DNA of 64,000 nucleotides, taken from Paludibaculum fermentans. Its GTDB lineage: Bacteria; Acidobacteriota; Terriglobia; Bryobacterales; Bryobacteraceae. The notes under the pieces are model-generated. The model did not search any database. It saw only the letters and a program-made list of their open reading frames with translations, and was not told where the DNA came from. Both the position numbers and the translations under genes were made by a program. Position 1 is the first letter of the stretch. Each line of letters begins with the position of its first letter. Shown here one piece after another: positions 1-64,000 of the stretch. The DNA lies in assembly GCF_015277775.1 (NCBI RefSeq), contig NZ_CP063849.1:7269501-7333500 (forward strand). Reading direction: 5' to 3'.

Positions 1-299
1 TAAACCTTGCCGGCAGGACCTACTCGGTTGGCCAGTAATTCCGTGTAGTAGCCGGATCCGGCGCCCACGTCGGCGACGATGTCTCCGGCCTGAATGCCCA
101 GTAGTTTTACGGCCAGTTGCGGATTTTCCTCCCGCTCGCGGTCGTCGCGATCGAGCCAGGGGGCGCCACCCATACCCATCACGCCCGCATAGGCCCGGCC
201 GGTGATCGGGTGCCTTTCCTGCTGTCCGGAAGCTACGTCGGCCATGGACAAAAGAAGGGCGAAAGCCACTATTCGGGATGATTGCAACATGGTCCGCAT
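1..299 (-). CDS. Secreted class I SAM-dependent methyltransferase (3' end outside window)
   Basis: Reading the minus strand from ATG at 299 gives an open frame to the window edge. It starts with a hydrophobic leader (FALLLSMADVASG) typical of an exported protein. About 70 residues in comes the SAM-binding motif I glycine loop, VADVGAGSGYYTELLANRVG, preceded by IQAGDI as in protein-isoaspartate/UbiE-type methyltransferases. The substrate cannot be told because the rest of the fold lies outside the window. A second ATG at 290 is an alternative start. It diverges from the lipoprotein gene at 343, so the roughly 45 bases between them should hold both promoters. Confidence 0.75.
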   Translation of the reverse strand, partial: MRTMLQSSRIVAFALLLSMADVASGQQERHPITGRAYAGVMGMGGAPWLDRDDREREENPQLAVKLLGIQAGDIVADVGAGSGYYTELLANRVGPAGKV

Positions 300-342
300 T
301 TCGATAAGGTTCTACAGTGGAGAGATTCGGAGCGACCTCGGA

Positions 343-906
343 ATGATTTTGAAATTTATGAGACTACCAACCCTAAGCCTGCTTCTGGCTTGCCTGGGGT
401 TAGCATTGATCGCGCCTGGGTGTTCCCGCCTCAAGAGCGGTGCGAACAGTTCAAGGGTATACCAGATGGGTTCTCCGGCCGCGGTGGGTCCTTTGACCTA
501 TACCGTGCTGGACACGGAGTGGAAAGAGTCGCTCGAAGGTTCCCTGGGAGCCAAATTGCCGGAGCATCGCTTCCTGGTGGTGAACGTTTCGATCACCAAT
601 GGCAGCGGCGGCGACGTCAACGTGCCTTTGCTGGCGCTGATCGACGCCGATGGCAAGGAGTACCGCGAGATGGACAAGGGCGAGGGCGTGGCGCAGTGGC
701 TTGGTTTGTTGCGGCCGGTACCGCCCGCGCAGACTCTCAACGGTCACATCCTGTTCGATGTTCCGCTCGGGGGCTACAAACTGCGCATCTCCAGCGGTGG
801 AGACGCGGAGTCCGAGACGACGGCCCTGGTAGATCTTCCGCTTCGGGTGGAAGCGCCACCTATCAAGGGTGTCGATTCACTGGCCACTCCTGCGAGCCCC
901 AAGTAA
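343..906 (+). CDS. DUF4352-type lipoprotein
   Basis: A leader (LPTLSLLLACLGLALIAPGC) ends in a lipobox-like Cys, so the protein is probably lipid-anchored. The mature part (from about residue 30) is a beta-rich domain with the DUF4352 pattern: an opening strand (VGPLTYTVLDTEW), then LVVNVSITN, a ligand-like PLLALIDADGKEY, and a final VPLGGYKLRIS strand. Such domains are extracytoplasmic immunoglobulin-like modules of unknown role. The start could be ATG 343 or ATG 358, since neither has a strong ribosome-binding site. Alternative frames over the same DNA are shadows. Confidence 0.7.
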   Translation: MILKFMRLPTLSLLLACLGLALIAPGCSRLKSGANSSRVYQMGSPAAVGPLTYTVLDTEWKESLEGSLGAKLPEHRFLVVNVSITNGSGGDVNVPLLALIDADGKEYREMDKGEGVAQWLGLLRPVPPAQTLNGHILFDVPLGGYKLRISSGGDAESETTALVDLPLRVEAPPIKGVDSLATPASPK

Positions 907-922
907 GGCGCACAATGGAAGC

Positions 923-1786
923 GTGAAGCTTCTGTTCTTCGCGCCATTATTCCTCACAGCGGCGGTTGGCTTTGCCCAGCCGCCTGCTGCCGCCACTCGT
1001 GGACTTTCCGTCGTCAGGCCCACCCTGCACTATAAACAGGAGGAAGGGGCCGCTATTGCCGATACCTATCAATACACCGCCGGCGAGTTGCTGTACTTCA
1101 GCTTTCGCATCGGCGGCTTCACCGTCCAGAAAGACAAAGTTGACCTGCGCTGGCAGTTAGTCGCCGTCGATCCGGAAGGGCTGCTCCTGATGGCTCCGTT
1201 GAACGGAACCATCCAGGAAGAGATCACCGAGAACGACAAGAACTGGCTGCCCAAGATCGCCCAGACCCTGCCTTTGCCCGCTCAATTGCCGCCCGGCGCC
1301 TACAAGCTCAAACTGCACGTGGCCGATGAGTTCGCGAAAACCAGCATCGACACCGAAACGCGCTTCAACGTCTCCGGCCGTCCCTTGCCCGTCGTCCAGG
1401 GGTTGTCGATCCTCAACCTCCGGTTCCTGAGAACTCCGACCGACCGGCAGGCGATGGAGAATCCCATCTATCATGCCGGCGAGACGCTGATTGCCCGTTT
1501 TGAGCTGGCAGGCTTCAAGTTAGGGGAAAAGAACAAATTCGAGGTGGATTACAGCCTCTCGGTTCTGAATGCGGCAGGAAAGGTACTGTTTACACAGCCG
1601 CAAGCCGCCTCGGAGTCCAACTCGCCTTACTACCCGCAGCGTCTGCTTAATGGAGAGCTGACCCTGAATCTGAATGCCGGGGTTCTGGCGGCCGACTACA
1701 CGCTGCTGGTCAAGGTGAAAGACCATGTCGCCGGGGTCGAAACCGAGTCGAGCGCGAAGTTCGCGGTGGCGCCCCCTCCAAATTAA
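923..1786 (+). CDS. Secreted protein with two Ig-like repeats, function unknown
   Basis: I start this at GTG 923, which begins directly with a cleavable signal peptide (VKLLFFAPLFLTAAVGFAQ). The frame is open further upstream but would overlap the previous gene. The mature protein has two similar halves: the YQYTAGELLYFSFRIGGF segment early on and YHAGETLIARFELAGFKLG later, each followed by a strand pattern ending in a YKLKLHV / YTLLVKV motif. That suggests two tandem beta-sandwich domains. It lies 16 bases after the lipoprotein stop and probably shares its transcript. I do not recognise the family, and its location is probably periplasmic. Confidence 0.65.
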   Translation: MKLLFFAPLFLTAAVGFAQPPAAATRGLSVVRPTLHYKQEEGAAIADTYQYTAGELLYFSFRIGGFTVQKDKVDLRWQLVAVDPEGLLLMAPLNGTIQEEITENDKNWLPKIAQTLPLPAQLPPGAYKLKLHVADEFAKTSIDTETRFNVSGRPLPVVQGLSILNLRFLRTPTDRQAMENPIYHAGETLIARFELAGFKLGEKNKFEVDYSLSVLNAAGKVLFTQPQAASESNSPYYPQRLLNGELTLNLNAGVLAADYTLLVKVKDHVAGVETESSAKFAVAPPPN

Positions 1787-1850
1787 CTTCACTCCGTTGA
1801 GAACTTCCTGCGCGGCGGGGCACTCTGTTTTGTCAGGTCTCTGACGGTTC

Positions 1851-3371
1851 ATGCCGCTCTTTCACACGCGCAGCGCTGCCATTTTCGGGATTGAAGCGCG
1901 TCCCATCGACATTGAGGTCGATCTGTCCCAGGGCGGATCGCAGCGGGATTTTGTCGTGGTGGGGATGCCCGACACGGCGGTCCGTGAAAGCCGCGAGCGC
2001 ATCCGCTCGGCCATCCATAACTCCGGCTTCGGCTACCCCAATCGCGCCGTCACCATCAACCTGGCGCCCGCCAATGTGAGGAAGGAAGGCGCCGGGTTCG
2101 ATCTGCCCATGGCGGCGGCCATCCTGGGGGCGACGGGTACGGTGCGGAAGTGCGACCGGCTGATGATGGTGGGCGAGTTGTCGCTGGATGGCGGTTTGCG
2201 GCCGGTGCGGGGCGCCATTTCGATGGCTGCCTGTGCGCGGGTCGAAGGGGCGCACAGCATTGTGGTGCCTCGTGAGAATGCCGCCGAGGCGGCGGTGGTG
2301 GAAGGGCTGAAAGTCTACGGAGTCTCCCATCTCAGCGAGGTGGTGGGGCTGCTCTCGAATCCCGAACGCTTCAAGCCGCAGCAGCCCAGTCCACCGGTTG
2401 CCGTGGATCCAAACGTTGAGGCGCCGGACTTTCGTGACGTCCGCGGGCAGACCACCGGCAAGCGGGCAATGGAAGTGGCGGCGGCCGGAGCACACAACCT
2501 GCTGCTGGTGGGTCCGCCTGGGTCAGGAAAGACGATGCTGGCGCGACGGCTTTCCGGCATCCTGCCGCCCATGACGCTCGCCGAGGCTTTGGTGGCTACG
2601 CAGGTCCACAGCGTTGCCGATGCCTTGCCGAGAGGAACGGGCCTGCTGGGCGCGAGGCCGTTTCGCGCGCCGCACCACACGATCTCCGATGCTGCCCTGG
2701 TGGGGGGAGGCATCGGCATGCCGCGGCCCGGTGAAGTGAGCCTGGCGCACAACGGCGTGCTGTTCCTCGACGAATTGCCTGAGTTTCCCCGCAATGTGCT
2801 GGAGATGCTGCGACAGCCGCTGGAGGAGGGCTCCGTCACGATTGCGCGTTCGCAGATCACGCTGAACTTTCCATCGACGTTCATGCTGGTGGCGGCGATG
2901 AATCCCTGCCGCTGCGGCTACCACGGCGACCCGACGCGGGAGTGCCGTTGCACCGGCGCCCAGATCCAGATGTATATGGGCAAGATCAGCGGGCCCCTGC
3001 TCGACCGCATCGACCTGCATATCGAGATTCCTGCCGTCCCGTACCAGGAGTTGCGCAGCCGTGATACCGGGATGTCTTCGGCTGAGATGCGGCAGCGCGT
3101 CTTGGCGGCGAGGGCCATCCAGCAGCAGCGCGGATATGTGAACGCCACTATCCCTCCCGGACGTTTGCGCGAGATATGCCCGTTGGACGACGCAGGCGAG
3201 CGCACCATGGAGATGGCGGTCCGCCGCATGGGCCTCTCGGCGCGGGCGCACGACCGGATCCTCAAAGTGGCTCGCACGATTGCGGACCTGTCCGCGAGCG
3301 AGCAAATCCAGGCAAAGCACGTGGCGGAGGCGGTGCAGTACCGCTCGCTGGATCGCAGTTTCTGGAATTGA
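1851..3371 (+). CDS. yifB: YifB/ComM family Mg-chelatase-like AAA+ ATPase
   Basis: At 506 aa it has the usual length of the family. The N-terminal ChlI-like (Lon-protease-fold) domain covers about residues 20-140 (VVVGMPDTAVRESRERIRSA, then NLAPANVRKEG). The AAA+ core follows with Walker A GPPGSGKT, Walker B LFLDELPEF and a sensor stretch MLVAAMNPC. A C-X1-C-X-Y zinc-like patch (PCRCGYHGDPTRECRC) is typical of YifB. The C-terminal Mg_chelatase_C helices end with the family signature YRSLDR. ComM members are hexameric helicases promoting branch migration during natural transformation. Whether this species is competent cannot be told here, and no dprA neighbour is present. Confidence 0.95.
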   Translation: MPLFHTRSAAIFGIEARPIDIEVDLSQGGSQRDFVVVGMPDTAVRESRERIRSAIHNSGFGYPNRAVTINLAPANVRKEGAGFDLPMAAAILGATGTVRKCDRLMMVGELSLDGGLRPVRGAISMAACARVEGAHSIVVPRENAAEAAVVEGLKVYGVSHLSEVVGLLSNPERFKPQQPSPPVAVDPNVEAPDFRDVRGQTTGKRAMEVAAAGAHNLLLVGPPGSGKTMLARRLSGILPPMTLAEALVATQVHSVADALPRGTGLLGARPFRAPHHTISDAALVGGGIGMPRPGEVSLAHNGVLFLDELPEFPRNVLEMLRQPLEEGSVTIARSQITLNFPSTFMLVAAMNPCRCGYHGDPTRECRCTGAQIQMYMGKISGPLLDRIDLHIEIPAVPYQELRSRDTGMSSAEMRQRVLAARAIQQQRGYVNATIPPGRLREICPLDDAGERTMEMAVRRMGLSARAHDRILKVARTIADLSASEQIQAKHVAEAVQYRSLDRSFWN

Positions 3372-3566
3372 CGCGGACCGGCCGCCTGCCGTCAAACCCA
3401 CCTCGTCTTGCCCGCACGGCATTCGCCCCGTCATTGCCCGCGCTGGCTTTGTGGCTTTACGTGAGGTCCAGCCTGTGAAATAGGGTTAATTCCGCAAGGA
3501 TGCCTCGTGAATTGAATTCTGTTTGTAAGCCGATTGTTGCGAGAAGTCGTGATATCTTCAAGTCCT

Positions 3567-3970
3567 ATGCGTTGGCTGAGTCCCAGGAATCCGATCGGCC
3601 AAGGGCAGTATCTGGTGGCTCATCTCATCGGTATCACATTCGCTGACGCACTTCTTCCGAGAAGGGCATTGGGCCCATCTGAGTCCTGGTGCTGGATGGG
3701 TGGAGTGATCTTGACCTGGGCATTCCTGGGTCTGGCGACCGTGCAGCGATTAGGGAGTGTCGGCTCGCCCCGAGGGTGGGGCGAGCTGGCGCTGGGGCCG
3801 GCTGCGTTCCACTGCTCCTCGTGAGCCCCGCGCGGGTCCGGCATCACCCGAGTCTGGAATGGGCATCCCTCCTATTCGTCCCTACCGCGGCCGCCCTCGC
3901 CGCCTACGTGTCGATGATGGTACTGCTCTTGTTGCGGTCGAATCGCGCAAGCACCAATGGGGCCGGGTGA
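3567..3970 (+). pseudogene. DUF805-like membrane protein, frameshifted
   Basis: The frame starting MRWLSPRNPIGQGQYLVAHL has the N-terminal 'R-x-G-R-x-x-R-x-x-Y' look of small DUF805-type membrane proteins and the later RL-x(2)-VG-x(3)-GW pattern. It then runs into a stop near 3824. The logical continuation (CVPLLLVSPARV, then a membrane segment LLFVPTAAALAAYVSMMVLLL) is in the next frame from about 3780 to 3970. One indel around 3775-3790 explains both halves. It is either a decaying gene or a sequencing error. The next gene is of the same type and is also broken. Confidence 0.5.
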
Positions 3971-3985
3971 GGTGGTCTTGATCAG

Positions 3986-4396
3986 ATGAACGCATTCGCC
4001 AAGTACATTGTGGGGCCCATCGACCGCGAGCGATACATTCTGGCGAGCCTGGCTGCGCTTGGAGTCGAATCGCGCTATGAGTTGAAGTTCCCTGATCATC
4101 CGTTAGCCGTATATGTTTTCGGCTGCGTGCTGATGACCGTCCTGTCGAGTGCGCGGCTTGTGGATCTCGGCGCCTCGCGTTAGTGGGCGGCGCTGGTCTC
4201 GTCGCCCCTGCTGCTTTTCGCATGGTCTATCCGTACGCACCCGAGCCCAACAGCGATGGTCGCCAGCGCCCTGCTATGCGCGATTCCTGCGGCACTTCTA
4301 CCCCTCCTTCTGATGTTCGTCGCATCCGCGCCCCGCACCGAGGAGGGGGCTCAGGGGAAGGAGCCCGGCCTGTCCGGCGAAGGGCAACCGGAGTGA
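3986..4396 (+). pseudogene. DUF805-like membrane protein interrupted by an in-frame TAG
   Basis: The reading frame from ATG 3986 (MNAFAKYIVGPIDRERYIL) stops at TAG 4181-4183, exactly where the family expects a Trp in the RL-x-DLG-x-S-x-WWALL motif (here RLVDLGASR, stop, WAALVSSPLLLFAW). The same frame then stays open to TGA 4394-4396 and encodes two further hydrophobic segments. A single TGG-to-TAG change accounts for the break. The start lies 15 bases after the preceding broken relative, so the two look like a tandem pair. Function is unknown. Confidence 0.5.
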
Positions 4397-4415
4397 CTGG
4401 AAGGCGGATGGGAGA

Positions 4416-4904
4416 GTGACTGACCTGTGCCATCCTGGACGCCTGCGCCCGTTTCGCGTGTGGAAGCCTGAGATTCTTCCGGAGCGCATGGCAATTGAGC
4501 TGTTCGGCTCAAAGCAAATACTGAGCTTCTGGCTGTTCATTCTGTCAATGCGTGGACTCGCGTCGCGCGCGTCGAAGATCGGGCGGCCTCACTGGGACCT
4601 ATTCGAATGGTCGATGTTCCTGCTTGCCTGCACTGCGGCGAGCTATGCGACCGCGTTGTCGATCACGGCCACGATTGGGGCCTTGAAGGCAGTTGGCTGG
4701 AAGCCTGCCTGGGCAATACTTGGGTTGATCTGCGCGCTCAATTGGGTGGCGCTCGCGGCCACCGCTTTAGTGTCAACTGCCCCATTTCCTCATACCTCGT
4801 TGGGAGTAAGGTTGATCGAGGGCGGCGCCATCGCTGGTTACTTTGGCTACGCGGTGCTGTCCGTGCTGCTCTGGGCCGAAATAGAATCCCGGAAGAGCGC
4901 CTGA
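4416..4904 (+). CDS. Small integral membrane protein, unknown
   Basis: GTG 4416 gives 162 aa, and an internal ATG at 4488 (MAIELFGSKQ) is a possible shorter start. Four hydrophobic stretches are visible: ILSFWLFILSM, MFLLACTAASYATALSITATI, AWAILGLICALNWVALAATALV and IAGYFGYAVLSVLLW. I recognise no motif. It belongs to a run of small membrane-protein genes on this strand from 3567 to 6273. Confidence 0.6.
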   Translation: MTDLCHPGRLRPFRVWKPEILPERMAIELFGSKQILSFWLFILSMRGLASRASKIGRPHWDLFEWSMFLLACTAASYATALSITATIGALKAVGWKPAWAILGLICALNWVALAATALVSTAPFPHTSLGVRLIEGGAIAGYFGYAVLSVLLWAEIESRKSA

Positions 4905-4966
4905 GCCTGCCGGCGCCCCAGCGGAGAAATGGATGGAACTCCACCAGTCAATGAAAGCAGGGCATC

Positions 4967-5692
4967 GTGCTCTATAGAACACGGCGGCTCCTCCTTTGGC
5001 TCATCACCCTGTGGACGCTGGGAACCGGGGTTGGGTGTATTGCGGATGACCTCAGAAGGCCGCCAGTCTGTCCAGGCATCTGCACGCCATTTGTCGGTGC
5101 CTCGGCGTTTCTGGCGGTGTCTGCCCTGCTGTTCGCAGCCAGGGGCCGGGCACTCAAACTGCGGGATCTCACTTTCGTCACCGCCGGCAGCGCGCTGGGT
5201 ACCGGCCTGGTCACCGCTTTCGTGAATCCGCTGCAGGTTTGGTCCCTCAGCCTTGCGACGGGCGGCGGCGCCCTACTGGGTGCAACCGCGGAATATGTCG
5301 TGTCGAGGTTTCTCCCGAAGCTGAGGCAATCCGCTTTTGTACTTCGAGCCGGAAACGTCTTCTCTTTCCTCCTGCTTGCCATGGCCAGCGGTCTTGGCGG
5401 AGGGTTCGTGCTCATGTACCTGGAGGCGCATGACTATCTCGACCTGGCCTGCAGTTCTGGAGCCGAAGGCGCTGCTCTTGGCGTGCCCATCGTCGTGATC
5501 GCCGGAGCCCTGCTGTGCGGCTTTCTCTTTCCACGTCCGCTCAACCTGACGCACCTGATGGCGACCGGTTCCTGCTCGCTGGTCGCCGGCGGAACCGTGG
5601 CCTATTTTCTGTCTGGAGGGCAGATTGTCGTGTCTCTCGGTGTTGCCCTCGTTGTTGCGCTTTGTGCGATGCAGGAGCCCGCAAAGGAGTAA
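4967..5692 (+). CDS. Polytopic membrane protein, unknown
   Basis: Starting at GTG 4967, this 241-aa product has about seven hydrophobic segments spread evenly along its length (for example LLLWLITLWTLGTGVGC near the start and GGTVAYFLSGGQIVVSLGVA near the end). Gly-rich helices and small polar loops suggest an inner-membrane protein. I do not recognise a family. It lies 6 bases before the next membrane-protein gene, consistent with one transcript. Confidence 0.6.
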   Translation: MLYRTRRLLLWLITLWTLGTGVGCIADDLRRPPVCPGICTPFVGASAFLAVSALLFAARGRALKLRDLTFVTAGSALGTGLVTAFVNPLQVWSLSLATGGGALLGATAEYVVSRFLPKLRQSAFVLRAGNVFSFLLLAMASGLGGGFVLMYLEAHDYLDLACSSGAEGAALGVPIVVIAGALLCGFLFPRPLNLTHLMATGSCSLVAGGTVAYFLSGGQIVVSLGVALVVALCAMQEPAKE

Positions 5693-5698
5693 GCCACG

Positions 5699-6142
5699 AT
5701 GTCTCCCGCTTCCTCCCGCGTCAATCGATGGTCCCATGCCTGGCGATGGTTCTCCGACGATCGCGGATCATTCAGCTATTTCGGGGCCTGTTGCGGTTTC
5801 CTGCTCCTGTCACAATTGGCAACAAACGCCCTCAGGCCCTTGCTGCAAATACGTCTTCAGGGAGGAAGCCCGCCCTTTCTGCGGTTCTTCGGTCTGTGGC
5901 TCTGTTTGGCCATCCTGGTGGCGGCTGAGGTGAGAAACTCGCGCCGCCGGTTGATCGACCTTGGATGTGGCGCATGGTACCTGTACCTGGGGATCGGGGT
6001 GCTCGCGGCCGGGCTGGAAGCTGCCCTGGTGCTGCGGGAGAGCAGTCTTAGAGCATGCTTCCTGATCTATCTGGTAGTGCAGTTACCGCTGATTCTCGGC
6101 AGGGCAGCAGGCCGGCCTGCAGGGGCAGGAGGCGAATCATGA
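5699..6142 (+). CDS. Small membrane protein, unknown
   Basis: ATG 5699 follows the previous stop by 6 bases. The 147-aa product has four hydrophobic segments (FSYFGACCGFLLLSQLA, FFGLWLCLAILVAAEV, WYLYLGIGVLAAGLEAALVL, CFLIYLVVQLPLILG) and a basic loop RNSRRRLID. No conserved motif is recognised. Its stop overlaps the start of the next small gene (ATGA at 6139-6142), which indicates translational coupling. Confidence 0.6.
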   Translation: MSPASSRVNRWSHAWRWFSDDRGSFSYFGACCGFLLLSQLATNALRPLLQIRLQGGSPPFLRFFGLWLCLAILVAAEVRNSRRRLIDLGCGAWYLYLGIGVLAAGLEAALVLRESSLRACFLIYLVVQLPLILGRAAGRPAGAGGES

Positions 6143-6273
6143 CCGCCTCGTTGTGGACGTGGGACACCTTCCACGTTGGCGGCTTGGTGATTGGGGTTCT
6201 CTGGACTGCGGCCGAAATGTACATCACCTACCGGCAGGGACGGGATAAAAGAAGCTGGGGGAAGCGCGAATAA
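6139..6273 (+). CDS. 44-aa single-span membrane peptide, coupled to upstream gene
   Basis: ATG 6139 overlaps the preceding stop in an ATGA arrangement. The product has one hydrophobic span (VGGLVIGVLWTAAEMYI) followed by a strongly basic tail (RQGRDKRSWGKRE), which would sit in the cytoplasm by the positive-inside rule. It ends the membrane-protein cluster. The next gene downstream is on the opposite strand and its stop is only 20 bases away, so the two transcripts converge. Confidence 0.5.
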   Translation: MTASLWTWDTFHVGGLVIGVLWTAAEMYITYRQGRDKRSWGKRE

Positions 6274-6292
6274 CCAACCCAGGCCGCCCGGG

Positions 6293-7018
6293 CTAAACCG
6301 GCTTCACCCACTCCATGACCAGGAACCAGGGGACACGCCGGTAGCTGGCGGCCTTGGCCGGCGGAGTTGCGGCGATGGGCGCCGGCTCGTCAAAGTGGGT
6401 CAGTTGCAGGCCCGTGTCCAGCAGCAGCTTCATGTAGGTGCTCAAGGGCCGGTGATGGTTCACGACCCGGATGTCCCGGTAGTCGATCCAGACCGAACGT
6501 TCCTTCAGGTAGTCGTCGATGGGGAAATGCAGGCGGCGGCCGCTGCTGCCCTTGATCCAGCCATCGCCGGCGCAGGCCGTATTGAAGCTGGTCAGGTTGG
6601 CGATCAACAGGGAGCCGCCGGGCTTCAGTACGCGCGCCATCTCCGCGATGGCCGCCCGGATGTCGGGGATATCGATCAGTGTCAGGTAGCTGACAACGAG
6701 ATCGAAGGACGCATCCTCAAACGGTAGCCGCTCCGCCGTGGCTTCCAGGTAGACGCCGGTTGCATCGCGTTTGCGGGCCGCGGCCAGCAGCGCCGGCGTC
6801 GGATCGATGCCTGTTACCTCCACTCCGTGACGCTTGAGCATGCGGCAGAAGCGGCCCTCGCCGCAGCCTACATCCAGCGCCGATTTCGGAGAGTGCGCCA
6901 ACGCGCGGGGCAGCATGACCGGATCGAGCACATAGCGGCGACCGAAATCGCCGGCTTCCCCCATATCCGCGATCCAGGCACGCGCCGACTTCTGCCACCC
7001 GTTGTCCATATCCACCAT
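6293..7018 (-). CDS. Class I SAM-dependent methyltransferase (UbiE/Methyltransf_11 type)
   Basis: The 241-aa protein shows motif I ALDVGCGEGRFCRML, motif II ATAERLPFEDASFDLVVSYL and the post-motif ARVLKPGGSLLIANL, the standard Methyltransf_11 layout. An N-terminal helix pair (WQKSARAWIADMGE) precedes the Rossmann core. The C-terminal region is used for substrate recognition in this fold, but nothing there identifies the substrate. It is likely cytoplasmic. It lies 30 bases downstream of the hydrolase gene on the same strand. Confidence 0.85.
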   Translation of the reverse strand: MVDMDNGWQKSARAWIADMGEAGDFGRRYVLDPVMLPRALAHSPKSALDVGCGEGRFCRMLKRHGVEVTGIDPTPALLAAARKRDATGVYLEATAERLPFEDASFDLVVSYLTLIDIPDIRAAIAEMARVLKPGGSLLIANLTSFNTACAGDGWIKGSSGRRLHFPIDDYLKERSVWIDYRDIRVVNHHRPLSTYMKLLLDTGLQLTHFDEPAPIAATPPAKAASYRRVPWFLVMEWVKPV

Positions 7019-7047
7019 GGTAGCGAGGCGCTTCTCTCCAAAACGAA

Positions 7048-8004
7048 TTAAGGTTTGTTTCCCGCGCGAAAGAACTCACTGGCCAGGGCCGCCAGTTCCC
7101 TGGGCGCCAGAAGCACGGCGGAATGGTCCTGGCCTTCCAGCGTGACGTACTGTGCGTGCGGCAGCATTCCGGCCAGTGCCTGCGCGCCATGATGAAAGAA
7201 CAGTTCGCTCCTGCTGCCCACCGCGACCAGGGCAGGCGTGGACTCACCGCTCCAGCGATCCCGGGGCAGCGGCTTCCCGGTCTGTGTACCAGCCACAATG
7301 CTCAGATCATAGGGGATCGTATGCGCCATCCCCGTCATCTTTGACCATCCGGGCATCAGGTAGCGCATCGCAGTGACCGCGGGTGGGGGAATCCCCATCC
7401 CTTTCGAGAAGAAGAGTTGGACCGCCTCATCCCGGCGGCCGGCCGCCGTCAGCAGTGCGGCCTCCCCCGCGAGTCCCTCCGCCATCGGCGGCCAGCTGTT
7501 GTCCACGATCAGGGGGGGCTCGTAGAGGACCAGGCGCCGGACCTTCCCACCCAGGCGGCTCGCCGCATCGAGGGCCAGCACAGCTCCGGAAGAGCTGCCG
7601 AAAAGGTGTACCGGCCCTCCGCAAGCATCGATCAGCGCCTCGATATCCTCGACTTCGCGCTGAAGGTCGTACGGCTGGGTGTCTGAGCTTTTGCCCCGGC
7701 CTCGCCTGTCATAGTTCAGCACGGTGAAGTGCGTGGCCAATTGTTCCGCGAACCGCCGGGCGGCGCCGCGATCGGCCAGGGCGGAGGCGACGAGCAGGAC
7801 CGGCGGCCCCTGGCCCGTCTGTTCGTAGGCGAGGTTCGTGCCGTCCCTGGAGGTCACGTGCTTCTCCACCGCTCCGGCTGGAGCCCTGTCCGTGTTCAAC
7901 GCCATGCTGGCTGCGATCCACAGGCCGGCGAGGATCGTCACCAAGACGGCCAGGATTCCGCCCGTCCAGCGAAACAGCCGGCGGGCACGGTGGCCCGTGC
8001 TCAT
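7048..8004 (-). CDS. Membrane-anchored alpha/beta hydrolase
   Basis: ATG 8004 overlaps the stop of the SRPBCC gene (ATGA), so I use that start, giving 318 aa. The N-terminus carries a basic stretch and one membrane segment (GGILAVLVTILAGLWIAASM). The alpha/beta-hydrolase core follows: PPVLLVASALADR, the strand-turn NYDRRGRGKS, the nucleophile elbow LFGSSSGAVLAL (Ser in G-S-S-S-G), and a late GQDHSAV supplying the catalytic His. It resembles the non-specific TAP-like/chloroperoxidase group. Coupling to the SRPBCC and ArsR genes suggests one operon of unknown trigger. Confidence 0.85.
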   Translation of the reverse strand: MSTGHRARRLFRWTGGILAVLVTILAGLWIAASMALNTDRAPAGAVEKHVTSRDGTNLAYEQTGQGPPVLLVASALADRGAARRFAEQLATHFTVLNYDRRGRGKSSDTQPYDLQREVEDIEALIDACGGPVHLFGSSSGAVLALDAASRLGGKVRRLVLYEPPLIVDNSWPPMAEGLAGEAALLTAAGRRDEAVQLFFSKGMGIPPPAVTAMRYLMPGWSKMTGMAHTIPYDLSIVAGTQTGKPLPRDRWSGESTPALVAVGSRSELFFHHGAQALAGMLPHAQYVTLEGQDHSAVLLAPRELAALASEFFRAGNKP

Positions 8005-8510
8005 GACCCGGCCGCTTCCTTTGCCGGGAGCCGCGAATCTGTTGATTCCAGCAATTCCGCCAGCTTGTCGTAACTTTCCGCGGCGCCATGCTCCATGCCG
8101 GTGCTGATCACGATGTCGCGGACCTCGCGCGAGGGATAGAGTACGGTTGCGGTCATCGTAGTTCGCCCGCCCTGCTCCACCAGGACGGTGGTCACCTGAG
8201 ACTCGCCGGGATAGTCGTCGAACGATTCCATGTGGACTGAGCGCTCCGGCGGCGTGATCTCGCGGTAGACGCCGCGCATGCCCATGTCGCGGCCATCCGG
8301 TCCGCGCAGGACAAAGCGGAACGTGCCGCCCACTCGCAGGTCGATCTCGCAAACTACCAGTTTCCAGCCGCGCGGGCCAAACCAGCGCTTCAACAGTTCC
8401 GGTTTCGTAAATGCGTCGAAGACCATGCGTCGCGGCGCATGGAATACCCGCGTCAGGACGATCTCCCGCTCAGTAGGTGTTGTGACTGTGAGCGTCCCTG
8501 TGTTCTTCAT
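8001..8510 (-). CDS. SRPBCC / AHSA1-like domain protein
   Basis: The 169-aa product has the typical opening of the bacterial AHSA1 group (REIVLTRVFHAPRRMVFDAF, then ELLKRWFGPRGW), a central V-G-G-x-F-R-F motif, and a C-terminal amphipathic helix (MEHGAAESYDKLAELLE). These helix-grip proteins bind hydrophobic ligands. In bacteria they are commonly encoded directly after an ArsR regulator, as here (13-base gap). Its stop overlaps the hydrolase start. Confidence 0.9.
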   Translation of the reverse strand: MKNTGTLTVTTPTEREIVLTRVFHAPRRMVFDAFTKPELLKRWFGPRGWKLVVCEIDLRVGGTFRFVLRGPDGRDMGMRGVYREITPPERSVHMESFDDYPGESQVTTVLVEQGGRTTMTATVLYPSREVRDIVISTGMEHGAAESYDKLAELLESTDSRLPAKEAAGS

Positions 8511-8523
8511 CTTTGGACCCCTT

Positions 8524-8880
8524 TCATTTCTTCTTGCGCTTCTGCTTCTTCTCGCTGGCTTTCATCTCGTCCAGCAGTTCGTCCAGGCGTTCGAAGCTGC
8601 CTTCCCAGAACTTGCGATAGTCTTCGAGCCAGCCTGCGATATCGGCCAGCGGCCTTGCCTCCAGGCGTCGCGGCCGGCGCTGCGCGTCGCGGCCTCGCGA
8701 GATCAGGCCGGCGCGCTCCAGCACCTGCAGGTGTTTGGAAATCGCAGGCTGGGAGATCGCGAACGGCTCGGCCAGTTCCATCACGGAAGCCTCGCCGGCC
8801 GCGAGCCGGGCCAGGATGGCCCGCCTCGTCGGATCGGCCAGGGCCGCAAACGTGGCATCCAGACGTTGTGTTTGATTCAT
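8524..8880 (-). CDS. ArsR/SmtB family transcriptional regulator
   Basis: I choose ATG 8880 (MNQTQRLDATFAALADPTRR), the standard family start. The frame is open further upstream but that extension is unlike the family. The winged helix runs through RRAILARLAAG, VMELAEPFAISQPAISKHLQ (recognition helix) and VLERAGLISR. The metal-binding ELCVCDL box of classical ArsR is absent, so this is probably one of the non-metal members paired with SRPBCC proteins. A lysine-rich C-terminus (SEKKQKRKKK) is unusual. It probably represses its own operon (8001-8880). Confidence 0.9.
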   Translation of the reverse strand: MNQTQRLDATFAALADPTRRAILARLAAGEASVMELAEPFAISQPAISKHLQVLERAGLISRGRDAQRRPRRLEARPLADIAGWLEDYRKFWEGSFERLDELLDEMKASEKKQKRKKK

Positions 8881-9082
8881 TGCTGATTCATTATATAACC
8901 GCGCGATTATGCAATAAGACGCAAAACCTGTCAATACCCGGCTGGCCGCGGGATGAGCAAGCCTCTGTCCGGCAGGTCGATTCTTTAGGTGGCGCGGGTG
9001 CTGGAGTGGATGGAGAGAGGAACGGCGGGGGTCGGGGATTCGTCCGCCGGCCAGGGTATTGCGAGCTGGATGCCTGGCCCGT

Positions 9083-9796
9083 CTACTCCTTGATCCGCCC
9101 GTAGTGCGCCCTGGTCAGTTCTTCCAGGTTGCGTTCCTTACGGCCGCTTTCCAAACCCTTCAGGATCCCGGCGCGGTCGGAGGCCGAACGCTCCTGGCCC
9201 AGTTTGAACTTCGCTTCCACCTGGTCGATCACCATCTCGTAAGCCACGATGCCCTGCCGCATCCCCTTCAGGTAGGACTCCGGCAACTTCGCGAATTCCC
9301 AGCGGTCTCCGCCGCCATAAGCGCCTTCATTGCGGGCCACCAGTCGCTGCAGTGACTTCGCGAACGCTGCGTCGTCGTCCACTCGTTTGGGTTTACCCGT
9401 CGCGTGCACGACGGCGAAGTTCCAGGTGGGAACCGCATTCTTCGTGGTGTACCAGTTTGGGGATATGTAGCCGTGAGGACCGTGAAAGACAACCGTGCAT
9501 TCCGTGTTTCCGTCGAACACCTGATTCTGCCCGTTGCTCTTCGCCAGATGCCACCAGACCTTGCCCCAGCCCTCCGTCGAACGGTCGAACAAGGTGGGGA
9601 CATTCGTGATGTGAACACCCCCTGCGGCCGTGACGAGCATGGCGAAGGAATACTCTTCCAGGAAGTCGAGAATGACTCCGCGATCCGATTCGCGCTGGCG
9701 GTCCGGGATGTAGATGGTGCTCTTGTCGGCTGTTTCCATGGGAGCGCCCAGGCCGAGAGAAGAGAGGGCGCCCAGAAACTCACGGCGTTTAGGCAT
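9083..9796 (-). CDS. PaiB-family FMN-binding protein with Tat-like N-terminus
   Basis: The core is a PaiB/FMN-binding split-barrel domain. Visible landmarks are AMLVTAAGGVHITNVPTLF, WWHLAKSN, VVFHGPHGYISPNWY and VPTWNFAVVHATGK, then LTR-type C-terminal helices. The family binds flavin and is annotated as a negative regulator in Bacillus, though enzymatic roles are equally possible. The N-terminus (KRREFLGALSSLGLG) resembles a twin-arginine signal, which is unusual for this family and could mean export. Intergenic DNA of 240 bases separates it from the divergent kinase gene. Confidence 0.8.
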   Translation of the reverse strand: MPKRREFLGALSSLGLGAPMETADKSTIYIPDRQRESDRGVILDFLEEYSFAMLVTAAGGVHITNVPTLFDRSTEGWGKVWWHLAKSNGQNQVFDGNTECTVVFHGPHGYISPNWYTTKNAVPTWNFAVVHATGKPKRVDDDAAFAKSLQRLVARNEGAYGGGDRWEFAKLPESYLKGMRQGIVAYEMVIDQVEAKFKLGQERSASDRAGILKGLESGRKERNLEELTRAHYGRIKE

Positions 9797-10039
9797 GCAA
9801 TTAGGAAAGCACGCCCGGGTTCAGGCTTCAACTCGATCACGGTTCGGCCAGTCGAGCACCCACAGGGATTCTCGGCCGGGTGGCAAGCCATTTGCCTGTT
9901 GCCGCAGTGTCGGGGGTCAGACGGCCGGCGCCACTTGGACTCCTGGCCTCCCGCCGCTGGCGCACTTCCTGCGAAGTGTCCTTGCGCGGCAATTCTATGT
10001 CATTGCATCCGCATCCAATCGGCATAGACTGGGTTCGAG

Positions 10040-13000
10040 ATGAAGCAGTCGTCGAAAGGGTCATCCAGGGCTGTCTCCCCCGTGCAGGTTCTGGCGCTGC
10101 TCATGACCGGCATCGCCGTGGCGGGATTCTTCTACCTCCTTCATTTGCGCCGCGAGTTTGACTCCGAGGTGCATCTCAGGGTGGACGCCGCGGCCAACAT
10201 GAAGGCAGCCGATGTTGCCGCCTGGCGCGGCGAACGGCTCGCCGACGCGGAAGTGTTGGCCGCCGGCATTAAGCACACGCCCCTGCTGCTGCACATCCTG
10301 CATGGAGAAGCTACTCCGCTGGAGCAGGCGCAGGCGCGCGAGTGGCTTGGGATTCTGCGCACCCAATACCGCTATGCCAGCGTGACCCTCGTCGGCTTGC
10401 GAGGCGAGGTGCTGCTGTCGGTTGGGCAGACCTTCGAGGATGCCCAACAACTGCAGGCATGGATTGCCAGAATGGGGGACACTTCGGGCATCGCCTACAG
10501 CGCTCCTGAGGCCGTCGCTTCCAGGCGCGCTCCCCTGCTCAGCGCCAACATTGTCCTCAGGTCGCTTCAGGGAGAGAAGCTTGGTTATCTTCTGCTCGGC
10601 ATCGAACCGGAGAACTACCTGTTCCCCACGCTCCGCGATTGGGTGGGCGCCGGGCAGACCGGAGAACTGTTGCTCGTCCGGCGTGAGGGCGACAGTGTCC
10701 TCTTCCTGAACAGTACCCGCCTTCGTCCCGGTTCCGCACTGACCGTCCGCCAACCTCTCTCCAAAACAGAGCTGCCCTCCGTTCGGGCCGTACTGGGAGA
10801 ATCCGGATCTATCGACGGGATGGACTACCGTGGGGCGGCCGTTGTGGCCGCTGCCTGCCTGGTCCCCGGCTCGGACTGGTATGTAGTGGCCAAGATGGAC
10901 CGAAGTGAAGCCTTGGCCCCAGAGCTTCGAGCGACCATACAGTTCTCCATTCAACTGGCTGTCCTGATGCTGCTCAGCGGTGCTCTCGTCTGGTTGATCC
11001 TGCGGCGCCAGAGCGGCCGGTTTTACCTTGAGAAGTACCGTTCCGAAATCGAGCGGAACCGGCTGCTTAGCATGTACAACTCCCTCTCACGCCATGCTAA
11101 CGACGCCATCCTGGTCTTTGAGCGCGACGGCCGCATCATCGAAGTCAACGACCGCGCGGTCGAAATGTTCGGCTACTCGCGCGAAGAAATGCTGGCCATG
11201 CGCATTCCGCAGCTGAAGCCCGATCAGCACGCCGACGATTTTGAGCGGGTCATGAAGGTGGTCGAAGAGAGGAAAAGTGTCGTCTTCGAAACAGCCAATC
11301 GCCGCAAGGACGGCCGTTCCTTCCCCACTGAAGTCAGCTCGTCGGAGATTCTCGTCGACGATCACTGCGTCTACCAGAGCATCCTGCGCGACATCTCGGA
11401 ACGCAAACTGGCCGAGCAGCAGATTCAACGTCTCAACCATCTGTACGCTGTCCTCAGCCGCTGCAATGCCGCCATCGCCCGGGCCCGCTCAGAGGACGAA
11501 CTCTTCCACGAAGTTTGCCGCATCGCCGTGGAATCGGGCGGCTTCCACGTCAGTTGGGTCGGGCAGGTGGATCCGGAGACGTCGATGGTGCTGCCTCTCG
11601 CAAAGAACGGGCCGGCAGCGGCTTACCTGGATGAAGTCAGGATTGAGACCGGCAGCGGTCCCCTCAGTTCCGGGCCAACCGGCGCTTGCATCCGGGAAGG
11701 CCGGGCCGTCGCTTCCGCCGATTTCGACACCGACCCCCACATGACGCCCTGGCGCGAAACCGCTGCCCGGTATGGTTTGCGGTCCTCGATCTGCCTGCCT
11801 GTTTCGCGTCGTGGCAGAACGGCCTATGTTCTTGGCCTGTACTCGTCGGAACCCGGTTTTTTCTGTGCGGAGGAGATTGATTTGGCCGAGGAAGTGGGCG
11901 AGAGTCTCTCGCTCGCTTTGGCTCGCATCGACCTGGAGCGCGACCGGGAACGCGCCGAACGCGATCGCCTGCTGGCACAGGAACGGCTCGAATTCGCGCT
12001 GGACGCGGCCAATGAGGGGTACTGGGACTGGGACATCGAGAAGGACCAGCGCTTCTTGAGCCCAAGATTCTGCACCATGCTGGGGTACCAACCGGGCGAA
12101 CTGGCGTCGGACTACGCCACGTGGCGGGAGGTCACGCATCCTGATGACCGGGCCAGGCTGGACAATGAACAGGAATCCCTCAAGTCAGGAAGGATCTCCA
12201 GTACCTCGGTCGAGTTTCGGGCGCGCCACAAAGATGGACATTACGTCTGGATTCTTGGCTCAGCCAAGGTGGTGGGACTTAATGACGCGGGCCGTCCCCG
12301 GCGTATCGTAGGCTCCCGCGTCGACATCACGCAGAGGAAATTTCTCGAACAGCAGGTACTCCAATCCCAGAAACTGGAGTCGGTCGGACGCCTGGCCGGA
12401 AGTGTTGCCCATGACTTCAACAACCACCTGACCGTCATCAACGGCTATTCAGGACTTCTGCAGCAGGAGGCTGCGCCCGGCAGCGTCCTGGCCGAATCGC
12501 TCAATCAGATTCATGAAGCGGGCGAACGCGCCGCGGCGCTCACCCGCCAATTGTTGGCCTTCAGCCGCAAGGAGATCGAGCATTGCGAGGCGCTGAATCC
12601 CAATTCGGTGATTGAAGGTCTCCAGAAGATGCTCAGCCGCCTCATGGGGGAGAACGTGATACTCCATCTGGACCTGGATCCGGAGGCCGGCTTCGTGATG
12701 GTCGATGCGACTCATCTGGAGCAGATCCTCATGAACCTCGCCATCAATGCCCGCGACGCCATTTCGCGTTCCGGTCACGTGCACATCAGGACCGCGAAGG
12801 TGATTCTCGAGGGCAACGAAGCCTGGCCGAACCGCAGCGGCCCTCACCTGGAGCTGACCGTGACCGACGACGGTTCCGGCATGACCCCTGAGGTCCTGCA
12901 GCACATCTTCGAGCCGTTCTTCACCACTAAGGACCGGACCCACGGCACCGGCCTCGGGCTCTCCACCGTCTATGGGATCGTCGAACGCAGCGCCGGCTTC

Positions 13001-13513
13001 CTCGACGTGGAAAGTGAGACCGGCCGGGGGTCGTCCTTCCACATATACCTCCCATCCATCCCGGACCCCGAAGGCGCCACGGCCGGCCTCTCCCACTCCC
13101 GTGACGGCCTAATGGGCCACGAGACGGTCCTGGTGGTGGAAGACGACGAGAGCGTGCGCGGAATTGCCGTCGGGATTCTGAAGCATTACGGCTATCAGGT
13201 TCTACAGGCAGCGAATGGCGGTGATGCCCTGGCCATGCAAAACAGGTTTGAGGGCCGCATCGATCTGGTCATCAGCGACCTCATGATGCCGGGCATGAGC
13301 GGCACGGAACTCGTCCAGCATCTCCAGTGCGCCAACCCTCAATTGAAGGTCCTGTATGTTTCCGGCTATGCGGGTGAGTCCATCCGGAAAGAGGAGTTCC
13401 TGAGCACAGGCGCCCGCTTTGTCCCCAAGCCCTATACGCCGGAGACTCTCCTCAGGGTGGTGAGGGAATTGCTCTCGAATCCCGGAACAGGCAGAGTGGA
13501 GCCGGCGGTCTAG
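10040..13513 (+). CDS. Membrane-bound hybrid histidine kinase (sensor-PAS-GAF-PAS-HisKA-HATPase-REC)
   Basis: The 1157-aa protein begins with a membrane segment (about 16-36), a large periplasmic sensor (37-295), and a second span (AVLMLLSGALVWLILRR). PAS 1 follows (DAILVFERDGRIIEVNDRAV), then a GAF domain (about 480-630) and PAS 2 (FALDAANEGYWDWDIEKDQ). The H-box is GSVAHDFNNHLTVINGYSGL, with the phospho-accepting His at about residue 791. ATPase boxes are present (NLAINARDAI, DDGSGM, GTGLGLSTVYG). The receiver has Asp about 1080 (ISDLMMPGMSG) and the late Lys (VPKPY). It is an orphan kinase with no DNA-binding response regulator nearby, so output is probably by phosphotransfer to a distant partner. 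Confidence 0.95.
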   Translation: MKQSSKGSSRAVSPVQVLALLMTGIAVAGFFYLLHLRREFDSEVHLRVDAAANMKAADVAAWRGERLADAEVLAAGIKHTPLLLHILHGEATPLEQAQAREWLGILRTQYRYASVTLVGLRGEVLLSVGQTFEDAQQLQAWIARMGDTSGIAYSAPEAVASRRAPLLSANIVLRSLQGEKLGYLLLGIEPENYLFPTLRDWVGAGQTGELLLVRREGDSVLFLNSTRLRPGSALTVRQPLSKTELPSVRAVLGESGSIDGMDYRGAAVVAAACLVPGSDWYVVAKMDRSEALAPELRATIQFSIQLAVLMLLSGALVWLILRRQSGRFYLEKYRSEIERNRLLSMYNSLSRHANDAILVFERDGRIIEVNDRAVEMFGYSREEMLAMRIPQLKPDQHADDFERVMKVVEERKSVVFETANRRKDGRSFPTEVSSSEILVDDHCVYQSILRDISERKLAEQQIQRLNHLYAVLSRCNAAIARARSEDELFHEVCRIAVESGGFHVSWVGQVDPETSMVLPLAKNGPAAAYLDEVRIETGSGPLSSGPTGACIREGRAVASADFDTDPHMTPWRETAARYGLRSSICLPVSRRGRTAYVLGLYSSEPGFFCAEEIDLAEEVGESLSLALARIDLERDRERAERDRLLAQERLEFALDAANEGYWDWDIEKDQRFLSPRFCTMLGYQPGELASDYATWREVTHPDDRARLDNEQESLKSGRISSTSVEFRARHKDGHYVWILGSAKVVGLNDAGRPRRIVGSRVDITQRKFLEQQVLQSQKLESVGRLAGSVAHDFNNHLTVINGYSGLLQQEAAPGSVLAESLNQIHEAGERAAALTRQLLAFSRKEIEHCEALNPNSVIEGLQKMLSRLMGENVILHLDLDPEAGFVMVDATHLEQILMNLAINARDAISRSGHVHIRTAKVILEGNEAWPNRSGPHLELTVTDDGSGMTPEVLQHIFEPFFTTKDRTHGTGLGLSTVYGIVERSAGFLDVESETGRGSSFHIYLPSIPDPEGATAGLSHSRDGLMGHETVLVVEDDESVRGIAVGILKHYGYQVLQAANGGDALAMQNRFEGRIDLVISDLMMPGMSGTELVQHLQCANPQLKVLYVSGYAGESIRKEEFLSTGARFVPKPYTPETLLRVVRELLSNPGTGRVEPAV

Positions 13514-13514
13514 A

Positions 13515-14054
13515 CAGCAGCGGATCCCATCGCAATCGCTCCAGAGCGGTCTGGCCCGTGTCCGCCAGCGTGTCGATATGATTCACAACGATCATACGAC
13601 CGCTGATTCGCGGCTGGCCGACTATCTGCTCGACTTTAACCCGGCCACCACCAACGCACTAACCAACCTCACCCTGGGCGGCTACTTCTCCAGCGGCCGC
13701 ATCTGGGTGCTCCATAGCCGTTTCCGCAACTTCGATCCCGTGCGGCGCCGCGCCGGGCTGCCGGAGGACGTCGGCGCCCTGGTCGAAAAGCCCGGTGCTG
13801 ACTCAGCCGCGGTCACCCTCGTCAACACGAATCCGATCGAGTCACGTGAAGTCGTGGTGCAGGCCGGCGGCTATGGCGAGCACCGTTTCGAATCGGTCAC
13901 CATTGCGGGAAAGCGGACTCAGTACCAGCGTCCGGTCATCACGGTGCGGCAGGATCCCGGCGCCGGAGCCCGCCTGGAGTTCCAAATGACGCGCTACGCC
14001 AACAGGTCCACCTTTGCGTTCCCCTGGGATCGCGGCTGGTATCCGGCCAAATGA
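13515..14054 (+). pseudogene. C-terminal fragment of a larger secreted glycosidase-like protein
   Basis: The frame is open with no start-like codon from about 13515, directly after the kinase stop, and the first ATG is at 13578. The sequence reads as the tail of a bigger protein: LADYLLDFNPATTNALTNLT, then LTLGGYFSSGRIWVLHSRFR and a terminal beta-sandwich (VVVQAGGYGEHRFESV, then LEFQMTRYANRSTFAFPWDR). Proteins of this kind in related bacteria have a long N-terminal region that is missing here. No signal peptide or ribosome site is present. I read it as a 5'-deleted remnant; the family assignment is tentative. Confidence 0.45.
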
Positions 14055-14090
14055 CCGTAAGGCGAAGCAGCGTGCCTGGCAGGATGCTGC

Positions 14091-16754
14091 TTACCCCTCA
14101 CGCAGCGCCTGGATCGGGTCCGACGACGCGGCCCGGATCGCCGGACCGAGTACCGCCAGCAGCGCCGAAATGGCCAGCGCGCCGGCTGCCCAGGCCACGA
14201 TGACAGGATCGAGCGGCTCCATGCCCAGCCGCTTGTAGTCCACATACCGCCGCGCGGCCCACCAGGCCATCGGCGTCCCAATTACACATCCGGCCATCGC
14301 CACCCCGACGCCTTCCCGAATCACCTGCCGCAGCAGCCTGCCCGGCGATGCGCCCAGCGCCATACGGATCCCGATCTCCTGGCGGCGCCGCGACGTGGCA
14401 TAGGCCATCACGCCGTACAGGCCCACCATGCACAACACCAGCGCCAGGACCCCGAATGCGCCGCACAGCCATGCGAACAGCCGTTCCCGCCGCAGCGTCG
14501 TGGCGATCTGCTCCTGCATGGTCACCGCCTTCACGATCGGCAGATTGGCGTCCAGATCGGCCACCAGCTTGCGCACTCCGCCCATCACCTGCAGCGGTGG
14601 GATCGAAGTGCGCACCAGCACCGTCGTGGTGTCGTGGTTGAGCGTATGCGGCAGGTAAAGCACATTTGGCTGCGCAGTCAATCGCGAATAGCGCGCGCGT
14701 GCCGCGACGCCCACGATCTCGATCGGCTTGCCGTCCATTTGGAAGGTGAGCCCCAGTGGCGACCGTCCCAGTTCCTTGCCGAAGTCCTCGCTCACAACGG
14801 CCACCTTGGCCTGCGATAGTACGTCTTGACGCGTGAAGGCGCGGCCTGCAATCACCTTGACACCAAGAGCATCGAAATAGCCGGACGTCACGAGGTTCAC
14901 CGCGGTGGAGACGGGCTTCGGATGCCCAGCGATGCGGATGTCATCCCAGTAGCCTCCACCCTTCATCGGCCGGATACGAGCCAGGCCGGTCGACTCCACT
15001 CCAGGAACCTCGCGCAACCGTTGTTCCAACTGGATGTAGAACTGCCGCAACTTCTCCTCGTGGTATCCGGATTCACCCGGTCGCAGGTCGAACATCAGGA
15101 TACGCGTCCGTTCAAAACCCGTATCGCTTGTGACGATCTTTCTCAGGTGTGCGGTAAAGGCCGCGCCGGCCGCTACCAGCAGGACGCTGAACGCCACCTG
15201 CGCCAGCACCATAATCTTGCCTGGCGCGATCCACGTATGCCGCACGCCGCCGCTCGCCCCGCTGCCCTCCTTCAACGCCGGTGCCGCGTCCAGGTGGACG
15301 GCGCGCCACGCCGGGTACAGCCCAAAGGCCAGAGTAGTGACCGCCGTTACCGCCAGGGTCGCCAGGATCACGCGCAGATCCACATCAATGTTCAGCCGCA
15401 GATCGCCCGGCATCAGCGTGACGGCGAAATTGGCTGTGGCGTAGGCGACCCCAATACTCAGTACGCCGCCCAGGGCAGCCAGCAGCGCGCTTTCCGTGAA
15501 GAACTGGCGCATCAGCCGCGCCCGGCTGCAGCCCAACGACACCCGCAGCGCCACCTCCCGGCGACGGCTGTCCGCCCGTGCCAGCATCAGGTTCATGATG
15601 TTTGCACAGGCGGTCAGCAGCACGAAGCCCACCAGCACCAATAGCATCGCCAGCGGATTTCCGAAATCGCGGCGCAGGCTGCCGATGCCGCCGCTGGCCT
15701 CTTGCAGCCGGATCGCCGGAGCACTCTCCACGTTCTTCGGCTGAGCCGCCCACGTCCCCCGGAACAGGGCATCCATCTCCGGCGCCAGCGCCTCGGGCGC
15801 CACGTCGGGTGCCCGTCGAGCCAGCAGCTGCAGATACCAGGTCATCGGATCGGACGCCCCTTTTCTTTCGCTGCTATCCGGCTCAAGCACCGCGGGCGCG
15901 TGCTCGATCGTGGTGTAGAGATCGGTCGAGTCGCCGGCTGCGATTCCGCCAAACCGTGGCGGCAGCACGCCCGCAATCGTGTACGAACGGTTGTTGATCC
16001 TCAACACGCGCCCCACTGCCCTCGCATCGCTCCGGAGGTTCGTACCCCAGAAGGTGTGCGTGACCACCACCGTCAACGGCGCCTCTGCCCGGTCATCCGC
16101 CGGCTGCAGCAATCGGCCCGCCATGGGCTGCACTTGCAGCATCGCGAAGAAATTCCCTGTCACGGCCCGCAGCCGGGCCACCGACGTAACGCCCGCATAA
16201 CTCGTGCTGACGTCATCGGGATTCAGATGCGCCGCGACGTTGGCGCGTTGGAGCCTGGTCCGGAACGCATCAAACGCCGAACGGCTGAAGAAATCAGCGA
16301 CGTGAATCGCCCCGTCTCGATACATGCTCCCGTTGGAGTTCTGGTAGATGCCCTCGGGCCGCCCCTTCGACTGCCACAGGATCTCGGTCAGTTGCTCAGG
16401 CTGCGGCACCGCCAGTGTTCGCCACAGCACGGCGTCCATCAGTGACAGAATCGCCGTCGTCGCCCCAATGCCCAATGCCAGCGAAAGCACAGCGGAGGCG
16501 GTGACGGCCGGGGCTTTGCGCATCATGCGCGCGCCGAAGCTCAGATCCTGCCAGAGCTGCGCCAGCGGCTGCCAGCGCCTCTCATCCCGGCACTGCTCCT
16601 TGTAGAGCTCCACCCCGCCAAACTCGCGGCGCGCCCGCAGCATCGCCTCGGCCGGACTCAAGCCCTGGCGTTCGAACCCTTCGGCGAGCGCCTCCAGGTG
16701 ATACCGCACCTCGCGCTCGAGCTCCGATTCTTTTCTGTTCCAGGGCAGTTGCAT
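14091..16754 (-). CDS. ABC-type orphan permease of the acidobacterial duplicated (ADOP) MacB/FtsX group
   Basis: The 887-aa protein has a cytoplasmic N-terminal region (ELEREVRYHLEALAEGFERQ, then EAMLRARREFGGVE) typical of ADOP proteins. It is followed by two FtsX/MacB-PCD units: a first span AVTASAVLSLALGIGATTAI with a periplasmic domain, a three-helix FtsX block (LVLVGFVLLTACANIMNLML onward), a second periplasmic domain, and a final FtsX block ending PIQALREG. No ATPase gene is nearby, which is the norm for this group. The PadR regulator gene starts the operon 4 bases upstream. The substrate is unknown. Confidence 0.9.
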   Translation of the reverse strand: MQLPWNRKESELEREVRYHLEALAEGFERQGLSPAEAMLRARREFGGVELYKEQCRDERRWQPLAQLWQDLSFGARMMRKAPAVTASAVLSLALGIGATTAILSLMDAVLWRTLAVPQPEQLTEILWQSKGRPEGIYQNSNGSMYRDGAIHVADFFSRSAFDAFRTRLQRANVAAHLNPDDVSTSYAGVTSVARLRAVTGNFFAMLQVQPMAGRLLQPADDRAEAPLTVVVTHTFWGTNLRSDARAVGRVLRINNRSYTIAGVLPPRFGGIAAGDSTDLYTTIEHAPAVLEPDSSERKGASDPMTWYLQLLARRAPDVAPEALAPEMDALFRGTWAAQPKNVESAPAIRLQEASGGIGSLRRDFGNPLAMLLVLVGFVLLTACANIMNLMLARADSRRREVALRVSLGCSRARLMRQFFTESALLAALGGVLSIGVAYATANFAVTLMPGDLRLNIDVDLRVILATLAVTAVTTLAFGLYPAWRAVHLDAAPALKEGSGASGGVRHTWIAPGKIMVLAQVAFSVLLVAAGAAFTAHLRKIVTSDTGFERTRILMFDLRPGESGYHEEKLRQFYIQLEQRLREVPGVESTGLARIRPMKGGGYWDDIRIAGHPKPVSTAVNLVTSGYFDALGVKVIAGRAFTRQDVLSQAKVAVVSEDFGKELGRSPLGLTFQMDGKPIEIVGVAARARYSRLTAQPNVLYLPHTLNHDTTTVLVRTSIPPLQVMGGVRKLVADLDANLPIVKAVTMQEQIATTLRRERLFAWLCGAFGVLALVLCMVGLYGVMAYATSRRRQEIGIRMALGASPGRLLRQVIREGVGVAMAGCVIGTPMAWWAARRYVDYKRLGMEPLDPVIVAWAAGALAISALLAVLGPAIRAASSDPIQALREG

Positions 16755-16758
16755 GATG

Positions 16759-17088
16759 TTATGCCTCGAGGACCCACCGGATCGACTGTGCGTAGAGTTT
16801 CCATTGGTCGAGCTCCGCTTCCAGCTGCGTTCGCCCCAGCTTGGTCAGCGTGTAGAACTTGGCCATCCGGCCGTTCTCTGATTCGCGCCACTCGGCCTCC
16901 ACCAGCCGCTTCCGCTCCAGCCGGTGCAGGGCCGGATAGAGCGACCCCTGCTGCACGTCCAGCGTCTCGCGCGAAGCCACCAGGATCCTCTGTGCGATGG
17001 CGTATCCGTGCAGCGGCCCGGAAGCGAGTGTCTTGAGAACAAGCAGGTCGAGCGTGCCCTGCAACAGGTCCGATTTCTTTGGTTCCAT
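16759..17088 (-). CDS. PadR-family transcriptional regulator
   Basis: I start at ATG 17088 (MEPKKSDLLQGTLDLLVLKT), the family's usual N-terminus; upstream ATG 17109 is possible. The winged helix is followed by GPLHGYAIAQRI, the QGSLYPALHRLERKRLVEAE recognition segment and an FYTLTKLGR wing, with a short C-terminal dimerisation helix (LEAELDQWKLYAQSIRWVLE). The stop is 4 bases from the start of the orphan permease, a pairing seen repeatedly in Acidobacteria. It probably represses the permease operon. Confidence 0.92.
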   Translation of the reverse strand: MEPKKSDLLQGTLDLLVLKTLASGPLHGYAIAQRILVASRETLDVQQGSLYPALHRLERKRLVEAEWRESENGRMAKFYTLTKLGRTQLEAELDQWKLYAQSIRWVLEA

Positions 17089-17277
17089 GCCTAGAATGTC
17101 TACATGCATAGAATCACGACATATGCAGAGTGTCAAGGTATGAATTGCGGTAAGGTGAGGAGACCCCTCCCCGTTGCAGTTTCGCTTCTAGGTCGCGATC
17201 GGCACTGAATGCCATAGTCAGCATAAAATGCCTATCTTGCCACAGAGGGCAAGTCGTGATAGCTTCGCTGTAGCTCC

Positions 17278-17967
17278 ATGAGTCTTCAGCATTTGAACGA
17301 GGTGATCCCCGACGCGCCGGATGCGCTGCCCACCCTGCAGCTCCGCAAGCAGCAGTTTGTGCGGGATGCGATCTGGGATGCCGCCATCGACCTCTTTGCG
17401 GAAAAGGGTTTCGACGAGACCACTGTGGACGACATTGCACGGGCGGCGGGCGTCTCCCGGCGCTCCTTCTTCCGCTACTTTGCCTCGAAGAACGACCTGA
17501 TGGCCCACGCCATGTTGAGCTACGGAACCATCCTCACAGCGGCCATCGATTCCTGCCCTCCTGGTTTCACGCTGCGGGAGGTCCTTCAGGCTACGGTGCT
17601 TGAGGTCGTAAAAGCCTCCGCGGCGCATCCTCGCACGCCGAAGATCATGGCCATCCTGGCGGAGCATCCCGGCGCCCAGGCGGCCGAGATGTCGAGGCTG
17701 CCGGAAGTGCAGCACCAGGTCGGCGAGGCTTTCGCCCGCCGCTGCCGTCTGTGCGGTGAGGACGGCCTGGCAGCGAGCCTCCTGGCCGGCCTGACGTTGC
17801 AGGTTGCCGGCGTCGCCGTCCGCTGCTGGTACGAGCAGGGCCAGGGCGATATCCCCCAGACAGTCGATCTGGTGTTGGGCAAGCTCAACCATCTACTCTG
17901 TACCGAGCCGGACAGCGGAACCCGGCGTCCCGCCAAATCGGGCGCGCCTGCTCGTACCCGGAAATGA
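17278..17967 (+). CDS. TetR-family transcriptional regulator
   Basis: The N-terminal helix-turn-helix is clear: IWDAAIDLFAEKGFDETTVD, then IARAAGVSRRSFFRYFASKN, at about residues 30-75. The C-terminal ligand-binding half resembles the TetR_C_17-type mycofactocin/AcrR-like group (LLAGLTLQVAGVAVRCWYEQ). It is 229 aa long. It lies 67 bases upstream of the glycosidase gene on the same strand, so it may control that gene or itself, but no operator was identified. Confidence 0.9.
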   Translation: MSLQHLNEVIPDAPDALPTLQLRKQQFVRDAIWDAAIDLFAEKGFDETTVDDIARAAGVSRRSFFRYFASKNDLMAHAMLSYGTILTAAIDSCPPGFTLREVLQATVLEVVKASAAHPRTPKIMAILAEHPGAQAAEMSRLPEVQHQVGEAFARRCRLCGEDGLAASLLAGLTLQVAGVAVRCWYEQGQGDIPQTVDLVLGKLNHLLCTEPDSGTRRPAKSGAPARTRK

Positions 17968-18034
17968 GACTCGGGATGCAGGCCGCCGTCCGAAACGATC
18001 GTCATCTCTCACTCTCCGTCGATCCTTGACTCCC

Positions 18035-19726
18035 ATGAAGTACTCCAGCGTTTTCCTTCCTCTGCTCTTCCTCGCCGCTGCGAACATCGAAGCGCAAACG
18101 GCGCCCTTGCCCCAGATCCGCCAGAACGGAGCCGTCCGGCAGTTCTTTGTCGACAACAAGCCCTACATCATGCTCGCGGGCGAGCTCCACAATTCCAGCG
18201 CCTCCAGTGCTACGTTCATGAAGCCCATCTGGGACAAGGTGGCCGCCATGCACCTCAACACGGTGATCGGCACCGCCAGTTGGGAACTGGTCGAGCCTGT
18301 CGAAGGCCAGTTCGACTTCACCCTGGTCGATGCCCAGCTCAAAGAGGCCCGGCAGCGCAATATGCGGCTCATCCTCATCTGGTTCGCCACTTGGAAGAAC
18401 GCGGGTTCCAGCTATGTGCCTCATTGGGTCAAGGCCGATCGCAAGCGCTTCCCGCAGATGGTGCTGAACATCCGCCCGAACTCGGGGCTCTCCTCCTTTC
18501 TCGCCGCCGACATGGAGCAGAAGGGCACCGGACCGCTCAGCCCGCTGGGCGAAGAGACGCTCAAAGCGGACGCGAAAGCCTTCCGCGCCCTGATGCGCCA
18601 CCTTCGTGAGGTCGACCCGCAGCACACCGTCATCATGATGCAGGTGGAGAATGAAGCCGGCTCGCTGGGTGACAGCCGCGACCGTTCGCCCCTCGCCGAA
18701 GCCGCCTGGGCCCGGCCCGTGCCCGCCGCGCTGATGGGCTACTTCACGAAGAACAAGGCAACCCTGTTGCCCGAGATGCTGGAAGTCTGGAAGCGCCAAG
18801 GCTACAGGACGAGCGGCTCCTGGGCCGAGGTCTTCGGCACGGATGAGTGGGCGGATGAAGTCTTCATGGCCTATCACGTGGGCCGCTACATCGGGGAAGT
18901 CGCCAAAGCCGGCAAGGCGGAGCTGAACATCCCCATGTACGCAAACGCCTGGCTGGGGCCCCAGCCCAAGCAGGACCTGCCCGGCCAATACCCCAGTGGC
19001 GGACCCGTAGCGCGCGTGATGGACGTCTACCGGGCCGCCGCCTCATCGCTCGACCTCCTCGCGCCCGACATCTACGTGCCCGACTTTAAAGGGACCTGCG
19101 CACTCTACGCCAGATCCGGCAACCCGCTCTTCATTCCCGAGGCGCGCGACCAGGTGGGCAACCTCTTCTGGGCCATGGGCCACCATGCCGCCTGGGCGTG
19201 GGCGCCGTTCGGTGTCGAGGATCTCAACCCGGACGGACAGGCTGCGCAAGCTTACAAGTTACTCTTTGAAATGCTGCCTCAACTCGCCGCCTGGCAGGCC
19301 GCGGGCAAAGTGAGGGCCATCCTGGTGGCCGAAGGCGAAAAGCCGGAGCCGGTTTCCCTGGGCGGGTACAAGATCAGCCTGCGCGGCGGTGGGCGCGCAG
19401 TGGCCTGGGACGGAACGCCCACGGGCGAACTCCCCGGAGCCGTCTCCACCTCCTCACGCGCCATGACGAACGACACCCGGCCCTTCGCCATCGTCGTCAA
19501 CACGGCTGCCGACGAGTTCCTCTTCATCGGAGCCAACGCTGACCCCAGTTTTGCGGTCGACTCTCCTGGTCCCGCCCGGGTCGGCATGTCCTCCAAGGAC
19601 GAAGGCCACTACGAGAAAGGCCAATGGGTGCCGGGCCGCCGCATCAATGGCGACGAGATCTACACACCCGCGCTGCCCGGCCCGAAGATCGGCATGCTGA
19701 AAGTGCGGCTGGTTCGCTTCGACTGA
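18035..19726 (+). CDS. Secreted GH35-like beta-galactosidase, DUF5597 type
   Basis: ATG 18035 starts a signal peptide (SVFLPLLFLAAANIEA). The catalytic TIM barrel opens FFVDNKPYIMLAGELHNSSA and WELVEPVEGQFDFTLVD. VIMMQVENEAGSLGDS carries the expected acid/base Glu (NE motif), and NPLFIPEARD the likely nucleophile Glu. The C-terminal third (about 440-563) matches a DUF5597-like beta domain. At 563 aa the length is normal. It should act on beta-galactosides in the periplasm or outside the cell. Longer frames starting upstream run through the TetR gene and are not used. Confidence 0.85.
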   Translation: MKYSSVFLPLLFLAAANIEAQTAPLPQIRQNGAVRQFFVDNKPYIMLAGELHNSSASSATFMKPIWDKVAAMHLNTVIGTASWELVEPVEGQFDFTLVDAQLKEARQRNMRLILIWFATWKNAGSSYVPHWVKADRKRFPQMVLNIRPNSGLSSFLAADMEQKGTGPLSPLGEETLKADAKAFRALMRHLREVDPQHTVIMMQVENEAGSLGDSRDRSPLAEAAWARPVPAALMGYFTKNKATLLPEMLEVWKRQGYRTSGSWAEVFGTDEWADEVFMAYHVGRYIGEVAKAGKAELNIPMYANAWLGPQPKQDLPGQYPSGGPVARVMDVYRAAASSLDLLAPDIYVPDFKGTCALYARSGNPLFIPEARDQVGNLFWAMGHHAAWAWAPFGVEDLNPDGQAAQAYKLLFEMLPQLAAWQAAGKVRAILVAEGEKPEPVSLGGYKISLRGGGRAVAWDGTPTGELPGAVSTSSRAMTNDTRPFAIVVNTAADEFLFIGANADPSFAVDSPGPARVGMSSKDEGHYEKGQWVPGRRINGDEIYTPALPGPKIGMLKVRLVRFD

Positions 19727-19837
19727 CCCGTCTGCTTGCCAACGAGTATGCTGTCATCAGGCTCGCCGCCTTTTCAGGTGGCGGGCAATTCCGAGTCTTG
19801 CGCCGCGCGGAAGTAGCGCGCGGAGGAGGATCAGCCG

Positions 19838-20377
19838 ATGCCCGATGAAGCAATGCGCCGCCGCAGGTTCCTGGGAGGAGTCGCCGCGGCGCCCCTGGCG
19901 TCAGCCGCCCAGCCGCGGCCCACTGAATCAAAGATGCCCCTGGCTATCGGCTGCGACCATGCCGGCTTCCCTTTGAAGGGGCCGGTGATCGCGCTCCTGA
20001 AGTCCTGGGGACACACGGTCAGGGATTGCGGCACCTTCAGCGAGGATCCTGTCGACTTCCCGGACATCGCGAAGAAAGTCTGCGACGAGGTGCTGGCCGG
20101 GCGGGCGCAACGCGGCATCCTCGTCTGTGGAACAGGCGTCGGAGCCTGCATCGCAGGCAACAAGGTTCGAGGCATCCGGGCCGCGCTATGCCATGACACC
20201 TATTCCGCCCATCAATGCGTGGAGCACGACGACGTGAACCTGCTCTGCATGGGCGCCTGGATCATCGGCCCCAAAGTGGCCGAAGAGGTGCTCAGCGCCT
20301 ATCTGAATGCGAGGTTCAGCACCAGTGAGGAGTTCCGCCGCCGCGTCCGCAAATTGGGCGAGATGGAAAAGCAGTAG
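19838..20377 (+). CDS. rpiB: RpiB/LacAB-type sugar-phosphate isomerase with Tat-like leader
   Basis: From residue 33 this is a standard RpiB: AIGCDHAGFPLKGPV, then DPVDFPDIAKKVCDEVLAG, the catalytic ILVCGTGVGACIAGNKV (active Cys) and VRGIRAALCHDTYSAHQCVE. Members interconvert ribose 5-phosphate and ribulose 5-phosphate or act on related phosphosugars in the cytoplasm. Oddly, a 32-residue extension with four arginines and a hydrophobic run (RRRRFLGGVAAAPLASAA) precedes it and looks like a twin-arginine signal. The ribosome site GGAGGAGG lies 8 bases before ATG 19838 and supports the long start, so the leader seems genuine. Confidence 0.88.
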   Translation: MPDEAMRRRRFLGGVAAAPLASAAQPRPTESKMPLAIGCDHAGFPLKGPVIALLKSWGHTVRDCGTFSEDPVDFPDIAKKVCDEVLAGRAQRGILVCGTGVGACIAGNKVRGIRAALCHDTYSAHQCVEHDDVNLLCMGAWIIGPKVAEEVLSAYLNARFSTSEEFRRRVRKLGEMEKQ

Positions 20378-20487
20378 CCGCCTGTTCTGCCTGGACAACC
20401 GACTCAGCCCGGCACCCAACTCGAAACCCATCCCGAGACCCCGGCACCCAACCCGAGATCGAATCCGGCACACGACCCCGCAGGACG

Positions 20488-20525
20488 GCGGACCCCCTGG
20501 TCCGCAGCCAACCCCCTGGTTGGCT
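20488..20525. promoter_or_regulatory. Two adjacent perfect hairpins with identical CCCT loops
   Basis: A 7-bp stem (20488-20494 with 20499-20505) and an 8-bp stem (20506-20513 with 20518-20525) stand back to back, each closing the same four-base loop CCCT. Just upstream, CCGGCACCCAAC occurs twice about 30 bases apart. The pair lies 50 bases before the DUF4062-SIR2 start. It could be a terminator for rpiB (though no T-run follows), a 5' UTR element of the SIR2 gene, or a dispersed palindromic repeat. Confidence 0.5.
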
Positions 20526-20575
20526 CTGCCTCCTGTTGCCCTATGTGATACCCTGCAAACCAATCGAGGGCGCCA

Positions 20576-21889
20576 ATGCCGGGAAAACTTCGCATCTTCA
20601 TCTCCAGCACCATGGAGGACCTCGAGAACGAGCGCGCCTCCATCGTCGAGCAGCTCCGGTCCATGAACTTCGAGCCCGTCAACGCGGAAGGCATCCTCCC
20701 GAACGGCGCCACCTCGTGGGATCGCATCTCCGAAGAGATCGAAACCTGCCACGCCATGATCCTGCTCGGCGGTATCCGTTATGGCTGGATCCCCACCTCC
20801 GGTCCGCTCGCACAGCAGAACGTCTCAGTCACGCACGGCGAGTACCTGGCCGCGCGCGCCCACGGCCTGGCCGTCCTGCCCTTCTTCAAAAACCTGAGCT
20901 ACAAAGCCGACCGTACCAGCGAGGACGCCAAACGCCGCGACAGCTTCCGCTCCGAAATCGAGGAATGGGAAGGCGGGCAGTTCCGCAGCACCTTCACGAA
21001 TGTGGTCGATCTCTCCGAGAAGGTACCCGCGGCCGTGGTCACGATGCTCTCTGACCACTATCAGCGCGACCTCATCGCGAAGCGCCGTACCCAGGTGGAA
21101 AGCGCACCCCCGCCGCCTCCTCCTCCGCCCGGGCAGGTCGAACCTCCGGTCCACCTTGCCCGTTCCGTCGCTGAGGGCAAGGCCATCCTCTGGGTCGGCT
21201 CCGGCATCTCACTGCGAGCCGGCATGCCTTCCACCGACGTCCTGACCTCGGAGCTCGTCCGGTCCATTCGCGAGAAGGCCGCCGGCTACATGCCGCCGCC
21301 CGTCGGCAGCGGCATCGCCTCAGTCACCAGCGACTTCGAGCTGCTGCATAGTCGCGACCAGTTGCTCGTGAAGCTGCGCGAACTCCTCGACCTGCCCGGC
21401 GGCGTCACCCCGGGCGAAGCTCATTGCCACGCAGTCCGCCTCTTCCCCCGTATCATCACCACAAACTACGACCATCTCCTTGAGGCGGCCGCCGCGAAAG
21501 AAACAACCGGACACACTCTGGTCGTCGGCCCCCACCTTCCCTCGCCGCCACCGGAGAAATACATCTGGAAGATCCACGGCGCGGTGGACTTCCCCGAAGC
21601 CTTGGTCATGAGCGAAAAGGACCTGGCCCGCTTCGGTGCGCCGGATACCGGTTTGGAGGCTGCCCTGACGGATCTCCTCAAAGACGCGCCGCTCCTGGTT
21701 GCCGGAACCTCTTTGCGCGACCCCAGCATATTGCGTCTCTTCCGGGCGCTGCGGCCCGTCCTGGATGGCTACTGGACCATCATCCCGGGCGACGTCCTGG
21801 GCAAGGCCCGAGCCGCCGACCTGCGGCTCCAGCCCGTGGAAGGTACGCTGGAAAGCCTGCTGGCCGCTCTGGCGCAGCCGCGGCCGTAG
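20576..21889 (+). CDS. DUF4062-SIR2 fusion, probable NAD-consuming defence protein
   Basis: Residues 1-90 are a DUF4062 domain (LRIFISSTMEDLENERASIV, MILLGGIRYGWIP, SVTHGEY), a module found at the front of signalling and defence ATPases. A polyproline linker sits at about 178-186. Residues 200-430 are a SIR2-like domain with the nucleotide loop ILWVGSGISLRAGMPS, TTNYDHLLE (Asn about 297), catalytic-type KIHG (His about 334) and AGTSLRDPSI. These match the SIR2 domains of abortive-infection proteins such as ThsA and DSR, which degrade NAD+. No partner gene is adjacent. It directly abuts a truncated VOC gene, suggesting arrival by insertion. The defence role is inference. Confidence 0.8.
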   Translation: MPGKLRIFISSTMEDLENERASIVEQLRSMNFEPVNAEGILPNGATSWDRISEEIETCHAMILLGGIRYGWIPTSGPLAQQNVSVTHGEYLAARAHGLAVLPFFKNLSYKADRTSEDAKRRDSFRSEIEEWEGGQFRSTFTNVVDLSEKVPAAVVTMLSDHYQRDLIAKRRTQVESAPPPPPPPPGQVEPPVHLARSVAEGKAILWVGSGISLRAGMPSTDVLTSELVRSIREKAAGYMPPPVGSGIASVTSDFELLHSRDQLLVKLRELLDLPGGVTPGEAHCHAVRLFPRIITTNYDHLLEAAAAKETTGHTLVVGPHLPSPPPEKYIWKIHGAVDFPEALVMSEKDLARFGAPDTGLEAALTDLLKDAPLLVAGTSLRDPSILRLFRALRPVLDGYWTIIPGDVLGKARAADLRLQPVEGTLESLLAALAQPRP

Positions 21890-21904
21890 CCAGTCGCGCG
21901 CCAG

Positions 21905-22069
21905 GCCTCTGCCTGCGGGTGTCAGGCTCAACAGGACTCCGCCCACGGCAAAGGTCACGACAATCGGCGAATCAAACACGGGAGACTTCCCGAGGACCTG
22001 CCCGTACCACGCTTCGGCCGCCGGCAAATCAGGAACGCGATAGACAATTGGACGCAGGCTGGAAGGCAT
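21905..22069 (-). pseudogene. N-terminal fragment of a VOC (glyoxalase) family gene
   Basis: Read on the minus strand, ATG 22069 begins a normal VOC-domain N-terminus (LRPIVYRVPDLPAAEAWYGQ, then VTFAVGGVLLSL) of about 55 residues. It then runs without a break into the antisense of the SIR2 gene, where similarity ends at about 21905. The remaining 60-70 residues of a VOC unit are missing. The break point, 15 bases from the SIR2 stop, probably marks the right edge of the insertion that brought the DUF4062-SIR2 gene. Confidence 0.6.
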
Positions 22070-22173
22070 TTCCCTCCTCCGGAGAACCCCTTCCGCACAT
22101 CAGCATATTGCCGCCCTCCCTCAGCGCGTAAGTTGGCCAAGGAACCAGCCCCGTCTCTCCGGCCCGCCAAACG

Positions 22174-22205
22174 GAGATGCGAACGTGAGTGAGCGGATAG
22201 CCACC
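22174..22205 (+). repeat. Dispersed repeat copy, GAGCGGATAGCCACC type
   Basis: TGAGCGGATAGCCACC occurs here and at 35700-35715. The surroundings also align: GGCCCGCCAAA about 20-35 bases before, CTCCACTCA after, then a C-rich stretch ending TCTTCAA. So a roughly 130-base element is shared between 22160-22260 and 35650-35765. Related cores lie at 55802 and 55940. It is a high-copy-looking intergenic repeat. Confidence 0.65.
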
Positions 22206-22341
22206 GCAAGTCTCCACTCAATTCAGCAGCGCTACCCCTTGCCTGAGCATCTTCAACCGAGCAGGCCCACCCGTCGCGAACCGCGACTGGAAAGGAACGG
22301 GCCATGAATCCGCGCTAATCTACAGTCCAAGAGGATTCAAG

Positions 22342-23163
22342 ATGCAGGACTCCGATTTTCTCCGCCACAACCTCGGAGCAGGGAACTGGCCCGTCTTCCG
22401 CTTGGGCCTGTCGGCCTCCTACCGCCCCGGAGAACGCACCGTCCGCTGCGCGCTCGACCACGGCATGAACTACCTGTTCGCCTACGCCATCGACACAAAC
22501 ATGACCGGCGTTGTGCGCGGAATGAACGCGGACCAGCGTGAAAAAGTCATCCTCGCAACGGGGAGCTACAACTGGATCATCGGCCACACCTCGCTCCGGA
22601 AGTCCCTCGAAAACGCACTGCGCAGGTACAAGACCGACTACATCGACGTGTTTCACTTCCTCGGCGTTCTGAAGCCGAAGGAGTTTCCGCCCCGGATCCA
22701 GGAGGAACTCGCCGCCCTGCGCGCGGATGGCAAGGTGAGGGCCACCGCGATCTCCTGCCACCATCGGAAGTTCGCCGGAGAACTGGCTGCACGCGGCACC
22801 GTGGACGCCCTGATGGTCCGCTACAACGCGGCGCATCCCGGCGCCGAGACGGAGGTCTTCCCCCACATCGCGGCGCACAAAACCGGAGTGATCAGCTACA
22901 CGGCCACCCGCTGGCGCCGGTTATTGGCCAGGCCTCAAGGTTGGCCCGCAAACGAGCCTGTCGCCACAGCCGGCCAGTGCTACCGGTTCGTGCTCTCAAA
23001 CCCCAACGTGGACGTGGCGCTCACCGCGCCCAGCAACGAACGTCAACTCTTGGAGAACCTTCGCGAAGTCGAGCGCGGCCCGCTCCCGGAAGACGAAATG
23101 GCCTATCTACGGCGCTTCGGAGCCTATGTGCACGATCACGCCGGCTGGTTCATGGGGCAGTGA
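22342..23163 (+). CDS. Aldo/keto reductase-like protein
   Basis: The 273-aa product follows an aldo/keto reductase barrel: VFRLGLSASYRPGERTVRCA, the strand VILATGSYNW, the hallmark ALRRYKTDYIDVFHFLGVL, AALRADGKVRATAISCHH and a C-terminal VLSNPNVDVALTAPSNERQL. The usual catalytic D-x(4)-Y-G motif near the N-terminus is replaced by FAYAIDTNMTG, so the active-site Tyr/Asp pair is not in its standard form and activity is uncertain. It may be a divergent NAD(P)H oxidoreductase of the YdhF/YajO kind. Confidence 0.75.
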   Translation: MQDSDFLRHNLGAGNWPVFRLGLSASYRPGERTVRCALDHGMNYLFAYAIDTNMTGVVRGMNADQREKVILATGSYNWIIGHTSLRKSLENALRRYKTDYIDVFHFLGVLKPKEFPPRIQEELAALRADGKVRATAISCHHRKFAGELAARGTVDALMVRYNAAHPGAETEVFPHIAAHKTGVISYTATRWRRLLARPQGWPANEPVATAGQCYRFVLSNPNVDVALTAPSNERQLLENLREVERGPLPEDEMAYLRRFGAYVHDHAGWFMGQ

Positions 23164-23238
23164 CCGGGCCTGGGCTCCGTCGTGCCCTCAATTCCAAGTC
23201 TGGCTGCTCTTCCGCTAGATCAAGTGGTGAGACGGGCG

Positions 23239-24222
23239 TCACCTCTTCTCCGGCCTCCCCCCGCACACATCCAGCACAAGACCCCGCATCCACCGGTGCG
23301 CCGGATCCGCCTCCATCCGCGGATGCCACATCAGGGAAATCATCACCTCCGGCGCCTCAAACGGCAGCGGAAAAGTGTACAGCCCGGATCGCAGTACCCC
23401 GGTCTGCCTCTCCGGTACGCTGGCAATCAAATCCGACGCCCGCACCAGCGCCAGCGCGCTCGCAAACGCCCCGACAATCGCCACGGTCTGTCTCTCCAGC
23501 CCGCTCGCGTGTAACGCGTCGTCGATCGGACCCTGCTCCCGGCCGCGCCTCGACACGCCGACGTGCTGCCCCGCCGCATACCGCGCGGCCGTGATCTTTC
23601 CCTTGCTCAGCACGTGCCCCTTCCGCACGACACCCACAAACCGGTCCCGGAACAACGCCTGAACGCGAATCTCCGGACCCGTCACCGTCCCCACCACGCC
23701 CGTCTCCAGATCCACGCTTCCGTCCCGCAGCCCCGTACTCTCCTTGTCCGGCTTCTGCACGAAGCACAGCCTCACCCCCGCAGCCTCCTTGCCCGCGCGG
23801 GCAACCAGCTTCGCTCCGAAGTTCTCCACAAAACCTTCGCGCGCCCGGATCGTAAACGTCCTCACCAGCCGCTTGAGGTCTAACTGTTCCGCCGGCCGCA
23901 GCACCGACTCCACTTCCTGCACCAACTGGCCCACCCGCTCTCGCAGTTCCAGCGCCCGCGGCGTCGGCACCAGCCCGCGACCCGCTCTCACCAGCAGCGG
24001 ATCCCCGGTCGTCTCCCGCAGTCGCGCCAGCGCCCGGCTCATGGCCGAAGGGCTCAGCCGCAGCCGCCGCGCGGCGCGTGCCACACTGCCCTCCGCCAGC
24101 ACGGCGTCGAGCGTAATCAGCAAATTGAAATCCGGGGGAGACGTTCCTTGATCGTAGCGCAGTCTGTTTCCGGCATGGCGTCTCGTGCACGCATACAGTG
24201 CAAACGGTGCGTCTTCCGCCAT
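23239..24222 (-). CDS. LysR-family transcriptional regulator
   Basis: The helix-turn-helix is clear (FNLLITLDAVLAEGSVARAA, then LRLSPSAMSRALARLRETTG), followed by the LVRAGRGLVPTPRA wing and a LysR substrate-binding domain with two lobes. ATG 24222 is my start. GTG 24255 is possible, and both leave about 35 extra residues before the DNA-binding helix, so the true start is unsure. It is divergent from the MFS exporter at 24288 with under 70 bases between, the classic LysR-target arrangement, so it probably regulates that exporter. Confidence 0.85.
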   Translation of the reverse strand: MAEDAPFALYACTRRHAGNRLRYDQGTSPPDFNLLITLDAVLAEGSVARAARRLRLSPSAMSRALARLRETTGDPLLVRAGRGLVPTPRALELRERVGQLVQEVESVLRPAEQLDLKRLVRTFTIRAREGFVENFGAKLVARAGKEAAGVRLCFVQKPDKESTGLRDGSVDLETGVVGTVTGPEIRVQALFRDRFVGVVRKGHVLSKGKITAARYAAGQHVGVSRRGREQGPIDDALHASGLERQTVAIVGAFASALALVRASDLIASVPERQTGVLRSGLYTFPLPFEAPEVMISLMWHPRMEADPAHRWMRGLVLDVCGGRPEKR

Positions 24223-24287
24223 GTCACACGGAAAGGTATGGTTGGGACAGATCACCAGGAAAGAGCTGACAAAAGACGGAAACCGCC

Positions 24288-25742
24288 ATGATGCCCATCA
24301 CCGCGCAACAAGAGACCAGGGCGGCCGGAACCGCGCGCCGCGGTCCCTCTCTCCACTGGATCCAGGCCAGCCTCTCCCTGTCGATGCTGATGCCGTCGCT
24401 CGACACCAGCATCGCGAACGCAGGCTTGCCGGCCCTGGCCCAGGCGTTCGGAGCTTCGTTCCAGGCCGTACAGTGGATCGTCCTCGCTTACCTGCTCGCC
24501 ATCACGACCCTCATCGTCAGCGCCGGCCGCTTCGGCGACCTCCTCGGCCGCCGCCGGTTCCTGCTGGCCGGCATCTCGCTGTTCACCGTGGCTTCAGTAC
24601 TCTGCGGCGCCGCGCCCACCCTCTGGTTCCTGCTCGCCGCCCGCGCCGCCCAGGGGCTCGGAGCCGCCATCATGCTGGCCCTCACCCTCGCCTCCGTTGG
24701 TGAAACCATCCCCAAGGAGAAGACCGGCAGCACCATGGGCCTGCTGGGGACCATGTCCGCCATCGGCACCACTCTGGGCCCCTCGCTCGGCGGCCTGTTC
24801 ATCGCCGGACCCGGCTGGCGCTGGATCTTCCTCATCAACCTGCCGCTGGGGCTCGTCAACCTCTACCTTGCGCAACGCTACCTGCCCGCCGGCCATCCGT
24901 GCACGGTTTGTTCCGTGGAGGACCGCCAGGAAGCGAAAGCGCGCTGGTCCGCCTTCGATGCCAAGGGCACCTTCCTGTTGGCGTTGACGCTCGCTGCCTA
25001 TGCGCTGTCCATGACTCTGGGACACGGCCACTTCGGAATCCTCAACATGGCTCTGCTGGCGGCCGCCGCCGCCGGAACCGCGCTGTTCGTCCAAGTCGAA
25101 GCCCGCGCCGCCTCTCCGCTGATCCAGTTGGGGCTGTTCCGCAATCCCAAGCTCAGTGCGGGCCTGGCTATGAGCGCACTCGTCTCCACCGTGCTCATGG
25201 CGACTCTCGTGGTCGGCCCCTTCTACCTCGCCCGGGCGCTCGGCCTCAACGCCGCGCTGGTCGGACTCGTCCTGTCGGTAGGACCCCTGGTGGCCGCGGT
25301 TGCCGGAGTCCCGGCCGGCCGCATCGTCGACCGTCTGGGCGCGCAGCGCATGACCCTCGCTGGGCTCATAGGAATCGCTGCCGGCTGCGTGGTTCTCGGC
25401 CTGCTGCCCGCGACCCTCGGCATCGCCGGTTACTTGGCGCCCATCGTCTGCATCACCGCCAGCTATGCCCTGTTCCAGGCCGCCAACAATACGGCCGTCA
25501 TCACCGGAATCCAACCGGACCAGCGCGGCCTCATCTCCGGTCTGCTCAGCCTGTCCCGCAATCTCGGCCTCATCACTGGGGCCTCCGCGATGGGTGCGAT
25601 CTTTGCGCTGGCCTCCTCAACGGCCAGCATCACAACCGCGAGCCCCGCAGCCATCGCCGCCGGAATGAGAACCACCTTCGGCGTAGCGGCCCTGCTGATT
25701 GTCGCCGCCATCGCCATTGGTACCCACCGGCGGCCCAGGTAG
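24288..25742 (+). CDS. MFS drug-efflux transporter, DHA2 (EmrB/QacA) type
   Basis: At 484 aa with about 14 hydrophobic segments, it has the DHA2 layout. Motif D1 is seen in LSMLMPSLDTSIANAGLPAL, motif A in GRFGDLLGRRRFLLAG and motif C-like in MSAIGTTLGPSLGGLFIAGP, followed by WRWIFLINLPLG, diagnostic of the EmrB/QacA branch. It exports hydrophobic compounds in exchange for protons across the inner membrane. The divergent LysR gene probably controls it. Confidence 0.92.
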   Translation: MMPITAQQETRAAGTARRGPSLHWIQASLSLSMLMPSLDTSIANAGLPALAQAFGASFQAVQWIVLAYLLAITTLIVSAGRFGDLLGRRRFLLAGISLFTVASVLCGAAPTLWFLLAARAAQGLGAAIMLALTLASVGETIPKEKTGSTMGLLGTMSAIGTTLGPSLGGLFIAGPGWRWIFLINLPLGLVNLYLAQRYLPAGHPCTVCSVEDRQEAKARWSAFDAKGTFLLALTLAAYALSMTLGHGHFGILNMALLAAAAAGTALFVQVEARAASPLIQLGLFRNPKLSAGLAMSALVSTVLMATLVVGPFYLARALGLNAALVGLVLSVGPLVAAVAGVPAGRIVDRLGAQRMTLAGLIGIAAGCVVLGLLPATLGIAGYLAPIVCITASYALFQAANNTAVITGIQPDQRGLISGLLSLSRNLGLITGASAMGAIFALASSTASITTASPAAIAAGMRTTFGVAALLIVAAIAIGTHRRPR

Positions 25743-25776
25743 CGGGCCTCAGGCGAATCTCGAATTGCCCAACGTC

Positions 25777-26847
25777 CTAACCGCGCCGTTTGGAAAAATC
25801 CGTACCGCTGATGATGAAGCCAGTCGCTGCGTAATTTGGATTGCCAGGCGAAGGGGTAGTCCCGTATTTGCGCTGTACGGGCTGTTGGGGCAGGGTGATT
25901 GCCACTTCGGCGTAGTCCGTCGACGCCGGATCACTCACGGCGAAGACAGGAAACTGGCTCCGGTTGCCGCATCGCCTATACGCAATCGTGATCTCATTAG
26001 CGGCATCGTCCCCCAGGATGGCCCTATAGTTGTCCCTGGCGTGGTTTCTGCATTCCGTGGGCGATTGGCCTTCCACTGTATTGTTCTTCGTCCCTCGCAC
26101 GTACTTGACGCTGTCCTTCCCGGTCCGGGCGGAGGTGACGACAACATACTGCGTGCCCATGTCGAGGCTCGACGCCAATTGTGGTCTCGTAAATTCACTC
26201 GCCATGACGACGACTGCGTTCTGGAAGCTCGGACAGCCCCCGCCCTTGGATAGATCGCGGAGTTGATAGAACAACCGGACATCCTCCGGGAAGGGCAGCG
26301 GCATCAGAACGATCAGCACCGATTCCACATACTTCTTGAGGACGTATTTTGCCGGATTGAGCAGCGAAGCACTCAAGGCGTGCAGGCCCAATCGAAACTT
26401 GCTGGATTGAGGCGCTTCCGCCGTCCGCAGAAAATTCGTCGGGTCCATGCGCCGGACTATACCGGCACCCCCGGCATCCAGCCGCACCTGTGTCCTTCGT
26501 CCGCCGCCCAGCACCCAGACATTGTCCTCATTCCTGACAGCCGTGTTGGTAATCGGCTTCTGATGGCTGTCGTTGTTGATAATGCCCAGCATTTTCTCGC
26601 GTGCCGGGTCTTTCGTGGGGTTCTCTTTTGCGTAGTTATACTTCTTCTCGGGATGGCTCATCTGCCGGAACGTCAGCCGGCCATCCGCAAACGCATCTTC
26701 GAGACTGTCCAGATCCTGCCAGACCTTAATCTGCTGGTGCCAATACGTGATTCGGCGGCTGGCGTCCTCAGACATAATCATTTTTTCGGAAATGATCTCT
26801 GTAATCGCGGTTCGAGCATTCAGTAGCTCTTGTGTCGGCGGCGGCAT
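25777..26847 (-). CDS. Unrecognised 356-aa cytoplasmic protein
   Basis: A good ribosome-binding site (AGGAGG on the minus strand) precedes ATG 26847, so the gene looks real. There is no signal peptide and no membrane span. The N-terminal third is helical and charged (ELLNARTAITEIISEKMIM), the middle contains a Gly-rich turn (VWVLGGGRR) and a hydrophobic strand (VESVLIVLMPLPFP), and the C-terminal half is beta-rich with SARTGKDSVKYVRGTKNNT. I recognise no family. Composition is a little more AT-rich than the neighbours, which may point to transfer. Confidence 0.55.
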   Translation of the reverse strand: MPPPTQELLNARTAITEIISEKMIMSEDASRRITYWHQQIKVWQDLDSLEDAFADGRLTFRQMSHPEKKYNYAKENPTKDPAREKMLGIINNDSHQKPITNTAVRNEDNVWVLGGGRRTQVRLDAGGAGIVRRMDPTNFLRTAEAPQSSKFRLGLHALSASLLNPAKYVLKKYVESVLIVLMPLPFPEDVRLFYQLRDLSKGGGCPSFQNAVVVMASEFTRPQLASSLDMGTQYVVVTSARTGKDSVKYVRGTKNNTVEGQSPTECRNHARDNYRAILGDDAANEITIAYRRCGNRSQFPVFAVSDPASTDYAEVAITLPQQPVQRKYGTTPSPGNPNYAATGFIISGTDFSKRRG

Positions 26848-27235
26848 CGGGCAGTCCTCCTGGAGAGTAGAAAGCGAACACAGTGTTTACCCTCGCCGCC
26901 AGCCGGCGAAAAAGCGCCGCGCAACGGTGCGGATGGCCTGGGTCTTCTCGGTGGCAGGCTTCTTCAAGCCGGGAGTAGCCCAGATTTTCTTTTGTATCCC
27001 AGTTTGCGGCTAGCGTAGCACATACCCAAAGGTCAGGTATTCATCCGCCCGTGTCCTCCCAGTACAGGCGGGAGGACGCGCTCGACAACAGGGAACTCCA
27101 CCTGAACCCTGACGAGACGTAAAACGCCAGGGCCATCCCTGTGAAGGCCGAACACCCCCTCCCAGCCCGCCGCCACACAAGCAGGTCTGGCACAGGTTAT
27201 GCTGCGAAGGAGGCGTCCAGCCTCAGGATACGCAG
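26848..27235. other. Intergenic region between divergent genes, with one inverted repeat
   Basis: No convincing gene. It contains the promoter side of both the minus-strand gene ending at 26847 and the plus-strand gene at 27236. The only structure I see is an 8-bp perfect inverted repeat (GTCCTCCC, 27053-27060, with GGGAGGAC, 27070-27077) around a 9-base loop. Confidence 0.4.
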
Positions 27236-28126
27236 ATGGAAATACCGGATATATTGCAAGCGATGGAAAGGTCCAGCGGCCCTTACGCGCGAGCCGCCGT
27301 CCAAGCCGCAGTGGAGCGCCGCGAAGAGATCACGCCGCAGTTGCTCCGAATCCTCGAAGAGACCACTGACCACGCGGTGGAACGCGATGCCGAAGGCGGC
27401 TACATGGCCCACCTCTACGCCATGTTCCTGTTGGCGCAGTTCCGCGAGCCGCGCGCCTATCCCCTCCTGGTGCGCTTCGCCTCCCTTCCCGGCGAACTGC
27501 TCGATTCCCTCTGTGGTGACTTCATCACGGAGAACCTCGGAAACGTGCTGGCTTCGGTCTGTGACGGTGACTTGCAGGGCATCCAGTCCCTGATCGAGAA
27601 CGAAGACGCCGCCGAGTATGCGCGCGGCGCGGCTTTGTGTAGTCTTTTGACCCTGGTGGCCAGCGGGCAGAAGAGCCGGGATGAGATCGTAGCCTATTTC
27701 GCTGAGCTGTTTCGAGGCCGCTTGCAACGAACGGCGTCCCATGTGTGGGACCAGTTGGTCTCCTGCGCCTGCGACCTGTATCCTGCGGAACTCCTCGACG
27801 AAATCCAGCGCGCATTTGAAAACGAACTCGTCGACCCCGGCTACATTGGCCTCGATAGTATCAGCAGCGACCTGGCACTGGGCCGGCAGCGGGTTCTTGC
27901 GCGGCTCGCTGACGATCCCCACCACCGCTTGGTCGATGGCTCCATCGCGGCAATGGAGCGTTGGACCTGCCTGGAGGATGACGGCGCGGCCGCTATCTGG
28001 CCGCCGCCCGGTGCCGGTGCATTCACCCCAGCTACTCAGATCATCCGCGAAGGTCCCAAGACCGGCAGGAACGATCCGTGTCCCTGCGGGAGTGGCCGGA
28101 AATACAAAAAATGCTGCGGAGGCTAA
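27236..28126 (+). CDS. DUF1186 and SEC-C motif protein
   Basis: Residues 1-240 are the all-helical, HEAT-like DUF1186 domain ([60 protein letters not shown]). The last 20 residues are a SEC-C zinc motif ([18 protein letters not shown]), the metal-binding tail known from SecA. Proteins with this architecture are widespread and uncharacterised, and the SEC-C tail suggests ribosome or protein-export contacts. The gene stands alone between two unrecognised minus-strand genes. Confidence 0.9.
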
Positions 28127-28267
28127 GCCGCCGCGCCGGGCAGGCCCCTGCTGTTCTGAGGATTCCCGCCGAGGCACTCGGCCCGCTTCTCAGGACTCGT
28201 CAAGTCCCGTCCGTGTCCACCTCCGCACCCCATCCCAACGGCGCGGAAGAGGCCTCGCCACCCGCTC

Positions 28268-29359
28268 TCACCACGACAGCGTCGGCAGCGAAGCCTGCCG
28301 CGGCATCTTTGTGTGCTGGCCGAACGTGTGTTCGGCAATGTCTTCTCCGTCGCGAGTAGCCGTGCCGATCGTCGCCTGCGTGGTCGCCGGACTCGGGTAG
28401 CACGTCACCACCACCAGGTCGTTCAACAGCGAACACGCCAAAACCACCACGACGTGGTCGATGGCCTGCGTCGACTTGGTGAAGGTCCCCGTCAACTGCC
28501 GCCGGTTTAAGGGATTCGTATCGGACTTCCGGTCCAGCGTTTGGGCAGCGTCATACGCCACGTTTTTCTGGTTCGCGACATTCTGGAAATGCCGCGCTAC
28601 CGCCAGCACGGCCGTCTTCGAGAAAATCCCGACGGTGGTGCCGCCGTTGTGCCCCCGCTCCTTCAAAGTCTTCAGCACGGCGAGCCCCGCCTCCGACAGC
28701 AAGGCAGCCGTCAGGTGCATCACCATCGACTCGGAATCTTCAAACATCGTGTGCGTCGATTTGGCCGGAACCATGGGCACCGCCGCCGTGAGCTGTGCGC
28801 CCCGCCCCTGGAAGATCTTAATCACGCCATGCTCACACACATAGTCCGCCGCATTCAGTGCCCCAATCGCCCCGGGACCGGCGATGTCCACATCGAGAGG
28901 CTTCCCTTTTCCACCCGGCGGGAACTTCTTGATGTAGTACCGGACGCCAAACGTAGGGTCGATCCCCGGCAGAATGCCCAACCCGGTCCGTTCGTTGTAC
29001 TGGTTCGAGAGCGGCAGGCGGCTCGCATCCTGCATCACCTGACTCTTCCGCGTGTTGAGGTCGAGACCGTGATACGCCCCCGGCTGGTACCTCGTCAGTG
29101 CGTTGCCCGCCCCCGGAAAAAGGTGCGAGTCGTACGCCCACTCCCGTTCCTTCTGTTGCCGCAACTGATCCACGGGCAGCCCCAACACATTCACCGTGAT
29201 CTTCGCAGGATCCAGTCGAAAGCCGTCGCAAGTATGCAGGTGCGCGTGCGACGTCTCAGCGGACGTGGGCTGTTCCATCAGCATGTCCAGCACCTGCGAA
29301 CACTTGAGCGTCTTGCTCAGTACCTTCTGGTAGAAATAACTGACTTTGGTGGCCGCCAT
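28268..29359 (-). CDS. Unrecognised 363-aa protein
   Basis: ATG 29359 (MAATKVSYFYQKVLSKTLKC) is preceded on the minus strand by AAGGAGG, which decides the start against a longer frame. The product has no signal peptide. It opens with a short helix, then HAHLHTCDGFRLDPAKITVN, a Pro/Gly-rich middle (FPPGGKGKPLDVDIAGPGAI) and a C-terminal beta-rich region with VVVVLACSLLNDLVVVTCYP. The HxHxH stretch could bind metal, but I recognise no family. It faces away from the DUF1186 gene. Confidence 0.55.
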   Translation of the reverse strand: MAATKVSYFYQKVLSKTLKCSQVLDMLMEQPTSAETSHAHLHTCDGFRLDPAKITVNVLGLPVDQLRQQKEREWAYDSHLFPGAGNALTRYQPGAYHGLDLNTRKSQVMQDASRLPLSNQYNERTGLGILPGIDPTFGVRYYIKKFPPGGKGKPLDVDIAGPGAIGALNAADYVCEHGVIKIFQGRGAQLTAAVPMVPAKSTHTMFEDSESMVMHLTAALLSEAGLAVLKTLKERGHNGGTTVGIFSKTAVLAVARHFQNVANQKNVAYDAAQTLDRKSDTNPLNRRQLTGTFTKSTQAIDHVVVVLACSLLNDLVVVTCYPSPATTQATIGTATRDGEDIAEHTFGQHTKMPRQASLPTLSW

Positions 29360-29862
29360 GCCCCTCCTTGAGAGTGCGCCCAGTATAACCTGCAGGTACT
29401 TTGGCGTACAGAATATCTTGCAGCGCCCGGCCCGCCGGAATCCGCACCCGGCCGGCCCGCCGGCAGAGCGTTGATCCCCATCACATGGACACATCGCTAC
29501 CCCAAATCGCTACCATGGAAACACGGCTGCCCCTCGCCGTAGGACGGCGCCGGTTTCCGGCCGATTCGCCGGCTCAAGGGCAACGAATCTCGCGCCCGAA
29601 CGTAGCTGTTTTAACACCGCGCGGGTCTTGGTTAGAGAGTGACTGCGCATAGCAGCCCGGCCCTGCCGGACGCGGACTGCGCCTGGCGCGTTGTCAGCCA
29701 GGGACCCTCCAGGGCGGTGCCAAGTCCCAGCGGAGAATTCCTCGTTCAACTGCGCTGAAGACCGGGCCAGTCCTCAGTCGGCTGCCGGCTGAATACGGGA
29801 ATTGTGTGCGCATGATTGGATCTGGCGAAATGCTGGGCCATTCCGGTGGGTTGGTTCGGTTT
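29360..29862. other. Intergenic region, nothing recognised
   Basis: About 500 bases between a minus-strand and a plus-strand gene. I see no coding sequence with a plausible start and no strong repeat. It must hold the promoters of both flanking genes. ATG 29806 is an alternative start for the gene annotated from 29863. Confidence 0.35.
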
Positions 29863-31360
29863 ATGACATCGTTTCTGCGGCGAAATTCGGTGACTCTGCT
29901 GGCTCTGCTGGCTGCTGCGTACTCAGTCCTGTGGATCTGGGGCGGCAGCCGGGAGGGCTTCACCCATGACGACCTGATGAATCTCAACTGGGCGATCGCC
30001 CAGCCCTGGCGCAAACTGCTGCTCGATTGTGTTCTCATCTGGCAGCCCGCCCAGCCCGTCCGCCCGTTGGGTGAGGCGGCCTACCGGCTACTCTGGGAGC
30101 TGTTTCACTTCGACCCCTTTCCCTTCCGCTGTGTGCCTTGCCCTCATCGCCATCAACACCGCGCTGTGCTTCCTGCTGGCCCGCTTCCTCATTGGGAACA
30201 CCCTGTGGGCCTTGGCTGTGGCTTGGTTTCTGGCCTATCACGGCTCCTTTTGGGGGATGTACTGCAACACGGGCGTCATCTTCGACATCCTGGCGGTGAC
30301 CTGCTACTCTCTCGCCCTGCTGACGGCCTCGTGGAAGCCCCGGACTCTCCCCGCAAACTGCGGCCGTCTGCTGCTGATCCTCCTGCTGGCCGCCGCCGCC
30401 CTCAACTCGAAAGAGATTGCCGTCAGCCTCCCCGCCGCGCTGGGCGTGCTGCTGCTGCTGGAGCACCGGTCAGCCGCGCCGGGCGTCGACCCCGGTTCCC
30501 GTCGCCTGTGGTGGAATCTCGCCAGCCTGTTGCTCGTGGCCGGCGTAACCGCCTTGTTCGTGTTTGGCCGGGTCCTTGCCCAAGGCGGCATTGAAGGCGT
30601 GCCCGGCTACCATCTGGCGCTCAGCGCCACCCAGTTCGGAGCGAATTGGAGCGGGTTCCTCTCCGCACTCTTCTACGACAAGGTGGCCTGGACCCCTCCG
30701 GCCGCGGTCGGAGTGTTCGTGGCCGCCCTCGCCGTGCTCGCCGCTCTGCGCTGGTTCCGCGAACTCCTGTTCCTCCTTCTCTCCGTGGTCAGCTTCCTGC
30801 CCATGGCGTTCATCCTCCCCCGCGGACTGGACGCATCGTTCCTATCCGTCTTCTGGCTGATGGTGGCCATCGGCTGCGCGTTCAACCGGACGCCTCATTC
30901 CCCCTCCTGGCTCAAGCCGCTGCCCTTCGCGCTCATTCTGGCCGTGACCGCCTCGCAGGCGACCCTCGGACGAATCAGCTTCCCGCAGTTCCAGCAAGAG
31001 TCCCGCGCCATTCAGCTTGCCTACAGCGGGATCAGAGCGGCGACGGGAGAAGTGCGCGATCGCAGCGCTCTCGCATTTGTGGAGGATCCCTTTGCGCCCC
31101 GCTTCCCCTGGGCCACCACCTTCATGGTCCTGCTGGCCACCCAGAAAGACGGTCTCAGCATCGTCCGGCCGGAAGACATCGCAGCCCGGCGGTCGGACGT
31201 TCCGCCCGGTCAGGCCTACGACCTCGTCCTGCTGGTGACCAAATCCTACGACGTGCTGCGCTGTACCGGGCTGGAAGGGCGTCCCCTCACCATGGAGGAT
31301 CTTTCCGCGAAGAGCTACGTCTGCCCGGCGGCCGCCCCCTCCTCGAAGCGGGCATTTTAG
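29863..31360 (+). pseudogene. Polytopic membrane protein (glycosyltransferase-like), frameshifted
   Basis: The N-terminal part (MTSFLRRNSVTLLALLAAAY, then GGSREGFTHDDLMNLNWAIA) has the first span and the acidic DD motif expected in the first loop of GT-C type (PMT/ArnT-like) glycosyltransferases. It reads in one frame to about 30130 (WELFHFDPFPFR). The continuation (AVCLALIAINTALCFLLARF onward, about ten spans to 31360) is in another frame. One small indel near 30125-30135 joins them into a protein of about 500 aa. The periplasmic C-terminus (AYDLVLLVTKSYDVLRCTG) is intact. It is either a young pseudogene or a sequence error. Confidence 0.6.
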
Positions 31361-31429
31361 AGTTCGACGGGCAGGGTTCGTTGGCCCAGTCCTGGGGCCG
31401 TCTAGACCCGCCGCTTGCAGCCCCTCCCC

Positions 31430-31573
31430 GCGACTTCTCGCCCATTTTTCCCTCCCCGCCGAAAGCAGTTCCGCCGTTCGAAAAATATCCTTCCTTTCGA
31501 ATCAATCAGTTGCGGAAAAAGGCCCCAAAATCTTTGGGACTGTCTTGTATAACCTTGCCCCAGGAGAACAAGT
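31430..31573 (+). promoter_or_regulatory. Conserved leader of the split-terminase cassette (copy 1)
   Basis: This non-coding stretch aligns along its length with 54540-54687. Shared blocks are CGACTTCTC, CCCATTT, AGCAGTTC, the palindrome arms TTCGAAA (31477-31483) and TTTCGAA (31495-31501) with an 11-base spacer in both copies, CGAATCAATC, TGTATAAC (probable -10 box) and a GGAGAACAA ribosome site directly before ATG. Spacer bases differ while arms and spacing are kept, the pattern expected of a selected protein-binding operator or hairpin. A second small hairpin (CCCAAA, TTTGGG) lies before the -10 box in this copy only. Confidence 0.7.
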
Positions 31574-32041
31574 ATGCAGATTTTCAGTCAGACTACGGAA
31601 GACTTTGTACCGTCGCGCCGCTTGGCGAAGACGGCCGGCGCCGGCCCTCTCGCGGGCGACGCCTCGGACAACCTCATCACGTGCATCGAGGATCCGTCGC
31701 TCTATTCCTCACTGCGCGACGACGTCCACCAGCACTTCAACCCGACAACCCGCTTTGAGCAGCATTTGGCCGACGCCATCGCCGAGGAGCTCTGGCGCAA
31801 AGCCCGCTATTCCCTCGTCGAAACCACCGCTCTCACCGTGGCCATCGAGCGCGATTGGGAGACCGTCCAACAGTCCTGCCCCGACGCCGACCCCTCTTAC
31901 CGCACCTACGTCGCCTTCCGGAACCTGGACGCCCGCGACACCGCCTGTGTCCGCGCCAGCCAGGACTCCGAGACCCGCGCCTGGCGCCGCAGCCGTGCCG
32001 ATGTTGCCACCCTCCAGGCCCTCAGGAGCAAACCCCGCTGA
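31574..32041 (+). CDS. Small cassette protein A (155 aa), unknown function
   Basis: Its first 60 residues align with the 84-aa protein at 54688: MQ-x-F start, a D-x-V/M-x-S-R patch, then LITCI and LRDDVHQ. The rest (about 62-145) is helical and charged (FEQHLADAIAEELWRKARYS, LVETTALTVAIERDWETVQQ). It resembles the C-terminal helices of the small STGPRT-x-x-GK proteins common in Acidobacteria and Planctomycetes, but has no STGPRT box. The stop region and the CACCGGGAACC linker to the next gene are also conserved with the second cassette. Function is unknown. Confidence 0.65.
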   Translation: MQIFSQTTEDFVPSRRLAKTAGAGPLAGDASDNLITCIEDPSLYSSLRDDVHQHFNPTTRFEQHLADAIAEELWRKARYSLVETTALTVAIERDWETVQQSCPDADPSYRTYVAFRNLDARDTACVRASQDSETRAWRRSRADVATLQALRSKPR

Positions 32042-32151
32042 CCCCAGCCACCGGGAACCACCGCCATGACTAGACCCCCATGCCCCGCGCTCCGCCGCTG
32101 CCCGAGCCCCGCGGCCACCCCGCAAACCCTCCAGGCCAATGGAGTACTCCC

Positions 32152-33045
32152 ATGGCGCTCATGAGATGGAATGACAAAACCGCCCGGCTGTTTCGCCTCT
32201 TGCCGCTCGGCAGCCAGGCCCCCGCCCCGTCCCGGGCGGCCGCGCCCCCTCTGCCCTCGCAATGGGTCCGCGACACCTTTCACTTCACGCCGGACCCCGC
32301 CCAAACCGCGGTCCTCGATACCCCCGCCCGCCGCGTCCTCCTCTGCTGCACGCGCCAGTGGGGCAAATCCACCGTCACGGTCCTCATGGCCCTCTATCAC
32401 GCCTTCAACGCGCCGGAATCCCTCACGCTCTGCGTGAGCCCGGCTCTCCGCCAAAGCCGGATCTTCCTCCAGAAGGCCGCCCGCTTCCTTCGCCGCGCCG
32501 GTGTCCCTTACACCCGCGACCCTCGCGATCCGCTCTCGCTCCTCCTCCCCAACGGCTCCGCCCTCATCGGCCTTCCGGCCCGCGAAGGCAACATCCGCGG
32601 CTTCGACAACGTCTCGTTCCTCATCCTCGACGAGGCGGCCAAAATCCCGGACGAGGTCTATACCGCCGTCCGCCCCACGCGCGCCGTCTCCGACGGCCGC
32701 CTCTGGCTCCTCTCCACGCCCGCTGGCCAGTCCGGCTTCTTCTTCCGCGAATGGCACGACCCCGCCGCCGGCTGGGCCCGCTTCACCGTCAAGGCCACCG
32801 CCTGCCCGCGCATCCATCCGGACTTCCTCGCCGCCGAACGCCGCGCCCTCGGCGAACACGACTTCGCCCAGGAGTACCTCTGCGAATTCCGACCCTCCCA
32901 GCATCAGCTCATCCCGCGCGACCTCATCGATCACGCCGTCGTCCCGGGCGAGACCTGCTTCGACGAACACGACGGAGCCCTGCTGTCCGGCCCGGACCCC
33001 GATGCCGGTTCGGCCGCCTCGGAATGGGAGGAGCCCGCCGCCTGA
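32152..33045 (+). CDS. Terminase large-subunit ATPase domain (stand-alone)
   Basis: The product (297 aa from ATG 32152) is the N-terminal motor half of a phage large terminase. It has an adenine-side segment (FHFTPDPAQTAVLDTPARRV), a Walker A variant CTRQWGKST (Lys about 72), Walker B FLILDEAAKI (Asp160-Glu161) and a coupling motif LWLLSTP, then FFFREWHDP and FAQEYLCEF. In phages this engine packs DNA into capsids. Here the nuclease half is a separate downstream gene (35-base gap) and no portal, capsid or small-terminase gene is present. It is probably a domesticated DNA translocase; its role is unknown. Confidence 0.85.
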   Translation: MALMRWNDKTARLFRLLPLGSQAPAPSRAAAPPLPSQWVRDTFHFTPDPAQTAVLDTPARRVLLCCTRQWGKSTVTVLMALYHAFNAPESLTLCVSPALRQSRIFLQKAARFLRRAGVPYTRDPRDPLSLLLPNGSALIGLPAREGNIRGFDNVSFLILDEAAKIPDEVYTAVRPTRAVSDGRLWLLSTPAGQSGFFFREWHDPAAGWARFTVKATACPRIHPDFLAAERRALGEHDFAQEYLCEFRPSQHQLIPRDLIDHAVVPGETCFDEHDGALLSGPDPDAGSAASEWEEPAA

Positions 33046-33079
33046 AGCCCTCCCTTCAGGCACTCACCAGGGAATCCCT

Positions 33080-33742
33080 ATGCGCAAACCAATCCCCCAC
33101 TCCACCTATCATCTCGGGCTCGACCTCGGCTTCAGCCGCAACCCCTCCGCCCTGGCCTGTCTGGAAGACCTCACCCGGCCCACGGGCGAGTTCGATCACA
33201 TCTACCGCGTGCAGAAGACGGAGACGGTGCTGGTCCTCCGCGCCATCTTCCGGCTGCCGCTGCGCACGCCCTATGCGGACATCCCGGCCTTCCTTGCGAA
33301 CTACCTGGAGCGCCTGGACGCCCGCACGCCTCACTACCGGCCCGTGAAACATCTGGCCGTCGACGCCACGGGCGTGGGCATGCCCGTGGTGGAGCACCTC
33401 CAGCGCGCCGGCCTCCCCGTCCGCCTGGAGCCCATCGTGATCACCAGTGGCGAATCCGTGGGCCAACTCGCGCATGCGGTCTCGGTGCCCCGCAGCGCGC
33501 TGCTCCACAACCTGCGAGTCCAGTTGGAAACGCAGGCCCTGCGCATCCCGGCCGGCCTCCCCAACCTCCCGGACCTCTACACCGAACTGGGCGGCCTGGG
33601 CGATCCCAAAGCCGCAACCCCGGACGACATGGCCTTCGCCCTGGCCTTAGCCGCCTGGAGCGCCCGGCCACACCCCTACGTCGGAGAGAGGGACCACGCC
33701 CTGCCTGTCCACCTGGGAGGCCCCAAACCGAGGCTCTTTTGA
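33080..33742 (+). CDS. Terminase-type RNase H-fold nuclease (stand-alone)
   Basis: The 220-aa protein has the three acidic positions of the terminase C-terminal nuclease: Asp15 (YHLGLDLGFSRNPSALACLE), Asp95 (HLAVDATGVGMPVVEHL) and Asp182/183 (TPDDMAFALALA). The strand order fits the RNase H/RuvC-like fold of Terminase_6C. It would complete the ATPase encoded just upstream, so a normally single large terminase is split in two genes. ATG 33080 is the only reasonable start. Longer frames in this register from 32501 run through the ATPase gene and are ignored. Confidence 0.75.
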   Translation: MRKPIPHSTYHLGLDLGFSRNPSALACLEDLTRPTGEFDHIYRVQKTETVLVLRAIFRLPLRTPYADIPAFLANYLERLDARTPHYRPVKHLAVDATGVGMPVVEHLQRAGLPVRLEPIVITSGESVGQLAHAVSVPRSALLHNLRVQLETQALRIPAGLPNLPDLYTELGGLGDPKAATPDDMAFALALAAWSARPHPYVGERDHALPVHLGGPKPRLF

Positions 33743-33826
33743 AAAAGCCGCAGTACCCAAACTGCACGGGTGGATGGGGCCGGCTCCATCCGCATGTGGG
33801 GTGGGCTTCAGCCTTCAGCCCATTCC

Positions 33827-34657
33827 TTACTGCCCCTGCCCGGCAGCCGGGTAAGGCACGATCTCATCTTTCGCTTCTGGAGGGTCAAAGATGCGCTGAT
33901 CCCGCACCACCACACTGGTCCGAAAGACCAGCGCTTTGCCCCCGGTCGCGCGGCTCCGGGCCGGGTCGAGGGTTTTGTAGAACCGCGCCCACGGGAAGCC
34001 CGAATTCACACTGTCATATCGGGTATCGACCCGGACCATGAGCCGCAGCGCCGGGCCGCTGAGGTCATAGACCCACAGGCTGCCCTCCGAAACCGCATTC
34101 GCGCCACCGGAGGCATCCACCAGCAACTCCGGTTGCCCATCGCCGGTGACGTCGACAAAGGTGCCCCGGTCGATCGTCAGGTTGGAGCCTTCCAGGTAAG
34201 CCACCGCCGCCTTCCATTGCCCGCGCTCCTGGGTCAACAGGGCGACTTTCCCCATGAATCCGCATTGATTGCAGTGGTCGATATCCGGAAAGGTATAGGT
34301 CAAAAGCAGGACGTATTGGGGACCGCCCGCCGGCCGGGCCCGCGTCACGGTTTCCACTTGCACGAACCGCCGGGAGCCGGGCGGTCCCTCGTCCAGCACC
34401 GAGGTGGCCACCGTCAACTCCTCGGCGACTGGCGGCGCGATGACCTGAAAACACGGCAGCAGCGGCCGGCTGGCACCGCCGCGGCTCGCTTCCACCGGCC
34501 GCGGTTCGCAGCGGCTCTCGGGCATGCTCCGGACACTCGCCCTGGGAAAACTCGCCTGGACCAGTTCCTCCAGCAGGTTGGGATTTAACTCATCCCCCGC
34601 CATCGCCGGCATCGCTAGAATTGCCGCGAGCCCGGCCGTCACCCATTTCAGTCGCAT
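33827..34657 (-). CDS. Secreted protein with FG-GAP/VCBS-like segment
   Basis: I start at ATG 34657, giving a clean signal peptide (MRLKWVTAGLAAILAMPAMA); ATG 34672 is an alternative. The mature part contains TFVDVTGDGQPELLVDASGG, the D-x-D-G-x-x-D/E-L pattern of calcium-binding FG-GAP/VCBS strands, and a HCNQCGF cysteine pair. It is probably periplasmic. The function is unknown, and it converges with the terminase cassette, so it is not part of that operon. Confidence 0.65.
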   Translation of the reverse strand: MRLKWVTAGLAAILAMPAMAGDELNPNLLEELVQASFPRASVRSMPESRCEPRPVEASRGGASRPLLPCFQVIAPPVAEELTVATSVLDEGPPGSRRFVQVETVTRARPAGGPQYVLLLTYTFPDIDHCNQCGFMGKVALLTQERGQWKAAVAYLEGSNLTIDRGTFVDVTGDGQPELLVDASGGANAVSEGSLWVYDLSGPALRLMVRVDTRYDSVNSGFPWARFYKTLDPARSRATGGKALVFRTSVVVRDQRIFDPPEAKDEIVPYPAAGQGQ

Positions 34658-35167
34658 TGCTACAAATATCATCCGCCTTTGATTGCGGATAGTCGAGCAG
34701 GCGCATCCCTCATTTCACGGCCCGAATCTCCTCAGTCTGTCGGATGCCGCCACTATCCGCCGCGGGAGTTCCATCCGTTGCAGCGCCTCCCTGGGGGGAA
34801 TGCCGCCTGCGCCGAGGCTGGTCCGCGATGATCCTCCTCCCTCGGCTCTCCGCCCTCGCGGGGCCTCTGGCTGTCGATGGTGATCGTGACATGCGTCGGG
34901 TCCGTCGATGCAGCGCCTCGCGTGGCAACTCCCAGCGAATGGAGAGATACGATACATCTCTTCAATGGCAATCCTCCGCTATTATGGGATCCCTAGATCA
35001 AAAAAAGATACGGAGCGCCGGGGAAAGACGCCGTGGGGGAGTTCTATACGACCGAGCGGCGATGGCGCGGAGAGCGCAACTTTCCACTCGGCGCGGCACT
35101 AGAATGAGGAAGTGCGGGTGGTCGGTCCCGGCCGCCCGGGAGATGGGGCCAGTCAGGGAGGCAGGCA
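34658..35167. other. Intergenic region, nothing recognised
   Basis: About 500 bases without a supportable gene, as the open frames lack starts and family features. It must include the promoter of the minus-strand gene and that of the YciI-like gene, whose ribosome site (GGGAGGCAGGC) lies at its right end. Confidence 0.35.
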
Positions 35168-35569
35168 ATGCGCGTGATGGTACTCGTAAAGGCGACCGAG
35201 GAGAGCGAGAAGGGATTTCACCCCACGCCCGAGGCGATGCAGATGATGGAAGAGATGGGCAAGTTCAACGAGGAGTTGAGCCAGGCCGGCATCCTGCGAG
35301 CGGCCGACGGCCTCAAGCCCTCGGCCCACGGCAAGCGCGTTGCCTTCGATGGCACCCGCCGCGCGGTCACCGACGGCCCCTTCGCCGAAGCCCGCGAGTT
35401 GATCGCCGGCTACTGGCTCTGGGAGGTGAAGGACATGGACGAAGCGGTCGCCTGGGTCAAGCGCTGCCCGAATCCGATGCCGGGCCCCAGCGTCATCGAA
35501 ATCCGGCCCCTCTACGAAATGGCGGACTGGGAGCAGGAATTTGGCTCCGCCGGTCCCGGTAATTCCTGA
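35168..35569 (+). CDS. YciI-family (YCII-related) protein
   Basis: This 133-aa protein has the family shape: MRVMVLVKATEESEKG, then FNEELSQAGILRAADGLKPS, the TDGPFAEARELIAGYWLWEV core and a closing CPNPMPGPSVIEIRPLYEM. In Acidobacteria such dimeric ferredoxin-like proteins often accompany ECF sigma factors, but none is adjacent here. The catalytic role is unknown for this subgroup. Confidence 0.9.
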   Translation: MRVMVLVKATEESEKGFHPTPEAMQMMEEMGKFNEELSQAGILRAADGLKPSAHGKRVAFDGTRRAVTDGPFAEARELIAGYWLWEVKDMDEAVAWVKRCPNPMPGPSVIEIRPLYEMADWEQEFGSAGPGNS

Positions 35570-36177
35570 CCGGGCACTCTCGCCGAAAACCCCACTGCGC
35601 CCATGCGCGGAGCAATTCCAGGGCAGTCCGCAAGGGAATCCCCATGCCCCCAAGGCCCGCCAAACCGGAGGAAGCCGCAAATTGAGCCGCGAATGTAAAT
35701 GAGCGGATAGCCACCGAAAGGCTCCACTCAGGCAGTCTCGCGACCCTTTGCCAGCGTGTCTTCAAGGGAGTCCCCATGGCCCTGCGGGCCGCCAAAGCGG
35801 AGGAAGCCGCCCCCACATCCCCAGTCCCAGAGCGAAGCGACGGGCTACGCGGGCGTCCTCAGCGGAGGGGTGTGCCAACGGCCAGCCCGTATCCGGCCAA
35901 GATTCTACTGTCCCGGTCGGAACGCCGCGGTTTGGCGCAATGGGCCAGGCTTGCGGGAAATGGGACCGATGGGGAGCGACCCCAGCCCTGCAAGGCCGGT
36001 CAGCTTGCCCTGTCAGGAACGCAAAAGGGGATTGCCCGTTCGAAAAGGGTTTTTTACTGCGAGCGTTTCAATTCTTGCGCGTGACGGTCATTTTCAGTTA
36101 CGGCCATCCTGAGGGGCCCCGCAATTCAGCTAGAATCGTCATTTGTTCATCTGATTCAACCGCGAACGGAGGTGGAT
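35570..36177. repeat. Repeat-rich intergenic region
   Basis: No gene is supported. Two related blocks, CAAGGGAATCCCCATG at about 35630 and CAAGGGAGTCCCCATG at about 35761, each continue with GCCGCCAAA/CCGCCAAAC and CGGAGGAAGCCGC, giving a direct repeat of about 130 bases. The dispersed GAGCCGCGAATGTAAATGAG element with GCGGATAGCCACC lies at 35684-35715 and matches 22174-22205. The right end carries the GGAGG ribosome site for the ankyrin gene. Confidence 0.55.
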
Positions 36178-36939
36178 ATGCATGACCTCTCAGACCAGAA
36201 AGGCCCCCAGGTAGAGCTCTCTCGGATGCCCGTGTGGGGCGGCCTTGCCGGAGTACTTTTCGCCGCCGGTACCTCCATTCTCTTCGCTCGCCTGATCTGG
36301 GAGCAGACCGTTTGGACCTGGCGGCAGGGACCGCAAATGGTCGGGTTTTCCCTGGCCCACGGGTACGGTGCGATTCTTTTCGTGTTTCCGGTCCTGCTCG
36401 CCATCTGGACCGTCACAGTGATTCTGCTGACACTTTGGCAACTGTTCCGGAAAAGGCGGATTGCGCGGGCCCGGTGGATCGCACTGGGCCTGGTCCTTTC
36501 GCTCTTCGCATTGGGTAGCCTTCCGGAGGGCGTCTGGCAGCGAGTATTCATCGGCCGGATGGCGGCGTCCCCTCATGCTGCCTCCCTCGTACTCTACGCC
36601 GCCTATCGGGGCGACTTCGGCACGGTTCAGGGCCTTCTGTCGCGTGGAGTTCCAGTGAATGGAGTGGATCCCACCGATGGGCGCACTGCTCTCCACGGCG
36701 CTGCCGCTGCTGGGGATGTTCGAACCATTCGCTACCTGATGGGTATCAGTGCGAACATCAACGCCGTCGATCGCTTTGGGGACAGCCCCTTGGAGTTGGC
36801 GATCTCGAACCACAAGGACTCCGCAGCCAGAGTGCTGGTCGAACTGGGAGCCCGGAGAATCACTGGCAGCGAGGCGCAGAGAAACAAGGCAATCCACGAT
36901 CAGGTGCGCGAGCAGATCGACAGACTCCAGCCGCGATAG
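36178..36939 (+). CDS. Membrane protein with C-terminal ankyrin repeats
   Basis: GGAGG five bases before ATG 36178 fixes the start; an in-frame GTG at 36172 overlaps that ribosome site and is unlikely. Three membrane segments lie at about 18-40, 58-85 and 100-118 (FSLAHGYGAILFVFPVLLAI, then LGLVLSLFALGSLPEGV). The C-terminal half has two to three ankyrin repeats (SLVLYAAYRGDFGTVQGLLS, DGRTALHGAAAAGDVRTIRY, GDSPLELAISNHKDSAARVL). The repeats probably bind a partner on one face of the inner membrane. Confidence 0.85.
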   Translation: MHDLSDQKGPQVELSRMPVWGGLAGVLFAAGTSILFARLIWEQTVWTWRQGPQMVGFSLAHGYGAILFVFPVLLAIWTVTVILLTLWQLFRKRRIARARWIALGLVLSLFALGSLPEGVWQRVFIGRMAASPHAASLVLYAAYRGDFGTVQGLLSRGVPVNGVDPTDGRTALHGAAAAGDVRTIRYLMGISANINAVDRFGDSPLELAISNHKDSAARVLVELGARRITGSEAQRNKAIHDQVREQIDRLQPR

Positions 36940-37281
36940 GCCGCTCTGCCAGAGACTGGCGACCCGAGGATCACATCGCTAGTGGGGCACTGCGGGACGG
37001 GCGGGGCCCTCTTCCCCGCATGGCCCACCGCGTTCCACTCAATCCAACGCCGCAGATGGGACGCCGCGCAGTCTGCCTATTCGGGTAACTGGGCCACGGC
37101 CGTTAGCCTCGATTCCCTCGCGATCGAACAGGAAGACCTTCCGCCTGACCCATCCCACCGCTCGATCAAGTTCCGCTCGCCGAGGGGGCCGCCCGCCAGG
37201 GTCCATCCACTCACGGGGAGTCTCCATCAGCAGGGAGCTTCGCACTGTGGCCATAATAGGGACAGAAACGGATCCGAAAGG
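36940..37281. other. Intergenic region, nothing recognised
   Basis: About 340 bases. A frame in register with the downstream gene is open across it, but it has no family features and the downstream signal peptide marks the true start at 37282. I see no repeat or RNA. Confidence 0.35.
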
Positions 37282-38787
37282 ATGATGATTTCGCCAGTTA
37301 AGAATCTGCTCGTTTGCGCAATATTGGGCGCTTGCTCGACGATTCCGGCGCAAACTCCGCCGGGCTCCGGCCTCCTCGTTCCCTGCTCGGCGTGCCCGCA
37401 GACCGGGCAGACCCCTGCGCCGCCTTCCGGCGCGACGCCGCTGATGGAGTTCCTGGTCGCGCCTGAGCCCCTCTCCCTGGGACGCTTCCTGAACCAGGCG
37501 GGACCTGGCCCGCGCAAGCCGGCGGGGCCAGCCGAAAAGCCGCTGCGTTGGACTCAGGTTGTGCGCGTCGTGCGAACCAGTCCCCTGGTGGTGGAAGTTC
37601 TGGCGGTGCTGGATGGTCCCGCGCCACCGGGCCAAACGAACTCCTGCGGCCTGCAGACAATCGCATTGGCGGATGCGAGGCTCAAACCCGACCTGGCACG
37701 GTTGAAGTTCAACCAGATCGTGAAGGCCGAGCTGACTTATGGCGGAAATCACGAATTTCCCCATTCGCTTTACCTGTCCGGTCTGTCGCCTGCGGCTTCT
37801 GGAGCCGTCCCGGCCGCCGGTTGTCCGAACCGCAGCGGATTGTTGATCTCGTATCGCGGGGCCGTTGAGGTGGTGAACGTGTACAACGATGGCACGATCC
37901 TCTACCGCGACGAGAAGGGCGATGCCCATGGCGCGGAGCGGCTGGCCGGCGAGGAATTGGCCTCCCTGCTGAGGACGTTCGGTACCGTAGGCTTCGACCG
38001 GGTGGACGCCACGTTTCGGCCCATGGACCGGGCGCCGGATCGCGACTCGCTGACCCTGATCTGCGTGCGCGATCAATATGTCGCCCTTCCCGGAAAAGAG
38101 GTCGCGCTGGCGCCGCTGCTGGATCGCGTGCGATCGCTCAAGGATCGAGCCACGGCCCAGACCTCTTACCTGCTGAGGTTCGAAGACAAGGCACCCTTCA
38201 CCATCCTGGAATGGCCCTATCCTCAACTGCCCCCTGACCGTCTTGGGCCGGGGCGCAGCTACGGCGAGGAACTGGCGAAGCAGAAATTGCCGCGGGAATT
38301 CCTCTCCCGGCTCAGCGTGGCGGGCCGGCAACCGAATTCGCCGGCGGTCAATGGCCGCGTGTTTTGGAGCAGCGCCGGGCAACTGTATCGTGTGTTCTGG
38401 GAGACGTGCCCCAACTGCGGAGAGGCTGATTCCTTCCAATTCCTGCGCTCCGAAGCGGTGTCGCCGCTGCAGGCGCTGTTGGCGGAGCGCGCCGGGAATC
38501 GCCACGGGGATTCGAGCGCAATGGTCCTGATCGCGCGCGGCGGAGTCCGTTGGCCCCTGGAGTGGACGCCGCGGCTGGCAGAGGTAGGCGCGGGTGGGTT
38601 GATCATTCCGCCGGAGGAGTTCTCGAGGCACGCTGCGTACTATTCCGAACTCGTGAAGCTGGGTAGCTCCGGATTGGGGATCGACGTCCTCGAGGAGGGC
38701 AACCTGTTTCGTGGTGTGCGGATCTGCCGCGTGGATCCGCGCGCTCCCAGGACGAGGTGCACGGAGGCGTATGCGGACAAACCGTAG
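37282..38787 (+). CDS. Secreted protein of unknown function
   Basis: ATG 37282 (MMISPVKNLLVCAILGACST) starts a signal peptide, with a GAAAGG ribosome site just before it. The mature protein has a Cys pair near its start (LVPCSACP), a beta-rich middle (EVVNVYNDGTILYRDEKGDA) and a second Cys pair later (WETCPNCGEAD). It probably acts in the periplasm. No family is recognised. The last 17 bases overlap the next gene, so the two are probably co-translated. Confidence 0.65.
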   Translation: MMISPVKNLLVCAILGACSTIPAQTPPGSGLLVPCSACPQTGQTPAPPSGATPLMEFLVAPEPLSLGRFLNQAGPGPRKPAGPAEKPLRWTQVVRVVRTSPLVVEVLAVLDGPAPPGQTNSCGLQTIALADARLKPDLARLKFNQIVKAELTYGGNHEFPHSLYLSGLSPAASGAVPAAGCPNRSGLLISYRGAVEVVNVYNDGTILYRDEKGDAHGAERLAGEELASLLRTFGTVGFDRVDATFRPMDRAPDRDSLTLICVRDQYVALPGKEVALAPLLDRVRSLKDRATAQTSYLLRFEDKAPFTILEWPYPQLPPDRLGPGRSYGEELAKQKLPREFLSRLSVAGRQPNSPAVNGRVFWSSAGQLYRVFWETCPNCGEADSFQFLRSEAVSPLQALLAERAGNRHGDSSAMVLIARGGVRWPLEWTPRLAEVGAGGLIIPPEEFSRHAAYYSELVKLGSSGLGIDVLEEGNLFRGVRICRVDPRAPRTRCTEAYADKP

Positions 38788-40057
38788 TGGATGGATGGTC
38801 CTGGTGCTTGGCAGCGCGCTGTGCGCGCAGGACAAGCCGCCGGGCTGGCCGCTGGGCGCCCGGATCCCCGAGATCTCGGGCCAGGTGGTCGACGCCGTGA
38901 CGGGCAAGGCGGTGCCGGGTGTCGATGTGACCCTGCTCGCGACGGCGGGCGTTGCTTCCTTTGGCGGGGGCGGCAGCAAGCCCTTGCGGTACGAGAACAT
39001 CCGCACGGTCAGCCAGGGGCAGTTTGGCTTCCGCTCCACGCTGGAGACCCAGTTGGAGAATCCGATGATGGAGCTGGAATCCTACTGGCTCACGGTCAAT
39101 CTTGCCTTCCTGACGCCGGCGCAGGGGCGGCAGCGCGAGCAGTCCGGCGAAGGCGGAGCGGTCCCGCTGGGAGAAGACCTTTCATTCGAAGTTTCGAATG
39201 CCCCCATGCACCAGGCGGCCTACCGGCGCCCGTTCGCTTCCGCGCCGGACCGGCCGTGGAACAACCGGGCCTACTTTCCACTCGCGGTGCAGTTCGTGCA
39301 TCCGTGCAGGCAGTCGTGGAATGCGAACTGTGTCTATTTCGGAACGACGCGCGCGTTGCGCATTCCGTTGATTCCCGTGCTGGACGATCCACGCGGGTGC
39401 GAAGGCATCGGCGACGCTTCGCTCCGGCGGCAATGCCGTGAACTCAATCTCTATTGGGCCGCCTTTCGCCGTGCGGGCACTGTCGAGGAAGTCCAGGCCG
39501 GGAAGGAGTTGTGCCGGCAGATTGACAACGGCGCAGCCTCGGAAACCTGCTTGAAGAACCTGCGCATGCTGGATCCTGAACTATTCCAGGGGCAGTGGAC
39601 CGCCCGGCATCAACGCGCGGCAGCCCTGGTCTTGACGCCGGTCGCGGAACTCGTGCCGATGGGCGAGTGCACGATCACCGAGAAAGGGATGCCCATGATG
39701 TACATGGTGCGCTACCTCCGCACCGCGCCCCACCGCGATGTCGAGGTGTCCCAGGCACGCGTTTGGGTGGGTGTGTCTGAGACTGAGCAGGGCAGCCTGG
39801 TGCGAGAAGTGCGGAGCTGGGTGCCGGAGGGAGTCGAGCGGAAGGGCGTGGTCGCGGGCCAGAACGTCGGAGTCATCGAGTCCGCCGGCCTCTATGTCGC
39901 GTACTGGCCGAGCGGCTCCAGTTTCGTGGCGCTGGAGTTCCCAAAGGCCTCCGGGACGCAGGTAGGTGGGGCCGATGCCGTAGCCGAGCAGGCCACTCCT
40001 CGAATGCGGCTGGAGTTGATCCAGCAGTATCTGGCCAGGCATCCTGCGCCGCGCTAG
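38771..40057 (+). CDS. Secreted protein with carboxypeptidase-regulatory-like domain
   Basis: GGAGG precedes ATG 38771, which begins a signal peptide (SGWMVLVLGSALCAQ). Next comes a carboxypeptidase-regulatory-like fold (ISGQVVDAVTGKAVPGVDVT, residues about 35-110), common in exported acidobacterial proteins. The remaining 300 residues contain four conserved-looking Cys positions (PCRQSWNANC, GCEGIGD, LRRQCREL, ELCRQI) and no recognised domain. It overlaps the upstream secreted protein and probably works with it. Confidence 0.7.
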   Translation: MRTNRSGWMVLVLGSALCAQDKPPGWPLGARIPEISGQVVDAVTGKAVPGVDVTLLATAGVASFGGGGSKPLRYENIRTVSQGQFGFRSTLETQLENPMMELESYWLTVNLAFLTPAQGRQREQSGEGGAVPLGEDLSFEVSNAPMHQAAYRRPFASAPDRPWNNRAYFPLAVQFVHPCRQSWNANCVYFGTTRALRIPLIPVLDDPRGCEGIGDASLRRQCRELNLYWAAFRRAGTVEEVQAGKELCRQIDNGAASETCLKNLRMLDPELFQGQWTARHQRAAALVLTPVAELVPMGECTITEKGMPMMYMVRYLRTAPHRDVEVSQARVWVGVSETEQGSLVREVRSWVPEGVERKGVVAGQNVGVIESAGLYVAYWPSGSSFVALEFPKASGTQVGGADAVAEQATPRMRLELIQQYLARHPAPR

Positions 40058-40104
40058 GCGGCAACTGCGTCTAAATCGGAACCAATAGAAAGGAGAGTCG
40101 GCAA

Positions 40105-40902
40105 ATGAAACAGCGAGAGGCATTCGGGATGGCGGTGATGCTCATGCCTTTGTGCCTTTGTTCGGCGCTGAACGCGATGTCCAGGGAGGAGGCAACCGTG
40201 CGTGCCACGTACTCTTCCGTGGTCCTCGCGTCCCGAGTGAATTCCATTATGGAATCGGATGGCCAGTCTGCTGCGGCGGAATTGGAAATCCGTCTCAAAG
40301 ACATACACCAGGGCTCAATCCCGGAGTTGCTGGATAAACTGATTTCCGGCGAGGTAACCGTACCACTCGAGGACGTGCTCCCCTGCGTTCCCGGGACGTG
40401 GAATTTCCGGACGGCGCCTCAGGTGACCCAGCATCTTGGCAGCACCGTCCACGTCGGTAGCTGGGTGCCCGCCGCCGCCGTGTATGGGAACTCCAGCCAA
40501 GACCGATCTCAGTGGAATACAACGTTTCGTCACGCTTTCCAGGAGCTCGGCTGGCAGCCAAAGTCCTGGGTCTCGGTTACCGTTCTGGTATCCGCGCATG
40601 GGCGCGAACGCGAATACAAGTCGATGTTCCTCTTCGAGCCGGACGCGGCGGACTCTTCTGCCCAGGTGCGGGTGATGGACTACGTTCTGGGCTCGTCACT
40701 GCTCAGCACGCTGATGCACGCACGGTTGGCTGAGGACATCCCGGCGCTACCGGCCCGGACGCAAGGACCCGGACCCGCACGGTTGCTCGAATCCGCCCGT
40801 GGCACGGATACCTGTGCAGTCGATGCTGTGACAGGATTGTGTTGTGATGCGGCCACCCTGCAATGTGGAGTAAAGCCGAAGCCCGATGCCCAGGCGCATT
40901 GA
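40105..40902 (+). CDS. Secreted protein upstream of RHS gene, unknown
   Basis: The signal peptide is MAVMLMPLCLCSALNAM. The ribosome site AAGGAGAG precedes ATG 40105. The mature part shows a beta-sandwich-like pattern (TVHVGSWVPAAAVYGNSSQD, then KSWVSVTVLVSAHGREREYK) and a Cys-rich tail (DTCAVDAVTGLCCDAATLQC). It overlaps the first RHS frame by 17 bases. The function is unknown. Confidence 0.6.
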   Translation: MKQREAFGMAVMLMPLCLCSALNAMSREEATVRATYSSVVLASRVNSIMESDGQSAAAELEIRLKDIHQGSIPELLDKLISGEVTVPLEDVLPCVPGTWNFRTAPQVTQHLGSTVHVGSWVPAAAVYGNSSQDRSQWNTTFRHAFQELGWQPKSWVSVTVLVSAHGREREYKSMFLFEPDAADSSAQVRVMDYVLGSSLLSTLMHARLAEDIPALPARTQGPGPARLLESARGTDTCAVDAVTGLCCDAATLQCGVKPKPDAQAH

Positions 40903-42565
40903 GGGGCGGCGGCGCGGGCCGGAGGAGGTCCTCACGCGGAACTACACTCACGATGTGCCGGCCAGGATCTCCACCGCGAACGAAGGCACCGGTAGTTGGA
41001 AGCGGGCCTACGGCTACGACAGCGCGGGGAACCGCTACGTTGACCCCGACACATCGAAGACGTCCGGCTACGCCATTTCCCCCTTCACTCCGACTACCTC
41101 GTCAAACTTCGATGCCCGGAACCGTCTCGGCGTGAACAATTCGACGTACGATCCGTCGGGCAACGGCAATCAGACCGCGATTGGCAGTTACACCTACAGC
41201 TATGACGCCGAGAACCGCATGATCACGGCGAAACTGGGCGGTGGCGGCACGGAGGTGTCGAGTACGGGCTATGTCTACGACGGTGAAGGCCAGCGGGTTC
41301 AGAAAATCACGTGCCCGGCGGGTACGCAGACCTGCACTGCCTCGGTGGCTGGGGCTACGTCGACGACCTACGTCTACGATGCGTTCGGAAATCTGGCTGC
41401 GGAATACTCCGGGGCGGGTAGCGCTCCGGTTGGATGTGGGACGCCAACCTGCTACGTCTCTGTCGACCAAATTGGTAGCACGCGCTTGGTGACTGACGCG
41501 AACGGGAACGCAGTTCGCCGCTACGACTACACGCCGTACGGGGAGGAACTGTGGGCCGGTACCGGGGGACGGACCACCGCGATGGGCTACCAGTCCGGGC
41601 CAGATGGCTTCAATCCGAAATTCACCGGCCAGCAGCGTGACACCGAAAACTTCCTCGACTATTTCCATGCACGGTACTATAGTCCACAGCAAGGACGGTT
41701 CGTGAGCGTGGACCCGGAGAACGCCGGAGCAGACCCGGCGAGTCCGCAGACCTGGAATGGGTACGCCTATGTCAGCAATAATCCGCTCTCCTACACGGAC
41801 CCAACGGGAGAAGGCATCTTTGGCTTCCTCGGATCAATCATCGGCGGATTCTTCGGCGGGCCGCTGGGCGCGTGGATCGGTTCTTTGGCTGGAAACGGGG
41901 CGGACGCTGCGATCTGGGGACCTGAGGCAGGAGGAGCGTCCTTCTATAACCCAACCAATAACTTCGGGTTGGGTAATGCGAGTCCGTGGGGTAGCACGCC
42001 TGGGCTCGGTGGTGCTGGCGGTGACGTCTACGGTGGGGGCAGCACGGGAGGGATGATCTTCAGCTATGAAGGCCCTGTGCACCATCAACTCACTTATTTC
42101 GGCGCGATGATGGCTGGATTAGATCCATTGACGGCCTTGAGGCTCTCATACGGTGTGATGGCTGTTGACTGGCGTGGCGGACTGAAAACCTCGCAAGGAA
42201 CAGATCCTACGCATGCGCATTGGCACGCCATGGCGGGCGTCACCGAAGGAGGACATGAGGGTTGTGGACAAGCCCACGGAGGCACTATCGACGCTCTCGG
42301 CGGCGCCACTCAGAGAGCGCTAGGCGGTGATCAAGCTGCTACGACATTGGCGTTACATATGATTCAGGACTCATACGCTTCGGGTCATCAGTACAAGTTC
42401 TGGCCGGGCGGTGCGCCATCGGTATCGCACATTGCCGGAGATCTTGCACCGAGTCCGACAGCACTCAACATGACCGCGCAGTATCTATTTGATCTGAAGG
42501 CGGGGAAGATGCGAAGTGCGTACTATTATCTCGCGAAGCCCCAAGCCTGTGGACCGGTTTGGTAA
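40886..42565 (+). CDS. RHS-repeat protein 1, N-terminally truncated, with Zn-hydrolase-like toxin tip
   Basis: The 559-aa frame opens abruptly in the YD-repeat region (YGYDSAGNRYVDPDT, YTYSYDAENRMI), lacking the signal and most of the shell. The RHS core ends with FLDYFHARYYSPQQGRFVSV, DPENAGADPASPQTWNGYAY and NNPLSYTDPTG. The C-terminal 250 residues, after a Gly-rich hydrophobic stretch, are a distinct helical domain with histidines spaced as in zinc phospholipase C/P1-nuclease-like enzymes (GPVHHQLTYFGAMMAG, THAHWHAMAG, ALHMIQDSYASGHQY). This fits a polymorphic-toxin tip. A membrane-protein gene follows as candidate immunity. Confidence 0.7.
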   Translation: MPRRIEGRRRGPEEVLTRNYTHDVPARISTANEGTGSWKRAYGYDSAGNRYVDPDTSKTSGYAISPFTPTTSSNFDARNRLGVNNSTYDPSGNGNQTAIGSYTYSYDAENRMITAKLGGGGTEVSSTGYVYDGEGQRVQKITCPAGTQTCTASVAGATSTTYVYDAFGNLAAEYSGAGSAPVGCGTPTCYVSVDQIGSTRLVTDANGNAVRRYDYTPYGEELWAGTGGRTTAMGYQSGPDGFNPKFTGQQRDTENFLDYFHARYYSPQQGRFVSVDPENAGADPASPQTWNGYAYVSNNPLSYTDPTGEGIFGFLGSIIGGFFGGPLGAWIGSLAGNGADAAIWGPEAGGASFYNPTNNFGLGNASPWGSTPGLGGAGGDVYGGGSTGGMIFSYEGPVHHQLTYFGAMMAGLDPLTALRLSYGVMAVDWRGGLKTSQGTDPTHAHWHAMAGVTEGGHEGCGQAHGGTIDALGGATQRALGGDQAATTLALHMIQDSYASGHQYKFWPGGAPSVSHIAGDLAPSPTALNMTAQYLFDLKAGKMRSAYYYLAKPQACGPVW

Positions 42566-42572
42566 ATCGACT

Positions 42573-42956
42573 ATGGCCGGCACCGGTTTGCCCAGATTGA
42601 CAACTCCGAACAGTACCAATCCGTCTCGGCTCGAAATATGGTGGTGGACCTCGGTTCCTTTTCTGCTCGTGTTTGCGGCCCTGGTGTTGATCCTCAAACC
42701 CACACCCGGCATCCTCGCTCATATTCTCTTTCCCCTTCTGATCAGCTTTTGGGCGGTTCTCTATTCGTCACTGGCATGGATCGTCGTAACCTGCTTCCAA
42801 ATCCTTTGGCGCATGGTGTCTGTAATAAGGGGAGTGCCCGGCGGTGAGTCCTCACGTGTGACATTTGGTGGCCTACTAAGATTAATATTGGGCATCGCCG
42901 CATGCTTGCTCGGGGTATACCTGGAGTTTTTTTGGGCTGGGAACATGGGCGGATGA
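42573..42956 (+). CDS. Membrane protein, candidate immunity for RHS toxin 1
   Basis: ATG 42573 is 7 bases after the toxin stop (an overlapping in-frame ATG at 42516 is possible). The product has three hydrophobic segments (SVPFLLVFAALVLIL, ILAHILFPLLISFWAVLYSS, LLRLILGIAACLLGVYLEFF). The local base composition is clearly more AT-rich than the chromosome around it. Position immediately after a toxin tip is the usual place for an immunity gene, and a membrane location would suit a membrane-lipid-attacking toxin. That pairing is inference. Confidence 0.5.
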   Translation: MAGTGLPRLTTPNSTNPSRLEIWWWTSVPFLLVFAALVLILKPTPGILAHILFPLLISFWAVLYSSLAWIVVTCFQILWRMVSVIRGVPGGESSRVTFGGLLRLILGIAACLLGVYLEFFWAGNMGG

Positions 42957-43136
42957 GATGTAAACTCCTCGAGTGGGGCGGCGCCGTCGCGCCGCTGGCC
43001 GCTCGCGGTGATCAGAGCCGCAGGCGAGGGGGACTGCCTGACGCGGCCCACCGCGATTGTGACCTCCGGGAATCATGACATCGCCGTACGACTCCGCGCG
43101 CAGCGAAGCAGAGCGCAAACCTCCTTATCCCGCCCA

Positions 43137-43832
43137 TCAGCCGGCAGCCAAGGTCAACTCCTCCCCTGGATGGTCGCTGGCCACCGCGCCTGTCATCGGT
43201 TTGCGAGCCTGCTGCTGAAAGCGAATGCTCTCCAGAAATGACTCATCCCCAAGAGCTTGCCCGGCGTGTGTCGATTTTCGAAGGAGGCGATAGTCAGCTT
43301 CGGGCACCGGCATCCCGAGCAGTTGAAGCCAATTCTCGACTCCCCGTGACTGTCGGAAGAACTCCATATCGAGGAGCCGGCGACGGTCGTGGCCGCTGAG
43401 GTGCGCCTCCGCACTCGACCACTCGTAGTCCACTGGTTGTTCCGCCAGGCCTGCCCGCATGGGATTTGATTCGACATAACGGATTGCAGTCCAAAGATGC
43501 GCGGGCCGCATGGGACAGGAGTAGAAACGGTTCTGCCAGAGATGCCCGCAACGCGAGCGCCGGGCAGTGAAATACTGCGCGAACCGGCCATGGACACGCC
43601 GGAAGAGGACGGCCAGGGAGTCCTCTTCCGGAGGGACCGCAATCAGGTGTATATGGTTGGGCATTCAACAGTAAGCGAGAACCGAGACGGACGCAAAGCC
43701 CGCCTGCTCACGCAGGAGATCCAGACAAACCAGACGATCGGCTCGAGTAAGAAAAACGAGTTGGCGCGCGGTTCCGCGCTGGGTGATGTGGTGGACCGCG
43801 CCGGGCGCAACGCATCGGGCAATCCGGGGCAT
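43137..43832 (-). pseudogene. REP-associated tyrosine transposase (Y1/TnpA-REP), in-frame TGA
   Basis: Starting at ATG 43832 (MPRIARCVAPGAVHHITQRG), the frame runs to TGA at 43665-43667, then continues in the same register as MPNHIHLIAVPPEEDSL to 43137. The stop replaces the residue before the HUH motif (YC-x-MPNHIHLI), normally Leu or Trp. The HUH pair (HIH), the tail RFAQYFTARRSRCGHLWQNR and AIRYVESNPMRAGL are intact. One base change therefore disrupts an otherwise complete RAYT gene. No REP palindrome cluster was found beside it. Confidence 0.75.
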
Positions 43833-43987
43833 TCTGATGATAAAGTGCAGATGGACATGCCGAATTCTCAAGCAAAACTCGGTTGGGACGGGTCAGGCTG
43901 TTTGAATGAATAAGTAGGGGGCTTCCTGCGGCAAAATGCTGAGACCGGCGTGAAGCCGGCTCAGAAACCGAAACGAGGAGAACCCCC

Positions 43988-45058
43988 ATGAATAGCTTGT
44001 ACTATCTCGGCCTCGATGTGCACAAGAAGACCATCAGCTACTGCCTCAAACTTGTCGACGGCTCCATCGTCGCCGAGGGCACGGTGAGCACACAACGGAA
44101 ATCCCTGGAGGCTTGGCTGCGCCAACTCCCCAAACCTTGGTGTGGGGCGATGGAGGCAACCTTGTTTACGGGCTGGATCTACGACTTCCTGCTGCCTCAT
44201 GCCAAGTCGCTTCAGGTCGCGCACCCGGCCATGCTGAAGGCGATTTCTGCTTCCAAGAAGAAGAACGACAAAGTCGATGCCCGCATGCTGGCGGACCTGC
44301 TGCGATGCAACCTCCTGCCGGTATGCTACATGGCGCCACCGGAGTTGCGGGAACTGCGCCGTCTGCTCCGCTACCGGAGTTTGATGGTGCGCCAGGCGGT
44401 CCGCATGAAGAACAAGACGGCGGGCCTGCTGATGGAAGTGGGGGCCGAGTACAACAAAGAAAAGCTCCATCAAGCCGGCTATTTCCGAGACTTGCTGGAG
44501 ACTGTCGAAGAAGTGCCCGATTCCGTGAAAGATCTGCTGAAGATCAGTCGCGGGGCTGCCGAGCTATTCGATGAGGCGCAACGGCGGCTGGTGCTGGGCC
44601 TTTTGCGCAATCCGCTTCTCAAGCAACGAGTCGAGCGGCTGAGGAGCATCCGCGGCGTCGGAGAGATTCTGGCATTGACCTGGGCGGTGGAGGTAGGGGA
44701 ACCGAGCCGGTTCCCGACGGTGGGGCATGCTCTCAGTTACTGCGGGCTGACGAGCGCACAGATCAGCTCGGCCGGCAAAGAGCAGCGGGCTCCGATTTCG
44801 AAACAGCGCAACAAACATTTACAGACGATTTTGATTGAAGCCGCCAAGGTGGCCCCGCTGTGGAACCCGCAGCTCAAACTGGTGCACGAACGGGAAAAGA
44901 ACCGGGGCAATCCCAACCGAGCCACGTTGGCCGTGGCTCGGAAGCTGGTGGCCTACCTGTTGGCGGTGGATCGCAGCGGCCAGCAATTCCAGCCGCGCGC
45001 GATCGCGGAGAAAGAAAGCAGATGCCTGGAGGAGCAGGTTGCAATGCCAGCGCAATAA
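43988..45058 (+). CDS. IS110-family DEDD transposase
   Basis: The 356-aa protein has the RuvC-like N-terminal DEDD site (Asp10 in YLGLDVHKK, Glu56 in GAMEAT, Asp94 and Asp97 in KKKNDKVDARML). It also has the C-terminal Transposase_20 domain with IRGVGEILALTWAVEVGEPS, the HALSYCGLTSAQISSAGKEQ stretch and its catalytic-type Ser, and NKHLQTILIEAAKVA. Length and order are complete. IS110 enzymes work as RNA-guided recombinases using a bridge RNA from their non-coding end. Ribosome site CGAGGAG precedes ATG. Confidence 0.93.
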   Translation: MNSLYYLGLDVHKKTISYCLKLVDGSIVAEGTVSTQRKSLEAWLRQLPKPWCGAMEATLFTGWIYDFLLPHAKSLQVAHPAMLKAISASKKKNDKVDARMLADLLRCNLLPVCYMAPPELRELRRLLRYRSLMVRQAVRMKNKTAGLLMEVGAEYNKEKLHQAGYFRDLLETVEEVPDSVKDLLKISRGAAELFDEAQRRLVLGLLRNPLLKQRVERLRSIRGVGEILALTWAVEVGEPSRFPTVGHALSYCGLTSAQISSAGKEQRAPISKQRNKHLQTILIEAAKVAPLWNPQLKLVHEREKNRGNPNRATLAVARKLVAYLLAVDRSGQQFQPRAIAEKESRCLEEQVAMPAQ

Positions 45059-45390
45059 CAACCATTGAAGAACGAACAAAGAATCCACTGTTGATGAGAG
45101 CCAGCACCGGCCGTTCCTCCCGAAACTGGTGACTGCGCGAAGGGGCCGCAAGGTCCGGATGCGCCACACAGGCTGTTTGAGGCCGGCCGGTAGTCCAAAC
45201 TCAATCTTCCGCGAAGGCCCGAGACGGGCACGGATGTGGCCAATGGATGTCTGGCCACGCCGGCATTCGGCGATGGTCCAACCTGAAGCTGGGGACGTCG
45301 ACAGGGGAACGGGCAGGGCGAAGGAAGTTCCACCAACGGGAGCGCAGCGATTAGTGTGTTTTCCCTTGACAACTACTTATCATGGATGTC
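45059..45390 (+). ncRNA. Candidate bridge-RNA region of the IS110/IS1111 element
   Basis: About 330 bases between the transposase stop and the element's right end carry no credible gene yet are kept base for base, apart from a few changes, in the truncated inverted copy at 52732. In IS1111-group elements the bridge RNA lies in this position. Repeated short blocks such as TGGCCA (twice around 45238-45257) and GGAGGAACGG/CCACCAACGGG-type complementary stretches could form its stems. The RNA itself is inferred from position and conservation. Confidence 0.4.
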
Positions 45391-47129
45391 CCCTTTTCCA
45401 GGTGAATCTTGGCACGGTGAAGGTACAGAACTTCTGCTACAACAGCCGGCTCCAGATAACGGGCATCCGCGTGGGCAGTGCCGCCGATAGCTCATGCCAG
45501 AGCCTCAGCACTGCGGACGTGACTCTTGGCTTGGGGTACGGAACAGGCAACAATGGGAACGTCAAGAGCCAGTCGATTCAACTTGGCTCGACAGTGCTGG
45601 GGACGCAGGCCTACGAGTACGATGCCTTGAACCGGCTGAAGACGGCGGTGGAGACAAAGGGAGCAGGCGGCACGGCGTGGTCGCAGACTTTCGTGTACGA
45701 CCGCTACGGGAACCGGGCGATGCTGGGGACAAGCAGTCCCTCGCCGGCGACTGGTGTGCCGCAAGTCGCCTTGGACGACCCCGGAGAGGTCACGGCATTG
45801 CTGGCAACCTACACTGATCCAGTGAGCGGCGCAACAGTGGTGAACAACAAGTGGCTGGGGTCGACGGTGGACGCGGCGGGTAACGTCAGCACTGCGGTGG
45901 CGGCCGCGTATCCTAGAAATCTATCCTATGACGGGGAGAACCGGTTGGTGAGTGCGCAGACTAGCGGATCCGGCACGATGACGGCGGAATACGACGGCGA
46001 AGGGCACCGCGTGAAGCGGACCGTGAACGGAGTCACGACGACGGTTTACGTATATGACGCGATGGGGCAGTTGGCGCAGGAGTACGGCGGCGAGGCGGTA
46101 ACTACGTCAGGCCGGCAGTACCTGGTGGCGGACCACCTAGGCAGTACGCGGCTGGTGCTGGATGGCAACGGCGTTGTGCAGACCAGAAGCGATTACCTCC
46201 CGTTTGGGCAGGAGATTGAGCTGGGGCTTGGCGACCGGACGGTGGCGCAGGGTTACGAGAGCAAGGCGGTGGCCGATGCTGATCGGCAGAGGATGAGGTT
46301 TACCGGCAAAGAACGGGACGCCGAGACTGGCCTCGACTACTTTGGGGCGAGGTACTTCTCGGGAGCGCAGGGGAGGTTCACTAGCCCGGATCCCAAGAGT
46401 GCTGGAGCAGACCCTCAGAATCCACAGAGCTGGAATGGCTACAGCTACGCTTTGAACAGCCCTTTCGCCTATGTAGACCCCAACGGTCAGTGGCCATTCT
46501 TCGTACATAACCGCATGTACCAGGCGTTCAACAGCGATCTCTCCCCCCACCATCAGGCGCTTTTGGGTCAGGTGAGCTACAACCAGGACTTCGGACCAGG
46601 GGCTCAAGATCCAGGACAGTCTTATACGCACTCTATGTGCTTCTCTGGTCAAAGTGCTGGCGCTTGCGTAGCGATGATAAACCGCTTCATCGATCAAAAT
46701 TTGGCACTTGCAAACGACCTATCTGGCGGCGGGCGCGATTTGAACGATGACGCGATTACGGCCTTTGCGAAGGCCGCACATGCCTTGACAGATATGAGTT
46801 CGCCTGCGCATGTGGGCGCCGATGGCATGCCTATTGGATGGAGCAATGGCAGGGCTGCTGGGCTTGCCCACGTTTACGCCGAACGAAATGCATCGGTCGA
46901 TTGGTTTCGTGCTGGCCAGGGGATGAGGCTCGAAATCGCTGGGTATGCTAGGGCGTTTCCTTACCTTGCGAAGAAGCACGGCAACCAAGACGCTTGGGCG
47001 CAAAGGGAGATCGAGCATTTCGTCAGCAGCTACTTTGCGACTGAAGATCCGGCGGTGCGGAACCATGTGGCAGAGGATGCGGCGAGGCAATGCGCCCTGG
47101 GCAATCCGGCGGCTTGTGGGGGACAATGA
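45129..47129 (+). CDS. RHS-repeat protein 2, truncated by IS110, with Zn-hydrolase-like toxin tip
   Basis: True RHS sequence starts at about 45391, right at the IS end. The frame is open back to GTG 45129 inside the IS, so expression would depend on IS sequence. YD repeats run to the core FTGKERDAETGLDYFGARYF, then DPKSAGADPQNPQSWNGYSY. The tip (about 455-666) has HHQALLGQVSYNQDFG, YTHSMCF and KAAHALTDMSSPAHVG, the histidine/aspartate arrangement of zinc phospholipase C-like helical enzymes. The stop overlaps the next membrane gene (ATGA). Confidence 0.7.
   Translation: MTARRGRKVRMRHTGCLRPAGSPNSIFREGPRRARMWPMDVWPRRHSAMVQPEAGDVDRGTGRAKEVPPTGAQRLVCFPLTTTYHGCPLFQVNLGTVKVQNFCYNSRLQITGIRVGSAADSSCQSLSTADVTLGLGYGTGNNGNVKSQSIQLGSTVLGTQAYEYDALNRLKTAVETKGAGGTAWSQTFVYDRYGNRAMLGTSSPSPATGVPQVALDDPGEVTALLATYTDPVSGATVVNNKWLGSTVDAAGNVSTAVAAAYPRNLSYDGENRLVSAQTSGSGTMTAEYDGEGHRVKRTVNGVTTTVYVYDAMGQLAQEYGGEAVTTSGRQYLVADHLGSTRLVLDGNGVVQTRSDYLPFGQEIELGLGDRTVAQGYESKAVADADRQRMRFTGKERDAETGLDYFGARYFSGAQGRFTSPDPKSAGADPQNPQSWNGYSYALNSPFAYVDPNGQWPFFVHNRMYQAFNSDLSPHHQALLGQVSYNQDFGPGAQDPGQSYTHSMCFSGQSAGACVAMINRFIDQNLALANDLSGGGRDLNDDAITAFAKAAHALTDMSSPAHVGADGMPIGWSNGRAAGLAHVYAERNASVDWFRAGQGMRLEIAGYARAFPYLAKKHGNQDAWAQREIEHFVSSYFATEDPAVRNHVAEDAARQCALGNPAACGGQ
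46302..46390 (+). repeat. 89-bp direct repeat encoding the RHS core end (copy 1)
   Basis: Identical to 47407-47495. It encodes the RHS core boundary TGKERDAETGLDYFGARYFS just before the variable toxin. Such repeats allow recombination to swap the tip of the full gene with that of a downstream orphan. Confidence 0.9.
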
Positions 47130-47383
47130 CAATGGTCATAGTCAAAGGGATCGTTATTGGTTTCGTGATAGTCTTAGCCCTGTTTGTGGGTATGACGGTA
47201 CCTCTCGTTGGGAGAATCGCCGAATGGTTGCTTGCACCTGGCTATGCGCTCCCTGAGGCCTACTGGGGTGCTGCCCATGACCCAATTCAAATCCTTGCCG
47301 CGTTTCTTCTGAACGTTGTTTTCTACGCGGCTCTAGCCACATGCGTGATCCTGCTCCTGAAGCGAAAAGGCGCATTACAATAG
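47126..47383 (+). CDS. Small membrane protein, candidate immunity for RHS toxin 2
   Basis: ATG 47126 overlaps the RHS stop (47127-47129) in ATGA, so translation is coupled to the toxin. The 85-aa product has two or three hydrophobic spans (IVIGFVIVLALFVGMTVPLV, and IQILAAFLLNVVFYAALATC, VILLL). Local sequence is AT-richer than the chromosome. The immunity role is inferred from position and coupling. Its 3' end overlaps the start of the orphan tip gene. Confidence 0.55.
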   Translation: MTMVIVKGIVIGFVIVLALFVGMTVPLVGRIAEWLLAPGYALPEAYWGAAHDPIQILAAFLLNVVFYAALATCVILLLKRKGALQ

Positions 47384-48156
47384 ATCGCCCGATGACGAGG
47401 GAGTTCACCGGCAAAGAACGGGACGCCGAGACTGGCCTCGACTACTTTGGGGCGAGGTACTTCTCGGGAGCGCAGGGGAGGTTCACTAGCCCGGACAATC
47501 CGAAGTTCTCGGAAAAGACTTCTCCTCAAACTTGGAACCTATATTCGTACACGGCGAACAATCCGCTTTCCGCTGTCGATATCACCGGCAACAACTGGTT
47601 CAAGATCAATGGCAATTGGAATTGGCACGACGGTTCAGATGTGGACGACAACGGTGATCCATGCAAGAAGGGATCCGAAGGTTGTAACCACAGCGACTAC
47701 ACGATGCTTCTGCGGATTCAGAAGACTGGGAAGTACGCGAAGGATGGAGCTGAGATTGAGAAGCTAACGCTACTGGGTGCGGGCGAGGATGACGTTCTTG
47801 CTACCGGGACTGGATACACAGGAAAGCTCGGCACCTATATGACAACACCCAACGGCGATTATGAGATAAACCTGAACAGGCGCGGAGGCCTTCAGTCTCA
47901 GTACTTCCTTCAGGTTCCTCAAGGGTACGTCCTTGGACCCTATCCGGGGATTCAGCGCGTAGGTCCCGTTACGATACGTGATCAGGTGTTTGATGCCAGG
48001 AACGATTGGGGCGAGTATAGAGCGGACCTCATCGGCCCTAAGGGCCCTACGGCCTTCTATCTACACGGCAAACAGGACTACTTCGATTACGGCCGAACCT
48101 ACACCCACGGCTCACTGCTGTCCAAGACAGGACACACCTCTCGCATCTCGTGTTGA
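47341..48156 (+). CDS. Orphan RHS tip 3, L,D-transpeptidase-like toxin
   Basis: After a short lead the frame enters the 89-bp core repeat, then a third unrelated tip. The region KLGTYMTTPNGDYEINLNRR, then FYLHGKQDYF and GRTYTHGS, resembles a YkuD/DUF2778 L,D-transpeptidase fold (T-P-x-G-x-Y-x-I and the L-H-G strand). The expected S-x-G-C catalytic motif is missing: the frame ends SLLSKTGHTSRISC. A related intact end (GGSILDKSAHGCTTEP) is found at about 52010-52163 beyond the IS4 insertion, so this tip has probably lost its C-terminus. It would act on peptidoglycan. Assignment is tentative. Confidence 0.5.
   Translation: MRDPAPEAKRRITIDRPMTREFTGKERDAETGLDYFGARYFSGAQGRFTSPDNPKFSEKTSPQTWNLYSYTANNPLSAVDITGNNWFKINGNWNWHDGSDVDDNGDPCKKGSEGCNHSDYTMLLRIQKTGKYAKDGAEIEKLTLLGAGEDDVLATGTGYTGKLGTYMTTPNGDYEINLNRRGGLQSQYFLQVPQGYVLGPYPGIQRVGPVTIRDQVFDARNDWGEYRADLIGPKGPTAFYLHGKQDYFDYGRTYTHGSLLSKTGHTSRISC
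47407..47495 (+). repeat. 89-bp direct repeat (copy 2)
   Basis: Exact copy of 46302-46390, at the start of the orphan tip. It marks the recombination point between the RHS gene and the displaced tip. Confidence 0.9.
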
Positions 48157-48192
48157 ATTCAAAGGGTTCCTGACGGGTGGTTTCTGTTGTTT

Positions 48193-48483
48193 CTAGGGGT
48201 GGTCTCCGTTCTTGCGAGATTGATCCTGTCCAAGTCAGCACAAAGCAAGGGTCAACTGTTGCGGCGGCGGTGGCAGCGGCGGGGTTTCGAGCGGATGGTT
48301 GAGCCACTTGGTCAATTCGCGGTAGGTAAACAGGTTCAGCCGCAGCAGCGAGGCTAGGTTGGACAAGGACCAGTTGGCGCTGGAAAGGTGATGCAGCCAC
48401 TTCAACAGCAGGAGAGCGATCAAGGCTGTCCAAATCTGGATGCGGAGGGTCTCGCTGCAGCGCATTCTCACTGGAACAATGCT
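48193..48483 (-). pseudogene. 3' part of an IS4-family transposase, left of the recombinase insertion
   Basis: Minus-strand sequence LRIQIWTALIALLLLKWLHH, then LSNLASLLRLNLFTYRELTK, is the conserved C-terminus of IS4-type transposases. A small frameshift separates it from SENAL just before. It continues, in type and orientation, the transposase that breaks off at about 50985. A terminal-repeat-like TAGGGGTGGTCTCC (48194-48207) matches GAGGGGTGCCCTCC near 51972-51988, giving the outer ends of the interrupted IS. Confidence 0.65.
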
Positions 48484-48524
48484 CACACCGAGCTCTTCGG
48501 CCAGGACACGGGCAAAGCCTACCA

Positions 48525-48720
48525 GTAGTCAGGAAGTACGAGTTTCTCGACGAGGTCCACTTCGTCGTTCGCCGCCTCGATGGCAGGCCGCTCGCGGTGG
48601 CAGCCTGGATGACGCAGCCTGAGTCAGCCAGCCCACGGATCGTCTCTGCCGGGCGTCTGCCAATTCGGACTATGCTCGAGATGCTGCGCGTCACCGAGGC
48701 CTGTTTGTCCTCTCGTGTGC
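48525..48720 (+). pseudogene. Remnant of a DUF5372-like gene of the recombinase element
   Basis: The plus frame RKYEFLDEVHFVVRRLDGRP, then AWMTQPESASPRIVSAGRLP and MLEMLRVTEACLSS resembles the small DUF5372-type proteins encoded ahead of stand-alone serine recombinases. The N-terminal start is missing and an upstream in-frame start is not evident, so it is probably broken. The end point is approximate. Confidence 0.4.
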
Positions 48721-48744
48721 ACAATGTGCTCGAGGAGGATCACG

Positions 48745-48912
48745 ATGCTGCAGAATTGGGCAAGCCGCCAACGCCAACTCTTCGAAGAACAGCCGCCAGC
48801 TTTGGGCGTTCGCCTTCCGCCGGAAGTGCAGGAACAACTACGCCAAGCTGTGGTGCACTGGCTACGGGCGCTGGCCAAGGCGCTCCGCGAGGAGGAAAAA
48901 GGCGATGAGTAA
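48745..48912 (+). CDS. Small helical protein preceding serine recombinase
   Basis: The 55-aa product (MLQNWASRQRQLFEEQPPAL, then LPPEVQEQLRQAVVHWLRAL) is a charged helical protein typically found between a DUF5372 gene and a large recombinase in such elements. AGGAGGATCACG before ATG 48745 is a good ribosome site. Its stop overlaps the recombinase start by 8 bases, so the two are coupled. Function is unknown, perhaps an accessory or control factor. Confidence 0.6.
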   Translation: MLQNWASRQRQLFEEQPPALGVRLPPEVQEQLRQAVVHWLRALAKALREEEKGDE

Positions 48913-50959
48913 AATCACCGCCGATCACCTGGCCCGGCGAGCCTGCATATACATTCGCCAGTCCACACCCGACCAGGTGCGGCACAACCTCGAGAGCCAG
49001 CGCCTGCAGTATTCTCTCGCCGACCGCGCGCGCGGCTTGGGCTGGCAGGACGTCGACGTTATCGACGAAGATCTCGGCATCTCAGGGGCGGGCACACGCC
49101 GTCCTGGATTTGAGCGCCTGCTTCGTGCTCTCTGCAATGGGCAAGTGGGCGCGGTGTTCAGCGTTGAGGCGTCGCGACTCGCGCGTAACGGCCGGGACTG
49201 GCACACCTTGCTCGAATTCTGCAGCATCGTCGGAGCGCTGTTGATCGATGCTGATACCACATACGACCCCAGGCTTACCAACGATCGATTGTTGTTGGGG
49301 ATGAAGGGCACGATCAGCGAAATGGAAATCGCGACGTTTCGGGAGCGCGCGCAATCAGCCTTGCGGCAGAAGGCCGAGCGTGGCGCTTTGGTACGGCGCG
49401 TCCCAATTGGGTATGTCAAAGGCACCGACGATCAGATCGAGAAAGATCCCGACGTCAGGATCGCCTCCACGGTGGAATTGATCTTCCGCAAGTTCACCGA
49501 GTTGGGCAGTGCGAGGCAGGTCTTCTTCTGGTTGGACCGAAACCAGATTCAGATGCCCGTTGCTCGCGGGCCGGAGACTTCGCGAGAAGTAGTCTGGCAG
49601 CCGGCTCGATACCACGCGGTGCACAGCATACTGAAGAACCCTGTCTACGCCGGAGCGTACACCTATGGGCAAAGCAAAACGACAGTACGGTTGGAGGACG
49701 GCCAGAAGCGGGTCTGCCGGAGCAAACAACCCCGGCAAGAAGACTGGGCTGTATTGATCACGGAGCATCACGAGGGTTACATTGACTGGGATGCCTATCG
49801 GAGCAATCAGGCGGTGATTGCCGACAACGAAAATGCGAAAAGCGCGTCGGTGCGAGGATCAGTACGGCAAGGTGGAGCGATTCTTGCGGGACTGCTGCGT
49901 TGCGGCCATTGCGGCGCCAAGCTGCTCGCACAGTCTCCGCGGCCTGGCGTGATTCGCTACCAATGTTCGGGGTATGTTCTCAATCGCGATCATCCCTGTT
50001 GTGTCATGTTCGGCGGTCTGCGCGCCGACCGTCTGGTGTCGGAGCAACTGCTAGGATGCCTTGCGCCGCTCGGCACCGAAGCGGCCATAGAGGCAATGGA
50101 GTCGCTACAGGGAGGAAGCGACGAGCGGGTCAGGCAGAAAGCCCTGGCATTGGAGCAGGCACGCTACGATGTGACGCGTGCCCGGCGCCAATACGATGCG
50201 GTTGATCCGGCGAACCGCCTTGTGGCGGCGGAACTCGAACGGCGTTGGAATCTGGCGTTGGCTGAGGAAGCGCGGGTGGAGGCAGAACTTGCGGCCCTAC
50301 AGCAACGCCGAGAGAGCCCCCTCACCGACGAGCAGAAACGAAAACTGCTGGACTTTGCACGAGATCTCCCCTCGCTGTGGGACGATGCGCTCACTTCGCC
50401 GGAGCATAAGAAGCGGCTCCTTCGAATTGCGCTAAAGGAGATCGTCGTTACCAGCGAGGGAGAGACGATTCGCTTTGTCCTGCATTGGCAAGGCGGCGAT
50501 CATACGCAGACGGAGTTCTCCAAGATTCGCGCCGGTCGGCACAGGTATGTGACCGACGACGAGGTAGTGGAAACGGTCCGCGCATTGGCAAGGATCGAAC
50601 CGGACGCCCGGATCGCGGCGCTACTCAACCGCAACCGAAAGCCGACGGCGCACGGTAAGACCTGGACGGCACGACATGTCTGCTCGTTGCGCTGCAATCA
50701 CAAAATTGAGGTCTACCGCGAGGGAGAGCGGCAGAGCCGCGGCGAAGTATCGGTCAGCGAAACGGCAGACATTCTCGGCGTCACACAAACCACTGTCCTA
50801 CGGCTGATCCGGCTGAAACGGCTGAAGGCCACGCAGATCTGTCCAAATGCCCCGTGGATTCTACGGCGGGTAGACGTGGAGCAATGGGTGGCTGATCGAA
50901 ACGAGCCGACAACCCCACCAACGGAAACTTCAGGGCAGATGAGCCTTGAAATTCCTTAA
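48905..50959 (+). CDS. Large serine recombinase
   Basis: The 684-aa protein starts with the resolvase catalytic domain (Ser20 in CIYIRQSTPDQVRHNLESQ, then EDLGISGAG, FSVEASRLARNGRDW and GTISEMEIATFRER). A recombinase domain follows (RRVPIGYV, ILKNPVYAGAYTYGQSKTTV), then a zinc ribbon (LLRCGHCGAKLL with the later HPCC), a long coiled coil (LALEQARYDVTRARRQYDAV) and a C-terminal helix-turn-helix (SVSETADILGVTQTTVLRLI). It is the engine of the element that split the IS4 transposase gene. Attachment sites should lie at about 48483 and 50975. Confidence 0.95.
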   Translation: MSKITADHLARRACIYIRQSTPDQVRHNLESQRLQYSLADRARGLGWQDVDVIDEDLGISGAGTRRPGFERLLRALCNGQVGAVFSVEASRLARNGRDWHTLLEFCSIVGALLIDADTTYDPRLTNDRLLLGMKGTISEMEIATFRERAQSALRQKAERGALVRRVPIGYVKGTDDQIEKDPDVRIASTVELIFRKFTELGSARQVFFWLDRNQIQMPVARGPETSREVVWQPARYHAVHSILKNPVYAGAYTYGQSKTTVRLEDGQKRVCRSKQPRQEDWAVLITEHHEGYIDWDAYRSNQAVIADNENAKSASVRGSVRQGGAILAGLLRCGHCGAKLLAQSPRPGVIRYQCSGYVLNRDHPCCVMFGGLRADRLVSEQLLGCLAPLGTEAAIEAMESLQGGSDERVRQKALALEQARYDVTRARRQYDAVDPANRLVAAELERRWNLALAEEARVEAELAALQQRRESPLTDEQKRKLLDFARDLPSLWDDALTSPEHKKRLLRIALKEIVVTSEGETIRFVLHWQGGDHTQTEFSKIRAGRHRYVTDDEVVETVRALARIEPDARIAALLNRNRKPTAHGKTWTARHVCSLRCNHKIEVYREGERQSRGEVSVSETADILGVTQTTVLRLIRLKRLKATQICPNAPWILRRVDVEQWVADRNEPTTPPTETSGQMSLEIP

Positions 50960-50984
50960 CATCCGAAGGAGTGCAACATGTCGA

Positions 50985-51959
50985 GCTTTCGAAAAACAAT
51001 TCCAGTTTCCAGCGGTCCTTATAGATGGCGGCAATGGTCGTCGCGCCGAACTCCAGGTGGTTGGTGAGCAGCACGATGACATCCTCCTTTTCGGGGACCC
51101 AGACCACGACCCGGCGCAACAGATGCGGGCAGCCTGCGCGGCCCTTGTCCGAAGTGAGGCGGATGATCTGGTCGACGCAGATCGCGCTGTGCTGCGGCGT
51201 TGTCCGCTCCTCGACGATTTCAAACTGGGCATCGTCCTTCAGGCGGGTGACGAAGAAGACGCCGGCCTCCGTCCAGCGGCCGAAGAGGGAGTAGTCGTTG
51301 TAGCCGCGATCCATGGCGACGATGGAGCCGGGATTGAGTAGGAATGCGTCGGCCATTTTGACATCGCTCCGGCGGGCCTCAGTGAGCAGCACATAGGCCG
51401 GCAAGTAGTCGTCATGGTCGAGGAGCACATGCGCCTTCACTCCGCCTTTGGCGCGACGGTACTTCGCCCAGGGAAACAGGTTCAGGCACAGCGTAATGGT
51501 GGTCGAGTCCAGGCTGAGCAGCTTGTTTTTGAAACGGAACTTGTGTTTGCGCTGGCCGAGGGCCCCACTGTCGCGGAAGCGGGCCAGCGAGGTCCAGAAG
51601 AGATCCTCGAACAGGGCGGCAGGCCGGTGTTCGTTGGCATAGGAAAGGGTGGAACGGCATGGTGCTTTGGCGATGCCGAGGTGCACGAGTCTGCCGAGGC
51701 AGCAGCTGAGTCCATTGCAGATTTCGCGTAGGGAGTCGGCGCGGCCCAGTTGGCAGAAGAGCATGGAAACGAACTGGGTCCAGCAGGTGAAGCCCTTGGC
51801 GGAGCGTTCGGCGCCGTGCTTCTTGACGAGAGAGGCGAACTCGTTGCGGGGGAAGTGGTGCAGCAGTTGATTGAAGAGACTGGCGGCTTGTAGGATTGTC
51901 TTGCCCTCCTTGGGTGTGGTGTGCGGCGCGGTCCCGGTGAGAAAACGAAACTGCGCCAA
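50985..51959 (-). pseudogene. 5' part of the IS4-family transposase
   Basis: From ATG 51959 the product shows the IS4 layout: FNQLLHHFPRNEFASLVKKH, GFTCWTQFVSMLFCQLGRAD, the first catalytic Asp in LLSLDSTTITLCLNLFPWA, the second in GSIVAMDRGYNDYSLFGRW, and the YREK-type box with Glu in IYKDRWKLELFFE. The frame then leaves the family and runs into recombinase antisense sequence. The remainder lies at 48193-48483, so the transposase cannot be made whole. Confidence 0.85.
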
Positions 51960-51994
51960 CGCCTAATTGTAGGAGGGCACCCCTCTCAGTCGTC

Positions 51995-52163
51995 CAGTCG
52001 GGCCGAATTCGGGGCTGGCGGATCTATCTTGGACAAGAGTGCCCACGGCTGCACAACGGAGCCGCTGCAGAATGTACTGAAAGCGGTATTCAGACTTGAC
52101 CCAAACGGGGTCGGTGAGGGCGAGAAGAATGGCCGACTTCTGGTAAATGTGAGTGGGAAATGA
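51995..52163 (+). pseudogene. C-terminal remnant of an L,D-transpeptidase-like toxin
   Basis: The plus-strand frame just right of the IS4 end reads GGSILDKSAHGCTTEP, then LQNVLKAVFRLDPNGVGEGE. SAHGC matches the S-x-G-C catalytic motif of YkuD-type L,D-transpeptidases, and GSILDKSAH aligns with GSLLSKTGH at the end of the orphan tip at 47341. It ends in an ATGA overlap with the next gene. It is probably the tail of the same or a sister toxin, separated from its head by the IS4 insertion. Confidence 0.45.
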
Positions 52164-52663
52164 GATCGCTAGCTGTTGCCGTGACAATGGGAATGGTACT
52201 GGCGGCGCTTTCTGGAATCGGCGCTGCGCAAACTCCCACTCAGCGGGCGCCGTCCGAGGATTTCAATCGTGGAGGGTGGCTCTCCTCGCTACCACCATCG
52301 CAGCGAGTGTCTTTCTCCAGTGCGTTCGAGACCCTGCTGTCCCTGTATAGGCAGGGCAAATGGTCTGACTTATACGATCTGACGAGAGAGGAGCAACCAT
52401 CTTCCCGGTCGGCTTTTGTGAAGAAGATGGAGAGCCTGCGTCCGATGGTTGGGTTTCGCACGGCTTCTGTGACTTACAACCAGAGGTTCAAGTACTGGAT
52501 GGTTCGCGGTTGCGGTCGATACCGGGAAGCCTCAGGAAAGGAGAGTGAAACGCCCTCACTGGTCAGAGCGTACCAGGCGGGCAGTGGCTGGTTGTTTGGG
52601 CAAATCATGATTGAGGCGTTCGAATCACCACCGATTGAGGACAACCCCTGCGCTCATAAGTAG
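52160..52663 (+). CDS. Secreted protein, candidate immunity for the L,D-transpeptidase-like toxin
   Basis: ATG 52160 overlaps the stop of the toxin remnant (ATGA). The 167-aa product starts with a signal peptide (RSLAVAVTMGMVLAALSGIG), so it would be periplasmic. The mature part is amphipathic (FSSAFETLLSLYRQGKWSDL, then FVKKMESLRPMVGFRTASVT) and beta-rich at the end. I recognise no family. Coupling to a toxin tail and a periplasmic location fit an immunity protein against a peptidoglycan enzyme; this is inference. Confidence 0.5.
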   Translation: MRSLAVAVTMGMVLAALSGIGAAQTPTQRAPSEDFNRGGWLSSLPPSQRVSFSSAFETLLSLYRQGKWSDLYDLTREEQPSSRSAFVKKMESLRPMVGFRTASVTYNQRFKYWMVRGCGRYREASGKESETPSLVRAYQAGSGWLFGQIMIEAFESPPIEDNPCAHK

Positions 52664-52731
52664 CCACTTGTCCGCGTTGCTTCTGGCTGCTGGGGCGGCG
52701 CTGATACCGGAGCGCCGTCCAGTCGAAAGGC

Positions 52732-53292
52732 GACATCCATGATAAGTAGTTGTCAAGGGAAAACACACTAATCGCTGCGCTCCCGTTGGTGGAACTTCCT
52801 TCGCCCGGCCGATCTCCCTGTCGACGTCCCCAGCTTCAGGTTGGACCATCGCCGAATGCCGGCGTGGCCAGACATCCATTGGCCGCATCCGTGCCCGTCT
52901 CGGGCCTTCGCGGAAGATTGAGTTTGGACTACCGGCCGGCCTCAAACAGCCTGTGTGGCGCATCCGGACCTTGCGGGCCCTTTGCGCAGTCCCGAGTTTC
53001 GGGAGGAACGGCCGGTGCTGGCTCTCATCAACAGCAGATTCTTTGTTCGTTCTTCAATGCTTGTTATTGCGCTGGCATTGCAACCTGCTCCTCCAGGCAT
53101 CCGGTTTCTTTCTCCGCGATCGCGCGCGGCTGGAATTCCTGGCCGCTGCGATCCACCGCCAACAGGTAGGCCACCAGCTTCCGAGCCACGGCCAACGTGG
53201 CTCGGTTGGGATTGCCCCGGTTCTTTTCCCGTTCGTGCACCAGTTTGAGCTGCGGGTTCCACAGCGGGGCCACCTTGGCGGCTTCAATCAAA
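52732..53292 (-). mobile_element. Truncated inverted copy of the IS110 right end
   Basis: 561 bases repeat 44830-45390 in opposite orientation: the last 75 or so codons of the transposase (LIEAAKVAPLWNPQLKLVHE) plus the whole non-coding right flank, with only scattered differences (for example Gln to Glu in SGQEFQP and Ser to Thr in KETGCLE). It lacks the catalytic half. With the intact element it brackets 45391-52731 as inverted repeats. Confidence 0.85.
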
Positions 53293-53363
53293 CATCGTGA
53301 CCAACCCGGCCTAACCACCACGCGCACAAACTGCCTCGTGGAAACTGGTTAACCTGAGAGACA

Positions 53364-54461
53364 GTGACGAAACCACCGGGAGTCGCGAAGACCGGCGCAT
53401 ACCAGCCCCTGTTCGATGGCATTGTCGCGTTGCTCGAAGAGTCCCGGCGCGCGGCAGGGCGAGCCGTCAACTCCATCATCACCTCGGCCTACTGGGAGAT
53501 CGGTCGACGCATCGTCGAGGAAGAACAATCCGGGCAACGCAAGGCGAACTACGGCGATCAACTGGTCGAGCAGTTGGCCATGGACCTCACGGCCCGATTC
53601 GGAAAGGGTTTTTCGAGAACCAACGTATTTCAGATGCGTCAGTTCTACCTCTCCTTCCAGGAGATTGTCCAGACACCGTCTGAACAATCTTCGGCGCTCA
53701 CAACCGTCCAGACAGCGTCTGGACAATTGCCGCCGTTTCCGCTCTCCTGGTCCCACTATGTCCGGTTGCTCTCCGTCCAGGATCTATCGGCCAGGCGTTT
53801 CTACGAGAAGCAGGCTTTGAGCTCCGGATGGTCCGTTCGCCAGTTGGACCGCCAGATCGCTTCTCAATTCTACGAGCGTTCCAAAGCCGCGCGGCGGAAT
53901 CTCGTAGCACGAAGGCAGCCGGGCGATGACCTCACACCCGACGAGCAAATCCGGGACCCTTTCGTACTCGAGTTTCTCGGCCTGAAAGACGAATACTCCG
54001 AACACGAACTCGAGGAGGCGTTGATCCAGCACCTGGAGCACTTTCTGTTGGAACTCGGAGACGACTTCGCCTTCATGGCCCGTCAGAAGCGTCTGCGGGT
54101 GGGCGATGAATGGTACCGGGTGGACTTGCTCTTCTTCCATCGCCGGCTGCGCAGCCTGATCCTCATCGATCTGAAACTCGGCCGCTTCTCCCACGCGGAC
54201 GCCGGCCAGATGAATCTCTATCTGAACTATGCCCGCGAACACTGGATCCTGCCCGGCGAGAACCCGCCCGTTGGCTTGGTGCTCTGTTCGGAACGGAACG
54301 ACGCGGTGGCGCACTACGCACTCGGAAACCTGAACAACCAAGTCTTAGCCCGGGAGTATAAGTTGAGCCTGCCAGAGGAGGGAGTCCTGGTGAGAGAAAT
54401 CTCGGACACCCGCCGTGCCCTGCAGCTTCGAGCCCAATTCAAGCCAACCGTCGACCCATAA
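53364..54461 (+). CDS. DUF1016 / YhcG-type PD-(D/E)XK nuclease
   Basis: The N-terminal DUF1016 helical domain (LLEESRRAAGRAVNSIITSA, YWEIGRRIVEEEQSG, LTARFGKGFSRTNVFQMRQF) is followed by LSWSHYVRLLSV and, from about residue 210, a PD-(D/E)XK nuclease core (LFFHRRLRSLILIDLKLGRF, Asp and the D-L-K pair, then AGQMNLYLNY). The length (365 aa) is typical. YhcG proteins travel with mobile DNA and are often near restriction or defence genes. Start GTG/ATG at 53364 follows 70 bases after the IS110 remnant. Confidence 0.9.
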   Translation: MTKPPGVAKTGAYQPLFDGIVALLEESRRAAGRAVNSIITSAYWEIGRRIVEEEQSGQRKANYGDQLVEQLAMDLTARFGKGFSRTNVFQMRQFYLSFQEIVQTPSEQSSALTTVQTASGQLPPFPLSWSHYVRLLSVQDLSARRFYEKQALSSGWSVRQLDRQIASQFYERSKAARRNLVARRQPGDDLTPDEQIRDPFVLEFLGLKDEYSEHELEEALIQHLEHFLLELGDDFAFMARQKRLRVGDEWYRVDLLFFHRRLRSLILIDLKLGRFSHADAGQMNLYLNYAREHWILPGENPPVGLVLCSERNDAVAHYALGNLNNQVLAREYKLSLPEEGVLVREISDTRRALQLRAQFKPTVDP

Positions 54462-54539
54462 GAAAGGCGACAGCCAGACCCAAGAAAAGCGTCCCCACCC
54501 CGCCAGGGACCAACCCGCCGCCTCGAAACCACCCCCCGT

Positions 54540-54687
54540 CCGCTCGACTTCTCCCCCATTTCCGCCCCGCCGCCAACAGCAGTTCACGAGTTCGAAATTT
54601 ATCGTCGCTTTCGAATCAATCGGTTACGCCGAAAAGCCCTCCAATTCATAGGATCGGCGTGTATAACGTTGCCCAAGGAGAACAACG
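54540..54687 (+). promoter_or_regulatory. Conserved leader of the cassette (copy 2)
   Basis: Aligns with 31430-31573. The arms TTCGAAA (54591-54597) and TTTCGAA (54609-54615) again enclose 11 bases of different sequence. CGAATCAATC, TGTATAAC and AAGGAGAACAA before ATG 54688 are shared. The conserved spacing and arms argue for a selected operator or hairpin common to both cassettes. Confidence 0.7.
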
Positions 54688-54942
54688 ATGCAGACTTTCA
54701 ATACGAATACGGACGACATGGTACGCTCGAGCCGTTTCCTGGTAACCACCCACGACCGTGCGAACGCGCCTGTGCATCTGCGGCCACAGGCTGCTGGCCT
54801 CATCACCTGCATCGCGGACCAAGCCCTCCTGGCAGCGCTCCGCGACGACGTCCACCAGCAGATCGGCCCCGCTCCGCGTCTCAAGCCGCGCAGGACCGTT
54901 CCCAGGGCCGCCCTCCCGGCCTCGAGGAGCAACGCCCGCTGA
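54688..54942 (+). CDS. Small cassette protein A' (84 aa), shortened relative of the 31574 gene
   Basis: Residues 1-60 match the protein at 31574 (MQTFNTNTDDMVRSSRFLV; LITCIADQALLAALRDDVHQ). The next 70 residues of that protein are absent, and the final ALPASRSNAR corresponds at DNA level to the other's last codons (GAGGAGCAA then CCCGCTGA). So it is an internally deleted version that has kept the leader, N-terminus and end. Function is unknown. Confidence 0.55.
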   Translation: MQTFNTNTDDMVRSSRFLVTTHDRANAPVHLRPQAAGLITCIADQALLAALRDDVHQQIGPAPRLKPRRTVPRAALPASRSNAR

Positions 54943-54963
54943 CCCCCAGCGCCGGGAACCGCC

Positions 54964-56292
54964 ATGGCCAACCAACCCATCTCCGAGCGCCGCCTCGCCG
55001 CCAACCGCGCCAACGCCCAGAAATCGACCGGGCCCCGCACCGCCGAAGGCAAGCTCCGGGTCTCACAGAACGCCACCCGCCACAACCTCTACTCCGGCCC
55101 GCACCACCTGCCGGAAGACATCGAAGCGCGTCTCTACCATCAGGCGCTGCAGCAGACCGCGGACATCGCCAACCCAAAGTTCCGCTCGCTCTCAGTACAC
55201 CGCCTGATCCTCCGGGGCCACGAGCGCCGCCTCTTCCAACTCGAAGGCAAGCTCTGGGCCGAAGCCCTCCGGGCCAACAACGAAGCCATCCCCCAAGCCG
55301 CGCTCTGGATCCGCGAGAACCAGGGCGAAGTCGTCCAGGCCCTGGGCCGCTATCACGCCTGGATCTGTGTGCGGATCCGGGCGATCCAGAAGTCCGCCTT
55401 CCCTTATCTGACGGGAGACGTGGCTCATCAGCAATCCATCCCCGCCCGAGTCCAGGCCCTCTTCGCCGCGGCCGCCGGTTCCACCCGGCCCATAGCGTTA
55501 ACCGCGCAAGCCAGTGCAACCCCCACGAACTCAGTGACTGCGGAAGACCAGGCGCCTGCGTCAGGCAACAGCAATCTCGTTCCGCCGCCCCTCGGCCTCC
55601 AACTTCTAGCAAAGGTGCAAGGCGCCTGCCGCCCGGTCCGCCCGGTCCCAGCCCCGCAACCAGTGAAGGCCATCCGCCCACCCACGGCCCCCGGCCTAAG
55701 CCTCCGTTTTCTCAAGCACGCCCGCAAACCCGCCCCGTCAAACGAAGCCAACCAGGCCCGCGAAGCAAACAGAGCCGCCGCAAACGGAGCCGCTGCAAAC
55801 GGAGCCGCGAGTGTCAACGAGCGGATAACCACCCAAAACTCCCCAACCAGCCACCCACCCGTGCCGCCCGTACCCACCGAGCCCCGCAACCCCGAACACC
55901 CCGACACCACGGCCGCCCCAGCGCCCACACCCGCGAACCGAGCCGCGAGTGTCAACGAGCGGGCAGCCACACGAAGCCCCCAACCATCTCTCCATCAAGG
56001 CCTCACGCCCAACCTCATCTCCTCCCCGGCCAGCACGGCCTCCACCCCGGAATCCACTCTCCCCGAGGCATCAAACCCAACCCCGAACCCCTCGCCGGTC
56101 CCAACCGCAGCCGCCACCCAGCCAATCCACCACCACATCCAATCGCGCGGCCCCCGTCCGGCCCCGCAATCCCGTCCGCCTGAGCGATCAAAGCCACCGC
56201 AACCCACTCAACCCCTCAACGCGGACCCATCATCAGGGGAAACGAAGCCACGATTGAGGCCCTCACCAGCCCTGCCACTGCCCGATTCCTAA
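54964..56292 (+). CDS. STGPRT-box protein with low-complexity tail
   Basis: The N-terminus has the box typical of a large uncharacterised bacterial family (RRLAANRANAQKSTGPRTAE, then GK and QNATRHNLYSG). It is followed by a helical domain to about residue 160 (LILRGHERRLFQLEGKLWAE, IWIRENQGEVVQALGRYHAW-like). From about 180 the protein becomes an Ala/Pro/Asn-rich tail that includes three tandem 15-base repeats (55771-55812) and two 23-base dispersed repeats. It sits 21 bases after A' with the same CCGGGAACC linker as in the first cassette. Function is unknown. Confidence 0.6.
   Translation: MANQPISERRLAANRANAQKSTGPRTAEGKLRVSQNATRHNLYSGPHHLPEDIEARLYHQALQQTADIANPKFRSLSVHRLILRGHERRLFQLEGKLWAEALRANNEAIPQAALWIRENQGEVVQALGRYHAWICVRIRAIQKSAFPYLTGDVAHQQSIPARVQALFAAAAGSTRPIALTAQASATPTNSVTAEDQAPASGNSNLVPPPLGLQLLAKVQGACRPVRPVPAPQPVKAIRPPTAPGLSLRFLKHARKPAPSNEANQAREANRAAANGAAANGAASVNERITTQNSPTSHPPVPPVPTEPRNPEHPDTTAAPAPTPANRAASVNERAATRSPQPSLHQGLTPNLISSPASTASTPESTLPEASNPTPNPSPVPTAAATQPIHHHIQSRGPRPAPQSRPPERSKPPQPTQPLNADPSSGETKPRLRPSPALPLPDS
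55802..55824 (+). repeat. 23-bp repeat GAGCCGCGAGTGTCAACGAG+CGG (copy 1)
   Basis: Identical to 55940-55962 and related to the intergenic elements at 22174 and 35684. Here it lies in frame inside the tail of the STGPRT-box gene, so the dispersed repeat has been taken into coding sequence. Confidence 0.7.
55940..55962 (+). repeat. 23-bp repeat (copy 2)
   Basis: Exact match to 55802-55824, 138 bases apart and in the same reading frame, so the encoded peptide (AASVNER) also repeats. Confidence 0.7.
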
Positions 56293-56623
56293 CGAAAAGC
56301 AATCCGCCCCCGCCGTTCGCTCGATCCCGGAGTACGGCCGAGCCTTCAATAGCAAGAGTCCAGCCGCAAGGCCACCACCACGGGCACCTACGCGCCCCAA
56401 CTCTCCAGTCACTTGATCTTTGACAATTAAATCCGGAATCCATCAGGGGCGCGGCGCACCCCGGCCTCCGCGCCACCAACCACCAGGGAATCTGAGGAAA
56501 CGAAGCCACCCCAACTGGGCCCAACGCCCCCCGGAAGCGATCTCCCCTTCCGGGTCCTGCCGGCCGGCACGGCCGCTACTCAGCCAATCAGGCGAATCAA
56601 ACCCAACACGGCCTCCGCCTGCG
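56293..56623. other. Intergenic region between convergent genes
   Basis: About 330 C-rich bases between two converging genes. I see no gene or clear terminator. AGGGGAAACGAAGCCACGA-like and GAGGAAACGAAGCCACC blocks (near 56236 and 56495) are short similar stretches about 260 bases apart, perhaps part of a further dispersed repeat. Confidence 0.35.
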
Positions 56624-59500
56624 TCAGCTCCGCCCCTCGCCGAACAGCCGCTCAAAATACTCTCGCGTCCGGCCCTGGATCTGCAGCAGCTCCAGCCCCA
56701 GCGGCTGGTCGCACAGATGCTCCGGCACCCACCGCCGCACCAGCTTGGTCAGCATCTGCAACTGCCACTCCGAGTTCGGCAGACTGCCCTCGGTATGCCC
56801 GGAGATCAGCCGCAGACCGTGGTCCACCGCCCGATAGAACGTCGCCGCGTTCTTTAGGAAATGCGCGTCATTCGGATCCAGGTGCCCCATCTGCTCCAGC
56901 ACCTCGATACGGGCCGGCGTGTTCAACACCTTGAAGAACAGGCCCGCGCCCCGCAGCCGCAAATACATCAGCGAGAAGTCGATGTCGTAGTACCCGCCCA
57001 CGGCCGTCTTCAGCGGATTGTCCTCGCTCAGTTCCTTCTCGATCCGCATCCGCATGTGGCGCAACTGCTGCTTCGACCGGCCGCTCTGTCCATACCGCCG
57101 CCAGTCCACCTTCTGCAGGTCGGCCAGGAACGAGGTGGCCCGTTCGACATCGCCCGCCACCGCCCTCGTCTTCATGTACGCGACGCCCTCCCACGCCTCC
57201 GCCGTCTTCGCGAAGTACTCGTGATAGGTGCTCTCGCTCTGCACCAGCGCGCCGCCCTTGCCGTTCGGGCACAGCCGCGTATCCACCGCGAACATCGTTC
57301 CATCGCCCGTATACGACGACAGGATGGTGACAATCTTCTCCGCTACCCGCGTCCAGAAGTGGAGCTCCGGCAGGTCCGCATCGGGGATGACGAACAGCAG
57401 GTCTGCGTCCGAGGCCAGGTCGAACTCCTGCATGCCCAGCCGCCCCAGCGCGATCACCATCATCTGCGATCCGGGCTCGTAGCCTGCCGTGGCCGGCGGA
57501 TTGGCGCTGAACGCCTGCGCGACCGCCAGCCGGTAGACCGAGGCGATCGCCGCGTCCGCCAGGGCCGAAGTCCGCTCCAGCGTCTCGAAGATCGGCACCT
57601 GCAGGCAGATGCTCTCCACCTGCAGCCGGAACATCTGCCGCAGGAAGAAGCGCCGCATCTCCACGGCATCTTCCAGCAGCGGCATGATCTCCGCGAACGC
57701 CGAAGTCGACCGGCCTCGCAGCCGCATCGTGCGGATCTCTTCGAAGTATTCCGGTTGCCGCATCAACTGTTCGGCGAAGTACGGGCTGTGGGCGAACAGG
57801 TCCAGCAGATACCCGCTCAGCACCGCGTCGCCGTTCAGCGCCTCCAGCCAGTCGTCGCGCTTGATCACCCGCTCCAGGAAATGCTCGAACGCCGTCAGCG
57901 AACGGCCCAGCCGGGCCCGCGCCACGGAGCCGGCAAAGCCCGGCGCCTTCTGGTCCAGGAACCGGATCAGGTTGCTCGACGGGGCTGCATCCGGACCGTT
58001 CGGCTCCGGCAGGCTCTCCACGTTCAGCCCGCCGGGCGGCGGCTGCGCCGGCGTATGCGTGTAGTACATCGTCTGCTGCGCATGGATGACGCGCTCGTAG
58101 ATCTCCTGCACATGTTCCAGGTGCGCGTTCAACGTCATCAGCAGCGCTTCCGGCGTAGTCTGGCCGCCCAGTAGCCCCGGCGGCATGCGGCGCGCCACCA
58201 GCGCCTGCTCTTCCAGCTTCTCCGGCAGTAGATGCGTCTGGCGGTCCGCCGCGAATTGCAGCCGGTGCTCCAGATGCCTCAGATACTGGTACGCCGAAGC
58301 CAGCCGCGAGTACTCTGAGTCCGACAGCAGGTCCTTGTCGCGCAACCGCACCAGCGCCAGCAGCGTCGACGAGTTGCGGATCCACGTCTCCCGGCCCCCG
58401 TGCAGCCGCTGCAGGCACTGCACCAGGAACTCGATGTCCCGGATCCCGCCCCGCGCCAGCTTCACGTCGATACCCGTCGCCCGCCGCCGCGAGCTCAGCT
58501 TCTCGTTCAACCGCTCCCGCGTCTCGGACATCGCTTCGATGTGCGAGAAGTCCAAGGTCGTCGAGTAGATCTTCGGCTGCACCCACTCCAGCAGTTGCCG
58601 GCCCGGCTCCTTGTCGCCGGCCGCCGTCCGCGCCTTGATCAGCATCTGCAACTCCCAGTCGCGGGCCCTGGTGTCGTAGTAGTTCTTCGCGGCGTCCATC
58701 GACAGGCACACCTCGCCCAGCCGCCCATCCGGCCTCAGCCGCAGGTCCACCCGGTAGATCATGCCCTCGGCCGTGTAGGTCCCCATCAGGTCTGTGAGCT
58801 GGTTCGAGATCTTCTTGAAGAACTCCTGGTTGCTGATCGCCTGCGCCCCGTCGGTGTTGCCCGGGCCCTCGTACACGAACATCAGGTCGATGTCCGAGCT
58901 GTAGTTCAGCTCCCGCCCGCCCAGTTTGCCCAGCGCCAGAATCGAGTAGCCGCACTCGCTTCCGTCCGCCAGTCTCGGCGAGCCATACTTCTGCGCCAGT
59001 TCCAGCCGGATCCGGCTATAGGCCGCGTCCAGCAGCGCGTCGGCCAGGTTGGAGAGCTCTTCCGTGATCTCCGGCAGGGCGCCAAACCCCAGCACATCCC
59101 TCAATAGGATCCGCAGGATCTGCTTCCGCCGGAACTCCGCCATGCGGAGGGCGGGCGAGGGCAGCGACCCGGATAGCAGCCAGTCGGCCAGCTCCGCATC
59201 GATCTCTTCCCGAGTCCGGCCGCGATGCAGCCAGCCCGCATGCAGCAACCCCAGCAGCCATACCGGATGCTGCAGCAGCTCTTCCGAAAGGAAGTCACTC
59301 GCGGAGAACACCGCCACCAGTGCCTGGAGGCCAAACGGGGAGTAGGCAATCTGTTGAAACTCGCTCGGATAGCGGGCACAAAACGTCTCCAGCCGGCGCA
59401 CCGCCACCTGCGGGTCTGCCGATTGGCTCAACAGGATTTCTAGTCCTTGCCGCAAATCCGGAGGGATGTCGTGTTCAACCGCCAGTAGAGAATCGTGCAA
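56624..59500 (-). CDS. glnE: Glutamine synthetase adenylyltransferase/deadenylylase
   Basis: At 958 aa this is full length. Two nucleotidyltransferase domains are visible: the N-terminal adenylyl-removing site (ILALGKLGGRELNYSSDIDL) and the C-terminal adenylyl-transferring site (VIALGRLGMQEFDLASDADL), each followed by its helical domain (for example ARGGIRDIEFLVQCLQRLHG and YYDIDFSLMYLRLRGAG). It modifies a Tyr on dodecameric GlnA in response to PII/glutamine. The target glnA lies 600 bases away on the same strand and carries that Tyr, so regulation by adenylylation is intact here. Confidence 0.95.
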   Translation of the reverse strand: MHDSLLAVEHDIPPDLRQGLEILLSQSADPQVAVRRLETFCARYPSEFQQIAYSPFGLQALVAVFSASDFLSEELLQHPVWLLGLLHAGWLHRGRTREEIDAELADWLLSGSLPSPALRMAEFRRKQILRILLRDVLGFGALPEITEELSNLADALLDAAYSRIRLELAQKYGSPRLADGSECGYSILALGKLGGRELNYSSDIDLMFVYEGPGNTDGAQAISNQEFFKKISNQLTDLMGTYTAEGMIYRVDLRLRPDGRLGEVCLSMDAAKNYYDTRARDWELQMLIKARTAAGDKEPGRQLLEWVQPKIYSTTLDFSHIEAMSETRERLNEKLSSRRRATGIDVKLARGGIRDIEFLVQCLQRLHGGRETWIRNSSTLLALVRLRDKDLLSDSEYSRLASAYQYLRHLEHRLQFAADRQTHLLPEKLEEQALVARRMPPGLLGGQTTPEALLMTLNAHLEHVQEIYERVIHAQQTMYYTHTPAQPPPGGLNVESLPEPNGPDAAPSSNLIRFLDQKAPGFAGSVARARLGRSLTAFEHFLERVIKRDDWLEALNGDAVLSGYLLDLFAHSPYFAEQLMRQPEYFEEIRTMRLRGRSTSAFAEIMPLLEDAVEMRRFFLRQMFRLQVESICLQVPIFETLERTSALADAAIASVYRLAVAQAFSANPPATAGYEPGSQMMVIALGRLGMQEFDLASDADLLFVIPDADLPELHFWTRVAEKIVTILSSYTGDGTMFAVDTRLCPNGKGGALVQSESTYHEYFAKTAEAWEGVAYMKTRAVAGDVERATSFLADLQKVDWRRYGQSGRSKQQLRHMRMRIEKELSEDNPLKTAVGGYYDIDFSLMYLRLRGAGLFFKVLNTPARIEVLEQMGHLDPNDAHFLKNAATFYRAVDHGLRLISGHTEGSLPNSEWQLQMLTKLVRRWVPEHLCDQPLGLELLQIQGRTREYFERLFGEGRS

Positions 59501-59518
59501 CGAGGCCGCCAGTCTGAC

Positions 59519-60016
59519 CTAGACTTTTTGATCTACTAAAGCGATTATAGCCCCGGTACAGATTCGTCCCGGCTGCACCACGCTGGCATAAAACCCGCAG
59601 CGGGCCCACTTCGCTGAGCCGGGGATCCCGTCCTTCTGATAGACCGCCCGCTGGATCTTGCCGGGCTCGCCGCTGTTGTACACTTCCAGCGTTTTGCACG
59701 GCTGCCGCAACTGCGTCAGCTCCAGCACCGCGTCGCCGGCTCGAAAGCGTTGACCCTCGCGCAGTTGGCGAAAATCGATGCCCTGCACCGTCAGGTTCTC
59801 GCCCAGCGCGCCCGGAGATACCGCAAAGCCCTCGGCCTGCAGTCCTTCCAGGTCCTCCAGCGAGATCAGCAGAATCGCCTTGCGCGGCCCGCCGTGATAC
59901 TTCAGGTTGCGCTGCACATCCCCGTCCAGGCCCAGCGGTCCGGCCCAGGCTTCCTGGATAGCGAGCTTAGGCACGCCGCCCTTCGAGATGCTGACTTGGA
60001 TGATCTGGCCGGCCAT
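59519..60016 (-). CDS. MOSC-domain protein
   Basis: Start ATG 60016 gives 165 aa. The domain shows VQRNLKYHGGPRKAILLISL, PGALGENLTVQGID, RAGDAVLELTQLRQPCKTLE (with the conserved Cys) and SGEPGKIQRAVYQKDGIPG. MOSC domains bind sulfur or molybdenum cofactor, and stand-alone YiiM-like members reduce N-hydroxylated compounds. It ends 18 bases before glnE and may share its transcript, although a terminator separates it from glnA. No functional link to nitrogen control is known to me. Confidence 0.9.
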   Translation of the reverse strand: MAGQIIQVSISKGGVPKLAIQEAWAGPLGLDGDVQRNLKYHGGPRKAILLISLEDLEGLQAEGFAVSPGALGENLTVQGIDFRQLREGQRFRAGDAVLELTQLRQPCKTLEVYNSGEPGKIQRAVYQKDGIPGSAKWARCGFYASVVQPGRICTGAIIALVDQKV

Positions 60017-60033
60017 GACTCCAGCCTGACACA

Positions 60034-60061
60034 CAAAAGGCGCGAGCCGGAACTCGCGCCT
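60034..60061 (-). terminator. Rho-independent terminator of glnA
   Basis: On the minus strand a perfect 9-bp stem (AGGCGCGAG / CTCGCGCCT, 6-base loop) is followed by TTTTGTGTG. It lies about 25 bases after the glnA stop and just before the MOSC start. It should reduce but may not abolish read-through into MOSC-glnE. Confidence 0.75.
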
Positions 60062-60084
60062 CTCGATCTCAGGAAACCATCCGT

Positions 60085-61494
60085 CTAGATGTCGTAGTAC
60101 AGCGCGAACTCGTACGGATGCGGGCGCAACCGGACCGCATCGGCCTCATTCTTCTGCTTGTACGTGATCCAGGTCTCCAGCAGTTCTTCCGTGAAGACGT
60201 CGTCCTTCAGGAGGAAGTTGTGGTCTTCTTCCAGGCACTGCAGGGCCTCGTCCAACGACGCAGGCATCGACGGGACGGCCTTCAGTTCCTCGGGCGACAG
60301 GTCGTAGATGTCCTTGTCCAGCGACTCGCCCGGATCGATCTTGTTGACGATCCCGTCCAGGCCGGCCATCAGCATGGCCGCGAACGCGAGGTACGGATTC
60401 GCCGACGGATCCGGCGGCCGGAACTCGACCCGCTTCGCCTTCGGGCTGGAGGAGTACATCGGAATGCGCACCGCGGCCGAGCGGTTGCGGCGCGAATAGG
60501 CAAGGTTCACCGGAGCTTCGTAGCCCGGCACCAGCCGCTTGTAGGAGTTGGTCGTCGGGGCGATGATCGCCGAGAGCGCCCGGGCGTGCTTCAGCAATCC
60601 GCCGATGTACCACAGCGCCATCTGGCTCAGCCCCGCATAGCCGTCGCCCGCGAACAGCGGTTGCCCGCCCTTCCACAGGCTCTGGTGGCAGTGCATGCCG
60701 CTGCCGTTGTCGCCGAAGAGCGGCTTCGGCATGAACGTGACCGTCTTGCCGTGACGGTAGGCCACGTTCCGGATGCAGTACTTGTACAGCATCATGTTGT
60801 CGGCCGACTTCACCATCGTGTCGAACCGCTGGTCGATCTCGCACTGCCCGGCCGTGGCGACTTCGTGATGGTGGCACTCGATGTCGAGCCCCACCTTCAA
60901 CATCGTCTCCACCATCTCGGCGCGCAGGTTTTGATAATGGTCCGTCGGCGGCAGCGGGAAGTAGCCTTCCTTATAGCGCGGCCGGTAGCCGAGGTTGTTG
61001 GCCTCGCGCCCGGAGTTCCAGCGCCCTTCTTCCGCGTCGATGAAATAGTAGCCGCTATGCGGATTCTGATCAAACCGGATGTTGTCGAAAATGAAGAACT
61101 CAGCTTCCGCGCCGAAATAGATCGTATCCGCGACGCCGCTGTTCTTCAGGTACATCTCGGCCTTCTTGGCGATCCAGCGCGGATCGCGGTCGTACTTCTG
61201 CCGCGTGATCGGATCCTGGATGTCGCCGATCATGCACAGCGTCGGCGTCTCGAAGAACGGATCCATATAGGCCGTGTTCGGATCCGGGATCAGCAGCATG
61301 TCGCTCTCGTTGATCGCAGCCCAGCCGCGGATGCTCGATCCGTCGATGCCGAAGCCTTCCTCGAAGCTGTCCTCGGTCAACTGGCCGATGGGGTATGAAA
61401 TGTGCTGGGCGAGGCCGGGCAGGTCTGTGAACCGCAAGTCGATCTGCCGTGCGCCCTGCTGTTTCGCGTACTCGATTACTTCATTGGGGGTCAT
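60085..61494 (-). CDS. glnA: Type I glutamine synthetase
   Basis: The 469-aa length equals classical GSI-beta. Signatures include the beta-grasp end ([19 protein letters not shown]), metal ligands in [27 protein letters not shown], the ATP loop [29 protein letters not shown] and [19 protein letters not shown]. By counting, the Tyr in [11 protein letters not shown] is residue 397, the canonical adenylylation site. Its glnE lies just downstream. It makes glutamine from glutamate, ammonia and ATP in the cytoplasm. Ribosome site AGGACC lies before ATG. Confidence 0.97.
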
Positions 61495-61951
61495 CGTATG
61501 TAGGTCCTCTGGGGCCGTCGCAGTGTCGATTCTAACAGCGCAATGGGAAGGCAGGAAGCAGAATCCCCTGCGTCATAAGGTCAACTGATGCTGGTGGAGG
61601 CTGGCAGCGCTGTCCGAAAGAGCGTTGCGCGGCTTCGCAATTGGCCCCCAGGCGCGCCTGCCGTATCCTCTAAGTGACACTTGATGAGTGGGTTACGGTG
61701 CCCTCCGTTGCCTCATTAATTCCTCAAACCGAGCCCATAAAAAAATCCGATTACTAAAGAAGGCCAAACCCGTTGCTGGCACGGGGGGGCTGTGGCGGAT
61801 AATCAATCTTTGGTTGTACTTGCCCGGTCGGATCCCGGCCGGGTGTGTCGTTGGGCCGGAGTCGACGCAGGTTGATGGTGCCCCTTCGATCACTTCGTTC
61901 ACGGCTTTCCATCCAGGAGAGAATCTTAGATTCGTACGTCAGAGGAGATAG
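61495..61951. promoter_or_regulatory. Divergent control region between two glutamine synthetase genes
   Basis: No gene is supported in these 457 bases. They must hold both promoters. A GC-rich dyad (CCCGG, CCGGCCGGG) lies at about 61823-61842 and AGAGGAGATAG, a strong ribosome site, ends at 61951. I could not identify a sigma-54 box or known riboswitch. Confidence 0.45.
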
Positions 61952-63382
61952 ATGTCCAACCCACTGCAAGACTTTCTGAGCCTTTCTTACGCAGAGCTCG
62001 AAGACTTGAATCTGGCTGCCAAGGAGCAACGTAAGAATCGCGTTCCGGCCGATCAGATTCAGGAAGAGCGGCTGAAGTACCTTACCGATGAGAAGCGGAT
62101 CAAGGCCGTCACTGTCCTGTTCAGCGACCTGGAAGGCCGCCTGCACATGCTCGACTATGACAAGAAGTTCCTTGTCAAGAGCTGGGACAACCTGACGTTC
62201 GATGGCTCCTCCATCCGCGGCTTTACGGCACAGCGCGAGAGCGATCTGCGCCTTGGCATGGACTGGAGCGCCTTCTACTGGGCTCCTTCCGACATCTTCG
62301 GCTCCGGCAAAGTGCTGGTGTTCGGTGAAGTCATCGACAAGGACGGCTCCGCCTACACCGGCGACATCCGTGGCGTCCTCAAGACCTTCTCCAACGCCCA
62401 GTTCCAGAAGAACGGCTACACCCTGAACGCCGCCAACGAAATCGAAGGCTTCCTGTTCAAGGGCGCCGACGCCGAGCGGAGCTACAACGAGACGGGTAAG
62501 TTCGAGTACGTGAACACCGGCGGCTACTACCACTCGCTGCCCGGCGATCCGCTGCGCCAGTTCATCGACACCTCCGCTGAAGTGCAGCGCGCGATGGGCT
62601 TCGAGAACGAGAAGGATCACCCCGAAGTCGCCCCGTCCCAGTTCGAAATCAACTATGGCTACGGCGAAGTGGTTGCCGCCGCTGACCAGATCCAGCTCTA
62701 CAAGCTGATCTGCCGCCAGGTCGCCACCAAGATGGGCCTCACCGCCAGCTTCCTGCCCAAGCCGGTCGTCGGCGTCAACGGCAGCGGCATGCACACCAAC
62801 GTGTCGATCAGCAAGGGCGGCAAGAACATCTTCTGGGATCCCAAGGGCGAAGAGAAGCTCAGCAAGTTCGGCTGGCAGTTCATCGACAGGATCCTCACCC
62901 ACGGCAACGACATCTGCCTGGCCCTCAACGCCAGCGTCAACGCCTACCGCCGTCTCGACCCGCACTTCGAAGCCCCGAACCAGATCAAGGCTTCGGCCGT
63001 CGATCGCGGTTCGATGGTGCGTATCCCGATCGGCAACGAGCGCAGCTCGCGCGTCGAAGTCCGCTCCGTCGGTCCCGACGCCAATCCCTACCTCGTCCTC
63101 TACTCGGTCTTCAAGACCGGCCTCGACGGCGAGATCGCCAAGATCAAGAACCTGCGCCAGGCCGACCGCTATCTGCCGGACAACATCTACGACGCGCTGG
63201 CGAACTTCACCAGTGCCGAATGGACCAGCACGATGCTCGGCGCCGACGTCAAGGCTCGCTACGCGGAACTGAAGCAGGCCTCCGCCGACCGCTGCCCGCG
63301 CCTGCTGGGCACGTTCGTCAAGCCGCAGGAAGTTCAGTACCACCACGAAGTCTACAACCAGTTCCTCTGGAACCAGTTCTAG
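61952..63382 (+). CDS. glnA: Second glutamine synthetase family protein
   Basis: The 476-aa protein has GS signatures: LTFDGSSIRGFTAQRESDL, the first Glu ligands in NAANEIEGFLFK, SQFEINYGYGEVVAAADQ, GVNGSGMHTNVSISKGGKN and SSRVEVRSVGPDANPYLV. The adenylylation-loop sequence is different (RYLPDNIYDALANF), more like the type found in groups lacking adenylylation, so this enzyme may escape GlnE control; that is inference. The C-terminus (HHEVYNQFLWNQF) is distinctive. It is divergent from glnA and has its own terminator. Confidence 0.92.
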   Translation: MSNPLQDFLSLSYAELEDLNLAAKEQRKNRVPADQIQEERLKYLTDEKRIKAVTVLFSDLEGRLHMLDYDKKFLVKSWDNLTFDGSSIRGFTAQRESDLRLGMDWSAFYWAPSDIFGSGKVLVFGEVIDKDGSAYTGDIRGVLKTFSNAQFQKNGYTLNAANEIEGFLFKGADAERSYNETGKFEYVNTGGYYHSLPGDPLRQFIDTSAEVQRAMGFENEKDHPEVAPSQFEINYGYGEVVAAADQIQLYKLICRQVATKMGLTASFLPKPVVGVNGSGMHTNVSISKGGKNIFWDPKGEEKLSKFGWQFIDRILTHGNDICLALNASVNAYRRLDPHFEAPNQIKASAVDRGSMVRIPIGNERSSRVEVRSVGPDANPYLVLYSVFKTGLDGEIAKIKNLRQADRYLPDNIYDALANFTSAEWTSTMLGADVKARYAELKQASADRCPRLLGTFVKPQEVQYHHEVYNQFLWNQF

Positions 63383-63404
63383 GCTGAACACAAACTCCAA
63401 CCAG

Positions 63405-63435
63405 AACGCCCCGGCCCCCGCAGCCGGGGCGTTTT
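63405..63435 (+). terminator. Rho-independent terminator after the second glutamine synthetase
   Basis: An 11-bp perfect stem (AACGCCCCGGC with GCCGGGGCGTT, 7-base loop) followed by a T run, 22 bases after the stop at 63382. Confidence 0.9.
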
Positions 63436-63608
63436 GCTGTCTGTGTGCCTATCTTCAGAGGGTTAGTCTCTGTTGCAAAGATCACATATAAATTTACGCA
63501 AATGACAGCCAGGAGACAAAAGTTGATTTGATCGCCGGCACAATCGATTTTAGTATCTAATTGGGGTAACTTATCCCTTCGCTTCAGGGATGTACATTTG
63601 AGGTCCCA

Positions 63609-64000
63609 ATGAATAAAATCGTCAACGCCACAAGCTTCACTTTCCTTATGGCGGCTGCGTTGTTTGGCCAGGCCGCCACCTCCGTCAATGGCACGGTTAC
63701 CGATCCCAGCGGGCTGCCGGTTCCGGACGTGAAGATCCAGCTCCGAGACCCGCAAACAGGCTCCAGCCGCGATACGACTTCCGATACCCAGGGCCGCTAC
63801 GCGCTGCCGCAGGTCAAGCCCGGGCTCTACCAGATCACTGCAAAAGCCAAAGGCTTTAATGATCTGATCGTCAACGATGTCCGGCTACTTGTGAATACAC
63901 CCGCAACCGTCAACTTAACATTTGAAAGTGTCGGCTCTGTATCCACAGTAGTTTCCGTCTCAGCCGAATCTACACAAATCAACACCACCGATGCCTCTGT
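63609..64000 (+). CDS. TonB-dependent receptor-like protein with carboxypeptidase-regulatory plug (5' part)
   Basis: ATG 63609 begins a signal peptide (SFTFLMAAALFGQA). It is followed by a carboxypeptidase-regulatory-like domain (SVNGTVTDPSGLPVPDVKIQ, then DTQGRYALPQVKPGLYQITA) and VSAESTQINTTDAS, the approach to a plug domain. This is the opening of the large OmpA/TonB-type receptors expanded in Solibacterales. The rest lies outside the window. The preceding 170 bases are AT-rich (ATATAAATTTACG) and probably contain the promoter. Confidence 0.85.
   Translation, partial: MNKIVNATSFTFLMAAALFGQAATSVNGTVTDPSGLPVPDVKIQLRDPQTGSSRDTTSDTQGRYALPQVKPGLYQITAKAKGFNDLIVNDVRLLVNTPATVNLTFESVGSVSTVVSVSAESTQINTTDAS

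Follow-up and report, generated by a model that had tools for sequence, protein, structure and literature searches.

A split phage-type terminase in a phage-free, multicopy cassette of Bryobacteraceae that may behave as a small mobile element

A cassette at positions 31432–33742 of the window, the whole 64,000-nucleotide stretch of Paludibaculum fermentans DNA analysed here, joins a leader and the genes for a small protein, for the ATPase of a terminase and, separately, for its RNase H-fold nuclease; no virion gene was recognised in the vicinity (Table 1). Our preferred reading, held tentatively and with somewhat less than even confidence, is that this is an intact copy of a phage-derived, phage-free cassette that behaves as a small mobile element in Bryobacteraceae and their kin. 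The pattern of copies, flanks, conserved residues and low dN/dS (ω) fits a phage-derived unit moving whole and not a decaying prophage.

Table 1 Features of the cassette and of the second leader copy in the window
Feature	Position	Strand	Description and basis
Leader	31432–31573	+	Conserved, ~142 bp 5' of the small ORF; Shine–Dalgarno AGGAG; sharp upstream limit
Small ORF, 155 aa	31574–32041	+	Divergent KHG-family member (KHG HMM), lacking the basic N-terminal motif
Terminase large-subunit ATPase, 297 aa	32152–33045	+	Pfam, PHROG, predicted fold
RNase H-fold terminase nuclease, 220 aa, own gene	33080–33742	+	phrog_27743, predicted fold, D15/D95/D182–D183
REP-like hairpin past nuclease stop	33796–33822	+	Putative member of the unit
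Leader, second copy	54545–54687	+	74% identity over 54545–54737
Small ORF, second copy, shortened	54688–54942	+	
Full KHG-family protein, 442 aa	54964–56292	+	Behind the second leader and small ORF

The first-pass annotation had described motor and nuclease as separate adjacent genes with apparently intact active sites, and both reading frames are confirmed, 34 bp apart. A frameshift or assembly error was considered as the origin of the split and rejected, the gene break being retained in genome G002 and in the pair of loci L039/L077. The ATPase, for which a further in-frame ATG lies upstream at 32080, contains CTRQWGKST (Walker A) and FLILDEAA (Walker B) and matches Terminase_6N in Pfam (E = 1e-6; 29 bits, cut-off 22) and phrog_7579 in PHROG (E = 7e-47). 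The nuclease matches phrog_27743 (E = 7e-19) and has no Pfam match up to an E of 1; tblastn of the window nuclease against phage records gave no match, though the PHROG profile and viral contigs show relatives. Structure prediction, which had been suggested for the pair, gave models that are both nearest to terminase folds. That of the ATPase (pLDDT 84) is closest to the P74-26 terminase ATPase 7ks4 (TM 0.64), and that of the nuclease (pLDDT 85) to 3n4q, 5m1q and 4iox, all nucleases of terminases, at a moderate TM of 0.46–0.57. The pair thus has the parts of a terminase large subunit, a Walker A/B ATPase with a predicted terminase fold and an RNase H-fold nuclease with an acidic triad. The catalytic residues are conserved among homologues: among the rows aligned at each position, K72 and E161 of the ATPase are found in 56 of 57 and 64 of 64, and D15 and D95 of the nuclease in 75 of 75 and 80 of 80. 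Asp15 and Asp95 of the triad originally proposed are therefore borne out, while the third acidic position, given as Asp182, is an Asp182–Asp183 pair; this pair belonged to the pattern used to scan for loci, and part of its conservation there follows from that choice. A C-terminal YDxVLxxHCRL tail was spotted by eye before counting.

Measured dN/dS points to purifying selection on both genes: nuclease comparisons give ω at or below 0.27 in 16 of 18 cases, and those of the ATPase in 12 of 13. The values for nuclease and ATPase, respectively, are 0.10 and 0.26 against the G006 copy, 0.075 and 0.26 against that of G002, and 0.08 and 0.10 between L039 and L077, where four flanking genes have ω of 0.07–0.09. 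Constraint is weaker between L141 and L150 (nuclease 0.75, ATPase 0.32) and between L079 and L083 (nuclease 0.49). With residues kept and ω low, the earlier argument against decay stands.

It also stands, as far as the searches reach, that the cassette is not a prophage, the relatives examined lying outside recognisable prophages with no structural phage gene recognised. No head, portal or tail family was among the 25 of 94 families listed for 117 neighbour genes of 17 loci, no portal gene was recognised near the cassettes, and neither these families nor the protein comparison that follows revealed a capsid and tail cluster of the gene transfer agent kind beside the terminase. A phmmer comparison of 915 genes in 84 loci (called with a codon-usage script; the gene lists are approximate) with the proteins of 80 viral contigs gave seven matches outside the cassettes, none recognised as structural; as a positive control, portal- and head-like genes were recognised beside the viral split terminases. 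The gene at 10382–10954 of L079, 9.4 kb from the cassette, is weakly similar (E = 4e-6) to a gene of viral contig L171 that has no assigned function and lies 0.7 kb behind the viral terminase. Ordinary prophage remnants, each decaying separately, could account for this similarity, for the terminase nature of the proteins and for the fragments in G006. We consider them very improbable, since one locus after another has just these two or three genes by themselves, with residues intact and ω low, and so few of the neighbours resemble viral proteins. The statement that no integrase is present holds for the cassette and fails for the window, which carries a large serine recombinase (48905–50959), an IS110 transposase (43988–45058) and a Y1-type (RAYT-like) transposase (43137–43664; score just below the Pfam cut-off), all 9–15 kb from the cassette and with no visible link to it.

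The split pair had been read as perhaps a domesticated nuclease of a new kind. Adjacent ATPase and nuclease genes are also found on Salinibacter plasmids and in viral contigs, where portal and head genes lie next to them, so the split itself is neither new nor a sign of domestication. The tailed-phage versions (phrog_7579 with phrog_27743; L158, L159, L166, L172 and L180) share adjacency, fold and active sites with the cassette but, unlike it, lie between a small upstream gene and, for example in L158 and L166, portal- or head-like genes. Plasmids pSR11, pSR14 and pSR31 of Salinibacter ruber resemble the cassette in carrying the pair outside a recognised prophage, and the pSR11 ATPase is 40% identical to that of the window. 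They are, however, replicons of 11–32 kb with ParA and not chromosomal multicopy cassettes; pSR11 and pSR14 have an annotated primase and a gene weakly like tape-measure proteins. Terminase genes on small Salinibacter plasmids are also noted in PMC6060240. In the ATPase tree, with one odd row left out, 60 chromosomal rows lie on one side and 37 viral and plasmid rows on the other, the chromosomal relatives being nearly all labelled Acidobacteriota. A single chromosomal lineage has a support of 92 in a tree where the long row L105 falls outside it (built without viral ATPases scoring below 120 bits and without ATPases shorter than 600 bp) and of 56 when L105 is omitted, together with L168 and four viral fused rows. 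Judged from these alignments, it is likely, if weakly supported, that the chromosomal copies are one lineage apart from their viral kin.

The reported recurrence of leader and small ORF was confirmed, for the leader with the beginning of the ORF, at the second window copy (E = 2e-27; Table 1) and at further genomic sites; at the second copy the 442-aa KHG protein occupies the place held by the terminase pair at the first. In ten copies compared, the sequence 5' of the leader is common to L043 and L044, and likewise to L047 and L048; these two groups, the two window copies, L042, L045 and L046 all differ from one another there. Structured RNA was rejected as an explanation of the leader, 11 aligned leaders (one from G006) having no conserved predicted pairs; Rfam gave no match in the window at gathering scores, and a sigma-70 promoter scan of 31300–34000 found nothing. 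Upstream of split ATPases a box, [C/G][A/G]GTCAC with A/T, was spotted by eye before counting, and GTCAC is present in 27 of 44 such stretches against 9.6 expected.

The small ORF scores 52 bits (E = 4.6e-15 among 1000 sequences) with a KHG HMM built without it, the best of 999 shuffles reaching 10 bits, and by this profile evidence it is a divergent member of the multicopy KHG protein family. It has 21 matches within its own genome, where a single KHG query has 30. Pfam gave nothing above cut-off for the small ORF or for four KHG proteins, the small ORF has no match in NCBIfam, the four KHG proteins find nothing better than 0.02 in PHROG, and one KHG protein has no match in phage records. As judged from their distances, KHG co-diverges with the ATPase (r = 0.78 over 27 loci, eight with divergently oriented KHG, matches of 60 bits or less being dropped; r = 0.57 over 20 loci after thinning). 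Among loci with room, 8 of 39 split and 10 of 12 fused ones have KHG upstream, on the same strand and no more than 1.5 kb away; none of 60 viral loci with room does. No relationship of KHG to TerS was found: hhalign gave a probability of 0.1 against 11 genes that immediately precede viral split terminases and were assigned as TerS from this placement.

This upstream position is like that of a TerS gene, and the enzymes are packaging enzymes; the cassette might accordingly be a satellite-like thief that loads nearby DNA into phage heads, with KHG standing in for TerS, and spreads by transduction. The Salinibacter plasmids, with split terminase, primase and ParA, would suit such a life. We judge it unlikely, as KHG has no profile similarity to the 11 viral upstream genes and homologous recombination after transduction would not spread copies to unrelated sites. 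Phage-inducible chromosomal islands, non-phage units that use packaging genes, are similar to the cassette in this use outside a phage but have integrase, replication and regulation genes; no such genes of satellites (PICI, P4-like) were seen in the gene lists for three of the genome's own loci, the window and 20 others.

There are four ATPase copies in the P. fermentans genome, and 12 chosen genomes have 4, 2, 5, 4, 12, 5, 8, 11, 10, 19, 1 and 4 ATPase matches, fragments included, with an internal stop in 4 of 85. Most loci are on MAG contigs, where repeats can cause mis-joins. Presence is patchy: 15 of 61 relatives have the cassette, with P. fermentans itself counted in, and so do 6 of 297 genomes sampled phylum-wide. 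Some copies lack KHG, that of L041 lacks the nuclease, and G006 holds cassette fragments and a copy of the window cassette interrupted by a transposase gene. A host-domesticated function, such as defence against phages with related split terminases, would agree with purifying selection near the level of flanking genes and with the retention of one locus between genera; it sits badly with the patchiness, with up to 19 copies per genome and with the fragments, and we hold it to be quite improbable. Neither the cassette proteins nor two KHG proteins matched a PADLOC model. In the same loci, 117 near genes yielded 53 defence-like families and 103 far genes yielded 35 (families counted, not genes), and a defence neighbourhood was rejected: among the families listed, 25 per set, there are somewhat more near but no clear difference. 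The role in defence, DNA uptake or gene transfer first proposed is therefore not borne out; a mobile cassette agrees better with the number of copies, the fragments and the unrelated flanks.

The flanks bear on movement. Among 22 related nuclease pairs (at least 78% DNA identity; alignments of 350 bp or less, or below 78%, dropped), which are not independent as some loci recur, the right flanks are unrelated or shared for less than 100 bp in 14, related in six and untestable in two. Closely similar copies at unrelated sites, as expected of an insertion sequence or transposon, include L128/L129 at 99.6% and, inside a single MAG, L106/L119 at 96%. The MAGs that hold L128 and L129 are different and share flanks of 86% to 99.7% identity, which may reflect recent contact or mis-binning. 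The right flank of L128 is found at 86% in G061, preceded there by 5 kb without the cassette. Between the window cassette and the G006 copy, dS is 0.39 for the nuclease and 0.33 for the ATPase, compared with 1.14–1.15 for two genes of another locus. In G002 the cassette is at an unrelated site and the window's right-hand genes are on another contig; there the nuclease dS (0.63) is near the background of 0.65–0.84 and only that of the ATPase (0.32) is lower. Vertical inheritance accounts for some older copies: six pairs remain at one site, and L041 has a flank at an exopolysaccharide locus in common with G006 and further neighbour genes in common with L079, L080 and L083. In three cassettes a repeat search detected no inverted repeats at the outer ends, and aligned ends viewed by eye showed no terminal inverted repeats or target duplication. 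Evidence for empty sites is one-sided, with no clean two-sided one in the genus genomes G001–G008 and G061–G066.

One arm of the hairpin past the nuclease is an imperfect inverted repeat of 33042–33061, between ATPase and nuclease, and such inverted arms bracket the nuclease in the window as they do in L076. By eye, a similar stretch was seen 3' of the nuclease in L076 and L236. REP-like hairpins lie within 250 bp past the nuclease in 10 of 76 loci compared with 14 of 568 other genes (Fisher p = 1.5e-4), nine of the ten in one orientation, by a definition made after some of these loci had been viewed and with two of the ten (L098, L099) being one locus in two MAGs; L128 has REP-like copies between ATPase and nuclease. 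REP/RAYT and IS elements are common in these genomes, and the RAYT-like and IS110 genes of the window are 9–10 kb away. The cassette could, then, be a passenger, kept for another function (host or selfish) and moved by such elements, which we think rather unlikely: 66 of the 76 loci have no hairpin, the definition was post hoc, one locus is counted twice, the hairpin may be a terminator, and no flanking IS pair was noticed in the loci viewed. RAYT–REP systems (REPtrons) also set an enzyme unit beside palindromic repeats, as in some cassette loci, but the cassette's enzyme is a terminase, present several times in a genome. Transposases of the IS110 type (DEDD; COG3547) have a RuvC-like RNase H nuclease like that of the cassette but differ from it in that the cassette has a separate ATPase gene and a leader without conserved predicted RNA structure. 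COG3547 transposases, RuvC and terminases are put in one clade in PMC3985635.

Returning to the mobile cassette, the terminase itself may drive its movement. KHG protein would bind DNA beside the cassette, the ATPase would assemble on it and move DNA, and the nuclease would make double-strand cuts, repair then placing a copy elsewhere; the leader could be both promoter and left end, and the cassette would end on the right at the stop codon of the nuclease or a little beyond it. The usual partner of a terminase motor is a portal, and we know of no terminase that transposes DNA. That the cassette represents a new class of mobile element, a captured terminase guided by KHG that would cut its own short cassette and move it through bacterial chromosomes without integrase, transposase or virion, is a doubtful proposition.

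We found no paper on split, orphan or domesticated terminases in a search of titles and abstract beginnings, subscription journals being largely outside it. What is new here is the chromosomal cassette group, phage-free, conserved and multicopy; the split is already present in phages and plasmids. Terminase genes serve as prophage markers. PMC5900883 gives two terminase genes for Candidatus Solibacter usitatus and one for Bryobacter aggregatus, with no capsid or portal detected, and counts one active prophage in each of the two genomes. Cassettes like that of the window could explain such counts. Through the terminase cassette, the KHG family gains its first partner. If the terminase is the mobility enzyme, this would be a new way of moving DNA; if it is not, a role must still be sought for a set of packaging enzymes that are conserved and come with no virion.

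The three genes of the cassette follow one another on the forward strand of the window, in a genome (G000) of 9.5 Mb and two contigs. Profile searches assign the ATPase to Terminase_6N and phrog_7579. For the nuclease they give phrog_27743, a family to which no function is assigned, and no match in Pfam or NCBIfam. AlphaFold2 models of both enzymes, built on alignments of 18 and 20 relatives, have pLDDT values of 84 and 85. In Foldseek, the closest structures to the nuclease model are the nuclease domains of the cytomegalovirus, G20c and herpes simplex terminases (E = 3e-6 to 5e-5, TM-scores 0.46–0.57), with RuvC ranking after them, and the closest to the ATPase model is from phage P74-26 (E = 2e-17). 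The first-pass annotation, which had read a split terminase behind a recurring leader, was correct as to the cassette, and its leader does recur, with a second copy at 54545.

Features of the window and of the loci compared
Sequence	Position	Strand	Feature
Window	31574-33742	+	Three successive ORFs: 155-aa protein, 297-aa terminase ATPase, 220-aa nuclease
Window	54545-56292		Leader, small ORF and longer KHG protein
Window	33042-33061, 33792-33811		Arms of imperfect inverted pair
L076	9960-9974, 10760-10774		Arms of imperfect inverted pair
Window	35751-35871		Dispersed repeat, about 110 bp
L271	6980-7362		Tandem copies of the ~110-bp repeat, after nuclease fragment
Window	43137-43664		Y1-type transposase, just under cut-off
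Window	43988-45058		IS110 transposase
Window	48905-50959		Large serine recombinase
Window	53364-54461		YhcG nuclease
L045	7083-9886		Site of 2.3-kb KHG unit
L079	10382-10954		Gene resembling a gene of L171
L085; L118	6770-6802; 10730-10762		YDxVLxxHCRL tail
L098; L099	10014-15129; 1-5115		Stretch common to two MAGs
L236	13875-15581		DDE transposase gene between ATPase and nuclease of G006 copy

The nuclease is present in 15 of 61 genomes, its own included (genus 7/9, other family members 7/28, order 1/20, weakly, and class 0/4), and in 6 of 297 drawn evenly across the phylum, again including its own. Scanning named genomes yielded 138 relatives, and the comparison was limited to the 80 best loci, of which 78 bear Acidobacteriota group labels, one Nevskia and one Rhodospirillales. 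ATPase and nuclease are separate genes in 51 of the 80 and one frame in 17; only the nuclease is seen in 12, 10 of which lie at a contig edge without room for an ATPase. Among the rows aligned at each position, the nuclease keeps D15 in 75/75, D95 in 80/80 and both D182 and D183, a pair that is part of the scan's pattern, in 79/79, and the ATPase keeps Walker-A K72 in 56/57 and E161 in 64/64. Two or more nuclease matches are adjacent in L160, L177 and L143 and in genomes G242, G121 and G303, some behind one ATPase. One subgroup, including L085 and L118, carries a YDxVLxxHCRL tail at the nuclease C-terminus or in an adjoining small ORF. Upstream of the ATPase, L085, L087, L128 and other split loci share a conserved [C/G][A/G]GTCAC with an A/T-rich stretch after it (GTCAC in 27 of 44 upstream regions of split loci against 9.6 expected).

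For the window copy, omega against the genus members G006 and G002 is 0.10 and 0.075 in the nuclease and 0.26 and 0.26 in the ATPase. The small ORF gives 0.56. The pair L039/L077 gives 0.08 for the nuclease and 0.10 for the ATPase, with 0.07–0.09 in flanking genes (n = 4). Over all comparisons, 16 of 18 for the nuclease and 12 of 13 for the ATPase give an omega of at most 0.27; higher values come from L141/L150 (0.75 for the nuclease, 0.32 for the ATPase) and from L079/L083 (0.49 for the nuclease). Both enzymes are, on the whole, maintained. We rank last the reading of the cassette as a remnant.

The genes surrounding the four loci of the own genome read as ordinary chromosomal ones. When the called genes of 84 loci were clustered, the KHG family was the single recurrent neighbour linked to the cassette (32 loci); the next families, in at most 14 loci each, read as common host genes. 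A PHROGs search with 117 neighbour genes of 17 loci showed no head, portal or tail family in the best 25 of 94, and portal, major head, head-tail adaptor and tail families topped the list for the positive control, 61 genes of nine viral split-terminase contigs. When 915 called genes were run with phmmer against every protein called on 80 viral contigs, seven genes outside the cassettes proved similar to one of these, none recognised as structural. One of the seven, in L079 and 9.4 kb from the cassette, resembles (E = 4e-6) a gene of unknown function that starts no closer than 0.7 kb past the L171 terminase. A host function for the cassette ranks ahead of the remnant.

The split itself comes from phages. 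In viral contigs such as L158, L159, L166 and L172 the ATPase adjoins the nuclease, with a small gene ahead of both; contigs such as L158 and L166 have portal- and head-like genes downstream. A tree of 99 ATPases unites all but one of the 61 chromosomal rows in a single group of 60 (SH-aLRT 92); the long row L105 and the viral split rows branch outside it. A second tree, without L105 and five other rows and with plasmid rows added, places all 60 chromosomal rows on one side against 37 others (support only 56). The simplest reading is one capture from split-terminase phages, in which case fused chromosomal forms would be secondary. Salinibacter plasmids pSR11, pSR14 and pSR31 also carry an ATPase and nuclease pair; the small pSR11 and pSR14 also encode a primase, ParA and a weakly tape-measure-like gene, and are possibly phage satellites or phage-plasmids. 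For the cassette, the satellite reading ranks ahead of host function.

The leader, ~142 bp directly ahead of the small ORF, falls into seven kinds by upstream sequence in 10 copies compared: one common to L043/L044, one to L047 (twice) and L048, and five others all different. Leader and small ORF also precede a longer protein, here named KHG, whose basic motif has the consensus RxNGAKSxGPxTxxGKAxSSxNAxRHG, in 2.3-kb units at four places (L045, L046, L047 and L048), 88–95% identical, with one doubled, and once more in the window at 54545-56292; about 3.8 kb of L047 is duplicated in tandem, and ~147-bp tandem repeats adjoin some copies. The small ORF itself belongs to the KHG family but lacks the basic motif, because an HMM of 26 KHG proteins built without it still finds it, at 52 bits against 10 for the highest-scoring of 999 shuffles. 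A search of G000 with one KHG protein gives 30 matches. A KHG gene lies upstream of the ATPase, on the same strand and within 1.5 kb, in 8/39 split and 10/12 fused chromosomal loci with room and in 0/60 viral loci; at some other chromosomal loci it is divergent. KHG and ATPase distances correlate with r = 0.78 (27 loci), or 0.57 (20 loci) after thinning (p = 1e-4), values to which host relatedness can contribute, and ATPase and nuclease distances with 0.85. KHG proteins have no detectable likeness to genes in the TerS position of viral split terminases.

Twelve chosen genomes contain 1 to 19 ATPase matches each (85 in total, fragments included), and four of the matches have an internal stop. 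In 18 of 80 loci no more than 700 bp separate the nuclease from the beginning of the locus, which is what assemblies broken at near-identical copies should show. The right flanks of 22 nuclease pairs of at least 78% DNA identity, in which loci recur so that pairs are not independent, are unrelated or common over less than 100 bp in 14, related in 6 and not testable in 2, of which one, L039/L077, has a common left flank. Two MAGs supply L128 and L129, whose sequences agree at 98.4% over 1061 bp and part at the nuclease stop, and G061 has the right flank of L128 with no cassette there. Flanks common to these MAGs (L128 right flank, L085/L090, L098/L099) range from 86% to 99.7% identity, and therefore the identity of L128 and L129 alone does not date the move. 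MAGs Umea1_bin-2613 and YR_bin-1866 share 5.1 kb at 99.7% (L098/L099), their other common flanks being 86–90% identical.

G002 carries the window cassette at an unrelated site and has its copies of the window's right-hand genes on another contig. The G006 copy has the YCII-domain gene on its right in common with the window and nothing on its left, and a DDE transposase gene splits it between ATPase and nuclease; G006 holds additional cassette fragments. The ~110-bp dispersed repeat of the window has dozens of matches in G006 and others. The dS of the cassette to G006 is 0.33–0.39, against 1.14–1.15 for two genes from another place. In the comparison with G002 the nuclease has a dS of 0.63 and the ATPase one of 0.32, against 0.65–0.84 for four genes, so that there the ATPase alone stands out. 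The exopolysaccharide-locus cassette (L041) keeps its place between genera, which counts against movement. A search of three cassettes for inverted repeats at their outer ends found none. An imperfect inverted pair brackets the nuclease gene at two different sites (window, 20 nt, 80%; L076, 15 nt, 87%), one arm falling in a REP-like hairpin behind the nuclease. That the cassette moves itself by terminase action is a step beyond saying that it moves, and one that we infer; its being a passenger ranks second among the readings.

Ranked first is a phage-derived cassette that would move as a unit and keep both of its enzymes active, a reading that anatomy and distribution fit.
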